Shown: one piece after another, positions 1 through 64,000 of the stretch
Layout of the letters: every line of letters starts with the position of its first letter
How positions within the stretch are numbered: position 1 is the first letter of the stretch
Origin: Flavobacteria bacterium MS024-2A
Lineage (GTDB): Bacteria; Bacteroidota; Bacteroidia; Flavobacteriales; Flavobacteriaceae
Assembly: GCA_905182305.1 (NCBI GenBank)
Contig: CAJJBB010000005.1
Span: forward strand, 124,001-188,000
DNA length: 64,000 bases
Reading direction: 5' to 3'
Notes under the pieces: generated by a model
Databases searched by the model: none
What the model was told of the DNA's origin: nothing
Seen by the model: the letters and a program-made list of their open reading frames with translations, nothing else
Translations under genes and position numbers: made by a program

Positions 1-603
1 AAAAGCTTCAATAATAGGGATGAATTCCTTGTAGATAAAATCTTTACGTTTAGAGGTATTTACAATCTGCGGATCCATATAAACTAGGGTTCGTATGGAA
101 TTGTTTTCAGCATTAAAAATTAAATTATTGTAAAAAGGTAGTTCTAAAAACAGTTTTTCTTTAAATGCTAAAAGGGCTAAAGAATCTTTTGCTTCACTAA
201 GTTTTAAGAACTTAAGGTCAAAATTTTGGTTCGTAGGGTTTTTAACTAACTCCTGAATGTTATCAACAGAAAGAACAAAGCTAATTTCATTAAAATCACT
301 GATTTCAGTATTTAAATCACGCCATGCATTTCTTTTTTCAGGTGTAAAAAACAAAGAATCTTCAACGGCAATTACAACAAGATTTCCTTCATCACCAAAA
401 GTTTTTACAAACTCTTGATATTGAATATTTTCCGGATGATCATCAGGAAGTAAGTTTGCCTCTGTAAAGGTAAACTGCATGTGCTTCCATTGTGTTGCCC
501 AAAACCCAGTTAGGATAATTAAACCAGCAAGAATTAGGAGACGATTCCTAAGTATAACTCGAGCGACTAGGTCCCAAACACTTGCTTTTTTTTTCTTCTT
601 CAT
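1..603 (-). CDS. RND/MMPL-family exporter, N-terminal part (runs off window start)
   Basis: Open frame of 201 codons from an ATG at 603 to the window edge. It begins with a Lys-rich tail (MKKKKKASVWDLVARVILRN), then one hydrophobic segment at about residues 21-35 (LLILAGLIILTGFWA), then a long polar domain. This is the TM1-plus-periplasmic-loop layout of RND-superfamily (MMPL/patched-like) exporters, and the LLPDDHP segment after TM1 fits. The remaining transmembrane segments are outside the window, so substrate and full length are unknown. It lies 35 bp downstream of frr on the same strand and may belong to the pyrH-frr transcript. Confidence 0.7.
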   Translation of the reverse strand, partial: MKKKKKASVWDLVARVILRNRLLILAGLIILTGFWATQWKHMQFTFTEANLLPDDHPENIQYQEFVKTFGDEGNLVVIAVEDSLFFTPEKRNAWRDLNTEISDFNEISFVLSVDNIQELVKNPTNQNFDLKFLKLSEAKDSLALLAFKEKLFLELPFYNNLIFNAENNSIRTLVYMDPQIVNTSKRKDFIYKEFIPIIEAF

Positions 604-638
604 TAAAATCAATCAGCTGCTTAAAAAAGCAAATACTT

Positions 639-1190
639 TTATACAGTCAAAATTTCTTTTTCTTTGCTATTGAAAATTTCATCTATTTTAGAAATATAGG
701 TGTCTGTTAATTCTTGCACATCAATTTCATAATTTTTTTGAATATCAACCGAGGCATCAGATTTTTTAATATCACCATTAGCTTCTTTTCGAGCAGTACG
801 AATTCCAATTTTAGCATTTTCAGTTTCAGCTTTTGCTAACTTTGCCAAATCACGGCGGCGTTCTTCTGTAAGAGGTGGAATATTAATAATGATAGACTCG
901 CCGTTGTTCATTGGATTAAACCCAAGATTAGCAACTAAAATGGCTTTCTCAATCTCTTGAAGCATTCCTTTTTCCCATGGTTGAACGGTTAGTGTTCTTC
1001 CATCTGGAGAATTTATATTGGCAACTTGGCTAATAAGTGTAGATGTTCCATAATAATCTACTTTTACACTTGAGAGCATAATTGGATTTGCTTTCCCTGC
1101 TCTAATATTGAGCATTTCTTTTTCTAGGTGGACCACAGCTTGCTCCATGCTTTCCATTGCTGCGTCTACTATAAACTCCATTTCTTCCAT
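639..1190 (-). CDS. frr: Ribosome recycling factor
   Basis: 183 aa, normal length for RRF, which with EF-G splits post-termination ribosomes. Family signatures are clear: LEKEMLNIRAGKANP near residue 22, VDYYGTSTLISQVANI, LGFNPMNNGESIIINIPPLT and the C-terminal helix motif TEERRRDLAKLAKAE. It starts 9 bp after the pyrH stop on the same strand, the conserved pyrH-frr pair, so cotranscription is likely. Confidence 0.97.
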   Translation of the reverse strand: MEEMEFIVDAAMESMEQAVVHLEKEMLNIRAGKANPIMLSSVKVDYYGTSTLISQVANINSPDGRTLTVQPWEKGMLQEIEKAILVANLGFNPMNNGESIIINIPPLTEERRRDLAKLAKAETENAKIGIRTARKEANGDIKKSDASVDIQKNYEIDVQELTDTYISKIDEIFNSKEKEILTV

Positions 1191-1199
1191 ATCTAAATT

Positions 1200-1907
1200 T
1201 TACAAGTCTACTCTAGTTCCTATATTTTTTCCTCTAACCACATTAATTAAGTTATCTGGCGTGTTCATATCAAAAACAATAATAGGTAGTTTGTTCTCTT
1301 GACTTAATGTAAAAGCAGTAGTGTCCATTACTTTTAAACCTTTTTTGAGAACATCATCGAAAGATAAGGTGTCAAATTTTATTGCTTCTTTATTGTTTTC
1401 AGGGTCTTCATTATAGATACCGTCTACCCTTGTTCCTTTTAAAATCACATCTGCATTTATCTCTATAGCACGTAATACTGCTGCTGAATCTGTAGTAAAA
1501 TAAGGGTTTCCTGTCCCAGAACCAAAAATCACTACCCTCCCTTTTTCAAGATGTCGGGTTGCCTTTCTTTTAATAAACGGTTCGGCAATGGCTTCTATTT
1601 TTATAGCAGTTTGAAGTCGCGTAGGGATATCATTGTTTTCAAGTGCACTTTGCAAAGCAAGACCATTAATTACTGTTGCTAACATTCCCATGTAATCTGC
1701 TTGAACTCGGTCCATACCTTTGCTTGCTCCAGAGACTCCTCTGAAAATATTACCTCCACCAATTACAATACCAATTTCAACACCTTGATCAAACACTTTT
1801 TTTATTTCTTTAGCATAACTGTCTATTTTAATAGGATCAATTCCATGAGTTTGACTTCCCATGAGAGCTTCACCGCTCAATTTTAGTAGTATTCTTTGAT
1901 ATTTCAT
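1200..1907 (-). CDS. pyrH: UMP kinase
   Basis: 235 aa bacterial UMP kinase of the amino-acid-kinase fold, making UDP from UMP for pyrimidine nucleotide synthesis. Visible: N-terminal [10 protein letters not shown] (phosphate-binding), [12 protein letters not shown], the [21 protein letters not shown] region and C-terminal [14 protein letters not shown]. First gene of the pyrH-frr pair. A TATATTTG box lies 18 bp upstream of the start. Confidence 0.97.
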
Positions 1908-1924
1908 TTAGAGGAATGTATAAA

Positions 1925-1932
1925 CAAATATA
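1925..1932 (-). promoter_or_regulatory. -7 promoter element for pyrH-frr
   Basis: On the minus strand this reads TATATTTG, a match to the Bacteroidota -7 consensus TAnnTTTG, with its 3' end 17 bp upstream of the pyrH ATG. No clear TTTG -33 element is at the usual spacing, so only half of the promoter is supported. Confidence 0.4.
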
Positions 1933-2030
1933 AAAATTTACGTAGAATTTATCCTCCTTAAGTACTAACATTATAAAAGACTTATTTCAAATGATGTTTT
2001 TACAAAAGGTTATCATCACATAATGTTAAA

Positions 2031-2759
2031 TTACTTTCGTGTTATATTTTTTTCTGAAGCAGGATTAATTACACTTTCCATTGAAAACGCATTTTCAATT
2101 TTATAATTCCCAACTCTAGTTCTTTTTAGAGAAGAAAGATGTGCACCATTAGATAACGATTTTCCAAAATCATGAGCTAAACTTCGTATGTAGGTTCCTT
2201 TGCTACAGCGAACTAAAAAGTCAACTTTTGGAAGATTTATTTTTGTTATTTTGAATTCGTGGACATTTACAGTTCTTGGAGTTATTTCGGGATTTTCACC
2301 AGCTCGTGCATATTCATATAATCTTTTACCATTTTTTTTTAGAGCAGAAAAAATGGGAGGGTATTGTAAGATTTCTCCTGTAAATTTAACGGTAGTATTA
2401 AAAATCATTTCTTCAGTAAGTAATTTTGTGTCAAATGTTTGATCTATGGAAGTTTCTAGATCGTATGAGGGAGTTGTAGCACCCATTAAAAATGTTCCTG
2501 TATATTCTTTTTCAGTCTCTTGAAGAGTTCTAATTGATTTGGTTTTTTTACCTGTACATATTAATAAAAGACCCGTAGCTAGTGGATCAAGTGTTCCTGC
2601 ATGACCTACTTTTATTTTTTTGAGACCACTTAGATTTTTAAGATGCCATCTTAATTTATTAACTACCTGAAACGAAGTCCACCCAAGAGGTTTATTAATT
2701 AATAATAGTTTTCCCTCTAATAACTCCTCAGAAGTAAAGTGTAGTTTAAAAAAGTCCAT
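2031..2759 (-). CDS. truB: tRNA pseudouridine(55) synthase
   Basis: 242 aa TruB, which makes pseudouridine-55 in the tRNA T-arm. Motif GHAGTLDPLATGLLLICTG carries the catalytic Asp, and KGTYIRSLAHDFGKSL is the conserved C-terminal block. The N-terminus LLINKPLGWTSFQVVNKLR is typical of the family. Its start overlaps the end of uppP by 14 bp, so the two are translationally close and probably in one operon with DUF3098 and ftsX. Confidence 0.96.
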   Translation of the reverse strand: MDFFKLHFTSEELLEGKLLLINKPLGWTSFQVVNKLRWHLKNLSGLKKIKVGHAGTLDPLATGLLLICTGKKTKSIRTLQETEKEYTGTFLMGATTPSYDLETSIDQTFDTKLLTEEMIFNTTVKFTGEILQYPPIFSALKKNGKRLYEYARAGENPEITPRTVNVHEFKITKINLPKVDFLVRCSKGTYIRSLAHDFGKSLSNGAHLSSLKRTRVGNYKIENAFSMESVINPASEKNITRK

Positions 2760-3537
2760 AAATCAAAGCTGTTCCTCCTACTAATAGACAGTAAAAACTA
2801 AAATATTTAAGTTTGCTATTTTTAACAATAATAATCATCCATTTACAGGCAAAAAGACCAGTTATAAAAGCAAAAATAAAACCAGCAAAAAGAGGCAGTA
2901 AATCAACATCATGGCTTAATTGTCTTGAATCTATGAGTTTTTTTACCATGCTTCCAAAAATAAGAGGTAGAACCATTAAAAAAGAAAAACGAGCAGCTTT
3001 CTCTCTCTCTATTCCTAATAAAACTGCTGCAGCAATAGTTGAGCCACTTCTTGAAATTCCAGGCAGAATTGCAATTGCTTGAATTAAACCAAGAATCACT
3101 GCATTTTTAATAGATACATCCTTAGTTTTTTTTTTCGCTTTATCTGCCCAAAATAGAATAACTGACGTAATACATAACATAGTTCCAACTAAGACCATAT
3201 TCTGCAAAAACAATACTTCAATTGAATCCTGTAAAAAAAGACCTACAAATACTGCAGGAATCATAGATAAGATTATTTTAAAGCTAAATTGAGTGCTTTC
3301 ATTCCATTTAAATTTCATAACTCCTTGTAATAATTGTAAAATATCTTTTCTAAAAAATACAATCGTACTGAGTGCTGTGGCCACATGTAAAGTGAGGGTT
3401 AAGAAGAGGCTCTCTTCCGCACTAGCTTGGTTTCCGAAAATAGTTTTTGCTATTTCTAAATGTCCGCTAGATGAGATTGGTAAAAATTCAGTGAATCCTT
3501 GGATAATTCCTAAGATTATGGCTTCTAAATAATTCAT
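2746..3537 (-). CDS. uppP: Undecaprenyl-diphosphate phosphatase (BacA/UppP)
   Basis: 263 aa integral membrane protein that recycles the C55-PP lipid carrier for peptidoglycan synthesis and gives bacitracin tolerance. Both family signature loops are present: EFLPISSSGHLEIAK near the N-terminus and GISRSGSTIAAAVLLG at about residue 160. Multiple hydrophobic helices lie throughout. It overlaps DUF3098 by 4 bp upstream and truB by 14 bp downstream. Confidence 0.96.
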   Translation of the reverse strand: MNYLEAIILGIIQGFTEFLPISSSGHLEIAKTIFGNQASAEESLFLTLTLHVATALSTIVFFRKDILQLLQGVMKFKWNESTQFSFKIILSMIPAVFVGLFLQDSIEVLFLQNMVLVGTMLCITSVILFWADKAKKKTKDVSIKNAVILGLIQAIAILPGISRSGSTIAAAVLLGIEREKAARFSFLMVLPLIFGSMVKKLIDSRQLSHDVDLLPLFAGFIFAFITGLFACKWMIIIVKNSKLKYFSFYCLLVGGTALIYGLF

Positions 3538-3779
3538 TTTTTAGCAGCTTCTTCTGTCAAAATAGAATACATGGCAACACCAAAGCCAATGAGGACAAGG
3601 GAAGGAGCTAAACGAATCCGTGTGAAATTAAACATAGCTTTATTGAAATAAAGAGGATCATCACTTCCGCCACCTACCATTAAAACAAATCCTAAAGTAA
3701 TAATTGCAAATGCTAGAAATAAAAATTTGTAGTTACGTTTTTTGAATAATTGTTTTTTGGGAGTATTGGATTGTTTCAT
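3534..3779 (-). CDS. DUF3098 small membrane protein
   Basis: 81 aa from the inner ATG (MKQSNTPKKQLFKKRNY). A longer frame to 3806 would overlap ftsX and adds a poorly conserved-looking tail. It has a short basic N-terminus, one hydrophobic helix (FLFLAFAIITLGFVLMVGG), a loop with RLAPSLVLIGFG, and a second helix. In Bacteroidota DUF3098 sits between ftsX and uppP, as here. Its function is unknown; the position suggests an envelope role. Confidence 0.85.
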   Translation of the reverse strand: MKQSNTPKKQLFKKRNYKFLFLAFAIITLGFVLMVGGGSDDPLYFNKAMFNFTRIRLAPSLVLIGFGVAMYSILTEEAAKK

Positions 3780-3792
3780 GTTTTGAAATATA

Positions 3793-4713
3793 TTAATAAA
3801 TGGCATCTGTTTTAAGATTTAAGTACCGTTGTGTTGCAAAAAAAGTACTGATTCCCGTAATGCCTATTCCTAATAGTAAAACACCACCAAAAACAACAGA
3901 AAGTTCAGAGGGGTGTTGTATCATATTCAATTCTGGAAACTGTTTATTAATTTCAAAAAGTAAAATGGTTAGTCCACTTAATGCAATAAGTGAACTAATA
4001 ACACCTAGGCGAAAATGTATCCATATAAATGGTCTTCGAATAAAAGATTTTGTTGCTCCCACCAATTGCATTGTTTTGATTATGAACCTTTTAGAATAAA
4101 TTGATAAACGTATAGAACTATTAATTAGCAATAAAGCAATTAGGATAAATAAGCCAGTGGTTATTAACAGTAAGTAGGTAATTTTTCGAATATTTTTATC
4201 TAAAAGAGTCACAAGCGGTTGGTCATAAACTACTTCATTTACAAAATCAGTTATTTCAAATTCTCTTTTAATTTTTGTTAAAGAAAGTGTGTTTACAAAA
4301 GCAGCATTAAAATAAATGTCTATAGAATTTAATAGTGGATTATATCCTAAAAACTCAATAAAGTCTTCTCCAATATCTCTAGCATACAGTTCTGCGGCTT
4401 CTTCTTTCGGAGTGAATCGTACTTTTTTTGTAGCTGAATTAATTTGTATTTTTTTTTGTAATTGAGTAATTTCAATATCTTTAGCATTATCTTTAAGATA
4501 AATAGTCATTACAATTTGTTCTTTAAAATGCGAAGCAATATTTTTTGTATTGAGCAAGAATAATCCTAATACACCAACAAAAAACAGGACAAAGGAAATA
4601 CTTATAATCACTGAAAAATATCCTGTAAGTAGTCTTCTTTTTTGATATGTTTCTTGAAAGTTTTTAACCACGCTTTTTGTTTTTGTAAAAATATAAAAGA
4701 AATCTAAGACCAC
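3793..4713 (-). CDS. ftsX: Cell division protein FtsX (ABC permease-like)
   Basis: About 306 aa. One N-terminal TM helix (LLTGYFSVIISISFVLFFVG) precedes a large extracytoplasmic domain with a YLKDNAKDIEITQLQ stretch, then three TM helices, the FtsX topology. FtsX works with the ATPase FtsE to activate peptidoglycan hydrolases at division; ftsE is not in the window. The start is uncertain: an in-frame GTG at 4671 gives a more typical N-terminus just before the QKRRLLTGYFSV block. First gene of the ftsX-DUF3098-uppP-truB set. Confidence 0.9.
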   Translation of the reverse strand: MVLDFFYIFTKTKSVVKNFQETYQKRRLLTGYFSVIISISFVLFFVGVLGLFLLNTKNIASHFKEQIVMTIYLKDNAKDIEITQLQKKIQINSATKKVRFTPKEEAAELYARDIGEDFIEFLGYNPLLNSIDIYFNAAFVNTLSLTKIKREFEITDFVNEVVYDQPLVTLLDKNIRKITYLLLITTGLFILIALLLINSSIRLSIYSKRFIIKTMQLVGATKSFIRRPFIWIHFRLGVISSLIALSGLTILLFEINKQFPELNMIQHPSELSVVFGGVLLLGIGITGISTFFATQRYLNLKTDAIY

Positions 4714-4761
4714 AGAGGGATAAAAAATTCTTTTTGCTTTTTAACATTCCATCAATAAACG

Positions 4762-4769
4762 TATTTTTG
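4762..4769 (+). promoter_or_regulatory. -7 promoter element for leuS
   Basis: TATTTTTG matches TAnnTTTG and lies 30 bp before the GTG start of leuS in the divergent ftsX/leuS gap. A TTTG at 4733-4736 is 25 bp upstream, longer than the usual 17-20 bp, so the -33 assignment is weak. Confidence 0.4.
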
Positions 4770-4799
4770 TGCCTTTCATAGCAACCAACAAATCAAACA

Positions 4800-7616
4800 G
4801 TGGAATACAATTTTAAAGACATTGAAAATAAGTGGCAGAGATACTGGGCAGAACACGAAACCTTTAAAGTTTCTAACCTATCTGAAAAACCTAAATTTTA
4901 TATTTTAGATATGTTTCCTTATCCTTCCGGTGCTGGACTCCATGTTGGACACCCACTCGGGTATATTGCTAGCGATATTTATGCACGTTTCAAAAGGCAC
5001 AAGGGTTATAATGTTTTACATCCACAAGGTTATGATTCTTTCGGACTACCTGCTGAACAATATGCTATTCAAACTGGACAACATCCTGCAAAAACGACAA
5101 AGGCAAATATTTCACGATATAGAACACAGCTTGATCAAATGGGATTTTCATTTGACTGGAGTAGAGAGGTAAGAACATCAAGTCCTGATTTTTACAAGTG
5201 GACTCAATGGATATTTTTAAAGCTATTTGATCATTATTATTGTAATAAAGCAAATAAAGCACTCCCTATTTCTAATCTAATCGAGTGTTTTGAAAAAGAA
5301 GGAAATGTTACTGTAGATGCAATTTTTGATTCAAAAGTTGATTCTTTTTCTGCTATGGAGTGGAAATCTTTTAATAGTGTAAAACAACAACAAATGCTTT
5401 TGGCTTATAGATTAACATACCTAGCTGAAGCAGAAGTAAATTGGTGTGCTGGACTAGGAACTGTTCTTGCAAATGATGAAATTATAAATGGTGTTTCAGA
5501 ACGCGGTGGTTTTCCAGTAAATAAAAAGAAAATGAAACAATGGAGTATGCGTATTGGAGCTTATTCTGAGCGTTTACTTTTGGGTCTAGATAAAATTGAT
5601 TGGCCAGATTCATTAAAAGAAATGCAACGGAACTGGATTGGCAAATCTATTGGCGCAAAAGTATTTTTCAAAATTGAAGGTTATGACGCTCAAATTGAAG
5701 TTTTCACCACTCGTCCTGATACTGTTTTTGGAGTTACTTTTATGACCCTTGCACCTGAGTTAGATTTGGTTGGTGAAATAACAAAACTAGAACAAAAAAA
5801 AGCTGTTAACACATATGTATTGGAAACCCAACAGCGCACTCAACGGGAGCGAATGGCAGATATTAAAAAAATCAGTGGAGTGTTTACTGGGTCATATGCG
5901 TTGCATCCTTTAACAGGTGATAAAATTCCCATATGGATAGGTGATTATGTATTAGCTGATTACGGTACAGGTGCTGTAATGGCAGTTCCCTGTGGAGATC
6001 AGCGCGATTATGATTTTGCTAAACATTTTAATATTCCGATTAAAAATATCTTTAAAGGGGCTTCTGTTGAGAATGAAGCATATACTGACAAAATAAATAC
6101 TGTTATTGATCATTCAGATTTTTTAACAGGGCTTCAATATAAAGATGCAATGAAAACGGTTATTAAAGTTTTAGAAGAAAAAGGATGCGGTGAAGGTACC
6201 GTAAATTATAGACTTCGTGATGCAATTTTTAGTAGACAACGGTATTGGGGAGAGCCAATTCCTGTATATTATAAAGACAGAATGCCGCAGCCATTAAGTT
6301 TAGAGGATTTACCTTTAAGTTTACCTGAAGTTGAAAATTACCTACCTACCCTAGAAGGATCCCCACCTCTTGGGAATGCCGGTATATGGGCCTGGAATGA
6401 AAAGGAGCGATCTGTAGTTTCTAATAATTTAATAGATCATAAAAAAGTATTCCCATTAGAACTAAATACGATGCCCGGTTGGGCAGGGAGCTCTTGGTAT
6501 TTTTATCGCTATATGGATCCCCAAAATACAGAAGCATTCGTAGGTAAAGAAGCAATGGAATATTGGCAAGATATAGACCTCTATTTAGGGGGGAGTGAAC
6601 ATGCAACAGGACATTTATTGTATTCCCGTTTTTGGCAAAAATTCTTGTTTGATATAGGTCATCTAAATGTCGATGAATACGCTAAAAAATTAATAAATCA
6701 AGGAATGATTCTAGGGACTTCTGCTTATATGTATCGTAAGCCTGGAACACAAACATATGTATCTAAAGATCTTATCAAGTCTTCAGATGTTTTAGAACCA
6801 ATAAGAGTAGATGTTAATTTTGTTAATGCCTCAAATGAATTAGACGTAGCCAAAGTAATTCAATGGCAACCACAATTTTCACAAGCTCAATTTGAGCTTA
6901 GTAACGGAGTCTACAAAGTTGGGCGTGAGGTTGAAAAAATGTCTAAGTCAAAGTATAATGTTGTAAATCCTGATGAGATATGTGATCAGTATGGAGCAGA
7001 TACCCTTAGAATGTATGAAATGTTTTTAGGACCTCTTGAGCAAGCAAAACCATGGAATACAGCTGGAATTTCAGGTGTACATAACTTTTTAAATAAATAT
7101 TGGCGACTTTTTTATAAGAATGAAGCGTATATTGTCAATAACATTAAACCTGATAAAAAAGCCTTAAAAGTTCTCCATGAAACCATTAAGAAAGTAACTT
7201 CAGATATTGAATCTTTTTCTTTCAATACTTGTATAAGTACTTTTATGATTTGTGTAAATGAACTTAATAACTTAGGGTGTCATAGCAAAGAAATTTTGAG
7301 TCCACTTACTATTTTACTTTCTCCTTTTGCTCCTCATATTAGTGAAGAGCTATGGTATAGATTAGGAAATACAGGGAGTATTGTTAACATCCCTTTCCCT
7401 ATATTCAATGAAGCTTTCTTGATAGAGGACAGTAAAAATTATCCAATATCTTTTAATGGTAAAATGCGGTTTACTTTATCACTTTCTTTGTCTTTAGATA
7501 AAGACTTAATAAAAAAAGCGGTTATACAAGATTCTAGAACTGAAGAATACCTTAATGGGAATACTCCAAAAAAATGGATTATTGTACCAAATAAAATCAT
7601 CAATATAGTATTCTAA
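4800..7616 (+). CDS. leuS: Leucyl-tRNA synthetase
   Basis: 938 aa class I synthetase charging tRNA-Leu. HIGH-type motif is in PYPSGAGLHVGHPLGY (residues about 41-56) and KMSKSKYNVV is near residue 716. The CP1 editing domain is present (TTRPDTVFGVTFM). Start is a GTG (reads MEYNFKDIENKWQ), which matches the family N-terminus; there is no ATG in frame upstream. The length agrees with the Bacteroidota form, which carries an insertion. Its stop overlaps the next ATG. Confidence 0.97.
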   Translation: MEYNFKDIENKWQRYWAEHETFKVSNLSEKPKFYILDMFPYPSGAGLHVGHPLGYIASDIYARFKRHKGYNVLHPQGYDSFGLPAEQYAIQTGQHPAKTTKANISRYRTQLDQMGFSFDWSREVRTSSPDFYKWTQWIFLKLFDHYYCNKANKALPISNLIECFEKEGNVTVDAIFDSKVDSFSAMEWKSFNSVKQQQMLLAYRLTYLAEAEVNWCAGLGTVLANDEIINGVSERGGFPVNKKKMKQWSMRIGAYSERLLLGLDKIDWPDSLKEMQRNWIGKSIGAKVFFKIEGYDAQIEVFTTRPDTVFGVTFMTLAPELDLVGEITKLEQKKAVNTYVLETQQRTQRERMADIKKISGVFTGSYALHPLTGDKIPIWIGDYVLADYGTGAVMAVPCGDQRDYDFAKHFNIPIKNIFKGASVENEAYTDKINTVIDHSDFLTGLQYKDAMKTVIKVLEEKGCGEGTVNYRLRDAIFSRQRYWGEPIPVYYKDRMPQPLSLEDLPLSLPEVENYLPTLEGSPPLGNAGIWAWNEKERSVVSNNLIDHKKVFPLELNTMPGWAGSSWYFYRYMDPQNTEAFVGKEAMEYWQDIDLYLGGSEHATGHLLYSRFWQKFLFDIGHLNVDEYAKKLINQGMILGTSAYMYRKPGTQTYVSKDLIKSSDVLEPIRVDVNFVNASNELDVAKVIQWQPQFSQAQFELSNGVYKVGREVEKMSKSKYNVVNPDEICDQYGADTLRMYEMFLGPLEQAKPWNTAGISGVHNFLNKYWRLFYKNEAYIVNNIKPDKKALKVLHETIKKVTSDIESFSFNTCISTFMICVNELNNLGCHSKEILSPLTILLSPFAPHISEELWYRLGNTGSIVNIPFPIFNEAFLIEDSKNYPISFNGKMRFTLSLSLSLDKDLIKKAVIQDSRTEEYLNGNTPKKWIIVPNKIINIVF

Positions 7617-7876
7617 TGACTGAAGTTCAAATAGAAATCATTGGCCTGATAGCTGCTGTTTTAACCACCTCTTCTTTTATGCCTCAAGTATATAAAATCT
7701 GGAAGTTAAAGAGTTCAGATGGTGTTTCTTTAAGTATGTATTTATTCATGTTTACTGGTGTGGTAATGTGGTTTTTTTATGGTATTTTGATTGAAAGTAT
7801 AGCGGTAATTTCCGCGAATTTAGTTGCAGGAGTTTTACAACTTATCATTATCTATTTCAAATTAAAATTGAAATAG
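7616..7876 (+). CDS. SemiSWEET-type sugar transporter (PQ-loop/MtN3 family)
   Basis: 86 aa with three hydrophobic helices, the triple-helix bundle of bacterial SemiSWEETs, which dimerise to carry sugars. The PQ motif is visible in TTSSFMPQVYKIWK (helix 1), followed by SSDGVSLSMYLF, the usual loop and helix 2. It starts inside the leuS stop codon (TAATGA), so it is translationally coupled or cotranscribed. The terminator follows 6 bp after the stop. Confidence 0.9.
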   Translation: MTEVQIEIIGLIAAVLTTSSFMPQVYKIWKLKSSDGVSLSMYLFMFTGVVMWFFYGILIESIAVISANLVAGVLQLIIIYFKLKLK

Positions 7877-7882
7877 AGCAAC

Positions 7883-7925
7883 TTACAATAACCTATTATT
7901 TGTTAAAAATAATAGGTTATTGTAA
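7883..7925. terminator. Rho-independent terminator, 18-bp perfect stem
   Basis: TTACAATAACCTATTATT (7883-7900), a 7-nt loop, then its exact reverse complement (7908-7925). It is AT-rich and begins 6 bp after the SemiSWEET stop. The symmetry would let it act in both directions, although the next minus-strand gene ends at 8132. Confidence 0.8.
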
Positions 7926-7966
7926 AATCATTATTGCAACTTCGCTCGCTACTATTTGTTTAATAA

Positions 7967-8053
7967 TATATTGAGAAGCAAATTCAAGAATATTCTCAGT
8001 TTAACCTTCGAAATGGAGTATCTGTTAAAGAGATTGCAGAAAAGACAATTTAA
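7967..8053 (+). pseudogene. Possible gene remnant (HTH-like fragment)
   Basis: A 28-codon frame between stops reads ...EYSQFNLRNGVSVKEIAEKT. The RNGVSVKEIAE part looks like the end of a recognition-helix region in sigma or LuxR-type regulators. There is no start codon and nothing coding around it. This is offered only as a possible fossil. Confidence 0.2.
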
Positions 8054-8131
8054 AATGAGTTATTAAAAATTATTTAATAGCAGCAATAACTTATTTTGTA
8101 TTTCAGGTTTTTTGGAGGAAGAAGAAATTAA

Positions 8132-8602
8132 TCACAAAGTTATTTGCCTATTAAGTTGTTGTTGAAGTGATATAAAGGTTTCTGTTCTTGAAACACCTTC
8201 TACAGATTGTATTTTTTTATTAAGTAGTTCCATTAGGTGCTCATTATCTTTACACAATAATTTTGCGAAAATACTCCAGTTTCCTGTGGTGTAATGACAT
8301 TCAATGACTTCGGGAATATTCTTAAGCTGATTCACTGCTTCTGGGTTTCGCATGGCTTTATCTAAATATACACCAATGAAGGCGACTGTTTTAAAGCCTA
8401 ATATTTTTGGATTAATAATAATTTGGGAGCCTGAAATAACCTCTGCTTTCTCTAATTTTTTTAGTCGCTGGTGAACCGCAGCTCCAGATATGCCGGTTAT
8501 TTTTGAAATTGCTAAAATTGGTTTACGGGCATCTTGCATCAGTGTTTTTAAAATGACCTTGTCAATACCATCAATGATAACAGTTTGTTCTGTGATCTTC
8601 AT
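8132..8602 (-). CDS. Lrp/AsnC-family transcriptional regulator
   Basis: 156 aa. An N-terminal winged HTH (DGIDKVILKTLMQDARKPIL, then KITGISGAAVHQRLKKLEKA) is followed by the RAM/AsnC ligand-binding domain (FIGVYLDKAMRNPEAV, EVIECHYTTGNWSIFAKL). Regulators of this family bind DNA as dimers or octamers and respond to amino acids; the effector cannot be told here. It is monocistronic with about 450 bp of non-coding DNA upstream. Confidence 0.93.
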   Translation of the reverse strand: MKITEQTVIIDGIDKVILKTLMQDARKPILAISKITGISGAAVHQRLKKLEKAEVISGSQIIINPKILGFKTVAFIGVYLDKAMRNPEAVNQLKNIPEVIECHYTTGNWSIFAKLLCKDNEHLMELLNKKIQSVEGVSRTETFISLQQQLNRQITL

Positions 8603-9053
8603 AAGATTAGTTTTTTGACTACGATTATTAATAATAATTAATAAAGATATATTAATTTAATTAAGCCTATTAATCACCTTTTGAATTAAAATTACACTTT
8701 GTTATTCTTCAATAGGATATTTATTTTTATTTTGCAAACTCTTGAAAGACAGTATCTAAAGAGTATTCTAACACAAACCTATCTAAAAAGTTATAAGCTG
8801 GAGTCTGTTATGTTGAGTGTCATGGTATTTATTTGTTGATTATTTCTTTTATTGAATTTCATTCACTAAAAAGACAAATCAATTTATTGTAATTATTTAT
8901 ACTTGAATACTTTTTATTATTTTCCAAAAGTGTTTTTATATTAACCTTTATTTTTTTAATTTTAAAGTAAGGTCTCTTAATTCCATTTGGTGAAGCATTC
9001 TTGATTTTAGGTTGAATATCACTTATTTTAAAATTTTACAACTAAAAATATAA
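8603..9053. other. Intergenic region, no supported gene
   Basis: 451 bp, very AT-rich. It should contain the promoter of the Lrp-family gene. On the minus strand a frame of roughly 60 codons is open down to a stop at 8869-8871 (containing KNASPNGIKRPYFKIKKIKV), but I see no ATG or GTG to start it and do not recognise it. It could be a decayed gene. No RNA gene or repeat was seen. Confidence 0.4.
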
Positions 9054-9803
9054 CTAAGAAACTTTATTAATTTTTTCAACATATTCTTCAATTGCCATTG
9101 TCATCGAAGGAGTTTCTGGTGTGGGTGCTTTAATATCAATTCTTAAGCCTGCTGCTTTTGAAGCTTCAACTGTCGAATTCCCATAAACAGCAATCCGCGT
9201 TTTATTTTGTTCAAAATCAGGAAAATTCTTAAAAAGGGATTCAATTCCTGAGGGACTAAAAAAGACAAGAATATCATAGTATACATCTCGTAGGTCTGAA
9301 AGATCACTAACAACTGTTTTGTATAAAATTGCACGTTGCCAATTAAGAGTTGATTTGTTTAAAAATTCAGGCACATCTGGTTTTAACATATCAGAAGTAG
9401 GAAACAAAAAAGTTTCTTTATTAAATTTTTTAAAGACTGTTTCTAAATCTTCAATCTTTTTTTCACCTACATAAATCTTTCGTTTTCTATAAACCACATA
9501 TTTTTGAAGGTAGAACGCAATAGCCTCGGATTGGCAAAAATATTTTGTTGAATCTGGTACTGTGAATCGCATTTCTTTACAAAGGCGAAAGAAATGATCT
9601 ACAGCATTTCTACTGGTTAATATAATATTTTGAAAGTTGTTGAAATCAATCTTTTGTTGGCGAACTTCTTTAGCGTCCACTCCTTCTACGTGGATAAAAG
9701 GCCGAAAATTTATAGTTAGCTTATGTTTTTCTTTAAGTCTACTGTAAGGAGATTTCTCATTTGAAGGCTCAGGTTGTGAAACCAAAATAGTTTTAACTTT
9801 CAT
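9054..9803 (-). CDS. hemD: Uroporphyrinogen-III synthase family protein
   Basis: 249 aa. HemD closes and isomerises hydroxymethylbilane in haem synthesis. The family is poorly conserved but the pattern fits: N-terminal KTILVSQPEPS, IILTSRNAVDHFF at about residue 80, DILVFFSPSGIESLFKNFP and IAVYGNSTVEASKAAG followed by PTPETPSMTMAIEEYV. DUF4271 lies just upstream on the same strand (12 bp gap), a pairing usual in Flavobacteriia. Confidence 0.9.
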   Translation of the reverse strand: MKVKTILVSQPEPSNEKSPYSRLKEKHKLTINFRPFIHVEGVDAKEVRQQKIDFNNFQNIILTSRNAVDHFFRLCKEMRFTVPDSTKYFCQSEAIAFYLQKYVVYRKRKIYVGEKKIEDLETVFKKFNKETFLFPTSDMLKPDVPEFLNKSTLNWQRAILYKTVVSDLSDLRDVYYDILVFFSPSGIESLFKNFPDFEQNKTRIAVYGNSTVEASKAAGLRIDIKAPTPETPSMTMAIEEYVEKINKVS

Positions 9804-9815
9804 AGTATGAATAAA

Positions 9816-10484
9816 TTACAATCCTTTTTCTATAAATAATAAATAGAGCCACATCCAAGGAAAAATTTTAATGTTGCAAAGATAAAAAATTAAATAAAAA
9901 AGATTACCTGGTTGAGATTTAATAAAAGAAAATATGATTTTCAAATTATTAAATAACCATATTACTAAAAAAGTAATTAATAGTGTTAAAATTGGCAAAA
10001 AGTAAGCGTCTTTCGTATAGTGGGAAATAAATAAAAGGATTAGCAGGAAAAAAGAAGTTCGTGTATTGTTTGTAAAGGATTTAAAAATGAAAATGTTTGT
10101 CATATTAATTAACTTCAAATGCCTCAAAATAAATTGATGAATAAAAAAGCGAATAGTAATCATACTAAAAAAAACTGTTAAATAGTAATAAAGCTCAATC
10201 CTGTTTTCAATAGGGTTAAAAACATAATTATTGATACTTAACAAAAATAATCCCGTTGTGTTAGCTATAAATAAAAAACTAACAAAGTTAAATCGCTCTA
10301 AATAATTATAATTACGATCATTCGCATATTTTCCAATGTACAAACTAGAAGAAAAAATTCGGAGAATATCCACAAATCTTTCATGATTAATATAATTCAG
10401 CATTACAAAAAGAGTCAGATTGAAAAGGAAAAATAAGCTGATCCAATCTTGATGAATATTTGTATTGTAAATTAATTCTCCCAT
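9816..10484 (-). CDS. DUF4271 multi-pass membrane protein
   Basis: 222 aa, very hydrophobic, about six TM helices (WISLFFLFNLTLFVMLNYI, FNFVSFLFIANTTGLFLL, YLTVFFSMITIRFFIHQF and others). The composition, length and position before hemD match DUF4271 of Flavobacteriia. Function is unknown. First gene of a probable DUF4271-hemD pair; it diverges from the glycosyltransferase at 10571. Confidence 0.8.
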   Translation of the reverse strand: MGELIYNTNIHQDWISLFFLFNLTLFVMLNYINHERFVDILRIFSSSLYIGKYANDRNYNYLERFNFVSFLFIANTTGLFLLSINNYVFNPIENRIELYYYLTVFFSMITIRFFIHQFILRHLKLINMTNIFIFKSFTNNTRTSFFLLILLFISHYTKDAYFLPILTLLITFLVIWLFNNLKIIFSFIKSQPGNLFYLIFYLCNIKIFPWMWLYLLFIEKGL

Positions 10485-10570
10485 ATAACAAATTTAGAAG
10501 TTTTTTAAAAAATTAATATACATTTCTTAGTGATATGTTGTTAATACATTTGCTATTTTTAACAAATACT

Positions 10571-11290
10571 ATGGGACAAACACTTGTTATTATTCCAACA
10601 TATAATGAAGCTGAAAATATTGAGGCTATTATTGCTGCTATTTTCGCTACAACCTTAGACATTAATATTTTAGTTGTTGATGATGAATCACCCGATGGAA
10701 CAGGTGCTTTAGTTTTAGATTTGATATCCGTTTATAGGCAAAAGTTATTTTTAGAATCTCGATCAAAGAAAAGTGGGCTGGGTGCCGCATATGTCCACGG
10801 ATTTAAATGGGCGTTGAGGCATAAGTATGACTATATTTTTGAGATGGATGCAGATTTCTCTCATAATCCCAGTGAACTTAAACCGATGTTAGCACTTTTG
10901 AAAGCAAATTTTGATATGGTGATAGGATCTAGATATGTTAATGGAATTAATGTTGTGAATTGGCCCCTCAATAGAATTCTTCTATCTTATTTTGCGTCAA
11001 TGTATGTCCAATTAATAACAGCGATGCCTCTAAAGGATCCTACCGCTGGTTATATAGGATATAAAAGGACAGTTTTGGAGTCTATTGCTCTAGATGACAT
11101 TAAATTTGTAGGTTATGCTTTTCAAATTGAGTTAAAATATAAGGCTTGGATAAAAAAATTTAAGCTAGTAGAGCATCCTATTATTTTTATAAACAGAGCT
11201 TTAGGCAAATCTAAAATGAGTAGTAATATTATTTGGGAAGCGCTTTATGGAGTATTGTTTTTACGGTTAAATAGACAAAGATTTAAATAA
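10571..11290 (+). CDS. Polyprenol-monophosphate glycosyltransferase (DPM1-like, GT2)
   Basis: About 239 aa from the inner ATG (MGQTLVIIPTYNEAENIE); an upstream ATG at 10535 adds 12 hydrophobic residues. GT2 motifs: IIPTYNEAENIE, VDDESPDGTG, EMDADFSHNP (DxD) and GSRYVNGINVVNWPLNR. The short single-domain form lacking C-terminal TMs matches dolichol/polyprenol-phosphate mannosyltransferases, which load mannose on a lipid carrier. It ends one base into the next gene start (TAATG). Confidence 0.9.
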   Translation: MGQTLVIIPTYNEAENIEAIIAAIFATTLDINILVVDDESPDGTGALVLDLISVYRQKLFLESRSKKSGLGAAYVHGFKWALRHKYDYIFEMDADFSHNPSELKPMLALLKANFDMVIGSRYVNGINVVNWPLNRILLSYFASMYVQLITAMPLKDPTAGYIGYKRTVLESIALDDIKFVGYAFQIELKYKAWIKKFKLVEHPIIFINRALGKSKMSSNIIWEALYGVLFLRLNRQRFK

Positions 11291-12627
11291 TGCAAAAATT
11301 AAAAATAATTAATGCTAAAATAGTTAATGAAGGAAAAATTGAAAAAACCGAAATTTTAATTCTAGGTTCTAGAATAGCTGTTATTGATTCCAAGATCAAG
11401 GTTGAAGGTGAGGTTGAAATATATGATGCTGAAGGTCATTACGTTCTTCCCGGAATAATTGACGACCAAGTGCATTTTAGAGAGCCAGGACTTACTCATA
11501 AAGGAACAATAACAACGGAATCTAAAGCAGCTATTGCTGGTGGAATCACCTCTTTTATTGAAATGCCTAATACCTTACCACAAACTACTACAATTGAAGA
11601 ATGGGAAAGAAAAACTAAACTTGCAGGGAATCTATCTTTTGCTAATTATGCATTTATGTTTGGTGGTACCAATGATAATTTAGATGAAATCTTGGCCTTG
11701 GATATTAAGCGTGTACCTGCATTAAAAATATTTTTAGGTTCTTCAACAGGTAATATGTTGGTAGATAATCCTAAAATAATTCGACAAATTTTCAATAATA
11801 CAGACCTAGTTATTGCTGTTCATTGTGAAGATGAGACAACTATTAGGGATAACATGAGTAAGGCTGAAGTGATTTTTGGTGAAGACATTCCAATAGAGCA
11901 ACATCCCATCATTCGAAGTGAGGAAGCTTGTTATTTATCATCTTCTCAGGCCGTAGCTCTTGCAAAAGAAACAGGAGCTCGGTTACATGTTTTTCATATT
12001 TCTACTGCTAAAGAGTTGTCTTTATTTAGGAATGACATCCCATTGAAGGATAAGAAGATAACAGCTGAAGTTTGTATCCATCATTTGTGGTTTACTTCAG
12101 ATGATTATGTCTCAAAGGGAACCAATATTAAATGGAATCCTGCGATTAAAACAAAACAAGATCGCGACGCCCTGTGGGCTGGGGTTAATTCAGATTTGCT
12201 AGATGTAATTGCTTCAGATCATGCACCACATTCTATGGAAGAGAAAGCTAATAAATATAAAGATGCTCCTTCAGGAGGGCCTCTTGTTCAGCATTCACTT
12301 CCTGCTTTATTGACAGCTCACCATAAAGGTAAAATTACATTGGAAAAAATTGTAGAGAAAGCATGTCATAATCCTGCAATTTTATTTGATATTAAAGAAA
12401 GGGGTTATATAAGAGAAGGATATTTCGCTGATTTAATTTTTGTAAATTTATATAAAGAACATTTAGTGGAAAAATCCAGTCTTTTATATAAATGTGGGTG
12501 GTCACCTTTTGAGGGCACTACCTTTAAAGGATCTGTTGAACGAACCCTTTTGAATGGTCAATGGGCATATAAAGATGGAGAAGTTCAGCCAGTATCTGCA
12601 GCAAAGGCCTTAATATTTGATCGATAA
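11290..12627 (+). CDS. pyrC: Dihydroorotase (amidohydrolase family)
   Basis: 445 aa. Third step of pyrimidine synthesis, cyclising carbamoyl-aspartate. Visible: GIIDDQVHFREPGLTHKG near residue 57 (metal-binding loop; the first His of the usual HxH is Gln, which I recall as common in this clade), ALKIFLGSSTGNML (carbamylated Lys), AVHCED, HVFHISTAKEL and ASDHAPHS with the catalytic Asp. Translationally coupled to the upstream glycosyltransferase. Confidence 0.93.
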   Translation: MQKLKIINAKIVNEGKIEKTEILILGSRIAVIDSKIKVEGEVEIYDAEGHYVLPGIIDDQVHFREPGLTHKGTITTESKAAIAGGITSFIEMPNTLPQTTTIEEWERKTKLAGNLSFANYAFMFGGTNDNLDEILALDIKRVPALKIFLGSSTGNMLVDNPKIIRQIFNNTDLVIAVHCEDETTIRDNMSKAEVIFGEDIPIEQHPIIRSEEACYLSSSQAVALAKETGARLHVFHISTAKELSLFRNDIPLKDKKITAEVCIHHLWFTSDDYVSKGTNIKWNPAIKTKQDRDALWAGVNSDLLDVIASDHAPHSMEEKANKYKDAPSGGPLVQHSLPALLTAHHKGKITLEKIVEKACHNPAILFDIKERGYIREGYFADLIFVNLYKEHLVEKSSLLYKCGWSPFEGTTFKGSVERTLLNGQWAYKDGEVQPVSAAKALIFDR

Positions 12628-12628
12628 A

Positions 12629-12994
12629 ATGAAATTTATAAAACTATTTTTTTTAGAATTGATCGTTCTCATTACTCTTTTTGGTTGTGTAGACTCAGGG
12701 AAAATTTTGAAACCAGCTAATTTAATTAGTGAAAATCAAATGGAACAAATTTTATACGATGCAACTCTTATGGAGGTGATGAGCACTTTCTCTAAAAAAA
12801 ACTCAGCTTTTGAAGCTATTTTAGGAAAGACATATTTATATAAAAAATATAGCATTGATAGTCTTCAGTTAATTGAGAGCGAAAATTATTACGCAAAAAA
12901 GCCACGAATTTTTCACCGCATTCATTCTGCTGTTTTAAAAAAAATGGATAAGGTGAAAGATAGTTTGGATTTATTGGTAAAAAACAAAAAGTAG
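12629..12994 (+). CDS. DUF4296 lipoprotein
   Basis: 121 aa. A lipoprotein signal peptide ends at the lipobox LFGC (residue about 20). The body has the DUF4296 pattern (MEQILYDATLMEVMST, YLYKKYSIDSLQLIESENYY). Function is unknown; an exported, membrane-anchored protein is inferred. It starts just after the dihydroorotase stop and is convergent with the SDR gene, with one base between them. Confidence 0.85.
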   Translation: MKFIKLFFLELIVLITLFGCVDSGKILKPANLISENQMEQILYDATLMEVMSTFSKKNSAFEAILGKTYLYKKYSIDSLQLIESENYYAKKPRIFHRIHSAVLKKMDKVKDSLDLLVKNKK

Positions 12995-12995
12995 A

Positions 12996-13997
12996 TTATC
13001 TTCTAAAAGAAGTTCCAATTCTTTTTATTGTTTCATCAATATTTCCGTAATGAAAATTAATTGCCTCGCAAACTTTAGAGCCGTCATATTTTTGATTGCT
13101 TGTTAAAGTTTCAATTAAGGCTATGCTTAAAAAGTTTTTTCGAATACCCATAATTCTTAATATTTTTTCAAATACAAAAGCACTGTAAAGAAACCATTTT
13201 TTCAAGGGTATATTTGGTGGTTTTATATCTATTGAAGCCGCAATTTTGGAAAGTAATTCTTTTTGAGAAATGTTTTTTGCTACAAGTATAAAGCGCTCGT
13301 TTAAAATATCTGACTCCATTAACTTCATGAGAACATTCACTACATCTTCAACAGCAACTACTGCTGTACTTCCAGTGGGGTAGAATCTCATACCATTTGC
13401 AACATCTCTGAATAGTGTCGCAGTACTTCTTCCCCATAATTCGCCTGCTAAAATAACCCCAGGATTTACAATTACAACATTTAATCCTTCCCGTGAACCT
13501 CTCCATACCTCAAGTTCAGCACCATATTTAGAATATGCATAAGCGGTGTGATTTTGGTCTGAATTCCAGCTAGAATCTTCATTAGCTATTATGATATTTT
13601 TTTCTGCACCAATAGCAGCAATAGAGCTAACATAAACTAATTTTTTAATTTTGTGTTTAATTGATGCATTCACAATATTGGCAGTTCCTTCTACATTACT
13701 TTTCATCAATTTTTCTGTCCTAGAATCAGCAAGTGTTACTTTTGCAGCACAATGATATACACAGTCAATATTTTTAAAAGCATTATTTAGCAAAGTAAGA
13801 TCATTTAAGGGTGCTTTAATCCATTGAATAGTCTTAAAGTCTTTAGGATGGTTTGGTGATAGATTTTCAAAAAGTGTTTCTATTTTTTTTAAACTCTCTT
13901 CTCTTCGATAAGTAGCTACTACTTTAGTGTTTTGTTTAACACATTTAAGTAGTAAATGAGCTCCCACTATACCGGTACCCCCTGTGACTAATATCAT
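12996..13997 (-). CDS. NAD-dependent epimerase/dehydratase family protein (extended SDR)
   Basis: 333 aa. Rossmann motif VTGGTGIVGAHLLL at the N-terminus, active-site AYAYSKYGAELEV (YxxxK) at about residue 155, and VYCAAKVTL-like segment (CVYHCAAKVTLAD). The substrate is probably a nucleotide sugar, sterol-like compound or flavonoid-type ketone, but this cannot be set from sequence. It diverges from tyrS. Confidence 0.87.
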   Translation of the reverse strand: MILVTGGTGIVGAHLLLKCVKQNTKVVATYRREESLKKIETLFENLSPNHPKDFKTIQWIKAPLNDLTLLNNAFKNIDCVYHCAAKVTLADSRTEKLMKSNVEGTANIVNASIKHKIKKLVYVSSIAAIGAEKNIIIANEDSSWNSDQNHTAYAYSKYGAELEVWRGSREGLNVVIVNPGVILAGELWGRSTATLFRDVANGMRFYPTGSTAVVAVEDVVNVLMKLMESDILNERFILVAKNISQKELLSKIAASIDIKPPNIPLKKWFLYSAFVFEKILRIMGIRKNFLSIALIETLTSNQKYDGSKVCEAINFHYGNIDETIKRIGTSFRR

Positions 13998-14029
13998 GCT
14001 AACGAAAGTACAATTTTTAAATTTTGATT

Positions 14030-14059
14030 TTTGGATTCCATTCTAGAAATCTATCTTTG
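14030..14059 (+). promoter_or_regulatory. tyrS promoter (TTTG-18-TATCTTTG)
   Basis: TTTG at 14030-14033 and TATCTTTG at 14052-14059, separated by 18 bp, form a full Bacteroidota promoter. Transcription would start around 14063-14066, so the earlier in-frame start at 14024 cannot be used and the ATG at 14072 is favoured. The 5' leader would be under 10 nt. Confidence 0.7.
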
Positions 14060-14071
14060 TCTCAAAAATTT

Positions 14072-15370
14072 ATGCCAACTAATTTTGTACAAGAGATCAA
14101 ATGGCGTGGTTTGCTCCATGACATCATGCCAGAAACAGAAACTTTTTTACTTGAAAATGCGACCAAAGGCTATATAGGTTTTGATCCTACAGCAGATTCG
14201 CTTCATATTGGGAGTTTAGTACAGATTATTATATTAATGCATTTTCAAAAACATGGCCATGCACCCATCATTCTCGTAGGAGGAGCTACTGGAATGATTG
14301 GTGATCCTTCCGGTAAATCTGATGAACGAAATTTATTGGATCAGGATACGCTAGAAAAAAATTGTGCTGGCATAGAAAATCAATTACAAAAATTTTTAAA
14401 TTTCACTACTTCGTTACCTAATGCGGCCAAACTCGTTAACAATTATGACTGGATGAAATCATACAGTTTAATTGATTTTTCTAGAGAAGTAGGAAAGCAT
14501 ATAACAGTGAATTATATGATGGCTAAAGAATCTGTAAAAAAGCGATTGGGTTCTGAATCTAGAGTAGGAATGTCTTTCACGGAATTTACTTATCAATTAT
14601 TACAGGCTTATGATTTTCTACACTTATACAAAACGAATGATTGTAGACTTCAATTGGGGGGAAGTGATCAATGGGGAAATATTACAACCGGTACTGAATT
14701 AATTCGAAGAAAAGAAGGTGGAAAAGCATATGCAATTACATGTCCTCTTATAAAAAAGGCAGACGGAACAAAATTCGGAAAAACTGAAGACGGTAATATT
14801 TGGTTAGATAAAAATAGAACGTCTCCCTATAAGTTTTATCAATTTTGGTTAAATACTTCAGACGAGGACGCCTTGAGTTACATTAAAATATTCACTTTTT
14901 TATCAGAAAAAGAAGTTGATCAAAAAATTAAAGAGCATAAAAAAGCTCCTCACTTGAGACTCCTTCAAAAAACAATTGCCCACGAAGTAACAATACTTGT
15001 GCATGGGAGTGAAGAGCTTGTTAAGGCTCAGGAAGCTTCTCAAATTTTGTTTGGAAATACTACTAGTGAAGCGCTTCAGAACTTAACACCTGACACTTTT
15101 TTGGAATTGTTTGAAGGTGTACCTCAAGCAGAAATTGAACGAAGTTTAATCAAAGACGGGATAGATATAATAGGAGCACTTTCGATCTTATCGGGCTTTT
15201 TAAATTCAAACGGTGAGGCAAGACGGGCTTTAAAAGAAAATTCGATTTCTGTTAATAAGCTAAAAGTGACACAAGATTTTATCATTACTGAAAAAGAATT
15301 AATTGCTGATCAATATGTTTTATTACAGCGTGGTAAAAAAAACTATTTTATTTTAAAGATTATTACCTAA
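14072..15370 (+). CDS. tyrS: Tyrosyl-tRNA synthetase
   Basis: 432 aa class I synthetase. Signature [17 protein letters not shown] (HIGH-like), [32 protein letters not shown], and KMSKS-equivalent [11 protein letters not shown]. The C-terminal S4-like RNA-binding domain is present ([17 protein letters not shown]). The start was chosen from the promoter position. Its last four bases overlap the convergent LuxE-type gene. Confidence 0.96.
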
Positions 15371-16350
15371 ACTGATATCAGGTTACAGCCTCTTATTTCT
15401 GCAGTATCAAAGCGACCTAAAACTTCAAAACTCCCATCCTTATGAGTTTTACCTAAATCTTGGGTGGCAATAAAAGCACATGACTCAACATTAGCTAAAT
15501 CAATTATGTTTAATGCTCCTGTTTTTTCTTCTTGAATTATTTCAAATGGATCATCAGTAGAGCGAATTAAAATTTTCATCCAAGGGGGGCAATTATAAAG
15601 ACCATTTTCTTTAGAATAGGCTTGGCTCATTAACTCTGTCATTCCATATTCAGAATGTATGTTTTTAACACCAAAACCTTTTTTAAATGAAGAGTATAAT
15701 GCTTCGCGCACCAATTCTTTTCGCATTCCCTTCATGCCTCCTGTTTCCATAATTATTGTATTATTTAGATTTAATTTCTTTTTTTCAATAAGTGTTAAAA
15801 GTGCAAAAGTAACACCAAGTAAAATTGTTTTTTGCCCCTCTTTTTCCAGTGTTTGAAGAGTATTAATTAATTGATCCCACTCATCTAGATAAAAACCACT
15901 TAACGGATGTTTTGATTGATGAATTAGTTGATTGGCCATATAAACTAAAGAAGAATTTTCTCTTTCTAAATAAGAAGGGAGTAGAGCAAGTAGCGCATAG
16001 TCTTTAATAGATCCGTAAAACTCATAAAATCCTTTCTCAAAACTTTTATGATAGATGTTTAAATCATTTACGAAATGTCTAGAGGCTGTTTGCCCTGAAG
16101 TTTTACTAGATAAAAATATTTTTTCTGGAGTTTTAGAAACACAACTTACAGTATGTGATTTAAAAAACTGAATGGGTAAAAATGGAATTTCATGAACCTC
16201 AGTAACTTCCGAAGAAGCATTATTGATCAAGTCACAATATGATCTATATACAGTATTATTCTCATATTGGTATTTGAATAATTCTAAAGCATGTTTTTTG
16301 AATTGAATAGGGGATATAATTTCATCAAAAGCATTTAAAACCGTATTCAT
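15367..16350 (-). CDS. LuxE-type acyl-protein synthetase/acyltransferase
   Basis: 327 aa, LuxE/PaaK-like adenylate-forming family. Visible: [15 protein letters not shown] near residue 53, [14 protein letters not shown] (phosphate-binding loop), [14 protein letters not shown] at about residue 235 and [19 protein letters not shown] at the C-terminus. In luminous bacteria LuxE activates fatty acids, but Flavobacteriia carry it without lux genes and its role there is open. Convergent with tyrS. Confidence 0.85.
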
Positions 16351-16382
16351 AGGAATGTAAAATTAAAAAAAAATATAGTATT

Positions 16383-16517
16383 TTAATCTATTAATAAAAG
16401 TTTAAGTAAATATTTTTTTGATGGAATTTTTAACACTATTTTTTTAAAAAGTAAAGGATTAAAACCTTGATCACTCAATACATCATAATTATCAATGTAT
16501 CTTAATAAAAGAATCAC
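16383..16517 (-). CDS. Possible small protein or gene remnant
   Basis: A GTG-started frame of 44 codons, open upstream to about 16556. It has protein-like content rather than AT noise (LLRYIDNYDVLSDQGFNPLL, then a Lys/Leu-rich tail). I do not recognise it. It occupies half of the otherwise empty 355-bp gap between the LuxE-type gene and the response regulator; the rest of the gap should hold the promoter of the latter. Confidence 0.3.
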   Translation of the reverse strand: MILLLRYIDNYDVLSDQGFNPLLFKKIVLKIPSKKYLLKLLLID

Positions 16518-16705
16518 TTTAAATAAAATTAGTTTATTTATGGGTAGATTTTTTTAATAATATCAGTTAATTTATTTTATATAATTGAGCATTCGATTTT
16601 TAATTAAAATGATTTATTTTAAAAACATAAAAAGTTAGTAATTTGTTAATATTGATTATATGTCATTAATTTTAATAAAACATTAAATTTATACTTTAAA
16701 AAATA

Positions 16706-17398
16706 ATGATTAATAAGGATATTAAGATTTTACTGGTAGATGATGAGCCAGACATTATAGAAATTGTTAGGTTTAATCTTGAGAAGGTTGGATATCAAAT
16801 TTTTACTGCTTCTGATGGTTTGGAAGCACTTATAGTTGCAGAAAAAGAATTACCTCACTTGATAATACTTGATGTGATGATGCCTAATTTAGACGGGATT
16901 GAAACATGCGAAAGACTTCGTTTAGACAGTCGTTTTAATGATACTGTCATTATGTTTTTAACAGCTAGAGGAGAAGATTATTCTTATGTAGCTGCTTTTG
17001 AAGTTGGTGCAGATGATTACGTGACCAAACCTATTAAGCCAAAAGTCTTAGTTTCTAAAGTAAAAGGATTGTTGAGAAGATTTAAGGAGGTTTCCCTTAA
17101 TGACAAAACTTTGGAATTCTCAGATTTATCAATTGATAAAGATAAATATAAGGTAGTTTTTAAAAAGCATGAGCTTTTCTTGCCTAGAAAAGAATTTGAA
17201 CTTCTATACCTTTTGGCTTCAAAACCAGGAAAGGTTTTCAAACGAGATAATATAATGGAAAATGTTTGGGGGAACGAAGTTATTGTTGGAGATAGAACGA
17301 TTGATGTTCATATCCGAAAGCTTAGAGAAAAATTAGGCGACCATTTTTTAAAAACTATTAAAGGAGTTGGCTATAAATTTATTGAACCTGAAAATTAA
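16706..17398 (+). CDS. OmpR/PhoB-type response regulator
   Basis: 230 aa. Receiver domain: LLVDDEPDIIEIVRFNL (acidic pocket), LIILDVMMPNLDG (phospho-acceptor Asp about residue 53), FLTARGED and DDYVTKPIKPKVL (Lys). C-terminal winged helix: FLPRKEFELLYLLASKPGKV, VGDRTIDVHIRKLREKLG, IKGVGYKF. It forms a two-component pair with the kinase that starts 4 bp after its stop. Confidence 0.96.
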   Translation: MINKDIKILLVDDEPDIIEIVRFNLEKVGYQIFTASDGLEALIVAEKELPHLIILDVMMPNLDGIETCERLRLDSRFNDTVIMFLTARGEDYSYVAAFEVGADDYVTKPIKPKVLVSKVKGLLRRFKEVSLNDKTLEFSDLSIDKDKYKVVFKKHELFLPRKEFELLYLLASKPGKVFKRDNIMENVWGNEVIVGDRTIDVHIRKLREKLGDHFLKTIKGVGYKFIEPEN

Positions 17399-17402
17399 TT
17401 TT

Positions 17403-18458
17403 GTGTCATCACTAAAACATAAAGATTACAATATATTAACTTTAGTATTAGCTTCTTTTTTTGCTATTTCACTTTGCTTGTTAAGCACTTTTTTTTTTGA
17501 GATTTCAATGAAAAATATAATTTTTCCACTTTTTATATTTTTTGTGTTTCTATCTATTATTTCTTTTTTTCTTATATCCCTAATCGTTAAACAAATAATT
17601 ATTAAAAAAGTAGTCGAAATATATAAAGATATTTTTCCAGCCCTAGTTTCTTCCAATCCTATTAGGAAGTTAAAAAAAATAGATTCATTAGTCTATTATT
17701 TGAAAAAAATTTCCTCTGAGCAAGATTTGAAAATGGAACTATTGAAGAAACAAGAGAATTACAGAAAAGATTTTATAGGTAATATCTCGCATGAATTAAA
17801 AACTCCACTATTTACTATTCAGGGGTATGTCTTAACATTATTGGAAGGGGATATTAAAGATGATAAAATTCGGGAAAAGTATTTAAAACAAACTGCTAAA
17901 GGGGTAGATCGCTTAATGTTTGTAATAAATGACTTGGATATGATCACCAAATTTGAGTCAGGAATTGAATCCCTAAATAAAGTAGATTTTGATTTAAGAG
18001 AAACAATAAAAAATGTATTTGATTTATTGGAAATTGAGGGAATTCGAAATGAAATAACACTAAGGTTGGATCGAAATTATGAAACACCTATTAATGTATT
18101 TGCTGATGAAGAACGTATTCAACAAGTGCTCACAAATTTAATTATTAATTCACTAAAATATGGGATTAAAAAGGGCGTAACTGAGGTAAGCATTGAACAC
18201 ACGAATGATTCTAAAATATGGGTACGAATTAATGACAATGGGGATGGTATAGCGAAAGAACACCTGCCACGTTTATTTGAACGCTTTTATAGAGTAGATA
18301 AAGGACGCGACAGAGGCACAGGTGGCTCTGGACTTGGATTGGCTATTGTTAAGCACATTATTGAGGCTCACAATGAAGAAATATTTGTTGAAAGTAAAGT
18401 GGGTATCGGGTCTGAATTTTCTTTTTCACTTTCAATCATACCTTCAAAGGAGAATTAA
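17403..18458 (+). CDS. Sensor histidine kinase (PhoR-like)
   Basis: 351 aa from the GTG at 17403; a TTG at 17367 would overlap the regulator and is less likely. Two TM helices in the first 75 residues with almost no periplasmic loop, so it probably senses at or within the membrane. HisKA H-box is NISHELKTPLFTIQGYV. HATPase N-box is LTNLIINSLKYG, followed by NDNGDGIAKEHLPRLFERFY and GGSGLGLAIVKHI. It should phosphorylate the adjacent regulator. Confidence 0.94.
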   Translation: MSSLKHKDYNILTLVLASFFAISLCLLSTFFFEISMKNIIFPLFIFFVFLSIISFFLISLIVKQIIIKKVVEIYKDIFPALVSSNPIRKLKKIDSLVYYLKKISSEQDLKMELLKKQENYRKDFIGNISHELKTPLFTIQGYVLTLLEGDIKDDKIREKYLKQTAKGVDRLMFVINDLDMITKFESGIESLNKVDFDLRETIKNVFDLLEIEGIRNEITLRLDRNYETPINVFADEERIQQVLTNLIINSLKYGIKKGVTEVSIEHTNDSKIWVRINDNGDGIAKEHLPRLFERFYRVDKGRDRGTGGSGLGLAIVKHIIEAHNEEIFVESKVGIGSEFSFSLSIIPSKEN

Positions 18459-18489
18459 AATCCTTATTTTCGCTTAAAACATAAAGAGG

Positions 18490-19158
18490 GTGGGGAGTAA
18501 AAATAAATTAAAACGTTTTAGGGAAAACGAAACTTTTCCCAACGTTATTCAGCCAGAGAGAGATGATGTTTTAAATGGAAAATTTCCCTACAAGGGATCT
18601 TGGAGAAAGGATTTTTTTAAAAATAAAAACCCAATTGTTTTAGAATTGGGTTGTGGAAAAGGTGAATATACGGTTCACTTAGCTCAGCGAAGTCCACATA
18701 TTAACCACATAGGAATTGATATCAAGGGAGCGCGATTCTGGCGTGGTGCAAAAACAGCAATTGAAGAAGGATATACTAACGTTTGTTTCATTAGAATGCA
18801 AGTTGAACTAATAGTTCAGTGTTTTGCCGAGGGAGAGGTAGACGAAATATGGATTACGTTTCCAGATCCTCAAATTAAATATAAAAGAACTAAACACAGG
18901 CTTACTCAACCTGATCTTTTAAAAATCTATAAAACTGTCTTGAAATCTGGAGGATTGATTCATCTTAAAACTGATAGTGAGTTTTTATTTGGATATACTC
19001 TAGGTGTTGTATCTCAAATGGGAGTAATTAAATATGCCCATCATGATATTTATAATAATAGTGATGCACCAAATATTGCAACTGAAATTCAAACTTTTTA
19101 TGAAAATCAATTTTTAGAAAAGAAGAAAGCCATTAGCTACATGAATTTTACACTTTAA
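18490..19158 (+). CDS. trmB: tRNA (guanine-N7-)-methyltransferase
   Basis: 222 aa; starts with GTG and the N-terminus MGSKNKLKRFRENETFPNV matches the family exactly. SAM-binding VLELGCGKGEYTVHLAQ, GIDIKGARFWRGAKTA and WITFPDPQIKYKRTKHRL with LKTDSEFLF are the TrmB blocks. It makes m7G46 in tRNA. The next gene starts 1 bp after its stop, so they are probably cotranscribed. Confidence 0.95.
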   Translation: MGSKNKLKRFRENETFPNVIQPERDDVLNGKFPYKGSWRKDFFKNKNPIVLELGCGKGEYTVHLAQRSPHINHIGIDIKGARFWRGAKTAIEEGYTNVCFIRMQVELIVQCFAEGEVDEIWITFPDPQIKYKRTKHRLTQPDLLKIYKTVLKSGGLIHLKTDSEFLFGYTLGVVSQMGVIKYAHHDIYNNSDAPNIATEIQTFYENQFLEKKKAISYMNFTL

Positions 19159-19159
19159 A

Positions 19160-19498
19160 ATGCCAAAAGAATTTTCTTTTTTTTATAATGTTTATAAAGT
19201 GGTTAAATGTATTCCTGAAGGAAAAGTAACTACTTATGGTGCAATCGCAAAATATTTAGGATCTCCTCAGAGTTCGAGGATGGTTGGCTGGGCGATGAAT
19301 GCTTCACATGTTCATTCTGACGTTCCTGCACATAGGGTGGTAAATCGTTTGGGATTATTAACAGGAAAACATCACTTTGGAGCAAATAATATAATGGAGC
19401 AATTATTAGAAAACGAAGGAGTTAAAATTAAAAAAAATCAGATTCAACAATTAAATAAATATTTTTGGGACCCATCCAAAGCACTTCCTCCTTTTTAA
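19160..19498 (+). CDS. MGMT-family alkyltransferase-like protein (no catalytic Cys)
   Basis: 112 aa, the size of stand-alone MGMT DNA-binding domains. The core VTTYGAIAKYLGSPQSSRMVGWAMN is the recognition helix and Arg-finger region. Where O6-methylguanine methyltransferases have PCHR, this protein reads VPAHRVVNRLG, so the alkyl-accepting Cys is Ala. By analogy with ATL proteins, it would bind alkylated DNA and hand it to repair rather than reverse it itself. Confidence 0.88.
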   Translation: MPKEFSFFYNVYKVVKCIPEGKVTTYGAIAKYLGSPQSSRMVGWAMNASHVHSDVPAHRVVNRLGLLTGKHHFGANNIMEQLLENEGVKIKKNQIQQLNKYFWDPSKALPPF

Positions 19499-19510
19499 AA
19501 TATTTTACCT

Positions 19511-19540
19511 TTTGATATTAAAACCTTAGATGTATATTTG
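19511..19540 (+). promoter_or_regulatory. Promoter of the Mrp/Nfu/FNR/ferredoxin group
   Basis: TTTG at 19511-19514 and TATATTTG at 19533-19540 with an 18-bp spacer, the full Bacteroidota consensus. The predicted start is near 19545, giving a leader of about 16 nt before the ATG at 19561. Confidence 0.72.
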
Positions 19541-19560
19541 TAGCTTATGTTAATACATTT

Positions 19561-20700
19561 ATGAAAATCACTAAAGAAGCTGTTTTTAAAGCACTTAAGA
19601 AAATTTCTCTTCCAGGAGAAGGCGGTAATTTAATTGATAAAGGTGCGATATCTAATATTATGATTTTTGGTGATCAAATTGATATTGATATTCAGCTTGA
19701 GAATCCTAGTTTACAGGCACGTAAAAAATTGGAGGTAACTATTCTGAAAACAATTCATGAACACGTTTATGAAAAAGCCAAAATTAAAATAAATATTAAA
19801 GTTGTTACTCCTGAAGTAGCCTCTAAGCCAAACTTAATTAAAGGGAAAAGAATATCGGGTATAGATAATATTATTGCTATCTCCTCTGGAAAAGGTGGTG
19901 TAGGAAAATCTACTGTCACAGCAAATTTAGCAGTAACATTAGCCCAAATGGGATGTAAAGTAGGTGTTTTAGATGCAGATATATATGGACCTTCCATTCC
20001 AACAATGTTTGATATGGAAGGAGCTAGGCCTCTTTCGATTCAAGTAGATGGTAAATCTAAAATGGAGCCTGTTGAAAATTATGGTGTTAAAATTTTATCT
20101 ATTGGATTTTTCACTAAACCTGAGCAGGCAGTCATTTGGCGTGGTCCTATGGCCACAAAAGCATTGAATCAAATGATTTTTGATGCTGCTTGGGGAGCAC
20201 TAGATTTTCTTTTAATTGATTTACCCCCGGGAACAGGTGATATTCATTTAAGTATAGTTCAGTCGCTTCCAATTAATGGAGCTGTAGTCGTTAGCACCCC
20301 GCAAAATGTAGCCTTGGCTGATGCTAAAAAAGGAATTGCAATGTTCCAACAAGAAAATATAAAAGTACCTGTACTGGGAATTATTGAAAATATGAGTTAT
20401 TTTACTCCTGCAGAACTTCCAAATAATAAATATTATATTTTTGGAAAAAAAGGTGCAGAATACCTAGCGAAAGACAAAGAAGTCCCTTTTTTGGGTTCTT
20501 TGCCGCTAGAACAGAGTGTTCGAGAGGCTGCGGATTTCGGAAGACCTGCAGCCCTTCAAGAAGGGACTGCTTTAACTACAGCTTTTGCTGAAATAACTAA
20601 AAAATTAGTGTCTCAAGTTTTATTAAGAAATAAAAATTTACCTCCAACTAAAGCAGTTGAGATAACTAATTTAGTAGGATGTGAAGCTATTAAAAATTAA
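19561..20700 (+). CDS. apbC: Mrp/ApbC-type Fe-S cluster carrier ATPase
   Basis: 379 aa. An N-terminal MIP18/DUF59 domain (about residues 1-90) is followed by a P-loop ATPase with deviant Walker A SSGKGGVGKSTVTANLA, then GVLDADIYGPSIPTMF and DLPPGTGDIHLSIVQ. The CxxC pair found in many Mrp proteins after ENMSYF is absent (ENMSYFTPAELPNN). It probably assembles or delivers Fe-S clusters, consistent with the Nfu gene 3 bp downstream. Confidence 0.93.
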   Translation: MKITKEAVFKALKKISLPGEGGNLIDKGAISNIMIFGDQIDIDIQLENPSLQARKKLEVTILKTIHEHVYEKAKIKINIKVVTPEVASKPNLIKGKRISGIDNIIAISSGKGGVGKSTVTANLAVTLAQMGCKVGVLDADIYGPSIPTMFDMEGARPLSIQVDGKSKMEPVENYGVKILSIGFFTKPEQAVIWRGPMATKALNQMIFDAAWGALDFLLIDLPPGTGDIHLSIVQSLPINGAVVVSTPQNVALADAKKGIAMFQQENIKVPVLGIIENMSYFTPAELPNNKYYIFGKKGAEYLAKDKEVPFLGSLPLEQSVREAADFGRPAALQEGTALTTAFAEITKKLVSQVLLRNKNLPPTKAVEITNLVGCEAIKN

Positions 20701-20703
20701 ACC

Positions 20704-20958
20704 ATGGAATCAGAAGTAGTAAAAGCAAAAATATTAGAAGCTTTAGAAGAGATTCGACCTTTCTTAAAATCTGACGGAGGAGATATTTCTTTGGTTTCTG
20801 TTGAAGATAATAAGCACGTAAAAGTTCAATTGCATGGAGCTTGTGTTGGGTGTAGTGTCAATCAAATGACACTAAAGTCTGGAGTTGAATTAACCATTAA
20901 AAAGTATTTACCACAAATTGAAACAGTGACAAGTATAGAGCCAAATCTAAATGATTAA
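20704..20958 (+). CDS. NifU-like C-terminal domain protein (Nfu)
   Basis: 84 aa, a stand-alone Nfu domain. The cluster-binding CxxC lies in GACVGCSVNQMTLKSGVE. Nfu proteins carry 4Fe-4S clusters to targets. It overlaps the downstream reductase by 8 bp, supporting a single transcript of Mrp, Nfu, FNR and ferredoxin. Confidence 0.93.
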   Translation: MESEVVKAKILEALEEIRPFLKSDGGDISLVSVEDNKHVKVQLHGACVGCSVNQMTLKSGVELTIKKYLPQIETVTSIEPNLND

Positions 20959-22003
20959 AACGGATATATTAATTATTGGGGCAGGACCTACAGGTTTATT
21001 TGCTGTTTTTGAAGCCGGGCTTTTAAAACTTAAATGCCATTTGATAGATTCTCTCCCAATGCCAGGGGGTCAATGTGCTGAAATTTATCCCAAAAAACCA
21101 ATTTATGACATTCCTTCACACCCAGAAATTCTTGCAGGTGATTTAGTTAAGAATTTAGAAAAGCAAATTGCACCTTTTCAACCTACTTATACATTGGGTG
21201 AAAGTGCTATAAGTCTTGTAAAGGTAGACAACAATAATTTTTTAGTAACCACTAATAAAGGAACCCAACATTTAGCACCTATAGTTGTAATTGCCGGAGG
21301 TTTAGGCACCTTTGAGCCTAGGAAACCACCAATAGAAGGATTAAAAAATTTTGAAGGAAAGGGTGTAAATTATATTATTAAAGATCCTGAGGTTTATCAC
21401 AATAAAAAAGTAATCATAGCAGGGGGAGGAGATTCCGCTTTAGATTGGACTATTTTTCTTGAAAATATTGCAGCTTCTGTTACTTTGATTCACCGTAGAA
21501 ATGAATTTAGAGGTGCTTTAGATTCAGTTGAAAAAGTACAACAACTCAAAAATAAAGGACGCATTCAATTATTAACACCAGCTGAGGTAATCGCCCTAGA
21601 AGGGGATGATTTTTTAGACTCAGTTATAGTTAATCATTTAGGTGATTCAAAATCTATTGAGTGTGACAGCTTTATACCCCTTTTTGGTTTAACACCTAAG
21701 TTAGGTCCTATTGCAAATTGGGGTTTAGAAATTAAAAAAAATGCTATACTAGTTGATAATTCATTAGACTATCAAACAAATATTCCTGGTGTTTATGCTA
21801 TTGGAGACGTGAATACTTACCCTGGTAAGTTAAAATTAATATTATGTGGTTTTCATGAAGCTACTTTGATGTGTCAGAGTGCATTTAAAAGAATACATCC
21901 GGATAGAAAAAATGTTTTGAAATATACTACAGTGAGTGGTGTGGCTGGTTTTGACGGTTCTTTAAAAGAAGCTTCAAAATCTTTTATAAAAGCAATTAAA
22001 TAA
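20951..22003 (+). CDS. Ferredoxin/flavodoxin-NADP+ reductase, thioredoxin-reductase-like type
   Basis: 350 aa. FAD site IIGAGPTGLFAVFEAGLL at the N-terminus, MPGGQCAEIYPKKPIYDIP, NAD(P) site IIAGGGDSALDWTIFLE at about residue 155, and IPGVYAIGDVNTYPGKLKLI near the C-terminus. The CxxC of true thioredoxin reductases is absent, which marks the FNR subgroup. A ferredoxin gene starts 1 bp after its stop and is the obvious redox partner. Confidence 0.94.
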   Translation: MIKTDILIIGAGPTGLFAVFEAGLLKLKCHLIDSLPMPGGQCAEIYPKKPIYDIPSHPEILAGDLVKNLEKQIAPFQPTYTLGESAISLVKVDNNNFLVTTNKGTQHLAPIVVIAGGLGTFEPRKPPIEGLKNFEGKGVNYIIKDPEVYHNKKVIIAGGGDSALDWTIFLENIAASVTLIHRRNEFRGALDSVEKVQQLKNKGRIQLLTPAEVIALEGDDFLDSVIVNHLGDSKSIECDSFIPLFGLTPKLGPIANWGLEIKKNAILVDNSLDYQTNIPGVYAIGDVNTYPGKLKLILCGFHEATLMCQSAFKRIHPDRKNVLKYTTVSGVAGFDGSLKEASKSFIKAIK

Positions 22004-22004
22004 A

Positions 22005-22328
22005 ATGCTAAAAGATATTACCATTCATTTGATAGATCGAGAAGGAATATCTCATACTCTAAGTGCTCCTTTAGACATGCAGTTGAATCTAATGGAAATT
22101 TGCAAAGCACATGAGCTTCCTGTAGAAGGTACCTGTGGAGGAATGGCAATGTGTGCCTCATGTCAATGTTATATTGAAAGTAGCCACTCAATCTTAGAAC
22201 GTTCTGCTGACGAAGAAGCAATGCTTTCGGAAGCTTTTTATGTAAAAGATAATAGTAGGTTAGGGTGTCAAATTCAAATGTCAAATGCTATTGATGGATT
22301 GATAGTTCGTTTGGCTCCTTCTGAATAA
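22005..22328 (+). CDS. 2Fe-2S ferredoxin (adrenodoxin-like)
   Basis: 107 aa. Four cluster Cys in the Isc/adrenodoxin pattern: CGGMAMCASCQCYIE, then SRLGCQIQMS. It probably takes electrons from the upstream FNR; possible uses include Fe-S assembly or a P450-like oxygenase not in this window. Last gene of the group. Confidence 0.93.
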   Translation: MLKDITIHLIDREGISHTLSAPLDMQLNLMEICKAHELPVEGTCGGMAMCASCQCYIESSHSILERSADEEAMLSEAFYVKDNSRLGCQIQMSNAIDGLIVRLAPSE

Positions 22329-22376
22329 TGTAGTAGTTATTTAATTTATTAAAACTATTTATTAGATATTGACAAA

Positions 22377-23036
22377 ATGAATAAAAAAAAACATTTATGT
22401 GCTTTATTTGATTTGGATGGTGTTATCGTTGATACAGCAAAATTTCATTTTTTAGCTTGGAAAAAAATAGCAAAAAATATTGGTTATGAATTAACCCATG
22501 AAGACAACGAGCATTTAAAAGGAGTAAGCCGTCAGGATTCTTTAAATATTATTTTGGATTTGGCAAATGTTACTATAGATTTAGAAGTTTTTAATCATTA
22601 TTTGCTTCAGAAAAATAATGATTATTTGCTTCTTATTCAATCTTTATCTCCTAATGATATTCTTCCGGGAATATCTGAAGCATTAACTTTTTTGAAAGAA
22701 CGCAGGATTAAAATTGGTTTGGGTTCAGCAAGTAGAAACGCAAAAATTATACTTCAAAAATTACAATTAATGGATTATTTTGAAGTGATTATAGATGGAA
22801 ATATAGTTATTAAGGGTAAGCCAGATCCAGAGGTTTTTTTGAAAGGCTGCAGCGCATTAAATGTTCCCAAGGATAGATGTATTGTTTTTGAAGATGCATT
22901 CGCAGGGATATTAGCCGCTAAGGAGGCAGGAATGACTGCCGTTGCATTGGGAGACAAAAAGTTTTTTTCAAATGCAGATTTTTGTTTTTCAGATTTTACG
23001 CAATTAAACATAAAAGTACTTTCAAATCTTTTTTAA
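22377..23036 (+). CDS. pgmB: Beta-phosphoglucomutase
   Basis: 219 aa HAD-superfamily protein. Motif I is LFDLDGVIVDTAKFHFLAWKK (nucleophile Asp), the cap has EHLKGVSRQDSLNIIL, motif II is LGSASRNAKIIL and motif III KPDPEVFLKG with FEDAFAGILAAKEAGM. It converts beta-glucose-1-P to glucose-6-P. The GH65 phosphorylase next door makes the beta-glucose-1-P, so the pair forms a maltose route. Confidence 0.95.
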   Translation: MNKKKHLCALFDLDGVIVDTAKFHFLAWKKIAKNIGYELTHEDNEHLKGVSRQDSLNIILDLANVTIDLEVFNHYLLQKNNDYLLLIQSLSPNDILPGISEALTFLKERRIKIGLGSASRNAKIILQKLQLMDYFEVIIDGNIVIKGKPDPEVFLKGCSALNVPKDRCIVFEDAFAGILAAKEAGMTAVALGDKKFFSNADFCFSDFTQLNIKVLSNLF

Positions 23037-23080
23037 TTTTAAACTAAAATAATTTTATTACTTAATTAATATAAAGTCTT

Positions 23081-25354
23081 GTGAAAAACTCATATTTAGA
23101 TGTTAACCCATGGAAGATTATTGAAAAAGGATTTAATCCTAACAGGGTGAAGTCTTCTGAAAGTATTTTTAGTCTAGGTAATGGTGCCATGGGACAACGC
23201 GCAAATTTTGAAGAATATTACTCAGGGAATACTTTTCAGGGAAGTTATATTGGTGGTGTTTATTATCCAGATAAAACACGTGTAGGTTGGTGGAAAAATG
23301 GATACCCAGACTATTTTGCTAAAGTTTTGAATGCACCAAGTTGGATTGGAATCCATCTAGAAATTAATAAGGTTCCTTTAGATTTAAATACGTGTAAACA
23401 AGTAAATGGATTCTTCAGAGAACTAGACATGAAAACGGGAATTTACACTCGCTTTTTTGAAGCTCAAATTACGGATGACTGTAGAATTGAAGTAATGGCT
23501 AAGCGTTTTCTTTCAATGGATGAAGGTGCACTTGGGGTCATTCATTATTCAGTGAAAGCACTTAAGGGAGCTTGTGAAATTTCTATTGATTCTTTTGTAG
23601 ATGGACATATTACCAATCAAGACTCTAACTGGGACGATCCTTTTTGGGAACATCAACAAAAGACAGTTTCTAATGAGTTTATTGCTTTACATTCAAAAAC
23701 ATTAAAAACCGAATTTGAGGTATGTACTTTTGCCCAAACTAATCTAATAAATAGAAATGAAATCATTTCTTCCAACTTTAAAACCAAAGAAAAAGCATGG
23801 CGATTAAGTCAATGTAGTAGTATTTCTTTAGCTGAGGGAGAAAAATTAACTCTTTTAAAATTTGGCGGATATATCAATGGAATGAATCATTCACCTTCTC
23901 AATTTAATACCAAAGCACTTGCAGTAATTAACCACGCAAAAGAAAAAGGTTTTGACAAACTAATTGCTGATCAAAAAGCCTCATGGGCAAAAGTTTGGAA
24001 GCAATCCGATATTGTGATAAAAGGAGATGATAAGGCTCAGCAAGCAATACGGTTTAATATTTTCCAACTCAATCAAACCTACAACGGAAAAGATGCACGT
24101 TTAAATATAGGTCCAAAAGGATTTACTGGTGAAAAGTATGGTGGGAGCACTTATTGGGATACCGAGGCTTATTGTTTGCCTTTTTACATGGCCACAAAAA
24201 ACCAAGATATAGCACGTAATTTATTAAAATACCGATATGAACATTTAGATAAGGCCATTGAAAATGCTAAAAAACTAGGTTTTTATAATGGTGCTGCCTT
24301 ATATCCAATGGTAACAATGAACGGTGAAGAATGTCATAATGAGTGGGAAATTACATTTGAAGAAATTCATAGAAATGGAGCCATTGCTTTTGCGATCTTT
24401 AATTATGAGCGTTTTACAGGTGATACCAGTTATATTCCGGAGATGGGACTTGAGGTGCTTATAGCAATTGCACGTTTTTGGACACAAAGGGTTCATTATT
24501 CTGATTTTAGAAAAGCTTATGTGATCTTGGGCGTCACCGGCCCAAATGAATACGAGAATAACGTAAATAATAATTGGTATACAAATTATCTTGCAAAGTG
24601 GTGTTTGAATTATGCTAAAGAGCAAGTATTACATGTTGCTGTAACAAATCCAAAACGCTTTGAGGAAGTAAAAAGTAAAATTAATTGGAAGGAAGATGAA
24701 GCCAATGAATGGGAAGCTATTGCAGCTTTAATGTATTTTCCAAAACATCCTACAGAAGATCTTTTTTTGCAACAAGATGGATTTTTAGATAAAGAATTAT
24801 TTCCTACCACTAAAATATCTAAACAAGAACGTCCTATTAATCAGTACTGGTCTTGGGATCGAATTTTACGTTCTCCTTATATAAAGCAAGCCGATGTATT
24901 GCAGGGATTTTATTTTTTTGAAGATCAATTTGATATTAAAAGTTTGGAACGACATTTTGATTTTTACGAACCATTTACTGTACATGAGTCTTCTCTGTCA
25001 CCATGTGTCCATTCTATATTGGCCTCGAAATTAGATAAAATGGAACTGGCATATTCCTTTTATTTACAAACATCACGTTTAGATCTAGATGATTACAACA
25101 ATGAAGTGGAAGAAGGCTTACATATTACCAGTATGGCAGGAACTTGGATGAGTATTGTTGAAGGTTTTGGTGGTGTTCGTGTAAAAAATAATGAACTTCA
25201 TATCAATCCAAAATTACCTGAACAATGGAAAGAATATTCTTTTAAAATCAATTTTAGAGGTACTTTAATTAAAGTCCAAAAAACAAAAGGTGGTACTAAA
25301 ATTAAGCATGACAATATTGAATTAAATGTATTTTGCGAAGACAAAATAATTTAA
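23081..25354 (+). CDS. GH65 family glycoside phosphorylase (maltose/kojibiose phosphorylase type)
   Basis: 757 aa, GTG start. The GH65 (alpha/alpha)6-barrel catalytic segment is visible: [39 protein letters not shown]-type segment ([16 protein letters not shown]) with the general-acid Glu, and [12 protein letters not shown]. Phosphate-binding ITSMAGTW lies near residue 685. Most likely maltose phosphorylase, given pgmB upstream and an amylase downstream; trehalose or kojibiose activity cannot be excluded. Confidence 0.92.
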   Translation: [757 protein letters not shown]

Positions 25355-25424
25355 TTCTTTTTTTCATGTAAAAAGATATATTAGCTTTAACTAAATAATA
25401 CCAATAAATAATTGAATTAAAAAA

Positions 25425-25517
25425 ATGAGAAATATCACCATACTTTTAATTACTATTCTTATTGCTTCTTGCCAGTCAATTAAAGAAGAAGCAAGATCTC
25501 CTCTAGCCACGTCCTGA
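25425..25517 (+). pseudogene. Detached lipoprotein signal peptide of the downstream amylase
   Basis: ATG at 25425 opens a typical lipoprotein signal (MRNITILLITILIASCQS, lipobox Cys at residue 16) but stops at TGA 25515-25517. In the amylase frame the upstream sequence is open from 25507 (PEVNDTLTPISKQN...) and blocked by TAG at 25504. A single-base shift between 25504 and 25517 would fuse the two into one normal exported amylase. Confidence 0.7.
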
Positions 25518-25566
25518 GGTTAATGACACTCTAACTCCAATTTCAAAACAAAACATTGCACACTCA

Positions 25567-26826
25567 GTGCTATACGAAGCAAACATTAGACAATATTCTA
25601 GTGAAGGAACTTTTAATGCTTTTACAAAGGATTTACCTGTTTTAAAAGAAATGGGAGTAAAAGTTATTTGGTTAATGCCTATCAATCCAATTTCTTCAAC
25701 AAAAAGCAAGGGACCTTTGGGAAGTTATTATGCTGTTTCAGATTATACCAAAGTAAATCCAGAGTTTGGAACTTTAAAAGATTTTAAATTTTTAGTAAAA
25801 AAAGCACATAGCCTTGGTATGTACATTATTTTGGATTGGGTTCCTGGACATACTGGTTGGGATCATGTCTGGATGGAAGATAATAGCGATTTTTATCTAA
25901 AAAACAAAAAAGGAGAAATAATTGATCCCATAGACTTTAGAACTGGGAAATCTTTTGGTTGGACGGACGTAGCAGATTTAAATTATGATAATTTAGAAAT
26001 GCAAGAAGCTTTAAGTCAAGCAATGCTTTATTGGGTTAAAGAAATTAATATTGATGGTTATAGAATTGATCAAGCTTATGCTGTTCCGCAAGCTTTTTAT
26101 GACAAAACTTTTGAGGCGTTGCGTGAAATAAAGCCTATTTTTCTTTTGGCAGAAACAGATATTTATCACCCTGGAGGTTTAGGTCTTATAAGTAAGTTTG
26201 ACGCTTCCTATGATTGGCCGGGACATTCTTTATCTAAAGATGTGGCAAAGGGTGTTAAGTCAGCAAACGATTTCGCAAGACATATAGACTTTACTTTAAA
26301 AAGATATGGTAAAGAAAATATACTTGTAAATTTCGTTTCTAATCATGATGAAAATTCTTGGAATGGAACAATTAAAGAAAGTTATGGACCTGCTAGCCAT
26401 GTTTTTACGGCACTAAACTATACTACCCCTGGAATGCCTTTAATATATTCTGGTCAAGAATATGATTTAAACAAAAGACTTCGTTTTTTCGAAAAAGACA
26501 GTTTTCCTAAAAATACAGGAAAGACAATGGAGTTATTGTTGCAGTTGGGAGCATTAAAAAATAATCATAAAGCACTTGCTTCTGGCAAAAATGGGGGTTC
26601 ATATAAACGATTATTAAACACTAAAAACAAGCAAGTCTTTTCTTTTGAACGTGGAAAAGAAGGCGATACCCTAGTCGTTATTGCAAATTTGAGTAAAGAC
26701 TATGCCCAATTTACTATGCCATTAGAGGGAATGTATAGACGCTACGAAGATTATAAACCAAAGCGTCTTTCTGCATCCTATCAATATGATATGAAACCTT
26801 GGGAGTTTTGGATATTAATAAAATAA
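25567..26826 (+). CDS. GH13 alpha-amylase family enzyme, separated from its signal peptide
   Basis: 419 aa from an in-frame GTG. The GH13 regions are intact: DWVPGHTGWDH (region I), GYRIDQAYAVP (nucleophile Asp), LLAETDIYH (acid/base Glu) and FVSNHDENSW (third Asp). It hydrolyses alpha-1,4 glucans, feeding the GH65/pgmB pair. The frame continues upstream of the GTG to 25507, and the lipoprotein signal is in a different frame at 25425. As it stands the enzyme would be cytosolic or not made properly. Confidence 0.9.
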   Translation: MLYEANIRQYSSEGTFNAFTKDLPVLKEMGVKVIWLMPINPISSTKSKGPLGSYYAVSDYTKVNPEFGTLKDFKFLVKKAHSLGMYIILDWVPGHTGWDHVWMEDNSDFYLKNKKGEIIDPIDFRTGKSFGWTDVADLNYDNLEMQEALSQAMLYWVKEINIDGYRIDQAYAVPQAFYDKTFEALREIKPIFLLAETDIYHPGGLGLISKFDASYDWPGHSLSKDVAKGVKSANDFARHIDFTLKRYGKENILVNFVSNHDENSWNGTIKESYGPASHVFTALNYTTPGMPLIYSGQEYDLNKRLRFFEKDSFPKNTGKTMELLLQLGALKNNHKALASGKNGGSYKRLLNTKNKQVFSFERGKEGDTLVVIANLSKDYAQFTMPLEGMYRRYEDYKPKRLSASYQYDMKPWEFWILIK

Positions 26827-26874
26827 ATATGATAAATAACCAATCGCTGTATAGATTCTTTAATTTTTATAAAA

Positions 26875-27648
26875 ATGAATAAAAAACTCTATTTTTCAAC
26901 CATTTTTATTAGTATCATCATGATTACATGTTCTACTTCTATAAATCCCATAGTTATTGGACATCGTGGTGCTCGAGGGCATATTGCTGAAAACACACTT
27001 CCTTCGATTTCTAAAGCTATTAGCCTTGGAGTTGACGGTGTAGAAATTGATGTTTTTCGTTGCGCGAGTGGAGAGCTAGTGGTTTTTCATGATCAAACCC
27101 TTGATAAGTTAACTAACGCTTCTGGATATATTGAGCAGCTAGATTTAGATTCTATAAGGAATATTAAAGTATTAGACCATTATACTATCCCTACCCTTGA
27201 TGAAGTTTTGGATTTGGTTGATGGTCGTATTTTGTTAAACATTGAATTAAAAGGCACTCAAACTGCACTTCTTACAAACCAAATTTTACAACGCTATTTT
27301 GAAGGGACTAAATGGTCTCCTGATAAAATAATTATCTCAAGCTTTAATTGGGAGGAACTTGAAATATTTTATCAAGTTAATTCAAATGTTCCGATTGCTG
27401 TTTTAACTGAAGATGATCCTTTAGATGCTATAGTTATTGGTAAAAAATTAAATGCCGTAGCCATTAATCCTGATTATAAGTCATTGGATAAAAACAATAT
27501 TGAAAAAATTAAAAAGGCAGGTTTTAAGCTTTATCCTTGGACAGTAAATACTCATGAAAATATCCTGAATTTAATTGATTTAGGCGTTGATGGTATTATT
27601 ACGGACTATCCCGAGCGAGTACTTAATCTATGGAACCCCTCACTTTAG
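26875..27648 (+). CDS. Glycerophosphodiester phosphodiesterase lipoprotein
   Basis: 257 aa. Lipoprotein signal with a Cys near residue 19 (IIMITCSTS). Catalytic GDPD core: IGHRGARGHIAENTL, GVDGVEIDVFRC and VFHDQTLDKLTNASG, then NIELKG and WTVNTHE near the C-terminus. It releases glycerol-3-phosphate from phospholipid headgroups outside the cytoplasm. Convergent with tspO, 17 bp apart. Confidence 0.93.
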   Translation: MNKKLYFSTIFISIIMITCSTSINPIVIGHRGARGHIAENTLPSISKAISLGVDGVEIDVFRCASGELVVFHDQTLDKLTNASGYIEQLDLDSIRNIKVLDHYTIPTLDEVLDLVDGRILLNIELKGTQTALLTNQILQRYFEGTKWSPDKIIISSFNWEELEIFYQVNSNVPIAVLTEDDPLDAIVIGKKLNAVAINPDYKSLDKNNIEKIKKAGFKLYPWTVNTHENILNLIDLGVDGIITDYPERVLNLWNPSL

Positions 27649-27665
27649 AAGTTGTTTTGAAAGTA

Positions 27666-28151
27666 TTAATTTAAATATAAGATTGCACCATTTAAAAGGG
27701 TTGCAAAGCAAACCCATATTAAGTAGGGGTATAGCATGTAGGAAGATAATTTATCTACTACCCGAAACCATTTGATGGTTCGTTCTATAAGAATCAAAAG
27801 CACTATTATCACTAGAAGTCCTAGTAAAGGATTCTTTAATCCAAAGAAAACTAGGGACCAAAGACCGTTAAAAATAAGTTGTGCACCAAAATGATAGAGT
27901 GCAGTTTTGCCCCAGAGATGCCTTCTTCCAAAATGCCAAACACGTCCAGATGCCCAGCCCATTAATACATATAATAGTATCCATACTGGTGCAAATAACC
28001 AGTTTGGTGGAGAGAAAAAAGGTTTTGTTAAGCCAGCATACCAAGAAGCAATTACCGGTTGGGTAACTTTACTCGATAGAAATCCTACTGCAACCGATAG
28101 AACAATTCCTAAAATAATGGCGAGTATAAGTTGTGACTTTTGACGTTTCAT
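27666..28151 (-). CDS. tspO: TspO/MBR family protein
   Basis: 161 aa, five TM helices, the tryptophan-rich sensory protein fold. Family blocks: WYAGLTKPFFSPPNWLFAPVW at about residue 36, WILLYVLMGWASGRVW, FNGLWSLVFFGLKNPLLG and CFATLLNGAILYLN. It binds porphyrins and related ligands; the exact role in bacteria is unsettled. Divergent from the mevalonate genes. Confidence 0.94.
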   Translation of the reverse strand: MKRQKSQLILAIILGIVLSVAVGFLSSKVTQPVIASWYAGLTKPFFSPPNWLFAPVWILLYVLMGWASGRVWHFGRRHLWGKTALYHFGAQLIFNGLWSLVFFGLKNPLLGLLVIIVLLILIERTIKWFRVVDKLSSYMLYPYLIWVCFATLLNGAILYLN

Positions 28152-28217
28152 GACATCGTAAAGCTACACAAAAAAACCATTTCCAATAATTCTCATTAAC
28201 GATTAGGATTAAGACTG

Positions 28218-28225
28218 TATCTTTG
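28218..28225 (+). promoter_or_regulatory. -7 promoter element of the mevalonate genes
   Basis: TATCTTTG, a match to TAnnTTTG, only 6 bp before the ATG at 28232. No TTTG at -33 is visible. It argues against the alternative TTG start at 28223, which lies inside the box, and predicts a nearly leaderless mRNA. Confidence 0.55.
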
Positions 28226-28231
28226 TCGTAT

Positions 28232-29302
28232 ATGGATATAACATCATTTATTTCTAAAAAAGCTTCTCCTATTTCATATGCAACATCTTGGGAGGCACCA
28301 AGTAATATTGCACTGGTTAAGTATTGGGGTAAGTACGGAGAACAATTACCTAAAAACCCTTCTTTAAGTTTTACACTATCAAATAGTTCTACAAATACTA
28401 ATGTTGTTTTTACACCTCATTCTAAATCAATCCCTGATTTTGACTTTTATTTTCATAACGTTCAAAAAGAAGATTTTAAACCAAAAATCGCTATTTTTTT
28501 AGAAAGAATACATTCTTATATTCCATGGATTGGGAACTATCATTTATCAATTAAAAGTGAAAATTATTTTCCTCACAGTAGTGGAATAGCATCTTCAGCT
28601 TCATCAATGGCTGCTTTATCTTTATGCTTGATGGATTTGGAGCAACAACTTTTCCCCGAGATGACAAGCCTTTATTTTCATCAAAAGGCTTCTTTTTTAG
28701 CTCGTTTGGGTTCAGGGAGTGCTTCTAGAAGTATTCAAGGACCTGTAACCATTTGGGGAACAAATGAGATACAAAACACAAGCTCTGATTTATATGCCAT
28801 ACCTTTTGGCGAATCATTACATCCGGTATTTAAAACCTATCAGGATACTATATTATTGATAGATAAAGGATCTAAACAAGTTTCAAGTTCTACAGGTCAT
28901 AATTTAATGCATGCACATCCATTTGCAGAAAATCGATTTCTACAAGCAACAAATCATTTGTCTTCTCTACTTTCTATAATGAAGTCAGGAGAATTAGATG
29001 ATTTTATTCGTATTGTAGAATTAGAAGCACTGTCCTTACATGCTATGATGATGACTTCATCACCTTATTTTATTTTGATGCAACCCAATACGTTGGCAGT
29101 TATACAAAAAGTATGGACATATAGAGAAAGTACTTCTATTCCATTGTGTTTTACTTTAGATGCTGGAGCCAATATACATTTACTCTACCCAAAAGAATAT
29201 AAAGATGTAATTCTTGAGTTCATAAATAAGGAGCTTGCTTTTTTTTGTGAAAATGGACAATACCTTACGGATGAAGTTGGGTTAGGGGCTAAAAAAATGT
29301 AA
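28232..29302 (+). CDS. mvaD: Diphosphomevalonate decarboxylase
   Basis: 356 aa GHMP-family enzyme giving isopentenyl-PP. Substrate site SWEAPSNIALVKYWGKYG, SLSFTLSNSSTNT, the GHMP motif PHSSGIASSASSMAALSLC and RLGSGSASRSIQGPVTIWG, and FTLDAGANIHLLYP with the catalytic Asp. It opens the mvaD, GHMP kinase, ubiA run, in which genes are 3-12 bp apart. Confidence 0.95.
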   Translation: MDITSFISKKASPISYATSWEAPSNIALVKYWGKYGEQLPKNPSLSFTLSNSSTNTNVVFTPHSKSIPDFDFYFHNVQKEDFKPKIAIFLERIHSYIPWIGNYHLSIKSENYFPHSSGIASSASSMAALSLCLMDLEQQLFPEMTSLYFHQKASFLARLGSGSASRSIQGPVTIWGTNEIQNTSSDLYAIPFGESLHPVFKTYQDTILLIDKGSKQVSSSTGHNLMHAHPFAENRFLQATNHLSSLLSIMKSGELDDFIRIVELEALSLHAMMMTSSPYFILMQPNTLAVIQKVWTYRESTSIPLCFTLDAGANIHLLYPKEYKDVILEFINKELAFFCENGQYLTDEVGLGAKKM

Positions 29303-29313
29303 CTTTGAAATTC

Positions 29314-30243
29314 ATGAAAGGGCCATTATTTTTTGCTAAAATTTTACTTTTTGGAGAATACGGAATTATCAAAGATTCTAAAGGCCTTTCTATTCCATAT
29401 AATTTTTATAGAGGTGCCTTGAAAATTCCTTCTAAAAGTACGCTGGCAAATAAATCTTCTCACAGTAAATTACTCGCTTTCTCGGAATACTTAAAAACTT
29501 TAGATGATACTTTAGTTTCCTTTAATTGGGTCGAATTAAATCGTGATTTAGCTAAAAAAATGTATTTCGACAGCAGTATTCCTCAAGGATATGGCGTAGG
29601 CAGTAGTGGTGCTCTTGTGGCAGCTATTTATGATCAATATGGCATAAATAAAATAACAGTATTAGAGAATCTGACCAAAGATAAATTACAACATCTAAAA
29701 ACTATTTTTGCTGAAATGGAATCCTTTTTTCATGGTCAATCTTCTGGTTTGGATCCTTTAAATAGTTATTTGAGTTTGCCTATTTTGATTAAATCAAAAG
29801 AACATGTTGAAACTACTGGAATTCCTTCGCAACATAGTGCCGGAAGAGGTGCTGTTTTTTTATTAGATAGTGGAATGACTGGAGAAACAGCACCCATGGT
29901 CTCTATTTTTAAAGAAAACATGAAGCAAGAGGCATTTAGTACTATGATGCGTGAAAAGTTTATTAAATATTCTGATGAATGTGTAGAAGATTTTCTAAAA
30001 GGAAATATGGCATCCTTATTTAAAAACATAAAGTCATTATCGACTTTGGTTTTACAAAATTTCCAACCTATGATTCCTAATTCTTTTCATGATATATGGT
30101 TACAAGGTATAGAATCTAACGACTACTATCTCAAGCTTTGTGGTTCAGGTGGGGGTGGTTTTATGTTAGGCTTTACACGTGACTTTGAAAAAGCTAAAAA
30201 AGCGTTAAAGGCATATCCTCTTGAAGTGGTATATCACTTTTAA
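29314..30243 (+). CDS. Mevalonate kinase-like GHMP kinase
   Basis: 309 aa from ATG 29314; an upstream TTG at 29305 adds three residues. N-terminal AKILLFGEYGIIKDSKG, ATP-binding QGYGVGSSGALVAAIYD (GHMP motif), FHGQSSGLDPLNSYL with the catalytic Asp, and C-terminal KLCGSGGGGFMLGFT. Its place beside mvaD makes mevalonate kinase the likely activity. Phosphomevalonate kinase is not in the window. Confidence 0.9.
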   Translation: MKGPLFFAKILLFGEYGIIKDSKGLSIPYNFYRGALKIPSKSTLANKSSHSKLLAFSEYLKTLDDTLVSFNWVELNRDLAKKMYFDSSIPQGYGVGSSGALVAAIYDQYGINKITVLENLTKDKLQHLKTIFAEMESFFHGQSSGLDPLNSYLSLPILIKSKEHVETTGIPSQHSAGRGAVFLLDSGMTGETAPMVSIFKENMKQEAFSTMMREKFIKYSDECVEDFLKGNMASLFKNIKSLSTLVLQNFQPMIPNSFHDIWLQGIESNDYYLKLCGSGGGGFMLGFTRDFEKAKKALKAYPLEVVYHF

Positions 30244-30246
30244 GAA

Positions 30247-31140
30247 ATGGGCTTGCTATTTACACATAAACAGCAACGTTCCCTTTTAAAATTAATAAGC
30301 TTGTTTAGTCTTGTGCGGGGATACAATATTATTGTATTAATTATTGCACAATACTTAACAGCTCGCTATATTTTATCACCACAACTTTCTTGGTGGACCT
30401 TACTTTTTGATATAAAATTCTTCAGTATTGTTTTAGCATCTTCACTCACAACAGCTGCAGGGTATATCATTAATAATTTTTATGATGCCCCCAAGGATAA
30501 AATTAATCGTCCAAAAAAATATATTTTAGAGCATTTAGTATCACAACAAATTCAATTGGCACTATTTTTAATACTAAATATGACGGCTTTTATATTTGCT
30601 AGTATAGTCTCTTTTCGTGCCGTATTATTTTTTTTGTTATATATGTTTGCTATTTGGATATATAGTTTTCGAGTTAAACGTTTTTTTTGGCTAAGTAATT
30701 TATATGCTGCTTTATTGATGATTTTACCATTTTGGGCAATTACATTGTATTTTAAAAACTTTGATACTTTAGTTTTTTATCATGCAGGCTATTTGTTTTT
30801 TTTAATTCTTGCTCGAGACATTATTAAAGATTTAGAAAATTTTAAAGGCGATTGGGTACATCGCTATAAAACACTCCCTATAGTTTTTGACAATAAATCA
30901 ACAAAATGGATTACTACTTTGTGTTTATTGGGTTGTTTATTTCCAAATTTTCATATAATTAATCATCCATTGGGTTTAATGTTTTTCTACTATGTAATTA
31001 GCCCTCTATATTTGATTTTGGTATTAGTATTCTTATGGCGTGCTAATGATCAAAAGACGTACCTTTGGCTTCATAATTTAATCAAGGCATGGATTTTAAT
31101 TGGTGTATTAAGCATTAGCTTAATCCCCCAAGGTTTATAA
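30247..31140 (+). CDS. UbiA-family prenyltransferase
   Basis: 297 aa multi-pass membrane protein. The first Asp-rich motif is in YIINNFYDAPKDKINRPKK (NxxxDxxxD) and the second in LARDIIKDLENFKGDWVHR. It is closest in look to the geranylgeranylglycerol-phosphate type of Bacteroidota, and gene context (isoprenoid precursor genes just upstream) fits prenyl transfer; the acceptor is not certain. Confidence 0.88.
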   Translation: MGLLFTHKQQRSLLKLISLFSLVRGYNIIVLIIAQYLTARYILSPQLSWWTLLFDIKFFSIVLASSLTTAAGYIINNFYDAPKDKINRPKKYILEHLVSQQIQLALFLILNMTAFIFASIVSFRAVLFFLLYMFAIWIYSFRVKRFFWLSNLYAALLMILPFWAITLYFKNFDTLVFYHAGYLFFLILARDIIKDLENFKGDWVHRYKTLPIVFDNKSTKWITTLCLLGCLFPNFHIINHPLGLMFFYYVISPLYLILVLVFLWRANDQKTYLWLHNLIKAWILIGVLSISLIPQGL

Positions 31141-31163
31141 ATTCGATACTAACTGCAAACGAT

Positions 31164-31931
31164 ATGAAATCCCACTATAATTCTTCAAATCCTAAAACTT
31201 CTACTCCCTCAGTAAAAAAAAATGATACTGTGCGTTTAAATAAGTTTCTTTCCAACGCAGGGCTATGCTCACGAAGAGAAGCTGACGAACATATAGCCAT
31301 GGGTCTAGTTCATGTTAATGGTAAGATTATGACTGAAATGGGTTATCAAGTAAAGCCTAATGATGAGGTTAAGTTTGATGGATCAAGAATTCAAAAAACT
31401 CCTCCTGTATATTTATTGCTTAACAAACCAAAAGGATTTGTGGCTACATCGCAGTCTGGAGTTACAAGTAAATCAGTGCAGGAACTAATTAGTTCTGCTG
31501 TTAAAACAAAAATTCCGCCAGTTGGTGAGATGGGACGTCCGATGACTGGCTTGCTTTTTTTTACTAATGATGAGGAGTTGCGTAAAAAATTAAATAAATC
31601 AATCTCCATTCCAATGGTTTATAAAGTTGTTTTAGATAAAAATGTAACCTCTGAAATGATGAAGCAATTAAAGCAAGGACAGCTTGTTTTTGAAAAGACA
31701 TATAAAATCACTGCCATTAGTCATGTTGATGGTAAAACTAAAAAAGAAGTAGGTATTGAAGTTCATTCAATAAGTCCCTCTATTATTGTTAAGCTTTTTG
31801 CAGCAGTTGGACTTACTGTGACTTTAATTGACAGAGTTGTCTTTGGGGGGTTAACTAAAAAAGAATTACCCAGAGGAAACTATAGAAGATTAAATTCTAA
31901 AGAAGTTGGTTTTTTGAAGATGCTCCCCTAG
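31164..31931 (+). CDS. RsuA/RluB-like pseudouridine synthase homologue with catalytic motifs lost
   Basis: 255 aa, intact frame. The S4 domain is normal (RLNKFLSNAGLCSRREADEH) and the LLNKPKGFVAT block is kept. At the catalytic site, where the family has GRLDxxTTG, the protein reads VGEMGRPMTGLLFFTND, so both Arg and the nucleophilic Asp are missing. The later RNRxVRR block is also replaced (ISPSIIVKLFAAVG). It probably cannot isomerise uridine; an RNA-binding role is possible. Its end overlaps the convergent glycosyltransferase by 42 bp. Confidence 0.85.
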   Translation: MKSHYNSSNPKTSTPSVKKNDTVRLNKFLSNAGLCSRREADEHIAMGLVHVNGKIMTEMGYQVKPNDEVKFDGSRIQKTPPVYLLLNKPKGFVATSQSGVTSKSVQELISSAVKTKIPPVGEMGRPMTGLLFFTNDEELRKKLNKSISIPMVYKVVLDKNVTSEMMKQLKQGQLVFEKTYKITAISHVDGKTKKEVGIEVHSISPSIIVKLFAAVGLTVTLIDRVVFGGLTKKELPRGNYRRLNSKEVGFLKMLP

Positions 31932-33230
31932 CGCTCCTTTGAATATTTCGTAAAAGAAACAAGTGTATACAAAAAGATAGGCTGGTACATTCCACAACCA
32001 TTCTTCTTTAAACCCTTCAGGGCCATATGAACTATAACTCCAAAACACGGTCAAACTCCAAAGTATAGGATAGACATACCCTGTTAAAACACCCAAAATA
32101 ACTAGATTGATAATATACCAAGGGTGAACAGTGGTTGCAATAAAAAAGTAAGAGCTTAGTAAGAAAAGGATACTTTTTAAAACAGACTTCAGATCTCTAT
32201 TTGATCGTAAAAAGGTAAAGATAAATACTAATCCTATAGTTATAAATGGAGTTACTTTTCCTACTTTTTGAATAATATTATAGCCCTTAACTTCGTAGCC
32301 AATTGAGCGAACTACATTATAAATACTACCATTGAATTCGAAAGAAGTAAACCAAAGGTTAATAGTTTCCCTATAATTAGAAATCATTTGTTCTTCCCAG
32401 AAAGGATACCAAAGAATGAGTGAAAATATAAAAATAGACAGGCTGAAAAAAATAAATTTTCTCAAATTAAGGAATCTAAAAAATAAAGGGACAATTAATA
32501 GCGGTAGTAGCTTTGTCGCTATCGCAAGTGCCATAAATAAGCCTCCAAGAATAGCTTTTTTATGAAAAAGACATAGAATGCTGGCAAGTGTAAAGCAAAT
32601 CATAAAAGCCTCACCATGAAGGTTTCCAATTCCTTCAATGATGACAAGTGGATTCAGGAAATACCAAAGAATATGTTCGGGATTTTGATTTATTTTTTTA
32701 AGTAAAGTAGTTCCTAAAAGAAACACAATGATTTCTCCTGTAAAATAAATAATTCGCAAACTCAAAACAGAGTAGAGTAAATCTCCTTTATTAAAATAGC
32801 CCATTATTTTAAACAGGTACTGACTTAATGGAGGGTAGTTTGAAAAGTTTCCTGCACTTAAATAGCCCATTGATTCATATAAAAGCTGTGCATTGGGGAA
32901 ATAAATATGGGCTATTAAAACTTCTGGGGTATAGATGTATGGGTTAACTCCTAATAGTTGAATGGATCCATCCCAAATAAAACGATAAAAGTCTTGAGAA
33001 AGTTCTGGAATATGAAATATGAAAATAGCCCTACTTAAAACTCCTAGCAAAAAAATATTTGTTAGAGAATTAAAATGTTGCGCCCAATACCAAAGTAGGA
33101 TAAAAAGTAGTGAAAAGATGCTTAGAAGCGGAAGTGTATTTTCTCTTTTAAGTTCATGTTCTAAATAATAAAATCCATATAAAATAAGTGTGAGTAGAAC
33201 TGCTTGGGTTAAGAGTTTTTTTATTTTCAT
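31890..33230 (-). CDS. Polyprenol-phosphate-sugar-dependent glycosyltransferase (GT87/DUF2029-like)
   Basis: 446 aa with about 10-12 TM helices and an extracytoplasmic acidic loop early on (LSQDFYRFIWDGSIQLLGVNPY), the layout of GT-C mannosyltransferases. These use lipid-linked sugars such as polyprenol-P-mannose. A DPM-type synthase lies two genes upstream, which supports that donor. It is last of the minus-strand glycosylation group and 7 bp from the preceding GT2. Confidence 0.8.
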   Translation of the reverse strand: MKIKKLLTQAVLLTLILYGFYYLEHELKRENTLPLLSIFSLLFILLWYWAQHFNSLTNIFLLGVLSRAIFIFHIPELSQDFYRFIWDGSIQLLGVNPYIYTPEVLIAHIYFPNAQLLYESMGYLSAGNFSNYPPLSQYLFKIMGYFNKGDLLYSVLSLRIIYFTGEIIVFLLGTTLLKKINQNPEHILWYFLNPLVIIEGIGNLHGEAFMICFTLASILCLFHKKAILGGLFMALAIATKLLPLLIVPLFFRFLNLRKFIFFSLSIFIFSLILWYPFWEEQMISNYRETINLWFTSFEFNGSIYNVVRSIGYEVKGYNIIQKVGKVTPFITIGLVFIFTFLRSNRDLKSVLKSILFLLSSYFFIATTVHPWYIINLVILGVLTGYVYPILWSLTVFWSYSSYGPEGFKEEWLWNVPAYLFVYTCFFYEIFKGALGEHLQKTNFFRI

Positions 33231-33237
33231 AGTAAGA

Positions 33238-34746
33238 TTAAGTTCGTTTCAAACCATAGTATGTTATGCTGCCAAACCCAATAAATAATAATAGATGAAA
33301 AGGGAATAGTCCAAAATCACCTTTTTGAGAAACTGTAAATGCACTGACCATTCCAAAGAGGAAGTACAAGGAAAAAAGAAGTTCAATAAAAGTATAAATT
33401 GATATATTTCTTTGGGAATACTTATTATTCTTAGGCCCTTTTTTTTGTTCGCTGATATTAAATTTAGGGGTCCGTATGAAGGCACTTTTTTTACCTAAAT
33501 GTCCTTCGATAACGGCTATGGTGTTGTGGAAAGTAAAACCTAAAGCCAAGCAATAAAAAAGAAAAAATCTTTTTATGTAAGTTGTAAACGAATTCACTCC
33601 TCCACCAAACAAATGCTTATGAATAGACCAATAACATATAAAAAAGATTAGAGTGCTTACAATAAATAATCCACTTAAATTAAAAAGTAAATTCAGATCT
33701 TCATACTTTTCTTTTATAAATAAAAGCGGCACACTAAGGCTAGCTGCAATAAAGACACATAAAAAGATACTACTATTGAGGAGGTGAAAAAACGCGTTAA
33801 ATTTAGTGGAAAATGAGATCTTATCAGAATTAATTACCTGTCTTATCATTTTCCTAAAATTTTCTGCCCCCCCTTTATTCCATCTAAATTGCTGAGAGCG
33901 AATAGCACTTAGTGTTATTGGTAATTCAGCAGGAGTTACTACAGTGTCTAAATAGTAAATTTTCCATTGTTTTAGTTGGGCCCTGTAGCTTAAGTCTAAA
34001 TCTTCAGTAAGGGTGTCTCCTTCCCAATTACCAGCATCAATAATGCATTTCTTTCTCCAGATTCCCGCAGTTCCATTAAAGTTTATAAAGTGACTTTGTT
34101 GATTCCTTCCAATTTGTTCTAAAAGAAAATGTGCATCTAGCGCGAAACCTTGCACTTGTGTTAATATAGAATACTCTCTATTTAGATGTCCCCAACGCGT
34201 TTGAACTACTCCAGTTTTAGGGTTTGAAAAATGAGGAACTGTTTCTAGTAACCATTTAGGATGTGGTAAGAAATCTGCATCAAAAATTGCAATAAGATCA
34301 CCTGTTGCACTTTTTAATCCTTCTTTTAAAGCTCCGGCTTTAAACCCTGTTCTCTGATTTCGGATTATATGTTCTATTGGAGTTCCATTCTCTTGCTGTA
34401 TTAAAATTATCTTTTTTGTCACTGATAAGGATTCATCGGTAGAATCATCCAAAACTTGAATTTGAAGTTTTTCTTTAGGATATTCTAGGGCTGAGATGCA
34501 TTGAATGAGTCTTTCTATAACATAAATTTCATTATAAATTGGAAGTTGAATAGTTACTTTTGGGAGTACTTTTAATTGATTTATCTGCGAAGTATTTGTT
34601 TTTTTGTTTTTTTTATATAATAAAAAATACCGCAACATATTCAGTTGTGTTAGGCTGTAAATAAAAATAATAAATAAGCAAAAAACATAGACACCAAAAA
34701 TACTGTAGGATATGTATCGTTCTATTAGGTTTAAATCTATTTCCAT
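33238..34746 (-). CDS. Membrane GT2 glycosyltransferase (cellulose-synthase-like)
   Basis: 502 aa. N-terminal TM, then a GT2 domain: LPIYNEIYVIERLIQCI, VLDDSTDES, LIAIFDADFLPHPKWL (DxD), ETLTEDLDLSYRAQLKQW-type segment (TLTEDLDLSYRAQLKQW) and QQFRWNKGGAENFRK (QxxRW), then four or more C-terminal TMs. QxxRW marks processive or CESA-like enzymes. It overlaps the DPM-like gene by 10 bp. The product is unknown. Confidence 0.9.
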   Translation of the reverse strand: MEIDLNLIERYISYSIFGVYVFCLFIIFIYSLTQLNMLRYFLLYKKNKKTNTSQINQLKVLPKVTIQLPIYNEIYVIERLIQCISALEYPKEKLQIQVLDDSTDESLSVTKKIILIQQENGTPIEHIIRNQRTGFKAGALKEGLKSATGDLIAIFDADFLPHPKWLLETVPHFSNPKTGVVQTRWGHLNREYSILTQVQGFALDAHFLLEQIGRNQQSHFINFNGTAGIWRKKCIIDAGNWEGDTLTEDLDLSYRAQLKQWKIYYLDTVVTPAELPITLSAIRSQQFRWNKGGAENFRKMIRQVINSDKISFSTKFNAFFHLLNSSIFLCVFIAASLSVPLLFIKEKYEDLNLLFNLSGLFIVSTLIFFICYWSIHKHLFGGGVNSFTTYIKRFFLFYCLALGFTFHNTIAVIEGHLGKKSAFIRTPKFNISEQKKGPKNNKYSQRNISIYTFIELLFSLYFLFGMVSAFTVSQKGDFGLFPFHLLLFIGFGSITYYGLKRT

Positions 34747-35441
34747 CTTGAGAAGTAAAATTTACCAATCCATGTTAATATTTTGTAACCTGCCATAATC
34801 GTTCCTTTCAAGGTTCCTGAAACTTTAGAATATCCTATTCTTTTCCTGTATCGAACAGGCACTTCAATGTATTTTATTTTTCTACGTAAAACTTTAAGTT
34901 GCATTTCAACAGTCCATCCATAAGTTTTGTCACTCATCTCTAATGCCAATAGATTTTTCCAACCTATGGCTCTAAAGGGACCTAAATCCGTGAAATTTGC
35001 ATTGTAAAGCAATCTCATCAATAAGCAAGCCAGTGCATTTCCAAATATTTGTTGAGGAGTTAAGGCTCCTTTTTCACGAAGAAATTTAACTCTTGCCCCA
35101 ACTACAAACTGTACATTTTTTTCAAGAATCGGTTTAATAACTGTACCAAGATCTTCAGGATAATCAGAATAGTCACCATCTAAAAATACTACAATATTTG
35201 GCGGGTTTTTATGAAGGTAATCTATTCCTTTTAAACAAGCATATCCATATCCTTTTCTGCTTTCGTGAATTACTTTAGCACCTGAATTTGAGGCTTTTAT
35301 GGCTGTTGAATCATCAGATCCATTATTTATTACTATGATCTCATCAACAATATTTGGTATTGCATTTACAACCTTAGAAATAGATTTTTCTTCATTAAAT
35401 GCAGGAATTATTACAACAATACGATTACCTTCAAAAGACAT
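34737..35441 (-). CDS. GT2 glycosyltransferase, polyprenol-phosphate-mannose synthase-like
   Basis: 234 aa soluble GT2: VVIIPAFNEEKSISKVV, VINNGSDDST, GYACLKGIDYL, VVFLDGDYSDYPED (DxD) and FTDLGPFRAIGWKNLLAL. It probably makes a lipid-linked sugar for the GT-C gene in the same run. It overlaps by one base the membrane protein gene upstream and by 10 bp the CESA-like gene downstream. Confidence 0.87.
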   Translation of the reverse strand: MSFEGNRIVVIIPAFNEEKSISKVVNAIPNIVDEIIVINNGSDDSTAIKASNSGAKVIHESRKGYGYACLKGIDYLHKNPPNIVVFLDGDYSDYPEDLGTVIKPILEKNVQFVVGARVKFLREKGALTPQQIFGNALACLLMRLLYNANFTDLGPFRAIGWKNLLALEMSDKTYGWTVEMQLKVLRRKIKYIEVPVRYRKRIGYSKVSGTLKGTIMAGYKILTWIGKFYFSRWK

Positions 35442-35851
35442 TAAGTATTTAGTTCAATTTGTTGTTGTGGAACTATGTATTCATCAAAGTACCAAGCTGA
35501 CCACGAATCCATTGCCAAGAAAAATACTACACCAAAAATTAAAAGTAAAATCACAAGTAGTATTAAATTTATTTTTTTTCTTTTTGGATCGATGGAACAT
35601 TGATTTTGTTTTTCACGAAATTTAAAAACAGCAATGCACCCAATACCAAATCCAATTATTCTTAGTATAATCGAACCCATTCCAATTGAACCATCCTCGG
35701 AGTAGAAGAAATCAGCAAAAGAAATAGCTACAACTCCCCCCATCAGTCCAAACATAAAAAGTATTGCAGGAGCAACACAGCATAAAATTCCAGCAAGAGC
35801 AGACATTATACCATACTTTAATGACCACTTTACAACATTAGGATTTTTCAT
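35441..35851 (-). CDS. Small membrane protein with a MerT-like Cys-Cys motif
   Basis: 136 aa, three to four TM helices. The first reads SALAGILCCVAPAILFMFGL; a Cys-Cys in the first helix is the mark of MerT mercuric transporters, but the rest is not clearly MerT and there are no other mer genes. It sits among glycosyltransferases in one transcript direction. The function is left open. Confidence 0.6.
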   Translation of the reverse strand: MKNPNVVKWSLKYGIMSALAGILCCVAPAILFMFGLMGGVVAISFADFFYSEDGSIGMGSIILRIIGFGIGCIAVFKFREKQNQCSIDPKRKKINLILLVILLLIFGVVFFLAMDSWSAWYFDEYIVPQQQIELNT

Positions 35852-35891
35852 TCGTGTGATAAATTAAATTAATATTCAAAAGTAAGTTTTT

Positions 35892-36599
35892 TTAAATCAC
35901 ATATTGAGAATAATATTTATTTAAAAATATTGGCTTAACCCCTAAGTAGTGAAGGAAATGTAAAACTCCAAAGTGAAAAAGAAGGTAAATTATGCCATTT
36001 TTATAAAACCTTCTTGAAGAAGTTGTAAGTGTTTGTGGAAGTACAATGAAGCATTTGTTTTTATAGAGCTTTTTAATAAATTCAATGTCTTCACAAACTT
36101 TGTATCGAGGGTCAAAACCATTTAGCATATCAAATTTATTTTTTGAAACAAATAATGATTGATCACCTCCTCGGCATAATAAATGATTCCATTTACTCCC
36201 AGCTGCAGCTAACTTTAAAAGCCAATTTGCTTTATCAAACTTTAATCTAAAGCATCCAGCAACTTTCTTTTTTTTATAAGAATTCAAAATTAGTGTATCA
36301 AAATTTTGAGGAAGTATACTATCAACATGAACAAAATAAAGGAGTGAAGTTTTAGCAATTTTGGCTCCAAAATTCATTTGATTGGCTCTGCCAGTTTTTG
36401 TTTGAAAAACACTAATATCCGTTAAACTTTCAAGCAATTGCCCTGTGCCATCAGTACTTCCCCCGTCTACTATAATTATTTCTTGTGGTGTTTGACAGGT
36501 GCTTTTGAGATGTGAAATAAAATCATTAATAAAATTAATTTCATTAAATACAGGAACTATTATTGAGATTTCCGGCTTATTGATTAAGGCTCCAGTCAT
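35892..36599 (-). CDS. TIGR04283-type glycosyltransferase
   Basis: 235 aa GT2: SIIVPVFNEINFINDFI, IIIVDGGSTDGTG, LLYFVHVDSILPQNFD and LLCRGGDQSLFVSKNKFDML with CEDIEFIKKLYK. This matches the glycosyltransferase that travels with TIGR04282 and DUF547 genes and carries an arsenosugar-biosynthesis name by association. No arsS or arsM gene is present here, so that role is not supported. It overlaps the DUF547 gene by 23 bp. Confidence 0.82.
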   Translation of the reverse strand: MTGALINKPEISIIVPVFNEINFINDFISHLKSTCQTPQEIIIVDGGSTDGTGQLLESLTDISVFQTKTGRANQMNFGAKIAKTSLLYFVHVDSILPQNFDTLILNSYKKKKVAGCFRLKFDKANWLLKLAAAGSKWNHLLCRGGDQSLFVSKNKFDMLNGFDPRYKVCEDIEFIKKLYKNKCFIVLPQTLTTSSRRFYKNGIIYLLFHFGVLHFLHYLGVKPIFLNKYYSQYVI

Positions 36600-37272
36600 A
36601 AGATAAATAAGCTATTTTAGGATTTTCAAACCTAATTCCTGAATAGCGTTCAATAAACTTAAGTTTTTCTTTTCTTGAACCAAAATCTTTTCCAAACCAC
36701 AAGAAAATTTTAGATAATTTTAAATGTTTTGGGGTAATTATATTCTTACTGGGATCATTTAAAAATCGTTCAGTAGCTTCTGTTAATTGTTGTTCCAATT
36801 GTTTTTCTTGAAAGGCTTTATTCCATAATCTAGGGCAAGATTCAGAGGCACAATTAATAGCAAAATGAATTCGTGGTTCTTTCATTTTACGAAGTATTTT
36901 GTGTTCTATATCTCCAAGACTATACCGTTTTTCTTCAATTATAAAGTTGTCAATATCCCATGGAGATTTGATGTCTTTTATACTGCTTACAGGATAATTT
37001 TTCAAAATAAGCTGAACAGTCAACGCATTGTAGGTATTTATCCAATAAGATATTTTGTGATTTTTAGAGTCAGATTCATTTGGTGGAAACTGCTGTAATG
37101 TTTTTATATAGGCATTTAAATTATCTCTTTGCTCAAGCCAACCTTTATAGTTAACTCGACCATCATCACTTACATATTCTTGTAACATACTGTTCCACCT
37201 ATGGTGTATGTTTTTTTGTACACTAACTGTAAAATTTAAATATATAATTAAGAGTATTAGCGTAGAATTCAT
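36577..37272 (-). CDS. DUF547 domain protein
   Basis: 231 aa with a hydrophobic N-terminus that could be a signal peptide (STLILLIIYLNFTVSVQ). DUF547 blocks: ISYWINTYNALTVQLILKNYP, SLGDIEHKILR and HFAINCASESCPRLWNKAF. The conserved Cys and His suggest a transglutaminase-like fold, but no function is established. It probably forms one unit with the TIGR04283 and TIGR04282 genes. Confidence 0.87.
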   Translation of the reverse strand: MNSTLILLIIYLNFTVSVQKNIHHRWNSMLQEYVSDDGRVNYKGWLEQRDNLNAYIKTLQQFPPNESDSKNHKISYWINTYNALTVQLILKNYPVSSIKDIKSPWDIDNFIIEEKRYSLGDIEHKILRKMKEPRIHFAINCASESCPRLWNKAFQEKQLEQQLTEATERFLNDPSKNIITPKHLKLSKIFLWFGKDFGSRKEKLKFIERYSGIRFENPKIAYLSYDWSLNQ

Positions 37273-37489
37273 AAAAATTGTTTTTTTAAGATTTGCAATA
37301 TTCTACTTTATAGTAATTAAAAGTTGAAGATGATATTTAAATTTTTTTTACTGATTTTCTGAAAGAGTTTCTGATGTTCTATCAAAAAAAGTTAAAGATT
37401 AGAATTGAAGTAAAATATACCCTTTTTTATCATCAAAAAAATCATTTCTTTAAACAATTTATACCGTGGTTTATCGGTATTCTTTTGTT

Positions 37490-38134
37490 TTACAAAACTC
37501 TAAACTCATTTAAATTTTCTCTTTCACTAAATTTATTTTTTAATTTATTGTATAATTCAGGACTTTGTTCTAAATCTTGAAGAGTATCTATATCGTTTTT
37601 TTTATCCAAAATTGCTACAGATTTGCCCATTAATTCTTTCATGGTTTCTTCATAAACCTCAGGATTACCCCATTTTTTTTCTGTAAATAAATGTTTTGTA
37701 AATTTTTTGCATCCCAAGAGGTAGTATCCTCCATCTGAAGCAGGACCAATTACATAATCATGTGAATCAAGTTGTTTAAATGCATTTTCAAGTAGGGGTT
37801 TTGTAAGGTCCCATAAATCAGTTCCAATAATTAGTATTTTTTCATAACCTTTATCAAAACCCCATTGAAATGCACTTTGCATGCGTTCTCCCAAATCTTC
37901 CCCTAGTTGTGATTTTTTTTGAAAAGCTAAAAATATTTTTTTGAAAAGCGATGAAGGCTCACCGTGATAAAAAACAACAACCTCTTGTGAAATTTTTTTA
38001 AGTTCCGAATCTGTTTTAGATAATAGCTTTTTATATATCCACAAGGCCTTTTTATTTCCTATAACAGAAGCGAGTCGAGTTTTAACAGTTCCCGAAATTG
38101 GTGTTTTGGCGAAGACAAGAACAACTGATTTCAT
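37490..38134 (-). CDS. TIGR04282/DUF2064 nucleotidyl-glycosyltransferase-like protein
   Basis: 214 aa from the ATG at 38134 (MKSVVLVFAKTPISGTVKTR); a longer frame to 38191 starts inside the promoter. Blocks: GERMQSAFQWGFDKGYEKIL, IGTDLWDLTKPLLENAF and DYVIGPASDGGYYLLG, the GT-A-like DUF2064 fold. Partner of the TIGR04283 gene downstream. Its substrate is not known. Confidence 0.87.
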   Translation of the reverse strand: MKSVVLVFAKTPISGTVKTRLASVIGNKKALWIYKKLLSKTDSELKKISQEVVVFYHGEPSSLFKKIFLAFQKKSQLGEDLGERMQSAFQWGFDKGYEKILIIGTDLWDLTKPLLENAFKQLDSHDYVIGPASDGGYYLLGCKKFTKHLFTEKKWGNPEVYEETMKELMGKSVAILDKKNDIDTLQDLEQSPELYNKLKNKFSERENLNEFRVL

Positions 38135-38165
38135 TATGTAATTTATGATTCTCTTTTGAAATATA

Positions 38166-38194
38166 CAAAGATCATGAAATTTGTGTTTCACAAA
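38166..38194 (-). promoter_or_regulatory. Promoter of the TIGR04282/DUF547 group
   Basis: Read on the minus strand, TTTG at 38194-38191 and GATCTTTG at 38173-38166 are 17 bp apart. One base of the -7 box (T to G) deviates from the consensus. It fixes the start of the downstream gene at 38134. Confidence 0.45.
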
Positions 38195-38277
38195 ATTGTT
38201 ATGGATTTACCGCTTGCTCGAATTATTTGTGAATGTTTACTTACATAGCTTTATGTATATTACTAAATTATTTTTGT

Positions 38278-39042
38278 TTATCCGCGAATGGACTTGATAA
38301 ATGATCCGATTTTTTCTACGCCTTCTTTTTCTAAAAACTGAATGAAAGCTGATCCAATTATAGCACCCTTAGACTGATCACTTGCAGTTTTATAGGTTTC
38401 CCTATTACTAATTCCAAATCCGATTACTGTTGGCGTGTTTAGTTTTAGTGTTGCAATTCGTTTAAAGTATTCAGTTTGTGTATTGCCAAAAGTTGATTTA
38501 GCTCCAGTTACACTTGCGCTAGAAACCATATAAATAAATCCATTAGATACTTTGTCAATATATTTTATGCGTGACTCTGAAGTTTGAGGAGTTATTAAAA
38601 ACATATTATATAATCCATGTTTATCAAATAAGACTTTATAATTTTCATGATATACATCTACAGGAAGATCCGGTATAATAATGCCATCAATACCTATGCT
38701 CTCACAGCGGGAACAAAACTTTTCAATACCATATTGCATCATTGGATTAAAATAGCCCATCAATACTAAAGGAATTTCAATATGTTTTCTAATTCCTTCT
38801 AATTGTGTAAATAGTTTTTCGGTCGTCATGCCATTACGGAGTGCTTGAGTAGAGCTTGCCTGAATGGTCGGACCATCTGCCAAAGGGTCAGAAAATGGTA
38901 AGCCTATTTCAACCATATCAACGCCAGCTGTTTGTAAGTTTTTGAGAATAGGAACAGTATCTTCTAAGGAAGGAAATCCTGCCGAAAAATAGATGGACAG
39001 TAATTTTTTGTTTTCTCTGAATTTTTGATCGATTCGATTCAT
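38278..39042 (-). CDS. trpA: Tryptophan synthase alpha chain
   Basis: 254 aa TIM barrel. Catalytic Glu in DMVEIGLPFSDPLADG and Asp in GIIIPDLPVD; phosphate site VIGFGISN and GAIIGSAFI. It releases indole from indoleglycerol-P for TrpB. Last gene of the operon; it starts within the trpB stop (TAATG). Confidence 0.97.
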   Translation of the reverse strand: MNRIDQKFRENKKLLSIYFSAGFPSLEDTVPILKNLQTAGVDMVEIGLPFSDPLADGPTIQASSTQALRNGMTTEKLFTQLEGIRKHIEIPLVLMGYFNPMMQYGIEKFCSRCESIGIDGIIIPDLPVDVYHENYKVLFDKHGLYNMFLITPQTSESRIKYIDKVSNGFIYMVSSASVTGAKSTFGNTQTEYFKRIATLKLNTPTVIGFGISNRETYKTASDQSKGAIIGSAFIQFLEKEGVEKIGSFIKSIRG

Positions 39043-40223
39043 TATAATTTAAAATAATCAATATAAGTATCTAGGTCTTTATCTCCACGACCAGAACAGT
39101 TAAACACAATAATTTCTTCAGGGTTAAATTTACGAACATCGAGGGCAGCAAAAGCATGTGCAGTTTCTATAGCTGGAATAATTCCTTCCATTTGTGACAG
39201 AGTAAGACCCCAATCCATTGCTTCCTGATCTGGAATGGAAATGAATTCAGCTCGTTTACTTCTAAATAAATTTGCATGCATTGGCCCAACACCAGGATAG
39301 TCTAGACCTGCAGAAATTGAATAAGGTTCTGTAATTTGTCCGTCTGAAGTTTGCATTAAAAGAGTTTTGCTTCCATGAATTATTCCTTCTTTTCCAAGAG
39401 CTGAGGTTGCTGCACTTTTGCCAGAGTCAATTCCTTTTCCAGCCGCTTCAACTGCAATAATATTTACACGCTGATCATTTAGATAATGATAATAAAGTCC
39501 TGCAGCATTACTTCCTCCACCTACACAGGCAATTAAATGATCAGGATAATCTCTACCTTCTAGGGCTTGCAATTGCCATTTTATTTCTTCGCTAATTACC
39601 GATTGAAAACGGGCTACCATATCAGGGTAGGGATGGGGTCCAACTACAGAGCCAATTATATAATGGGTGTTTATCGGATTGTTAATCCAATCTCTTATGG
39701 CTTCATTAGTAGCATCTTTTAGTGTTTTACTTCCAGATTTTGCAGGGCGTACTTCTGCACCTAACATTTTCATTCGAGCAACATTGGGAGCTTGGCGTTT
39801 AATATCTAATTCCCCCATATAAACTATACATTCAATTCCCATGAGTGCACATACTGTAGCTGTTGCAACTCCGTGTTGGCCTGCACCAGTTTCTGCAATA
39901 ATCCGTGTTTTACCTAAACGTTTTGCGACTAAAATCTGACCAATGGTATTATTTACTTTGTGGGCTCCCGTATGACACAAGTCCTCTCTTTTAAGGTATA
40001 CTTTAGTGTTATAGCGCTTTGATAGTCGTTTAGCAAAATATAGCGGTGTAGGTCGTCCTACATAGTTTTTTAATAAAGTGTCAAATTCTTTTTTGAATCC
40101 AGGTTCAGCGGCAATCTTTAAATAATTATCACGTAATTCTTCTACATTAGGATATAACATTTCGGGGATGAAGGCTCCCCCAAAATCTCCATAATATCCT
40201 TTTTCATCAACATTATAATTCAT
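39042..40223 (-). CDS. trpB: Tryptophan synthase beta chain
   Basis: 393 aa PLP enzyme, the TrpB1 type. PLP Lys in REDLCHTGAHKVNNTIGQ; phosphate loop CVGGGSNAAGLYYH; catalytic Glu in ETGAGQHGVATA. It joins indole and serine. It overlaps trpF by 11 bp and trpA by 1 bp. Confidence 0.97.
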   Translation of the reverse strand: MNYNVDEKGYYGDFGGAFIPEMLYPNVEELRDNYLKIAAEPGFKKEFDTLLKNYVGRPTPLYFAKRLSKRYNTKVYLKREDLCHTGAHKVNNTIGQILVAKRLGKTRIIAETGAGQHGVATATVCALMGIECIVYMGELDIKRQAPNVARMKMLGAEVRPAKSGSKTLKDATNEAIRDWINNPINTHYIIGSVVGPHPYPDMVARFQSVISEEIKWQLQALEGRDYPDHLIACVGGGSNAAGLYYHYLNDQRVNIIAVEAAGKGIDSGKSAATSALGKEGIIHGSKTLLMQTSDGQITEPYSISAGLDYPGVGPMHANLFRSKRAEFISIPDQEAMDWGLTLSQMEGIIPAIETAHAFAALDVRKFNPEEIIVFNCSGRGDKDLDTYIDYFKL

Positions 40224-40830
40224 ACAATTCTTTTTTAAATTGTTTTAATTCATTAATTTTTTTTATTCCTGGAACGCTTTCAAATTTACTATTTACATCA
40301 ATAGCATAAAGTGGTAGCGACGTATTTAATATTGTTTTTAGTTCTGAGATGTGTTCTAATCCGATACCCCCACTTAGAAAAAATGGTTTTTCAGAAGGAT
40401 AATGGTTTAAAATATTCCAATCAAATCCAACGCCATTTCCTCCAGGCAACACTCCTTTTGTATCAAAAAGAAAATAGTTACAATTGTTTTCATATTCCTC
40501 TAAAATAGAAAAGTCAAAATCGTCTTTAATAGAAAAGGCCTTAATAACTTCAACTCCTAAATTTTGAATAAATTCACAATATTCGGTTGTTTCAATTCCG
40601 TGTAATTGAACAGCTTGTAGCTGGTGTGAAGTAACAATAGACTGAATATAATCTAACGAGGCATCTACAAAAACGCCTACTTTTTTAATATAAGCTGGAA
40701 GTGGAGGGGTTTCTTTGGAAACATACCTGGAAGAGGGTGCCCAAAAAATAAATCCCATATAATCTGGCTTTAAGCCCTCTAAAGCTTCAATATTTTCACG
40801 TTCTCTCATACCGCATACTTTTAATTTCAT
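40213..40830 (-). CDS. trpF: Phosphoribosylanthranilate isomerase
   Basis: 205 aa TIM barrel: KVCGMRERENIEAL (catalytic Cys), YMGFIFWAPSSRYV, VGVFVDA, QLHG and FFLSGGIGLEHI with AIDVNSKFE (catalytic Asp). Overlaps trpC by 4 bp. Confidence 0.96.
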   Translation of the reverse strand: MKLKVCGMRERENIEALEGLKPDYMGFIFWAPSSRYVSKETPPLPAYIKKVGVFVDASLDYIQSIVTSHQLQAVQLHGIETTEYCEFIQNLGVEVIKAFSIKDDFDFSILEEYENNCNYFLFDTKGVLPGGNGVGFDWNILNHYPSEKPFFLSGGIGLEHISELKTILNTSLPLYAIDVNSKFESVPGIKKINELKQFKKELYEL

Positions 40831-41612
40831 ACGTCTAATTGATTTATGAAATCTTTTGCTGCCAGACCAGGATTGTCAGTTTTCATGAAATTTTCACCAA
40901 CTAAAAAACCTTTATATCCTATGGCTTTTAATTTTTTAATTGAAGCAACTTCACTTATACCACTTTCTGAAACCTTTATGAATTCAGCTGGAATTTCCTC
41001 AGCTAAAGATCGACTTGTTTCAAGGGAGACTTTAAAAGTTTTAAGGTTACGATTATTAACGCCAATTAAATCAATGCTGGGCATGATAGATTTTTCTAAT
41101 TCATTCAAATTATGCACTTCTAACAAAACATCCAGACCTAAACTTTTAGCAGTTTTTGAGAATGATAAAATCTCTTTAGGTGATAAAATAGCTGCTATCA
41201 AAAGAATGGCATCAGCTCCAAAAGCCTTAGCTTCAATAATTTGGTAATCATCTATTATGAACTCTTTGCGTAATAATGGAAAATCTGAAACAGCTCTAGC
41301 AATTGTTAGGTCGTCTAATGATCCTCCAAAATACTTTCCATCGGTTAATATAGACATTCCACAAACCCCTGCACTTTCGTATCCCCTAGCTACCTTTTCA
41401 ACCGATAGGCTGCTATTAATGTTTTGCTTAGAAGGAGAGCGTCTTTTATGTTCAGCGATAATACCTGAATTACTTGCTTTTAATGATTTTGCCAATGATT
41501 TTGTTTTTCTCTCAAAAAGAGGAGAGGATTCCCAATAGGCTGACGGAAAAATCCTTTTTCGTTGATTAACTTCTATTTTTTTATCAGTAATAATAAGATC
41601 TAAAATATTCAT
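40827..41612 (-). CDS. trpC: Indole-3-glycerol-phosphate synthase
   Basis: 261 aa. Visible: IIAEHKRRSPSKQNIN (catalytic Lys), MSILTDGKYFGGSLDDL, LRKEFIIDDYQIIEAKAFGA, LEVHN, GVNNRNLKTF and VSESGI. A stand-alone TrpC, not fused to TrpF. Overlaps trpD by one base. Confidence 0.96.
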   Translation of the reverse strand: MNILDLIITDKKIEVNQRKRIFPSAYWESSPLFERKTKSLAKSLKASNSGIIAEHKRRSPSKQNINSSLSVEKVARGYESAGVCGMSILTDGKYFGGSLDDLTIARAVSDFPLLRKEFIIDDYQIIEAKAFGADAILLIAAILSPKEILSFSKTAKSLGLDVLLEVHNLNELEKSIMPSIDLIGVNNRNLKTFKVSLETSRSLAEEIPAEFIKVSESGISEVASIKKLKAIGYKGFLVGENFMKTDNPGLAAKDFINQLDV

Positions 41613-42604
41613 TAATTACTTATTTTTTGTAAAGTTTTTAAAGCTTTAAATGCTGCACCAGAAGCAAGAGATTCTTTAGCTTTCTCAAAGCCTTCGATTG
41701 GCGATAGATTTAATGCCGTTGCAATTGCCATCCCAGCATTGGCACACACCACATTTGTTTGTGCTTGGGTCCCTTTATGTTGAATGACATTCATAAATAT
41801 CCTTGCTGAAGATTCAATACTTTCTCCTCCTTTAATTTCTTCAGCTCTTAGAGGTAAAAGACCAAAATCTGAGGAATTTAAAACTCGTTCACTATCGTTA
41901 CTAAAAACTTTAGTTGATCCAGTCAAAGATATTTCATCATATCCATCTAATGAATATAATATGGTGAAATTTGTATCAGTTTTTTGGAACAAATAGTGGT
42001 ATAAACGTGCTATTTCTAAATTAAACACTCCTGTTAGTTGGTTTTTTGGAAAGGCTGGATTTACTAGTGGCCCTAACATATTAAAAAAAGTTTTAACTCC
42101 CAGTTCTTTACGAACAGGAGCAACATTTTTCATAGCTGGATGAAATAAAGGTGCATGTAATACACAAATACCAGCTTTGTCAATAGCACGTTTTAAAAAA
42201 TCTACTTTATTTGAAAATTTAATTCCTAAGGCCTCCATTACATTACTAGATCCACAGCCAGAAGATACTCCGTAATTCCCATGTTTTGTTACCTTTACTC
42301 CAGCACCTGCTGTAATAAAAGATGAAAGAGTTGATATGTTAAAAGTATCTTTTCCATCTCCGCCAGTTCCGCAAAGGTCTATAGTATTAAAATCACTTAG
42401 ATCTACAGCTAAGCATAATTCTAAGAGTGCAGTTCTAAAACCCTCTAACTCATCTAGACTTATACTTCTCATCATATAGACTGTAAGAAAAGAAGCAATT
42501 TGTGAGGGACTATATTGGTTATCAGCAATATTTATGATGATTTGCCTTGCTTCTGTTTTGCTTAGTTTTTCATGCTGAATAAGTCGGTTTAATACAGTTT
42601 TCAT
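41612..42604 (-). CDS. trpD: Anthranilate phosphoribosyltransferase
   Basis: 330 aa. PRPP-binding CGTGGDGKDTFNISTLSSF, KHGNYGVSSGCGSSNVMEALG, and LHAPLFHPAMKNVAPVR. Second step of the pathway. It follows trpG by 2 bp. Confidence 0.96.
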   Translation of the reverse strand: MKTVLNRLIQHEKLSKTEARQIIINIADNQYSPSQIASFLTVYMMRSISLDELEGFRTALLELCLAVDLSDFNTIDLCGTGGDGKDTFNISTLSSFITAGAGVKVTKHGNYGVSSGCGSSNVMEALGIKFSNKVDFLKRAIDKAGICVLHAPLFHPAMKNVAPVRKELGVKTFFNMLGPLVNPAFPKNQLTGVFNLEIARLYHYLFQKTDTNFTILYSLDGYDEISLTGSTKVFSNDSERVLNSSDFGLLPLRAEEIKGGESIESSARIFMNVIQHKGTQAQTNVVCANAGMAIATALNLSPIEGFEKAKESLASGAAFKALKTLQKISN

Positions 42605-42606
42605 AA

Positions 42607-43170
42607 TTAACTATTAATCCAGTTTTCTAATATTTTTTTCCCATTAGGGGTAAGAATTGATTCCGGGTGGTATTGAACTCCCCGTACATCGTAAGTTTTA
42701 TGTCGTAAGGACATTAACTGTCCTTCTTCGTCAAAAGAAGTAGCAACCAAATCACTTGGCAAGGGAGTTTCTACTACCCAAGAATGGTAGCGACCAATTT
42801 CAAAAGTTTTTGGAAGGCCGTTGAAAAGAATATCGTCCTCAGTGACGGTTACAGGAGTTGCAATGCCATGATACACTTTGTCGAGGTTGATTAATTTGGC
42901 GCCAAAAACTTCACCAATGGCTTGTTGTCCAAGACAAATTCCTAAGATTTTTTTTGTGGGTGCATAGCGTTCAATAGTAGCTTTCAATAATCCAGATTCA
43001 TCAGGAATTCCTGGACCGGGAGAAAGAAGAATGCGAGAAAATTTTTCTAATTCATCTAATTTAAATTTATCATTGCGTTTAACTATCGCTTCACATCCAA
43101 GTTCTTCTAAGTAGTGTACCAAATTATATGTGAATGAATCGTAATTATCTATAACAAATACTTTTTCCAT
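42607..43170 (-). CDS. trpG: Anthranilate synthase component II (glutamine amidotransferase)
   Basis: 187 aa class I amidotransferase: VIDNYDSFTYNLVHYLE, ILLSPGPGIPDE, the nucleophile Cys in GICLGQQAIGE, and His/Glu in GVQYHPESIL. It gives ammonia to TrpE; the KVYHGIATPV loop is typical. It follows trpE by 1 bp. It could also serve PabB, as no separate pabA is seen. Confidence 0.96.
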   Translation of the reverse strand: MEKVFVIDNYDSFTYNLVHYLEELGCEAIVKRNDKFKLDELEKFSRILLSPGPGIPDESGLLKATIERYAPTKKILGICLGQQAIGEVFGAKLINLDKVYHGIATPVTVTEDDILFNGLPKTFEIGRYHSWVVETPLPSDLVATSFDEEGQLMSLRHKTYDVRGVQYHPESILTPNGKKILENWINS

Positions 43171-43171
43171 A

Positions 43172-44572
43172 TTATATGTTTTCAGCCAATGTTAAAGCCT
43201 TGTCTAAGGCCCCCAGTTTATTGTACACTTCTTGTAATTCACTCTCTGGAATAGAATCAGCGACAATTCCAGCTCCTGCTTGATAATGTAGTAGATGGTT
43301 TTTGCTTAAAAAAGAACGGATAATAATTGCATGGTTAAAATTACCGTCAAAGTCCATATAACCAATGGCACCTCCATAAGCATTTCGTTGTGTTGTTTCA
43401 TAACGATCAATTAATTTTAATGCATTGTGTTTTGGTGCTCCACTCAAGGTTCCAGCTGGAAAAGTATCAGCCACTACTCGAAATGTCTTAGCAGCTTTTT
43501 TCATGGTACAAGTCACCTTTGAAACTAAGTGGATTACATGTGAATAAAATTGAATTTCTCGATTCTTTTCTACTATCACAGAAGACCCATTTCGACTTAA
43601 ATCATTTCGTGCTAAATCAACAAGCATAACGTGTTCACTGTTTTCTTTAGGGTCTTTCGCTAATTCTTTGGCAGCTTTTGCATCATGAATATCTTCTCCT
43701 GTTCTTTTAAAGGTCCCTGCAATCGGATGTATTTCTGCTTTACCGTTTTGAACGATTAGTTGCGCTTCGGGAGAACTACCAAAAATTTTGAAATCACCAT
43801 AATCAAAGAAAAATAAGTAAGGAGATGGATTAATGGAACGTAAGGTTCGATATACATTAAATTCGTCTCCTTTAAATTCCTGAGAAAAACGACGCGAAAG
43901 TACCAATTGAAAAACATCGCCTCGGAAGCAATGTTCTTTTCCTTTTTTAACAAAATCAAGAAATTCAACATCGGTGAGGTTTGATGTTTTGTTTCCTAGT
44001 TTTTTAAAACTAAATGGAGTACTGTTTTTAGTATTTAAAAGAAGCTCTATTCTTTCTAAATTATGCTTTCCTAAGTATACATGAGAAAATAAGTGCGCTT
44101 CGTGATTGAAAAGACTAATAGCAATAATATTTTGATACACGGCATAATAAAGATCAGGAATATCGTGTCCTGGTTTAGTTTTGTCTAATGTTATATTTTC
44201 AAATTGATCTACGGCATCATGAGCGATGTATCCGAACATACCATTACTAATAAATTTAAACGGATATTTTTTACTATCAAATTGTTTTGAAAATTCATGA
44301 ATTTTCTCTGGAATATTAATTGTTTTATCAACTACTGTTTTTGAATTACTTTCATCAGGATATATAGTAGAAAGTATTCCATTTTTTAGTTCAATAGAAG
44401 CAATTGGGTTACAACAGATATATGAAAAATCATTATTATTTGCGTGATAATCACTACTCTCTAACAATAGAGAATGAGGGAAAACATCCCTCAGTTTTAA
44501 GTATGCGCTTACCGGTGTAAGGGTATCAGCCAGTATTTTTTTATGCTCCGTTTGAAGTGAAAAAATTTTCAT
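43172..44572 (-). CDS. trpE: Anthranilate synthase component I
   Basis: 466 aa from ATG 44572 (MKIFSLQTEHKKILADT); an alternative start at 44608 lies inside the attenuator hairpin and is rejected. Chorismate-binding domain: FQLVLSRRFSQEF, HPIAGTFKRTGED, VDLARNDLSR, TFPAGTLSGAPK and YGGAIGYMDFDG. The N-terminal LLLESSDYH keeps the LLES motif of the Trp feedback site, so the enzyme is likely inhibited by tryptophan. First gene after the leader. Confidence 0.96.
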   Translation of the reverse strand: MKIFSLQTEHKKILADTLTPVSAYLKLRDVFPHSLLLESSDYHANNNDFSYICCNPIASIELKNGILSTIYPDESNSKTVVDKTINIPEKIHEFSKQFDSKKYPFKFISNGMFGYIAHDAVDQFENITLDKTKPGHDIPDLYYAVYQNIIAISLFNHEAHLFSHVYLGKHNLERIELLLNTKNSTPFSFKKLGNKTSNLTDVEFLDFVKKGKEHCFRGDVFQLVLSRRFSQEFKGDEFNVYRTLRSINPSPYLFFFDYGDFKIFGSSPEAQLIVQNGKAEIHPIAGTFKRTGEDIHDAKAAKELAKDPKENSEHVMLVDLARNDLSRNGSSVIVEKNREIQFYSHVIHLVSKVTCTMKKAAKTFRVVADTFPAGTLSGAPKHNALKLIDRYETTQRNAYGGAIGYMDFDGNFNHAIIIRSFLSKNHLLHYQAGAGIVADSIPESELQEVYNKLGALDKALTLAENI

Positions 44573-44588
44573 TTTAGGTCCATTAAAA

Positions 44589-44613
44589 AAGGCTTGTCGT
44601 GATGACAAGCCTT
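44589..44613 (-). terminator. trp attenuator hairpin (region 3:4)
   Basis: Read on the minus strand: AAGGCTTGTC, loop ATCAC, GACAAGCCTT, then TTTT, a 10-bp perfect stem followed by T residues. It lies between trpL and trpE, 16 bp before the trpE ATG. Minus-strand bases 44648-44639 (TCGTGAAGAC) can pair 9 of 10 with 44606-44597 (GTCATCACGA), which covers the 5' arm and loop, so an antiterminator would prevent this hairpin. Confidence 0.88.
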
Positions 44614-44642
44614 AAGTATATATTATATAAATCAGTTAGTCT

Positions 44643-44702
44643 TCACGAGGATGAGTTGCTATTCGTGTGCCACCAGCTGTTTAAAATTGTTATTTTATTC
44701 AT
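44643..44702 (-). CDS. trpL: trp operon leader peptide
   Basis: 19 aa: MNKITILNSWWHTNSNSSS, stop TGA. Tandem Trp codons are at 44675-44670. Bases 44667-44663 (CACGA) can pair with 44648-44644 (TCGTG) as a 1:2 stem when the ribosome clears the peptide. A ribosome stalled at the Trp codons would cover region 1 and free region 2 to pair with the terminator's left arm. Too short for ordinary gene callers. The ATG is only 5 bp after the -7 box, so the message is nearly leaderless. Confidence 0.88.
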   Translation of the reverse strand: MNKITILNSWWHTNSNSSS

Positions 44703-44707
44703 TGGAT

Positions 44708-44738
44708 CAAATGTAATATAAAAATATAATAACCCCAA
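44708..44738 (-). promoter_or_regulatory. trp operon promoter
   Basis: Minus strand: TTGG at 44738-44735 (one mismatch to TTTG), a 19-bp spacer, then TACATTTG at 44715-44708 (exact TAnnTTTG). The predicted start site is within a few bases of the trpL ATG at 44702. Confidence 0.68.
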
Positions 44739-44752
44739 TCTTCGAACAATAA

Positions 44753-44836
44753 TTATTTATTTGCATGCGATCCGTCACAGTATCCTTCAGAATTTTGTGT
44801 GTTTCCGCAGCCACATTTTGGTCTTTCAATATTCAT
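44753..44836 (-). CDS. 27-aa CDGSH-like iron-sulfur peptide
   Basis: A frame of 27 codons, too short for most gene callers. It reads KCGCGNTQNSEGYCDGSHAN after a six-residue start. The pattern CxC...CDGSH gives the three Cys and one His that bind the 2Fe-2S cluster in CDGSH (mitoNEET-like) proteins, here with almost nothing else. It lies 2 bp after yceI and just upstream of the trp promoter. It may be the end of the marR-yceI transcript. Alternatively it is a remnant of a longer CDGSH gene. Confidence 0.6.
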   Translation of the reverse strand: MNIERPKCGCGNTQNSEGYCDGSHANK

Positions 44837-44838
44837 AT

Positions 44839-45405
44839 TTAAAATTTTAATTTAATATCTAAATCGAATTCATTGTTAATTGCTATATCACCAAGATTAT
44901 CAAAAAACGAGTTTGATCTATAACGAATATCGTATTTAGTTCTATCTATTGAAAGTTTTGCCATAGCTTCATTATTTTCTACATGCATATCGAAAGTGAT
45001 AGGATTGGTAATTCCTTTGATGGTTAATTCTGCTGTCACTTCATGGTGATTTTCTGTTTTCATGATTGCTTTTTTAATCGCAAGTGAGGCAATAGGAAAT
45101 TTTTCAATCCCAAAAAAATCTTTGGACTTTAAATGGCCTTCTAGTTTGCCTTTGTATTCGCCTGATAGATCCGTTACAATTATTGAGGTCATATCAACTT
45201 TAAAACTTCCGCCTGAAATTTTGTTTTCAGTCATTTCAAGATTTCCAGAAATTAAATTGATATTTCCTTTATGTTGTCCCGTCACTTTTTTTGCTAACCA
45301 ATTAATAGAACTTTCAGTAGTATTGATTTCCATTTCTACAGACTGGCTCCATGAATTTAGGCTAGCTGTAGCAATAATAATTAGTGTTAAAATATTTGTT
45401 TTCAT
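44839..45405 (-). CDS. YceI family protein
   Basis: 188 aa with a Sec signal peptide ending near ASLNSWSQS. YceI/lipocalin-like beta-barrel pattern: INTTESSINWLAKKVTGQHKG, GSFKVDMTSIIVTDL, LKSKDFFGIEKFPIASL and AELTIKGITNPITFDM. The family binds isoprenoid-like lipids in the periplasm. It follows the marR gene by 7 bp and is probably under its control. Confidence 0.93.
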   Translation of the reverse strand: MKTNILTLIIIATASLNSWSQSVEMEINTTESSINWLAKKVTGQHKGNINLISGNLEMTENKISGGSFKVDMTSIIVTDLSGEYKGKLEGHLKSKDFFGIEKFPIASLAIKKAIMKTENHHEVTAELTIKGITNPITFDMHVENNEAMAKLSIDRTKYDIRYRSNSFFDNLGDIAINNEFDLDIKLKF

Positions 45406-45412
45406 AGTATTT

Positions 45413-45823
45413 TTAATTAATTGAATTTAATATAGAGATTAAACTATTTAAATCTTTAGAAGAGATGTTCTTAAGTACTTTTTTTTCAATTTCATCCGTA
45501 ATTGGATCTATTTTTTTTAAAAAATCCAAACCATCCTCAGTGATAAATAATTCAATTTTCCTTCTGTTTTTTATACAAACATTCCGTTTGACTAGTTTTT
45601 TCTGAATTAATTTATCAATTAATCGAGTTGTATTACTCCTTTTATGTACCATTCTATCTTGAACAGTAAATAAATTCGCAGCTATTCCCTTTTGACCTCT
45701 CAATATTCTCAAGACATTAAATTGTTGCTCTGAGATTTCATATGGCTTAAGTCCATTTAAAATCATCTCCGAGATAAATGCGCTTGTTTTTAAAATCGAT
45801 ATAATTGCATGTTTAGAATTCAT
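45413..45823 (-). CDS. MarR-family transcriptional regulator
   Basis: 136 aa winged helix. Recognition region: SEQQFNVLRILRGQKG, then MVHKRSNTTRLIDKLIQKKLV and the wing KNRRKIELFITEDGLDFL. MarR proteins bind palindromes and are released by small ligands. A 14-bp palindrome lies over its own promoter 15 bp upstream. Likely regulates itself and yceI. Confidence 0.94.
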   Translation of the reverse strand: MNSKHAIISILKTSAFISEMILNGLKPYEISEQQFNVLRILRGQKGIAANLFTVQDRMVHKRSNTTRLIDKLIQKKLVKRNVCIKNRRKIELFITEDGLDFLKKIDPITDEIEKKVLKNISSKDLNSLISILNSIN

Positions 45824-45837
45824 TTGTCAATACAAAA

Positions 45838-45855
45838 TTTGTATATACAAATATA
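45838..45855 (-). promoter_or_regulatory. marR-yceI promoter -7 box with overlapping palindromic operator
   Basis: TTTGTATATACAAA at 45838-45851 is a perfect 14-bp palindrome, and TACAAA-A-TTTGTA (45831-45843) is a second, partly overlapping one. The minus-strand -7 box TATATTTG is at 45855-45848, so a bound dimer would block transcription. This is the usual MarR autoregulation layout. Confidence 0.55.
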
Positions 45856-45932
45856 CTACAAATTATTGAAGTTTAAAATATTTTTCATTTGTTTTAACAA
45901 AGAACAGCTCGTATATTAGCTTAAATTATTAT

Positions 45933-46244
45933 TTGATGAATTTATCACAAAAAGATTGGACTTCAAATCAGGCGGAAAATAAAGCTAGTGTTATATTAGA
46001 TGTTCGTACACCGGAAGAATATGATTCAGGACATATTGTATCAGCTCAATTAATAGATATCAGAAACCCTCAAGGGTTTATGGAAGGGATAGCTCAATTA
46101 GATAAGAGTAAGACCTATTATGTTTACTGTCGATCAGGAGCTAGAAGTGCACAGGCATGTCAATTGTTAAAGCAACAAGGTATTACAGATTGCTTTAACC
46201 TTTTAGGTGGTATTTTAGACTGGTCGGGTGAAACTACTATATAA
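45933..46244 (+). CDS. Rhodanese-like domain protein
   Basis: 103 aa single rhodanese domain: VILDVRTPEEYDSGHIV, the active-site loop YCRSGARSAQACQLL with the persulfide Cys, and NLLGGILDWSG. Probably a sulfurtransferase. Cytosolic, no signal peptide. Divergent from marR; the shared 110-bp gap holds the palindromic operator. Confidence 0.93.
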   Translation: MMNLSQKDWTSNQAENKASVILDVRTPEEYDSGHIVSAQLIDIRNPQGFMEGIAQLDKSKTYYVYCRSGARSAQACQLLKQQGITDCFNLLGGILDWSGETTI

Positions 46245-46387
46245 ATATACCTCTAATTCTCCTTACTTTAAGCAGGATAAGTAATCTTAATACAGGAAGT
46301 TTTTTTTATTTAATTTTTGAAAATCATCTAAAAAACGACATAAAATATTGATTCTATTTAGTAAAAGTTAATTAAAACATTTAATTA

Positions 46388-46395
46388 TAAATTTG
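46388..46395 (+). promoter_or_regulatory. -7 promoter element of the PspC gene
   Basis: TAAATTTG, a TAnnTTTG match, ends 4 bp before the ATG at 46400. No good -33 element is seen. If used, the mRNA would be leaderless. Confidence 0.4.
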
Positions 46396-46399
46396 TAAA

Positions 46400-46627
46400 A
46401 TGTTTAAGCAAAAACGGATTAGACTTTTTTTTGAGCGAAATGGATTTGCAGTTTCTACTCGTTTAGCAGAAGTCTTGGGTATGAAAGTTAAAAGTGTACG
46501 CTTATTTTTTATTTATGCTTCTTTCACTACTTTGATAGGAGGTTTTTTAATTTATTTGACCTTAGCATTCTGGCTTAAATTAAAAGATATGATTCACACC
46601 AAGCGTAGTTCTGTTTTTGATCTTTAA
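46400..46627 (+). CDS. PspC-domain small membrane protein
   Basis: 75 aa. PspC-like pattern with LAEVLGMKVKSVRLFFIYAS followed by one TM helix (LIGGFLIYLTLAFWL). The domain is shared with phage-shock proteins, though no other psp genes are near. Probably an inner-membrane protein. Confidence 0.82.
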   Translation: MFKQKRIRLFFERNGFAVSTRLAEVLGMKVKSVRLFFIYASFTTLIGGFLIYLTLAFWLKLKDMIHTKRSSVFDL

Positions 46628-46847
46628 CGCCATATTTATTTATTTAATCTTTTTAATAATAAGAAAAATACTGAATCATTCAGTTTTTTAAAAACTAAAT
46701 AATCTAAAGATCATATTACTAACTGCTTAATTACAGACAAAATAATTGACCACAATAAAACTAATTCAGATGTTTATTGTCGATTAGTTTGTTTTTCATC
46801 TGCTTTTTATGATATTGAAGCCTTAAACTACACTCTATAAAATCTTT

Positions 46848-48407
46848 ATGAAACTAAAATTCAATAGAACCATACTTTTAAGTTCTTTCCTAGCCTTTTC
46901 AAGCACATCTTTGTTTTCTCAAGAACGTGGCTTGGATGAGCGAATTAATGACGCCTTTACCCCAGTTGCAAACTGGTGGGAAGGTTTAGTATTGCATAAT
47001 TTTCCAGGAACTGAAATACCAACCATTATTTTTTTACTAGTTGGAGGTGCCCTTTTTTTTACAATTTATTTTGGTTTTGTAAACGTGCGTCGTTTTCCAA
47101 TGGCAATTAATACTGTACGCGGAAAATATGATGAAATTGATGACCATGGAGCTGAAGGTGAAGAAGGAGAAGTAAGTCATTTTCAGGCACTTGCAACCGC
47201 TGTTTCTGGGACTGTAGGAAATGGAAATATTGCTGGAGTAGCACTTGCTATTGCAGTAGGTGGACCTGGAGCTACCTTTTGGATGATACTATGTGGACTT
47301 TTAGGAATGTCTACCAAGTTTGTTGAATGTACCCTAGGTGTTAAATATCGCGATATTGGAGAAGATGGCACTGTATATGGAGGGCCTATGTATTACTTAA
47401 CAAAGGGCCTTCAAGAAAAAGGGTTCGCACGTTTAGGGAAATTATTAGCAGGAGTTTTTGCATTTTTATGCGTTGGCGCTTCTTTTGGAGGGGGTAATGC
47501 TGCTCAGTCTAATCAAGCTGCCATGCAATTAGTAGAATCTTTTGGAATGACAGGTGGAAGTGCTAGAACAATTATAGGACTAATAATGATGGTGGTGGTT
47601 GGTGTTATTATAATTGGGGGAATTAAACGAATTGCATCAGTAACTGAAAAGGTGGTGCCACTAATGGCATTAATGTATATTCTAGCATGTCTTTATATTA
47701 TTATTTCAAACATTACTTTTGTAGACGATGCCTTTGGAATGATTTTTTCTCAAGCCTTTAATCCCCAAGCAGGATTAGGAGGTTTGTTAGGTGTTTTAAT
47801 TACTGGATTTAGACGAGCCGCTTTTTCAAATGAAGCAGGGGCAGGTTCTGCGTCAATTGCTCACTCTGCAGTTAAGACCAAATATCCAGCTTCAGAAGGT
47901 TTAGTAGCTTTACTAGAACCTTTCATCGATACTGTAGTGATTTGTACCATGACAGCCTTGGTGATTATTATTTTTAATGGTGACAATACAGTCTTTAATT
48001 ACGGTGGTGAAGGAGGTGTTGTTATGATTAACGGAGTTGCTTCAGAAGGAGCGGGAATTACAGCAGCTGCTTTTGCAAAATACATATCATTCTCAGGGCC
48101 TTTTTTAACAATTGCAGTTGTTCTATTTGCAATTTCAACTATGATTTCTTGGTCTTACTACGGCCTCCAATCATGGATGTATATTTTTGGAAAAAGTAAA
48201 GTATCTGAAATTGTATATAAATTAATGTTCTTAGTTTTTATTGTTATTGGAGCTGCTGGAGATATGTCTTCGGTTTGGGCTTTTTCAGATGCAATGATTT
48301 TAGCTCTAGTGTTCCCTAACATGATTGGATTACTTATTTTATTCCCAAGAGTAAAGGAAGAGCTAGAAAATTTTTTAGGAGCAATAACTAAGATTAGAAA
48401 AACATAA
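46848..48407 (+). CDS. Alanine/glycine:cation symporter (AGCS family)
   Basis: 519 aa, about 10 TM helices. A signal-like first helix ends near SLFSQERG. AGCS blocks: VSGTVGNGNIAGVALAIAVGG (substrate/Na+ site), GMSTKFVECTLGVKYRD, YGGPMYYLTKGL and GFRRAAFSNEAGAGSASIAHS. It probably takes up Ala or Gly with Na+, which fits a marine habit. Stands alone. Confidence 0.94.
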   Translation: MKLKFNRTILLSSFLAFSSTSLFSQERGLDERINDAFTPVANWWEGLVLHNFPGTEIPTIIFLLVGGALFFTIYFGFVNVRRFPMAINTVRGKYDEIDDHGAEGEEGEVSHFQALATAVSGTVGNGNIAGVALAIAVGGPGATFWMILCGLLGMSTKFVECTLGVKYRDIGEDGTVYGGPMYYLTKGLQEKGFARLGKLLAGVFAFLCVGASFGGGNAAQSNQAAMQLVESFGMTGGSARTIIGLIMMVVVGVIIIGGIKRIASVTEKVVPLMALMYILACLYIIISNITFVDDAFGMIFSQAFNPQAGLGGLLGVLITGFRRAAFSNEAGAGSASIAHSAVKTKYPASEGLVALLEPFIDTVVICTMTALVIIIFNGDNTVFNYGGEGGVVMINGVASEGAGITAAAFAKYISFSGPFLTIAVVLFAISTMISWSYYGLQSWMYIFGKSKVSEIVYKLMFLVFIVIGAAGDMSSVWAFSDAMILALVFPNMIGLLILFPRVKEELENFLGAITKIRKT

Positions 48408-48736
48408 AAATATTTAAAAAAAAGTGTCATTTTTATGAATTTTAAAAACTGTGGCAGAATCCGATTTTCACTAAATACTTTATTTTTAATTCAATAGTTT
48501 AGTTAATAAAAAAGTAAACACGCTAATTTCATTTCTATAAACAGGCCTCACATAGATCTTTTGGTAGCAATTGAAGTGATTAGAGAAATAGAATGAGTGT
48601 AAATAAAAGTTACTTGATAAATAATTAAATACAAAACACTTAGTAACAAAATAGCCATTTAAATTTTGTCTCAACTTTTTGTGAATTCCCCAAACAAAAC
48701 AAACAAATAAAAATTATCTTAGCATAAATTTTTATT
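48408..48736. other. Intergenic region, nothing supported
   Basis: 329 bp of AT-rich sequence between the symporter and the acyl-CoA dehydrogenase. A 62-codon minus-strand frame here (48486-48674) has Phe/Tyr/Asn-rich noise content and is not kept. It should hold the dehydrogenase promoter; no clear TAnnTTTG box was found. Confidence 0.5.
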
Positions 48737-49897
48737 ATGATTGATTTCGAATTACAGCCTGAAATTAATACTTCTGAAACCCAGCGTATGGTATTTGAAG
48801 CGGCACGCGATTTTGCTGCTCAATACATCTTTCCAAATGTTATGGAGTGGGATGAAGCTCAGTATTTTCCTAAAGAAATTTTCGAAAAGGCGGGTGCTCT
48901 TGGTTTTATGGGAATGATTATTCCAGAAGCTTATGGAGGTTCGGGAATGGGATATCATGAATACGTAACTTTAATTGAAACTATTTCTATTGTAGATCCA
49001 TCTATTGGACTTTCGATAGCTGCTCATAATTCATTGTGTAGTAATCATATTTATTCTTTTGGAAATGAAGAGCAGCGTTTACGTTGGTTGCCTAATCTTT
49101 GTTCTGGAACTTTGATAGGCGCCTGGGGTTTAACAGAACACAACACAGGTTCTGACGCTAAAGGTATGTCTACAACTGCTCGTAAAGATGGTAATACATG
49201 GGTTTTAAATGGAACTAAAAACTTTATAACTCATGGAATTTCTGGAGATATTGCCGTTGTAATTGCACGAAACGCTGAAAAAGGAGATAGTAGAGGTATG
49301 ACGGCTTTTGTAGTCGAAAGAGGTACTCCTGGATTTACTGCGGGGAAAAAAGAAAATAAATTAGGAATGCGAGCTTCAGAAACTGCTGAAATGGTTTTTG
49401 ATAATTGTGTAATACCTGATGAAAATCGTTTAGGCCCTGTAGGTGACGGTTTTATTCAATCGATGAAAATATTAGATGGAGGTCGAATATCAATTGCAGC
49501 TCTTTCTTTAGGGGTTGCTAAAGGTTCCTTTAATGCTTCTTTGAAGTATTCTAAAGAAAGAAAACAATTTGGTAAATCCATAAGTAGCTTTCAGGGGATA
49601 TCCTTCAAATTAGCAGATATGGCAACTGAAATTGAGGCAGCTGTTTTACTAACACAGAAAGCTTCTGAGTTAAAAAACCAAGGCAAAAATGTAACGCAAG
49701 CAGGGGCAATGGCTAAGTTATTTTCATCTGAAGTTTGTGTTAAAGTGGCTAATGAGGGTGTTCAAATTCATGGTGGGTACGGATTTACAAAAGATTTTCC
49801 AGTTGAAAAGTTTTTTAGAGATTCAAAGCTCTGTACTATTGGTGAAGGAACTAGTGAAATTCAAAAGCTAGTGATCGCCCGAAAGCTTTTGAGCTAG
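48737..49897 (+). CDS. Acyl-CoA dehydrogenase
   Basis: 386 aa, three-domain ACAD fold. Signatures: [19 protein letters not shown] (FAD/substrate), [32 protein letters not shown] and the C-terminal [19 protein letters not shown] with [15 protein letters not shown], where the catalytic Glu (GEGTSE) sits in the short-chain position. Probably acts on short or branched acyl-CoA. Confidence 0.94.
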
Positions 49898-50053
49898 TAA
49901 AATTATTTTTTTATCTAATCTTCTTTAAATATTAATATTTTGATGAACATCCATTTAGCATGCAATGATTCAAAAATCAAATTCTTGGGTATCTTTAGTT
50001 ACCTTCTATTCTTTAGAAATTATATTTAAAATTGTTCCAATAATCCTTAGTAG

Positions 50054-50100
50054 TTTGTAAAATAGTTTTACCTATATTTGCACTCATTATGAGAGGAGGT
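50054..50100 (+). promoter_or_regulatory. rpsU promoter and strong Shine-Dalgarno
   Basis: TTTG at 50054-50057, a 15-bp spacer, TATATTTG at 50073-50080, then AGGAGGT at 50094-50100, 8 nt before the ATG. Extended SD sequences are rare in Bacteroidota mRNAs. In Flavobacterium johnsoniae ribosomes, bS21 helps to sequester the anti-SD, and rpsU keeping an SD has been linked to bS21 autoregulation, which this layout fits. Confidence 0.75.
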
Positions 50101-50108
50101 GCTATATT

Positions 50109-50303
50109 ATGTTAATAATTCCAATTAAAGACGGAGAAAATATTGATCGCGCATTAAAGCGATTCAAAAGAAAATTCGATAAAACAGGTGGTATGCGTCA
50201 ATTGCGTGCTAGAAAACAATTTCTAAAGCCATCTGTAAAGAACCGCCAAAAAATTCAAAAAGCTCAGTACATCCAAGGTCTTCGTGACAGCGAAGCTATT
50301 TAA
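50109..50303 (+). CDS. rpsU: 30S ribosomal protein bS21
   Basis: 64 aa, basic, normal length. IPIKDGENIDRALKRFKRKF, then TGGMRQLRARKQFLKPSV. Followed 23 bp later by a terminator hairpin. The strong SD upstream suggests that its translation rises when ribosomes lack bS21. Confidence 0.96.
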   Translation: MLIIPIKDGENIDRALKRFKRKFDKTGGMRQLRARKQFLKPSVKNRQKIQKAQYIQGLRDSEAI

Positions 50304-50326
50304 GCTTTTTTTAGTACATTTTAAAC

Positions 50327-50374
50327 AACGTTATCCTATTATAAGTTTATAACTTTATACGATAACGTTTTTTT
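50327..50374 (+). terminator. rpsU terminator abutting the xerC start
   Basis: AACGTTATC (50327-50335) pairs with GATAACGTT (50361-50369); an inner AAGTT/AACTT stem extends the hairpin, and a T run reaches 50374. The xerC ATG is at 50375, so the terminator occupies the entire leader of xerC, which may be expressed by read-through. Confidence 0.72.
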
Positions 50375-51277
50375 ATGTCTATACATTCTTTTTTAGAATA
50401 TATTTCACTGGAGAAAAATTCTTCAGTTCATACCCAAACAGCATATCAAGGTGATCTTGAAGATTTCAAAAGGTTTCTGTTGAAACAAGATCTTCCCAAT
50501 AAAGATAGCTCTTTAGAAGAGGTTTCTTATGGGGAAATTCGCTCTTGGATAGTTTTTTTAATTCAAAAAGGGAATAGCACTCGGACGGTTAACCGAAAAA
50601 TATCAGTATTACGATCTTATTATAAATTTTTAATGCGCGTGGGATCTATAGAGCGTTCACCTCTTAAGGAACATAAGGCCCTTAAAATGGCAACAAAAGT
50701 TCAACTTCCTTTTTCGCAAGAAGAAGTCGCTAGAGTATTAAATTCTGATTTTTTTCCAAAGAATTATAATGGTGTGCTTCAAAAGACAATACTAAGTTTG
50801 TTTTATTACACTGGTATTCGAAGAAGTGAATTAATAGGATTGAAATATGAGGATATTAATCTCTCAAAAGATTTAATTAAAGTACTGGGAAAACAAAATA
50901 AAGAGCGTCTTATTCCATTATTACCTGAAATTAAAGTTCAGATAAAAACATTACTTTCACTTCAAAATCAGAGCAGTGCTTTACGTTCTCAAGGATTGTT
51001 TTTTCAGACAGAAAATGGAAGAAAACTTACAGAAGCGTATGTCTATAAAACAGTAAATGATTATTTTGGAAGGGTATCTACTAAAACGAAAAAAAGTCCT
51101 CATGTATTACGGCATAGTTTTGCAACTCACTTATTAGATCAGGGAGCCGATTTGAATTCAATAAAGGATTTATTAGGACATAGTAGTATAGCTGCAACAC
51201 AGCATTATACTCATAGTAGTATGGCTAAGATTCAGGAGGTGTATAAAAAAACACATCCTAGAGAACAGAATAAATAG
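50375..51277 (+). CDS. xerC: Tyrosine recombinase XerC
   Basis: 300 aa. N-terminal SAM-like domain and catalytic core with all active residues: Arg in FYYTGIRRSELIGL, Lys in VLGKQNKERLIPL, His/Arg in PHVLRHSFATHLLDQGAD, His in LLGHSSIAATQHYTH and Tyr in the same block. It resolves chromosome dimers. Core gene, not part of the nearby elements. Confidence 0.93.
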   Translation: MSIHSFLEYISLEKNSSVHTQTAYQGDLEDFKRFLLKQDLPNKDSSLEEVSYGEIRSWIVFLIQKGNSTRTVNRKISVLRSYYKFLMRVGSIERSPLKEHKALKMATKVQLPFSQEEVARVLNSDFFPKNYNGVLQKTILSLFYYTGIRRSELIGLKYEDINLSKDLIKVLGKQNKERLIPLLPEIKVQIKTLLSLQNQSSALRSQGLFFQTENGRKLTEAYVYKTVNDYFGRVSTKTKKSPHVLRHSFATHLLDQGADLNSIKDLLGHSSIAATQHYTHSSMAKIQEVYKKTHPREQNK

Positions 51278-51427
51278 TATATTTTTTTAATTTTTTAGGA
51301 TCATAATTCATTTCAGAACTGCTAATTATGCAGTAAATGTTTTCCTTAAGAAATTTACTACAGAACGATTATGGAAATCAACTGGTAAAATATAAACAGC
51401 ATTGCTTTCTTTTTAGGAAACTAATAT

Positions 51428-51435
51428 TATATTTG
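51428..51435 (+). promoter_or_regulatory. Possible promoter of the tRNA cluster
   Basis: TATATTTG, an exact TAnnTTTG match, 126 bp before tRNA-Thr(UGU). A TTG at 51402-51404 is 23 bp upstream, longer than usual. The 284-bp gap between xerC and the tRNAs holds nothing else that I recognise. Confidence 0.4.
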
Positions 51436-51561
51436 CGCCAGTTTATTGAAATAACGAAAGAGAATATATCTAACTATTACGCAAATTTTTATGTAAATAG
51501 TTGATTTTAATAACTATTTTTTTGATCGTAACTTTTTTCAAGTATTGTAAAGAGTTCAACT

Positions 51562-51635
51562 GCCGATGTAGCTCAGCTGGCTAGAGCAGCTGATTTGTAA
51601 TCAGCAGGTCGTGGGTTCGAGTCCCTCCATCGGCT
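51562..51635 (+). tRNA. tRNA-Thr (UGU)
   Basis: 74 nt cloverleaf: acceptor GCCGATG/CATCGGC, D-arm AGCTCAGCTGGCTAGAGC, anticodon loop TTTGTAA with TGT, and T-arm GTGGGTTCGAGTCCC(T). No encoded CCA. First tRNA of four. Confidence 0.95.
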
Positions 51636-51698
51636 CTTATAAATTCAAGCACTTCTACACAAGTTTAAATAGAAGTTTTAAATACGATCATTGAAAAT

Positions 51699-51780
<82 letters not shown>

Positions 51781-51859
51781 CTTCCTTATTTGCTAGGATA
51801 TAAAATAGTTTTCCTTATCTTTATTGAATAAGTACCAACACTGAATTAATCAGTACAAT

Positions 51860-51932
51860 GCGAGAGTAGCTCAGTTGGTAGAGCGTCAGCCTTCCAAGCT
51901 GAATGTCGCCGGTTCGAACCCGGTCTCTCGCT
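51860..51932 (+). tRNA. tRNA-Gly (UCC), first copy
   Basis: 73 nt. Acceptor GCGAGAG/CTCTCGC, anticodon loop CTTCCAA with TCC, T-arm GCCGGTTCGAACCCGGT. Repeated at 61409 with one base changed in the acceptor stem (A to G at position 4). Confidence 0.95.
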
Positions 51933-51944
51933 CTCTTCATTTTT

Positions 51945-52016
51945 GCCGACGTAGCTCAGGGGTAGAGCGTTTCCTTGGTAAGGAAGAGGTCGGCAGTTCA
52001 AATCTGCTCGTTGGCT
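51945..52016 (+). tRNA. tRNA-Thr (GGU), first copy; insertion site
   Basis: 72 nt. Acceptor GCCGACG/CGTTGGC, anticodon loop TTGGTAA with GGT. In related flavobacteria I would expect tuf to follow this cluster; here accessory DNA follows. An identical copy lies at 61494. Confidence 0.95.
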
Positions 52017-52028
52017 CTAATAAAATCA

Positions 52029-52056
52029 GTACTTCACAACACTTTCAATGAAGTAC
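52029..52056. terminator. Hairpin just after tRNA-Thr
   Basis: GTACTTCA (52029-52036) and TGAAGTAC (52049-52056) form an 8-bp perfect stem with a 12-nt loop, 12 bp after the tRNA. It may terminate the tRNA transcript or be part of the attachment region. Its loop and right arm (CACTTTCAATGAAGTA) resemble part of the cargo-flanking repeats. Confidence 0.4.
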
Positions 52057-52318
52057 ATAAATTATCTACTGAACTTATAGTGTACTTATTAACAAATACG
52101 GTTTCCTTTCGGAGCTCTATTCTATTCCCTAACATTCTGTCAATCATATAGTTACATAACTGTCTCATTATGAGTATGTTAATATACTGATTAGGTAGTA
52201 TTATCGGAGCTACAATTCGGAGTCTATTTCGGATTAATTCAATCACCTCAACTACATATTTACGGTGAGTACTATGAATAAAGGCTTTACAGAAAAGGTC
52301 GGACATAATGGAGTACAT
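52034..52318 (-). CDS. Hypothetical protein (doubtful)
   Basis: A 94-codon frame with protein-like content (CKAFIHSTHRKYVVEVIELI, LPNQYINILIMRQLC). No recognised domain. It overlaps the hairpin after the tRNA at its 3' end. There is no good alternative on the plus strand. It may be a remnant at the element's left end. Confidence 0.35.
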   Translation of the reverse strand: MYSIMSDLFCKAFIHSTHRKYVVEVIELIRNRLRIVAPIILPNQYINILIMRQLCNYMIDRMLGNRIELRKETVFVNKYTISSVDNLCTSLKVL

Positions 52319-52407
52319 CCACCTATGAATGCTATTCGTCCCTTTCCTATATTATCGCTGTTTGGATAATTATTTATATATTTAATTTTAATCATAAATC
52401 AATTAAA

Positions 52408-53391
52408 ATGAAATACTATATTTTAATCATTTTCCTATCTGTATTCTACTCTTGCACTTCTCAAAATGTTTCTCCTGAAAAAAAAACTTATGATAAATTA
52501 TTTGAAAAGGTATCAAATAAAGGAAAATGGGGCAATAAAGATAAAAAGGGAACAGTAAATTATATCGATAATAATAAAATATTGAATGCCCTTAAGCTAC
52601 CTAAAAAAGGAATTTCAGTCTCCCTATCATTTAATATTACTCAAGATTCCTCTCAAATCAATCATTCTGATTTTGATGAAATCACAAAATATAATCATCA
52701 AGCATCATCTGTCGAGTTTAAAGGTTACGATTGGGCTACAGATAACTATAGTATATCATATCACGGATTCACTGTCTCACATATGGATGGATTAGCGCAT
52801 TTGGGTCAGGGAGGAAAATTATATAATGGTTATGATGCATCAAATATTACATCACAAGGGTTTGAAGAACTTGGTATTGAGGCATTTAGTGGTGGTATTA
52901 TGTCTAAAGGAGTTTTGATTGATATTCCATTATTGTATGGTAAAGAATATCTTGATGCAGGAACAAAAATAACAATAAACGATATTTTAAAATTTGAAGA
53001 AAAGTATAATGTTAAAATAGAAAAAGGAGATATTGTTCTTATTAGAACAGGAAGATGGTCAGAAAAAAGCATCAAAGGTGATTCGGACTATTCAAAAGTA
53101 AGTGCAGGGGTAGATTACAAAATTACATCACTATTATATGAACGTCAAGTTTCTGTTTTAGGTTCAGATGGTACAAATGATGCTCAACCTTCAGGAATTC
53201 CAGAAGAAGGAAGTCCAGTTCATAAGTTAACACTTGTCTCAATGGGAATGCCATTATTAGATAACCTAAATTTAGAACAAATTTCGAAGGAGGCTAAAAA
53301 ACAAAATAAATGGGAGTTTTTTATTTCTGTCCAGCCTTTAAGATTTAAGGGAGGGACAGGTTCACCAGTAAATGCAATTGCATTATTCTAA
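52408..53391 (+). CDS. Cyclase-family (kynurenine formamidase-like) lipoprotein
   Basis: 327 aa. Lipoprotein signal with Cys at residue 16 (LSVFYSCTS). Cyclase (PF04199-type) metal site SHMDGLAHLGQGGKLYNG, equivalent to HxGTHxDxPxH, and VLGSDGTNDAQPSG later. The family hydrolyses cyclic amides and esters; the substrate is unknown and export to the envelope is inferred. Its TAA stop is the first base of the ~100-bp repeat, as in a gene cassette. Confidence 0.85.
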   Translation: MKYYILIIFLSVFYSCTSQNVSPEKKTYDKLFEKVSNKGKWGNKDKKGTVNYIDNNKILNALKLPKKGISVSLSFNITQDSSQINHSDFDEITKYNHQASSVEFKGYDWATDNYSISYHGFTVSHMDGLAHLGQGGKLYNGYDASNITSQGFEELGIEAFSGGIMSKGVLIDIPLLYGKEYLDAGTKITINDILKFEEKYNVKIEKGDIVLIRTGRWSEKSIKGDSDYSKVSAGVDYKITSLLYERQVSVLGSDGTNDAQPSGIPEEGSPVHKLTLVSMGMPLLDNLNLEQISKEAKKQNKWEFFISVQPLRFKGGTGSPVNAIALF

Positions 53392-53486
53392 ACCACAGGC
53401 ATATCATCTTCAGTAAGTTCTACAATACACTTTACCAAGAATGAAACAAGCTACTAATGAAGTAAGTGAAGACTTGCCTTTGTTTG
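53389..53486 (+). repeat. Cargo-flanking repeat, copy 1 (attC-like)
   Basis: 98 bp, TAAACCACAGGCA ... TTGCCTTTGTTTG. Imperfect inverted repeat: TAAAC/GTTTG, AGGCA/TGCCT, TCTTCA/TGAAGA and TTC/GAA arms around a ~40-nt loop. Contains the stop codon of the cyclase gene. Outer AAC and GTT triplets are placed as in integron attC sites, but the 7-bp consensus is only partly met. Confidence 0.8.
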
Positions 53487-53546
53487 TGTGATAGATTGGG
53501 TTATAGATATTTACTAACTTGATAATCAAATCTTAAAACAAACATT

Positions 53547-53618
53547 ATGAAAAACATTAAAGAAGTAATTATCGGATTATTTGCAGTGATTGGATTTGCT
53601 GCAAGTTTGAGATATTGA
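53547..53618 (+). CDS. 23-aa hydrophobic peptide upstream of the cation transporter
   Basis: MKNIKEVIIGLFAVIGFAAS plus three residues, then TGA; the transporter's longer reading frame begins 3 bp before this stop. A single membrane-spanning peptide, or the beginning of a truncated gene. Its start codon is well placed in the cassette, 65 bp after the repeat. Confidence 0.35.
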   Translation: MKNIKEVIIGLFAVIGFAASLRY

Positions 53619-53653
53619 TTATGGAATTGTCATCGCTAAAATCCAGAAGCAAA

Positions 53654-54448
53654 ATGAATAAAACAATATTTGAAATTACCAAAATGGATTGTCCTTCAGA
53701 GGAAAATCTAATCCGAATGAAGTTAGACGGAATTTCGAGCATTGCGAATTTGGACTTTGATATTCCGAATCGAAGATTGACCGTTTTTCACATCGGAGAA
53801 GTTGACCAAATCGAAAAGTCAGTTATCGAACTGAATTTAGGCGGAAAAAATATCACAACTGAACAAACCGACCAAACGGAATTTAAAGAAAACGCAAACC
53901 AAAAGAAACTACTTTGGTCTGTACTTGCTATAAATTTTGCCTTTTTCATAATAGAAATGACAACAGGAATTATCTCAAAATCTATGGGACTTGTTGCCGA
54001 TAGTTTGGATATGCTTGCGGACAGTTTTGTGTACGGAATTAGTTTGTTTGCAGTTGGTGGAACAGTAATAAAGAAAAAACGGATTGTCAAACTTGCTGGA
54101 TATTTTCAAATAACACTTGCGATTATTGGATTTGTAGAAGTTTTAAGAAGATTTTTCGGAGACGAGAAACTTCCCGATTTTTCGACAATGATTATCGTTT
54201 CGATTTTTGCACTTATCGCAAACGGAATTTGTCTTTATATTTTGCAAAAATCAAAGAGCAAAGAAGAGTCATATATGAAAGCAAGTATGATTTTCACTTC
54301 GAATGACGTGATTATCAATTTAGGGGTAATAACAGCTGGAATTTTGGCAAATCGGTTGAGTTCTAATAAACCTGATTTGATTATAGGAGCAATCGTTTTT
54401 GTTTTAGTAATTCAAGGTGCATTTCGAATATTGAAAGTGAGTAAATAA
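53654..54448 (+). CDS. HMA-like domain fused to cation diffusion facilitator transporter
   Basis: 264 aa from ATG 53654 (MNKTIFEITKMDCPSEENLI); upstream starts at 53615/53621 add a non-conserved tail. Residues 1-75 resemble a heavy-metal-associated domain (MDCPSEE in place of MxCxxC, one Cys). Six TM helices follow, with the metal-site DSLDMLAD in TM2 and SNDVIINLG in TM5. It probably exports divalent cations such as Zn, Cd or Co. Codon choice is less AT-biased than in neighbours, which suggests acquisition. Confidence 0.87.
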   Translation: MNKTIFEITKMDCPSEENLIRMKLDGISSIANLDFDIPNRRLTVFHIGEVDQIEKSVIELNLGGKNITTEQTDQTEFKENANQKKLLWSVLAINFAFFIIEMTTGIISKSMGLVADSLDMLADSFVYGISLFAVGGTVIKKKRIVKLAGYFQITLAIIGFVEVLRRFFGDEKLPDFSTMIIVSIFALIANGICLYILQKSKSKEESYMKASMIFTSNDVIINLGVITAGILANRLSSNKPDLIIGAIVFVLVIQGAFRILKVSK

Positions 54449-54469
54449 AAAAAGAGAAGCAAAAAACCT

Positions 54470-54575
54470 TAAACCACAGGCAATAATCTTCAGTAAGTTC
54501 AAATAGTCTTACAATACACTTTACCAAGAATGAAACAAGCTACTAATGAAGTAAGTGAGGACTTGCCGTTGTTTG
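54470..54575 (+). repeat. Cargo-flanking repeat, copy 2 (attC-like)
   Basis: 106 bp, same ends as copy 1 (TAAACCACAGGCA ... TTGCCGTTGTTTG), with a 9-bp insertion near position 30 and scattered changes. The core ACACTTTACCAAGAATGAAA is unchanged. It lies 21 bp after the transporter's stop. Confidence 0.8.
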
Positions 54576-54623
54576 TTTAGTTCAAGGATTTGTTATATTT
54601 GAATATTATTACTTTTAATTCAA

Positions 54624-54860
54624 ATGATATTTCCTAAATTAAAATTCAACTTATTTGAAAAAATAATCCTTTGGTTATTTGGGTTTATTTTTCTGTTTTC
54701 ATTTGATTTGTTTATGGAGGGTGTAATATTTGAATTATTGGATTGGAACGGTACTGAAAAAAATGACTGGTTTTTTGTATTATGGTGGGGACTAAATTTA
54801 TTATGGTTTGGTTTTGGTATTTCAAATTTATTTTTTCACTTAAAAACAAATAGAGTGTAG
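54624..54860 (+). CDS. Small two-helix membrane protein, unknown
   Basis: 78 aa: a first helix (IILWLFGFIFLFSFDLF), an acidic-aromatic loop (LDWNGTEKNDWFFVLWW) and a second helix. Not recognised. Third gene of the cassette-like run, with copy 3 of the repeat 52 bp downstream. Confidence 0.6.
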   Translation: MIFPKLKFNLFEKIILWLFGFIFLFSFDLFMEGVIFELLDWNGTEKNDWFFVLWWGLNLLWFGFGISNLFFHLKTNRV

Positions 54861-54912
54861 CGTTCTTTAAACTAAAGATTTAATCAATAATTAGTTTCAT
54901 AGGGTTTTCTTT

Positions 54913-54988
54913 TAAACCACAGGCATATCATCTTCAGTAAGTTCTTCAATACACTTTACCAAGAATGAAACAAGCTACTAATGAAGTA
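54913..54988 (+). repeat. Cargo-flanking repeat, copy 3 (3' end missing)
   Basis: 76 bp that match copy 1 almost base for base (TAAACCACAGGCATATCATC ... AATGAAGTAG) but without the closing TGAAGACTTGCCTTTGTTTG arm. The break may mark the right end of the array, where the phage-type genes begin. Confidence 0.75.
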
Positions 54989-55016
54989 GGCTAATTTCAA
55001 CAATTCACAAACAATA

Positions 55017-55295
55017 TTATTTATCCTTAAATTTTAAAATATCCTGAAGATTAAACTTTAAGTCTTGTACACTATCCATCATTACTTCCATTGATTTAAT
55101 TGGATTTCCAAATCTGTAATTTAAATAAAGCTGTATTGCTCTGTAGTCTCCAGAGTCTATTAAATCTCTTAACTTCTCTACTACGAACTTATAGTCTATA
55201 TTTTCGTCCAGTAATTGCCTTATTACTAATAGCTCTTCTTTCTTTTTACGTCCAGAACCTTTACGAGCTCCTCCGTGTCCATTTGCATTTTCCAC
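55017..55295 (-). CDS. Small-terminase-like phage protein
   Basis: 92 aa. N-terminal GHGGARKGSGRKKKEE is the tail-like motif seen at the start of many phage small terminase (TerS) and related DNA-packaging proteins. The rest is helical (VVEKLRDLIDSGDYRAIQLY, NYRFGNPIKSME). Short for a full TerS, so identity is tentative. Last gene of the minus-strand block. Confidence 0.55.
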   Translation of the reverse strand: MENANGHGGARKGSGRKKKEELLVIRQLLDENIDYKFVVEKLRDLIDSGDYRAIQLYLNYRFGNPIKSMEVMMDSVQDLKFNLQDILKFKDK

Positions 55296-55370
55296 AATCT
55301 TGATTTATTTTAGTTATTTTGTGTTAAAGTGTTGTTTCTATTGGCATTAGTCTTGATATAATTTGAAAGT

Positions 55371-55520
55371 TTACACTATATCGAATGATTTCTGTATCTT
55401 ATTTAGTGCCTCAATCGCTCTCTTATCGCCTTTTTTAGCCTCATTTTTGATGCGTAAGACTGCAGCTGCTATATCGCCCAGCTCCAGCGGAAAGACCTCT
55501 AAGTCCCGTCTCAGCCAAAA
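55371..55520 (-). pseudogene. Small gene fragment without a start codon
   Basis: Open for about 49 codons from the TAG at 55521-55523 to TAA at 55371. The product is clearly protein-like (LEVFPLELGDIAAAVLRIKN, then KKGDKRAIEALNKIQKSF) but has no ATG, GTG or TTG. It may be a 5'-truncated or frameshifted phage gene. Confidence 0.4.
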
Positions 55521-55527
55521 CTATTCT

Positions 55528-55620
55528 TTATTGTTTCCCTTTATTCTTAAGCTCATTGCCGTAGCAACCTACTAAAAGTAAACCTGTCATAAGTCCAGCA
55601 CCAACTAATTCTATTACCAT
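55528..55620 (-). CDS. 30-aa membrane peptide
   Basis: MVIELVGAGLMTGLLLVGCY followed by a polar tail (GNELKNKGKQ). One TM helix. Its ATG overlaps the stop of the RHH gene (TAATG), as in a compact phage-type operon. Confidence 0.45.
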   Translation of the reverse strand: MVIELVGAGLMTGLLLVGCYGNELKNKGKQ

Positions 55621-55775
55621 TACTTATCTTTATTTTCAAGGTATCCTAAAGCCTTTATAGCTAACCTAATGGTACTGTTAATACTACGTCCTTCTCTATG
55701 AGCTACTTTTTTTAATAATTCTTTCTCGTCCTCAGTGATTCTGAGGCTAAAGTGAACTTGTGGATTCTTTATCAT
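55620..55775 (-). CDS. Ribbon-helix-helix (Arc-type) DNA-binding protein
   Basis: 51 aa: HFSLRITEDEKELLKKVAHR then EGRSINSTIRLAIKALGYLE. A beta-strand followed by two helices with the SINSTIR turn is the RHH pattern of Arc/CopG repressors. Likely a transcriptional regulator of the element. Confidence 0.7.
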   Translation of the reverse strand: MIKNPQVHFSLRITEDEKELLKKVAHREGRSINSTIRLAIKALGYLENKDK

Positions 55776-55777
55776 AA

Positions 55778-55897
55778 TTATTCTTTTAATGTTTCTACTC
55801 TCTGTTTAATTTTTGCGGCTTTCCTATTCTCTCCAGAAGAGACTGCAGCCTCATATAAAGACTGCAACCATTCCAGAATTTCTATCTTACTACTCAT
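55778..55897 (-). CDS. 39-aa helical protein
   Basis: MSSKIEILEWLQSLYEAAVS, then ENRKAAKIKQRVETL. Charged, helical, unknown. Two bp before the RHH gene and overlapping by one base the stop of the 88-aa gene upstream, so part of the same operon. Confidence 0.5.
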   Translation of the reverse strand: MSSKIEILEWLQSLYEAAVSSGENRKAAKIKQRVETLKE

Positions 55898-56163
55898 TAA
55901 GCCTTCTTAAATTGTGGCTTTAATACATCGTTACTATCAGTCCAAAGGATTTTGCCATTACCAGCATAAACTTTCTTAGCCTCTGCAGTTCTTTCTTCTT
56001 TCGTTTGGCTCTTCCAAGCTGACACGTTATTTCCGTAGTTATCTTCTGAACCAGATACATTGAATGTTAAATTCACATATCCTCTATCATTGACCATACC
56101 TTGTAGGTCTGTCAATTTCATTCCCAGACTGCCTATTGTTGAACTTTTACCTTGATTATTCAT
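55897..56163 (-). CDS. 88-aa hypothetical phage-type protein
   Basis: Contains GMKLTDLQGMVNDRGYVNLT and AWKSQTKEERTAEAKKVYAG. Not recognised; the YVNLTFNVSG strand could belong to a small OB-type fold, but this is a guess. It heads the run of four tightly packed small genes downstream of the primase. Confidence 0.5.
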   Translation of the reverse strand: MNNQGKSSTIGSLGMKLTDLQGMVNDRGYVNLTFNVSGSEDNYGNNVSAWKSQTKEERTAEAKKVYAGNGKILWTDSNDVLKPQFKKA

Positions 56164-56281
56164 AATTGTTTTCTTTAAGTTATTATTATGTCGAGGTAGA
56201 ACATTCTACCCCTTTCTTAAATAACACCACAATAGAGTTATAGTAACATTGAATTTCTATCAACACTACGATTGGAATTGA

Positions 56282-57982
56282 TTAAAATGGCAGACTATCT
56301 ACCTGTGAATTGTTGCTAATTTCTTTTGACGTTAACTGGTCTGGACTGACATCTGACTTAATGAACTTTAGAAATAACTCCATATTGGTAATTGAATACC
56401 GCCATCTCCAAGTATTGCCATTGTCACCTTGTCTTGTAGTTTGTCTGGTGCGAATACGTTTCCAATCCATAAATGAAGTTGAGGCAGCTCTAAACTTATT
56501 AAATGCTGCTTCCCACCGCTTCTTATCGTTATTGTTAAGAATATCCTCGCTTCTTTTGAAGGCTTCTACGATGTCTTTAAAGCTAATAAGCTCAAAATGA
56601 TTACCTACGTTATATAAATGGCTCAAATACTCGTTACTATCCTCCATAGGGTTAACTATATTGTCTATAGTATCTTTAAAAGCATCAACTAAAAATTGAT
56701 TGAAACCAGATTGGTCATCTAATACCTCTTGATATGCATTCTGTTCCATTGAGGGAGTCAAATCAGAAACATATCCTCCATTGGCTGTAAATCCTAACCA
56801 TTCAGCGCAACACTCGTTAATAAAGGCATCAAATCTCGCCCATTGCTCATTAGTGTAATTAGAATCCATTATTGAATGACCTAACATTTTCACTGGAGAA
56901 TATTCTGCATTAAAGAAATCAGTAAAAGAAAATCTTAATAACCTCCGCTGAGTTGATACACTATTATTGACTACATAATTCGAAGTAATTATAAATCTGG
57001 GTAGAGACACTCCACTAAGTGTAAATGGCTGTTTATTTTTATACTCAACTGTTATGGCTTCAGCTATATTCGTATATAATTCTGGTATGTCTGTTGGAGA
57101 AAGTTCGTCAAGTTGTATAATCTGAGTTCCTCTCGTTACTTTTTGCCATTGAAAGGACTTGTTTTTACTATATTCCACTACTTCAAGAGCTTTATTTGGT
57201 ATAGAATTCTTAATAATTCCAGCAGTAAGTCCCTTACCTCTTCCGCCCTTTGCACTGCTTCCGTGTGAAGAATCTTCCCTTTTATCCAGTAGAGTAATTG
57301 CGAAAGGCTGTGCTGTATCAAAATGCCTATGAATAGCTGCTCCTAACATTATTCTATAATTTTTATACGACTCTTTATCGTAATCCATAAAAGGACTCAT
57401 TCCATTAGGCGTGCAAAATGCTTTCGCTAAGTGTTCTAAGTCAGAATTTGAGTTAATTCCGCTTGTATTAGTGTATTCGCTATAATCTCTATCAATATAA
57501 TTCCAAACAATTCGAGAGTTGTCTCTCTTCTCCCAAGAATTACCGTCTTTAGTAATTGTTAAAGTTCCATTTCTGAACTCACGCTTAATGCTTTGCTTTG
57601 AGTCTATATGATTATTAGTAATCACAGTCTTTAAATAAGCCTTACCATTATTATTCTTAAGAGTGTCAGTTATTTTATTGGTAGCTGCTATTTGTGTTTT
57701 AGTATCTAATCCTAAACCCCTAACACACTTTATGAAGAGGTCTTTAACGTTGATTATCTCAATACCTTTTGGTAATCCGTCTTTTATCTCATAAGTCAAA
57801 CCAGTACTATCCACATAAATATTCAATCTATCTGAAAGCAGCTCAAAAAACATATTCCAGTCGTTAAGTGTTATTGCTTCGTCTAAATTCTTTATAAAAG
57901 GGTCTGTTTTTGTCAAGTTATACAGCTGACTCTGTTGGTCTGGAGTTAAATGCGGCTCCTTGAGTTGATTTTGATTTACCAT
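56282..57982 (-). CDS. Primase-helicase-like replication protein (SF3/DUF5906-like)
   Basis: 566 aa. A helicase-like core lies at about residues 230-360: GSSAKGGRGKGLTAGII in the P-loop position (unusual, no GKS/GKT), IIQLDELSP as Walker B, FIITSNYVVNNSVSTQRR as sensor/motif C, and RRLLRFSFTDFFNAEYSP, which is typical of virulence-associated E/DUF5906 proteins. It is taken to be the element's replication initiator, next to the iteron region. Confidence 0.72.
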   Translation of the reverse strand: MVNQNQLKEPHLTPDQQSQLYNLTKTDPFIKNLDEAITLNDWNMFFELLSDRLNIYVDSTGLTYEIKDGLPKGIEIINVKDLFIKCVRGLGLDTKTQIAATNKITDTLKNNNGKAYLKTVITNNHIDSKQSIKREFRNGTLTITKDGNSWEKRDNSRIVWNYIDRDYSEYTNTSGINSNSDLEHLAKAFCTPNGMSPFMDYDKESYKNYRIMLGAAIHRHFDTAQPFAITLLDKREDSSHGSSAKGGRGKGLTAGIIKNSIPNKALEVVEYSKNKSFQWQKVTRGTQIIQLDELSPTDIPELYTNIAEAITVEYKNKQPFTLSGVSLPRFIITSNYVVNNSVSTQRRLLRFSFTDFFNAEYSPVKMLGHSIMDSNYTNEQWARFDAFINECCAEWLGFTANGGYVSDLTPSMEQNAYQEVLDDQSGFNQFLVDAFKDTIDNIVNPMEDSNEYLSHLYNVGNHFELISFKDIVEAFKRSEDILNNNDKKRWEAAFNKFRAASTSFMDWKRIRTRQTTRQGDNGNTWRWRYSITNMELFLKFIKSDVSPDQLTSKEISNNSQVDSLPF

Positions 57983-58009
57983 TATTATTAAATTAAAAAA
58001 GGCTAAAGT

Positions 58010-58690
58010 TGAAAAGTGAAAGGATGCATCTCTCGCTAATCTTCTAAAGCCTAATTAATTTACGTTTATGGAATGCATCTCCATTCAGTAATAAAAAACA
58101 ATCTTCATTTCTGAGCTTCCCACAGCCTCGTCAACTATGATGTTTATTTAAAAACAGATTTACCTTCGCGGTGACATAGTGAAATTGTGATAGGTGTTAG
58201 TGTTCCATAGAAAGGGGGGGGGTGTTCCATAGGTGTTCCATCACTTTTTGATTTGCTTGGAACAGCGGGAGGCATTGATTTTATTAGTGCTAAGAGACTT
58301 TTTTACTGCCTTGTTCCATATGTTCCATTACTTTTTAAATTACTTCTATAGAAGAGATACTGTATTACAGAAAGTTTTTGCTGTTTTTGGTGGAACGGTG
58401 GAACAGAGCGTATAACTTATTGATAATGATAGTGTTAGGTGTTCCATAGTCTTTGGAACGTCATTGGAACAGTGGAACAGAAAGCGGTCTCACCTCTTGA
58501 GATGTTTAGCTGTGCTAATTATTCTCGGAGTGAATGTTTCATAGAAAAAGCGTGAACCTTCCGCCAACTTCCTACAGCCTCAGATATTATGAAAGTTTTT
58601 GCAGTGAGTAAAGCAATTAATCAAGTTCCGTTAATAACTCAGTGTAACTATATTTAAGAGCGAGAGTTTAATATAATTTTTTAGCTTTAT
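58010..58690. other. Iteron-rich gene-free region, candidate replication origin
   Basis: About 700 bp without genes. Between 58202 and 58478 there are six GTTCCAT (58202, 58224, 58235, 58313, 58322, 58441) and six TGGAAC (58258, 58391, 58399, 58454, 58465, 58473). A 14-mer CTTCC(C/T)ACAGCCTC flanks the cluster at 58116 and 58568, and TTTATGGAATG occurs on each side. Beside the primase gene, this looks like an initiator-binding origin or control region. Confidence 0.6.
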
Positions 58691-58693
58691 GGA

Positions 58694-59712
58694 ATGGACA
58701 TCAAAGTTTGTAGTAATTGTGGCGAAGAAAAATCATTGGAACTATATCCAAAAGGGATAAATACTTGTAAAAAATGTAAGAATCAATATTTCAACTCTTG
58801 GAAAAAAGCAAAAAGAAAAAATCCAGATTATGCAGAGCGAGAAAGAAAATATAATAGAGAATTAGTAATAAAACATCTTTAAAAAATAAAGATAAAATCG
58901 AAGCTCGTCAAAGAGAAAAAGAAACTGGTTTAAGGGTTTGCAATACTTGTAATAAAGAAAAACCTTTCTCGGAATTTGGAAAACAAAATAATAAAAGTAA
59001 AGTTACAGGAGAGACCTTGTATTTAAAACGTTGTATAAAATGCACAAGTATAAGAATACAAGAATGGAGAGAAAAAAATCACGAAGAACGCTTTGCTTAT
59101 AGAAAGAAATATAGAGAGGAGAATATTGAAAATATAAAAAATAAAAGGGAAGCTTTATATAATTCGGAGCAAGGAAAAAAATATAGAGATGAATACTTAA
59201 AAGAAAATAAAGAAAGGATTAGCGAGCAAAGGCAGGAACATAGGAAACAAAATAAAAAATTACTTAATGACCGTTGGAGGGAATGGAAAAATGAGAAAGG
59301 TGGCAGAAAAAAAATAAATGAAAGGAGGAAAGAGCGTAAGAAAACGGACCCTTTATTTAAACTTAAAACTGCAATGAGGAGCCGCCTTTACATAGCTATT
59401 AAGAGAGGAAATTATACTAAAAGAAGTAAAACGTATGAGTATCTAGGAGGGGATTATACTACTGCCACGAAGCATTTAGAAAGTCAATTTACAGAGGGAA
59501 TGTCCTGGGAGAATCACGGAGAATGGGATATAGACCACATTATACCACTTGCAAGTGCTAAAAATGAATATGAACTTATTGCTTTATTTTATTATAAAAA
59601 TACTCAACCACTTTGGTCAGATATAAACGAAGAAAAACAAGCTAAATACGAACCCAAAGACAAAGAAAAATACCTTGAATGGTACTCTAAGAATGTTAAA
59701 CCTTTGGAATAG
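58694..59712 (+). pseudogene. HNH endonuclease with zinc ribbons, frameshifted
   Basis: The first frame (58694-58882) gives CSNCGEEKSLELYP and CKKCKNQYF, a CxxC...CxxC ribbon. The second frame is open from about 58885 and carries CNTCNKEKPFSEFG, RCIKCTSIRIQEWREKN, a long Lys/Arg/Glu coiled region and the HNH site GEWDIDHIIPLASAKNEY with NTQPLWSDIN. A one-base shift around 58870-58885 separates them. A TTG at 59017 could start a 231-aa HNH protein. Homing-type phage endonuclease. Confidence 0.75.
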
Positions 59713-59731
59713 CTTAGTGGGGATTATTCTT

Positions 59732-61341
59732 TTAACAGCGTTTCCTTAATTCTTCCTTAATCAAATTATTCTTCTCATCCTTTGAAATAAAACTGAATAC
59801 CAATGATGACGCTACTTTCTCGGTGGTAATATCGACATCTCCTAAATTTAACAAAATATATAAAAACAATTTATGGCTAAAAATTTAGTGATTGTTGAGT
59901 CTGGCTTTGTAGTAATGTTTCCATCAATCACCTCTACTATAGGTACAAGTTCCCAATCCTTTTTTAATTGCTGTAGTTTAAGCTCATCCTCTGGACTAAA
60001 AGTAAGCAGTTTAGTCTGTGATAGTAAATCAATAGCTCCAGTGGAAAGCTCCTTAGTAATATATCCTTTCTGTATGCCAAGCTGAAATAATACTTTGGTT
60101 AATACTACTATTTGAAAATCGTCTAATATATGTAAGTGATTAAGGTCTGTTTTAATTTGCGCTTCACTTTGGTAGTGCTTCAAAGCCCCTTTAGTCTTCT
60201 GTCCCAGTAACTCTCTCTGTTCATTATCATTTAAACGTGCATAACTATTACCACTCGCAGTAAATGTATGTCTTGTATTATGTAGACCAGCTCCAATCAA
60301 TTTAGAACACTTCTTACTCACTGTATCACGTAGTAGACTCCACTTCTTTTTGCCTTCTAAAATATCGTTGTAATCCTTATCCTTAGTAGTAAAGTTGAAT
60401 AGTCTTAATTTATCAGCTCCTCTATAAGCTAAGTCTGGATACTCTTCTTTAATAAGCTGCTTTAACGACTGGTGTAGTAAATAAGTAGGAAATGTATTAA
60501 TAAGAATTGATAAAGCCTTTTGGTGCTTCTTTTTACCTCTACGTAGGTATATATAGCTCTTCTCTGACAGTGTACTGTAGTAGTCTGAATCAATGGCATA
60601 GTCTGGATAGTAAGGGAGTGTATAATCAGCTCCTTTAATAAGCGACTCGTTTAGGTTACATATATCAGCTCCTCCTAATCCTCTCAAGCAGAATGAGTAT
60701 AGCCAAAAATTAATAGCGTAGAAGTCTTTCTTAGTTTTTATACCCTGCATACCTTGTATGATGTCCTGCACTGTTCTTGGTAGCTTGTCGGATTCGTCAT
60801 CCACTGGCTTTAATTTATTACCAGCAAATGGACTGAGGACTTTTAACTTAGCAGCTCTGGAAACATAGTCAAGCATTCCTAAATAGTCGCTTACTGTGGA
60901 ATTCTTTAAACTACTCTCTTTTAGTATGGATGCTATTTCGTTAATACTACTCTCGTCTTGTATATGTATGTAGTGTAGGTTACTATACTTGCTTGGTAAA
61001 TGCTTATATAATCCACTTAAATAATTAAGGAACTTAGTTCTTGATGCTGCAGTTAGCTTTAAATCACTCTCTATAAACGACTGTATTGAGCCTTCTGGAT
61101 TCTTATCAAATATCAAGTCCCACGCTGTATTAATGGATATATCACCTTTAAACATTTGTACCTTAATATCAACTAATTTAGACTGGAGCTCTCGTAAATA
61201 CTGTGATGCTTCTTTGTTCTCTATTTCCTTAGTTGGACGTATAGACTTCTTAGCTCTATCAAAGTCACTTGGGCGTAGTTTAATAGGTAGCTTTTTAATC
61301 CTTTTTGACTCATTACCATACTTGTAAAATAGGTATAGAGA
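59732..61341 (-). pseudogene. Tyrosine integrase of element 1, broken at both ends
   Basis: Core frame 59848-61155 (435 aa) has catalytic Arg in FCLRGLGGADICNL, Lys in YLRRGKKKHQKALS, HNTRHTFTASG and Tyr in ALKHYQSE. Upstream, the same frame stays coding to about 61341 (SLYLFYKYGNESKRIKKLPI) but has no start codon, so ~20 N-terminal residues are missing. At the 3' end a one-base shift near 59855 detaches a tail (LGDVDITTEKVASSLVFSFI) ending at 59732. Probably inactive. Confidence 0.75.
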
Positions 61342-61408
61342 AGTAAGTAATATATTTAATTGTTATTAATATAAATTAACAATTCATTAATTTTATATTT
61401 GTAATAAT

Positions 61409-61481
61409 GCGGGAGTAGCTCAGTTGGTAGAGCGTCAGCCTTCCAAGCTGAATGTCGCCGGTTCGAACCCGGTCTCTCGCT
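61409..61481 (+). tRNA. tRNA-Gly (UCC), second copy
   Basis: 73 nt, same as 51860-51932 except for G at acceptor position 4 (GCGGGAG), which gives a G:U pair and should still fold. Part of the right direct repeat. Confidence 0.88.
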
Positions 61482-61493
61482 CTCTTCATTTTT

Positions 61494-61565
61494 GCCGACG
61501 TAGCTCAGGGGTAGAGCGTTTCCTTGGTAAGGAAGAGGTCGGCAGTTCAAATCTGCTCGTTGGCT
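61494..61565 (+). tRNA. tRNA-Thr (GGU), second copy
   Basis: 72 nt, identical to 51945-52016. It is the attachment site for the second element, whose integrase starts 132 bp downstream. Confidence 0.92.
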
Positions 61566-61696
61566 CACAATAAAACCCCTAAACATCACTAATAACAACA
61601 CTTTTAGCAGATTAGGGCATTATTACTAACACTCCCTGTTAACACATTTTTTAACGAATAAGGTTACAATTAGGTTACAATTTGTAGTTTAGTTGT

Positions 61697-63152
61697 ATGA
61701 AAAGGTCATATCACAACCTTACTATATACACAAGACCATTAACTAATGGTAATCTATCTCTTTGGGTAAGGCACAAGTTTGGTTCAGGTAAGTACACTTA
61801 TTCAAAAACTGATATAGTTATTCCTGCTAATTGTTGGGATGCAAAAAAGAAAGAAGTAAAAAGTAGGCAAGAATTTAAAGAATACAGGGAAAAGTTTAAG
61901 CTGCTATCTGGAAAACGTCTTGAACTTATAGATAAACTTAACCTTCAAGAAATATTACCTGAAGATGCATTAAAACAAATCCAGCATTATCATATTTCAG
62001 ATAGTCCAGAATTAATAGATTTCTTTGAAAAGGAGTTTTTAAATTCTAAACCCAAAGATTACAATACTGAAAAGTATAACTCCATATTTAGCAAACTAGA
62101 AACATCACTACAAGAAGCTAAATTAAGCCACTTATTGCCCATTAAGATGGTTTACTTCAAAACATACACTAATGAGATAGTACGAGCCTTATATGGCACT
62201 ACAGGGAAGAATACAGCAACAGAATATCTAAAGAAATTAAATACCATTCTAAAGGATTACGATTCAAATGAATTTAGAGATAAATATTTTGAAAAGTATT
62301 ATCAAACTGAAGATAAAAAGCTAAAACGCCCTGTTAAAATAGAATCCGTTAACAACGCAATTAAAAAGATTAATTCACTTAAAAGGTTAGAAGCATTTTT
62401 GTTTTGGCTTTATAGTTTCTGTTTAAGGGGTTTAGATGGGCAAGATGTTACTTTAGTAAGTGATGAATTATTAGTTGAAGATTATCCCCTTGCAGATTAT
62501 ATTTACGATTTTGATATAGAAGGATATGATATGCCAATTCATATTGAATTAAAGCGTAAAAAAGACTGCTGCAAGAACCTTTACATTACTAATTAATGCT
62601 TACCCTACATTAAGTATAAATGAACTTTTAAAAGAAGTTATACGGATCAATAGACCAGATGAGGTTAATGAAGATGATGGCTTAAAACTATTCAAGTGGG
62701 ATAGACTAACCAATAAAAGAAAGTGGGATTTGTATGCTGATTTTTTACAAGGTAGATTAACAACGATATTAGGCAATAGTTTTAAATCAACTAGACATAC
62801 GTTTACATCAACAGCCGATACACTAGGAGTTGCATTATCAGACCAAAGTGCATTAATAGGTAATAAATCAAGAAAAGGTTCAATAGCATCATATTCTACC
62901 ATAGATGAAAAAAGACTTGATTACATACACTTGGATGTATTAGGACAGTATGATATAATAAGAACCTATATAAACCTATTAAAGCACATTAAAGAAACAG
63001 GGTTAATGCAAAATGCTGCAAGAACATTAGACAGCCAAGTATACGAATTGGATAAAACCCAACACCTTGATGAATCTTGGAGAACTATATTAGATAGGGA
63101 AACCTATAAAAGAAGAAAGCGTTCTTTTGATAGTGAGAAAAGATGTGATTAG
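61697..63152 (+). pseudogene. Tyrosine integrase of element 2, frameshifted at an A6 run
   Basis: Frame 1 (61697-62596) starts MKRSYHNLTIYTRPLTNGNL (Arm-type DNA-binding start) and holds catalytic FCLRGLDGQDV. At 62558-62563 a run of six A shifts the frame; with five A it would read on as ELKRKKTAARTFTLLINAYP into the frame ending at 63152, with FKSTRHTFTSTADT and GSIASYST (Tyr). Together about 484 aa. Related to the element 1 integrase but clearly different. Confidence 0.82.
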
Positions 63153-63210
63153 AGAAAAACTTACTTAATACTCACCCTTTACGATTACAATACTTTGTTT
63201 GCATAAATTC

Positions 63211-63375
63211 TTATAAAGCCATTGTGGGAAAAAAAATATTAAACCGAAACAAAACATATCCTATTGCAGAAAAATATTCTCCATCTATAAGATTTATTAT
63301 AATTACAACAATCCAACCTGATTTTGCAATATAACCCAATATCCGAAAAACCAGTTGAGCAAATTTTGATTTCAT
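63211..63375 (-). CDS. 54-aa membrane protein, unknown
   Basis: MKSKFAQLVFRILGYIAKSG then a hydrophobic segment (WIVVIIINLI) and a second (IGYVLFRFNIFF). Not recognised. Its upstream 17 bp are the same as those of the lipoprotein gene at 63423. Confidence 0.5.
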   Translation of the reverse strand: MKSKFAQLVFRILGYIAKSGWIVVIIINLIDGEYFSAIGYVLFRFNIFFPTMAL

Positions 63376-63422
63376 ATGTGTTTAGTATCTATCAAGGTTG
63401 ATTAGGGTTTATTTCTTCCATT

Positions 63423-63674
63423 TTAATAACAGTTTTTCTCTTGCATTTTTGAATCAATATAACTCATTAAATTAGCTGTTCCTGTTCCTGTTCTTGCTCT
63501 TTGGTTGTCAGAATTAGCTTCTGCAATATTAAAGTGGTATTGTAATTCATCACAATTAGAAGAATTAATTATTGCTTTTAAACTTGAACTATATTTAGAC
63601 CAATCAGGTTCAGAACTTAAATCCCCACAGCTAAAAAATATAATAGTTAGTAATAATAGTCCTACTTTTTTCAT
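63423..63674 (-). CDS. 83-aa lipoprotein, unknown
   Basis: Clear lipoprotein signal MKKVGLLLLTIIFFSCGDLS (Cys at 16). The mature part is about 68 aa, polar, with a second Cys pair (NSSNCDELQYHF, KNCY). No known domain. Export to the envelope is inferred. Confidence 0.65.
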   Translation of the reverse strand: MKKVGLLLLTIIFFSCGDLSSEPDWSKYSSSLKAIINSSNCDELQYHFNIAEANSDNQRARTGTGTANLMSYIDSKMQEKNCY

Positions 63675-63882
63675 ATGTGTTTAGTATCCTTTAGTGAATC
63701 ACTATTCCTGATAACACCTTGTGTATAAACTCTTAAAGTATACTTGTTGTTTTATAATTTTTCAGAACCATTTAATACTAAATAAGGGGTATAAAGTTTA
63801 TAACGTTAAAAATAGTAGTTTAATACGTTAACCTTATAAAGTTTTAAAATAAATTTATATATTAGCTTTAAAGAACACATAT

Positions 63883-64000
63883 ATGAAACCTGCAAAGTAT
63901 GAAAGGGTAAGTACTAAAGAACAAAGTACTGCAAGGCAAAGACTAACTAAATTAGAAGATGGTACACCTGTTTTAGAAGTAGTAGATAAGTGTAGTGGTG
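63883..64000 (+). CDS. Serine recombinase (resolvase/invertase), N-terminal part
   Basis: ATG at 63883; the 39 visible codons start MKPAKYERVSTKEQSTARQR. YxRVST is the catalytic-Ser motif of the resolvase/invertase family, and the QSTARQR run fits the next helix. The rest is outside the window. A TAGCTTTA box 13 bp upstream is near the -7 consensus. Confidence 0.82.
   Translation, partial: MKPAKYERVSTKEQSTARQRLTKLEDGTPVLEVVDKCSG

Follow-up and report, generated by a model that had tools for sequence, protein, structure and literature searches.

Is the DNA between the promoter and the first gene of this trp operon a ribosome-mediated attenuator, and how does it relate to the attenuators already known? 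The DNA analyzed, here called the window, is a 64,000-nt stretch from Flavobacteria bacterium MS024-2A (assembly GCA_905182305.1, contig CAJJBB010000005.1, positions 124,001 to 188,000). From the sequence elements found there, their possible pairings, and their conservation among relatives, we infer ribosome stalling, transcription termination, and a response to tryptophan. The element is very probably a ribosome-mediated trp attenuator, which would turn the trp genes on when tryptophan is short.

The trp operon and its leader

On the minus strand the order of elements is TTGG, 19 nt, TACATTTG, ATCCA, a 19-codon frame encoding MNKITILNSWWHTNSNSSS, a T-tailed hairpin, and trpE. The promoter consists of the −33 element TTGG (44738 to 44735) and, 19 nt away, the −7 element TACATTTG (44715 to 44708), which is of the TAnnTTTG type. 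The leader frame runs from the ATG at 44702 to a stop codon ending at 44643, and it contains tandem Trp codons, the proposed stall site, at 44675 to 44670. The intrinsic terminator (44613 to 44585) has a 10-bp stem, the loop ATCAC, and a T run; its hairpin (44613 to 44589) folds with −14.7 kcal/mol (z, −7.5), and the whole leader of the window folds better than its shuffled versions (0 of 200 as good).

The genes that follow, all on the minus strand, are trpE (anthranilate synthase component I, 43172 to 44572), trpG (42607 to 43170), trpD (41612 to 42604), trpC (40827 to 41612), trpF (40213 to 40830), trpB (39042 to 40223), and trpA (38278 to 39042). All seven were named by NCBIfam, five of them at or above the curated cutoff; for TrpE and TrpF the best match scored below its cutoff. 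Because the first start given by the open reading frame lister, TTG at 44608, lies inside the terminator, we took ATG 44572 as the start of trpE. Down to 38278, the genes of trpEGDCFBA are separated by at most 2 nt or overlap slightly. Thus, the promoter, the 19-codon peptide with tandem Trp codons, the 10-bp terminator with a T run, and the seven trp genes without gaps, all given in a preliminary description of this DNA, were borne out.

Several other minus-strand frames lie nearby. Just upstream of the trp promoter is a 27-residue frame (44753 to 44836) encoding MNIERPKCGCGNTQNSEGYCDGSHANK, with a CDGSH-type motif; it scored 14.8 bits (E, 0.035) against Pfam PF09360, below the cutoff of 29.5, and similar DNA occurs at the same place in some relatives (L010, L011, and L020). 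Further upstream are genes for a YceI-family protein (44839 to 45405) and a MarR-family regulator (45413 to 45823). A four-codon frame, ATGGACCTAAAATGA (44569 to 44583), overlaps the trpE start codon and was not seen in L008 or L015.

Conservation of the leader peptide and the alternative structures

A TrpE search at an E value of 1e-60 found the protein in 41 of 60 genomes, the window's own included; of the genome contigs with TrpE, the best 80 were kept. We analyzed 108 trpE loci, made up of the 30 genome matches listed (one of which is the window) and 78 of the best 80 contigs; L062 and L063 were left out because their matches start inside trpE. The loci are related by descent, and some of the 108 are the same genome present in both collections, so the counts below are not independent trials. 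Among the best 80 contigs, the nearest record with a genus name is Candidatus Arcticimaribacter (Flavobacteriaceae; L043), with 82% TrpE identity. L048 was excluded from the group of loci of the window's genus (the genus group); its TrpE is 80% identical, but it has a Flavobacterium-type leader on a short contig. Viral contigs were also scanned for trpE, and no relative was found there.

An ATG-started frame with Trp-Trp lies upstream of trpE in 105 of the 108 loci. The other three are L038, whose contig begins 34 nt before trpE; L064, which has a GTG-started frame with Trp-Trp-Trp; and L028, of the same genus, whose leader has one Trp codon and one Cys codon (TGT). The script that looked for ATG-started Trp-Trp frames missed both L064 and L028; they were counted later, L028 by hand. 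Thus, among the 107 loci with enough upstream sequence to be usable, all 107 have a leader with Trp codons and 106 have Trp-Trp, which answers the preliminary description's proposal to look for conserved tandem Trp codons in relatives. The Trp frame stays at a fixed place in these loci while the neighboring leader codons vary. Flavobacterium-type leaders have three Trp codons, versus two in the window. The L028 contig also contains N letters, and its single Trp codon may be genuine or may reflect a sequencing error.

By the rule of our script, a terminator is present in 106 of the 107 usable loci, the exception being L065. These 106 loci contain 88 distinct leader-to-terminator sequences, 35 in the genus group and 53 outside it. 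Alignment A1 holds 34 of the 35 genus group sequences (L023, which contains N, was omitted). The Trp codons occupy columns 46 to 51 of A1, where only the row of L028 differs, and the terminator is nearly letter-invariant, loop included, with 98.8% of cells paired. The recurrence of leader and terminator in both position and sequence among relatives is more than would be expected by chance.

The antiterminator would be formed by regions 2 and 3. Region 2, TCGTGAAGAC (44648 to 44639), includes both TCGTGA, here called box A, and the leader stop codon; it can pair at 9 of 10 positions with region 3, GTCATCACGA (44606 to 44597), which is the top of the terminator stem plus the loop. The fragment from 44660 to 44597, the RNA that would lie exposed in front of a stalled ribosome just after synthesis of the loop, folds as the antiterminator (−11.7; 4 of 200 shuffles as good). 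In the window the antiterminator and the terminator share bases and are mutually exclusive, in agreement with the preliminary description.

Among the 88 distinct sequences, TCGTGA, the complement of the loop sequence TCACGA, is exact in 72 and differs at one or two positions in the others. In A1, the pairs between columns 73 to 79 and 121 to 126 are kept in 28 to 34 of the 34 rows (one row has a single gapped pair), whereas the GAC:GTC pairs, which extend the helix to its full length, are kept in just 4 to 10. What relatives conserve as the antiterminator is the 6 bp formed between TCGTGA and the terminator loop. The additional GAC:GTC pairs are a local feature; the 9-of-10-bp helix first described exists in the window, but only its 6-bp core is conserved. 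The full nine-pair helix was paired in 70.2% of A1 cells, versus 63.6% when the partner was slid by three columns; a shuffle control was uninformative because the columns vary too little.

Complementarity was also assessed in each sequence against shuffles of the stretch that separates the Trp codons from the terminator. A first version, in which region 3 ended at the loop, gave no excess complementarity (P ≤ 0.05 in 1 of 35 genus group sequences and 2 of 53 others). Because the pairing needs the first bases of the terminator's 3′ arm, which region 3 then excluded, we repeated the test with the core. Region 2 against the loop plus the first bases of the 3′ arm gave P values of ≤0.05 in 27/35 and 44/53 sequences (71/88 overall). 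When the whole 5′ arm of the terminator was added to the core, the values were 22/35 and 47/53; sequences from outside the genus commonly have a further helix with this arm, of the AAGC:GCTT type. A swap test of 21 variant loops was weak: a median of 31% of swaps were as good, and the loop's own partner was among the best 5% only for L071, L081, L082, and L085.

The third pairing, between regions 1 and 2, is weaker. In the window, CACGA (region 1, 44667 to 44663) and TCGTG (44648 to 44644) form a stem of −3.8 kcal/mol, and 8 of 200 shuffles were as good. Three or more nucleotides of box A are paired with region 1 in 34/35 genus group sequences and in 53/53 others (87/88), and the pairing reached P values of ≤0.05 in 24/35 and 10/53, respectively (34/88). 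A general fold of the sequence after the Trp codons, made before this focused test, had reached that level in 14/35 and 5/53. The stem as drawn in the window was paired in 72.4% of A1 cells, versus 75.0% in column shuffles and 64.2% after a three-column slide. Thus, the CACGA/TCGTG stem of the preliminary description is present in the window and complementarity between regions 1 and 2 is common, but the exact 5-bp stem is not conserved because the helix differs between sequences.

For the stems, the comparison favored the preliminary description on conservation but not on covariation. In most distinct sequences region 2 is complementary to both region 1 and the loop of the terminator, but neither the 34 rows of A1 nor RNAalifold showed a double compensatory change in the 1:2, 2:3, or 3:4 pairings; the case for the structure is therefore made by complementarity and position, both conserved, and not by covariation. 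The locus has a leader with Trp codons before a trp operon, a terminator before the first gene, an antiterminator that excludes it, and a 1:2 hairpin that could sequester region 2, variable though the stem is.

Ribosome position and the start of transcription

We assumed an E. coli-like ribosome, with its leading edge 15 nt beyond the first P-site base. With the A site at the last Trp codon, region 2 starts 7 to 11 nt past this edge in all 88 distinct sequences. A ribosome positioned at the leader stop codon would cover the first base of region 2 in 31/35 genus group sequences and 52/53 others (83/88) and would fail to reach it in 5/88; it would cover the whole of box A in 26/35 and 44/53, and not fully in 18/88. 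Six loci have leaders of 13 residues (L036, L037, and L043 to L045 in the genus group and L058 outside it). In these the stop codon lies further upstream, so shut-off would lean more on the 1:2 hairpin after the ribosome is released.

The attenuator would then work as follows. Transcription would start about 1 nt before the leader ATG, and therefore the ribosome would load at the 5′ end of the RNA. When Trp-tRNA is scarce, the ribosome would stall at the two Trp codons with its front edge at about 44660 to 44663, if its footprint is like that of E. coli; region 1 would then be hidden, and TCGTGA of region 2 would stay free. As the 5′ arm and loop of the terminator emerged, region 2 would pair with the loop and the top of the stem and block the terminator, and RNA polymerase would proceed into trpE. 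With ample tryptophan, the ribosome would reach the stop codon inside region 2 and cover that region, or would leave and allow the 1:2 hairpin to form; in both cases the terminator could form and transcription would end.

The terminator by itself accounts for the most stable structure, and it is all that the RNAalifold consensus fold of A1 shows. It could be a constitutive or tryptophan-independent terminator below the promoter, the Trp-rich short frame being fortuitous or vestigial. We consider this very improbable: a frame without function would not be expected to keep its position at all 107 usable loci when the leader codons around it vary, and the terminator loop, which is complementary to region 2, is conserved too. 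Such conservation of the loop is unusual in an intrinsic terminator and would suit a binding site, and so the leader RNA could instead be read by a trans-acting factor or a ligand (a TRAP-like protein, a T-box, or a riboswitch) and not by a translating ribosome. The conservation of the loop is, however, explained by its pairing with TCGTGA, whereas the conserved Trp-codon frame and the ribosome-scaled spacing would be left unexplained. At Rfam gathering scores the window contains no riboswitch or T-box and only six tRNAs. A sensor of this kind seems to us extremely improbable. With high confidence, we read the element as a ribosome-mediated transcription attenuator of trpEGDCFBA and a diverged homologue of the Bacteroid-trp leader RNA.

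The position of the 5′ end was predicted from the promoter. In Flavobacterium psychrophilum the TAnnTTTG box is located at −12 to −5 (PMC9723704), and promoters of Flavobacterium johnsoniae have a G at −5. Placed in the same way, the box in the window predicts a start at about 44703, ~1 nt before the ATG, so the leader may be near-leaderless. TTGG or TTGGGG is found at the −33 place in several close relatives (L007, L008, and L010 to L012) but not at every locus. All 44 scored loci of the genus group have 4 to 6 nt between the end of the box and the leader ATG, a count that includes some genomes present in two collections; the spacer is 5 nt in 34, 4 nt in 7, and 6 nt in 3, giving predicted 5′ regions of 0 to 2 nt (1 nt in the window). 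Outside the genus group, by a rule that favors the nearest in-frame ATG, spacers fell into two classes, 4 to 8 nt in 26 of 62 loci and 16 to 20 nt in 35, with one unassigned; L061, counted at 16 nt, is better read as having a GTG start and a spacer of 4 nt, in the shorter class. Within the window, 3 of 62 mechanical ATG frames of at least about 100 codons have the box 4 to 6 nt upstream.

In such bacteria, leaderless transcripts and those with very short 5′ regions form a minority: they make up 5.5% of 890 in F. psychrophilum (PMC9723704), at most 13% (≤10 nt) of the F. johnsoniae transcripts for which a promoter is probable (87% are longer), and about 3.7% (<10 nt) in Bacteroides thetaiotaomicron. 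The same attenuator might have a conventional leader, with transcription starting further upstream and an ordinary 5′ untranslated region. This would be compatible with attenuation, and both the reliance on a promoter-based start and the 16- to 20-nt class outside the genus group speak for it. The uniform box-to-ATG spacing of the genus group does not, and the window has no other ATG between the box and the Trp codons; on balance we think a conventional leader unlikely.

Taking these observations together, we lean toward a reading in which the trp leader of this genus is leaderless or nearly so. The promoter would fix the ATG 0 to 2 nt from the transcription start and so synchronize ribosome entry with the polymerase without a ribosome-binding site, the antiterminator would act by capturing the loop of the terminator together with the top of its 3′ arm, and the arrangement would be specific to this operon and not a feature of all leaders. 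On the last point, leaders before the prephenate dehydratase gene in the same genus have ordinary spacing (15 to 19 nt in 16 of the 17 found).

Of 27 prephenate dehydratase loci, 19 had an aromatic leader together with a promoter box, including 17 of 21 in the same genus. The window's own genome has a candidate Phe/Tyr attenuator before this gene (L120, on its contig C10), with the leader MNKTFFYYNNFYYFYSEADRTL, a spacer of 19 nt, and a T-tailed hairpin. Upstream of hisG the same genome has a candidate His attenuator (L116, contig C6), consisting of TACATTTG, 5 nt, MKLMNIHHHYLEVSNES, and then a T-tailed hairpin; by a strict rule, His-rich leaders were present at 8 of 29 hisG loci. No leader peptides were seen before ilvD, thrA, leuA, or hom by the promoter-plus-ATG rule and by eye.

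Relation to known attenuators

The Rfam model RF01692 (Bacteroid-trp) matches the window at 44722 to 44604 over its full length (model positions 1 to 131) with 43.7 bits (E, 3e-4 to 6e-4), which is whole-model homology below the gathering score of 49 bits. At that score, 20 of 20 chosen Flavobacterium-type loci passed and 0 of 20 others did (16 from the genus group and 4 neighbors), and a search at an E value of 0.001 with stricter filters found none of 36 same-genus relatives. Three weak matches elsewhere in the window's own genome had E values of 3.7 to 6.3. These scores place the window's lineage as a diverged homologue just outside the limit of the curated family. The model does not include the loop pairing because it ends in the 5′ arm of the terminator.

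The novelty that the preliminary description implied did not hold. Bacteroid-trp appeared in 2010 in Table 1 of a paper on RNA motifs as a probable cis-regulatory RNA of Bacteroidetes (PMC2864571). In 2019 it was reported as conserved upstream of the F. psychrophilum trp operon and compared with the E. coli leader (PMC6414381), and in 2021 strong clues were reported for leader-peptide attenuation before amino acid operons of the same species (PMC9723704). Our literature search listed nothing further on trp or amino acid attenuation in Bacteroidetes. The F. psychrophilum leader likewise precedes a flavobacterial trp operon and has been discussed as an attenuation leader (PMC6414381), but it belongs to another genus, and what was reported for it is a prediction together with transcript structure (PMC6414381, PMC9723704). 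The window and RF01692 share the phylum, the place before the trp genes, a Trp-rich leader frame, and the segments AUGAA, UGGUGG, and AAGGCUUGUC; the window differs in scoring below the cutoff, in having two Trp codons and not the three of the Flavobacterium type, and in its sequence-variable 1:2 hairpin.

In the trp attenuator of E. coli, the leader peptide has two Trp codons and the RNA can adopt alternative 1:2, 2:3, and 3:4 structures; the window resembles it in all of these. In contrast to E. coli, the window has a conserved antiterminator core whose partner is the terminator loop plus the first bases of its 3′ arm, and no member of the Trp repressor (TrpR) family was found in the window's genome, which is 86.5% complete. 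A leaderless trp leader is known from the alphaproteobacterium Sinorhizobium meliloti, in which the 5′ end of the RNA is the ATG of trpL (PMC7298713); in the window such a 5′ end is predicted solely from the promoter.

As a kind of system, then, the attenuator is ordinary: it is already known and was predicted earlier for the phylum, and the window has a divergent, compact version of it. What is modestly new is the gap in Rfam coverage of this lineage (the current RF01692 at its curated cutoff misses the tested loci of the marine lineage), the loop-directed antiterminator, and the predicted near-leaderless start. The broad comparison supports a predicted attenuator family in a phylum that, to our knowledge, has unusual promoters and initiates translation without Shine-Dalgarno sequences. 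It also offers a natural setting for studying how polymerase and ribosome are coupled when a transcript is, as predicted here, near-leaderless.
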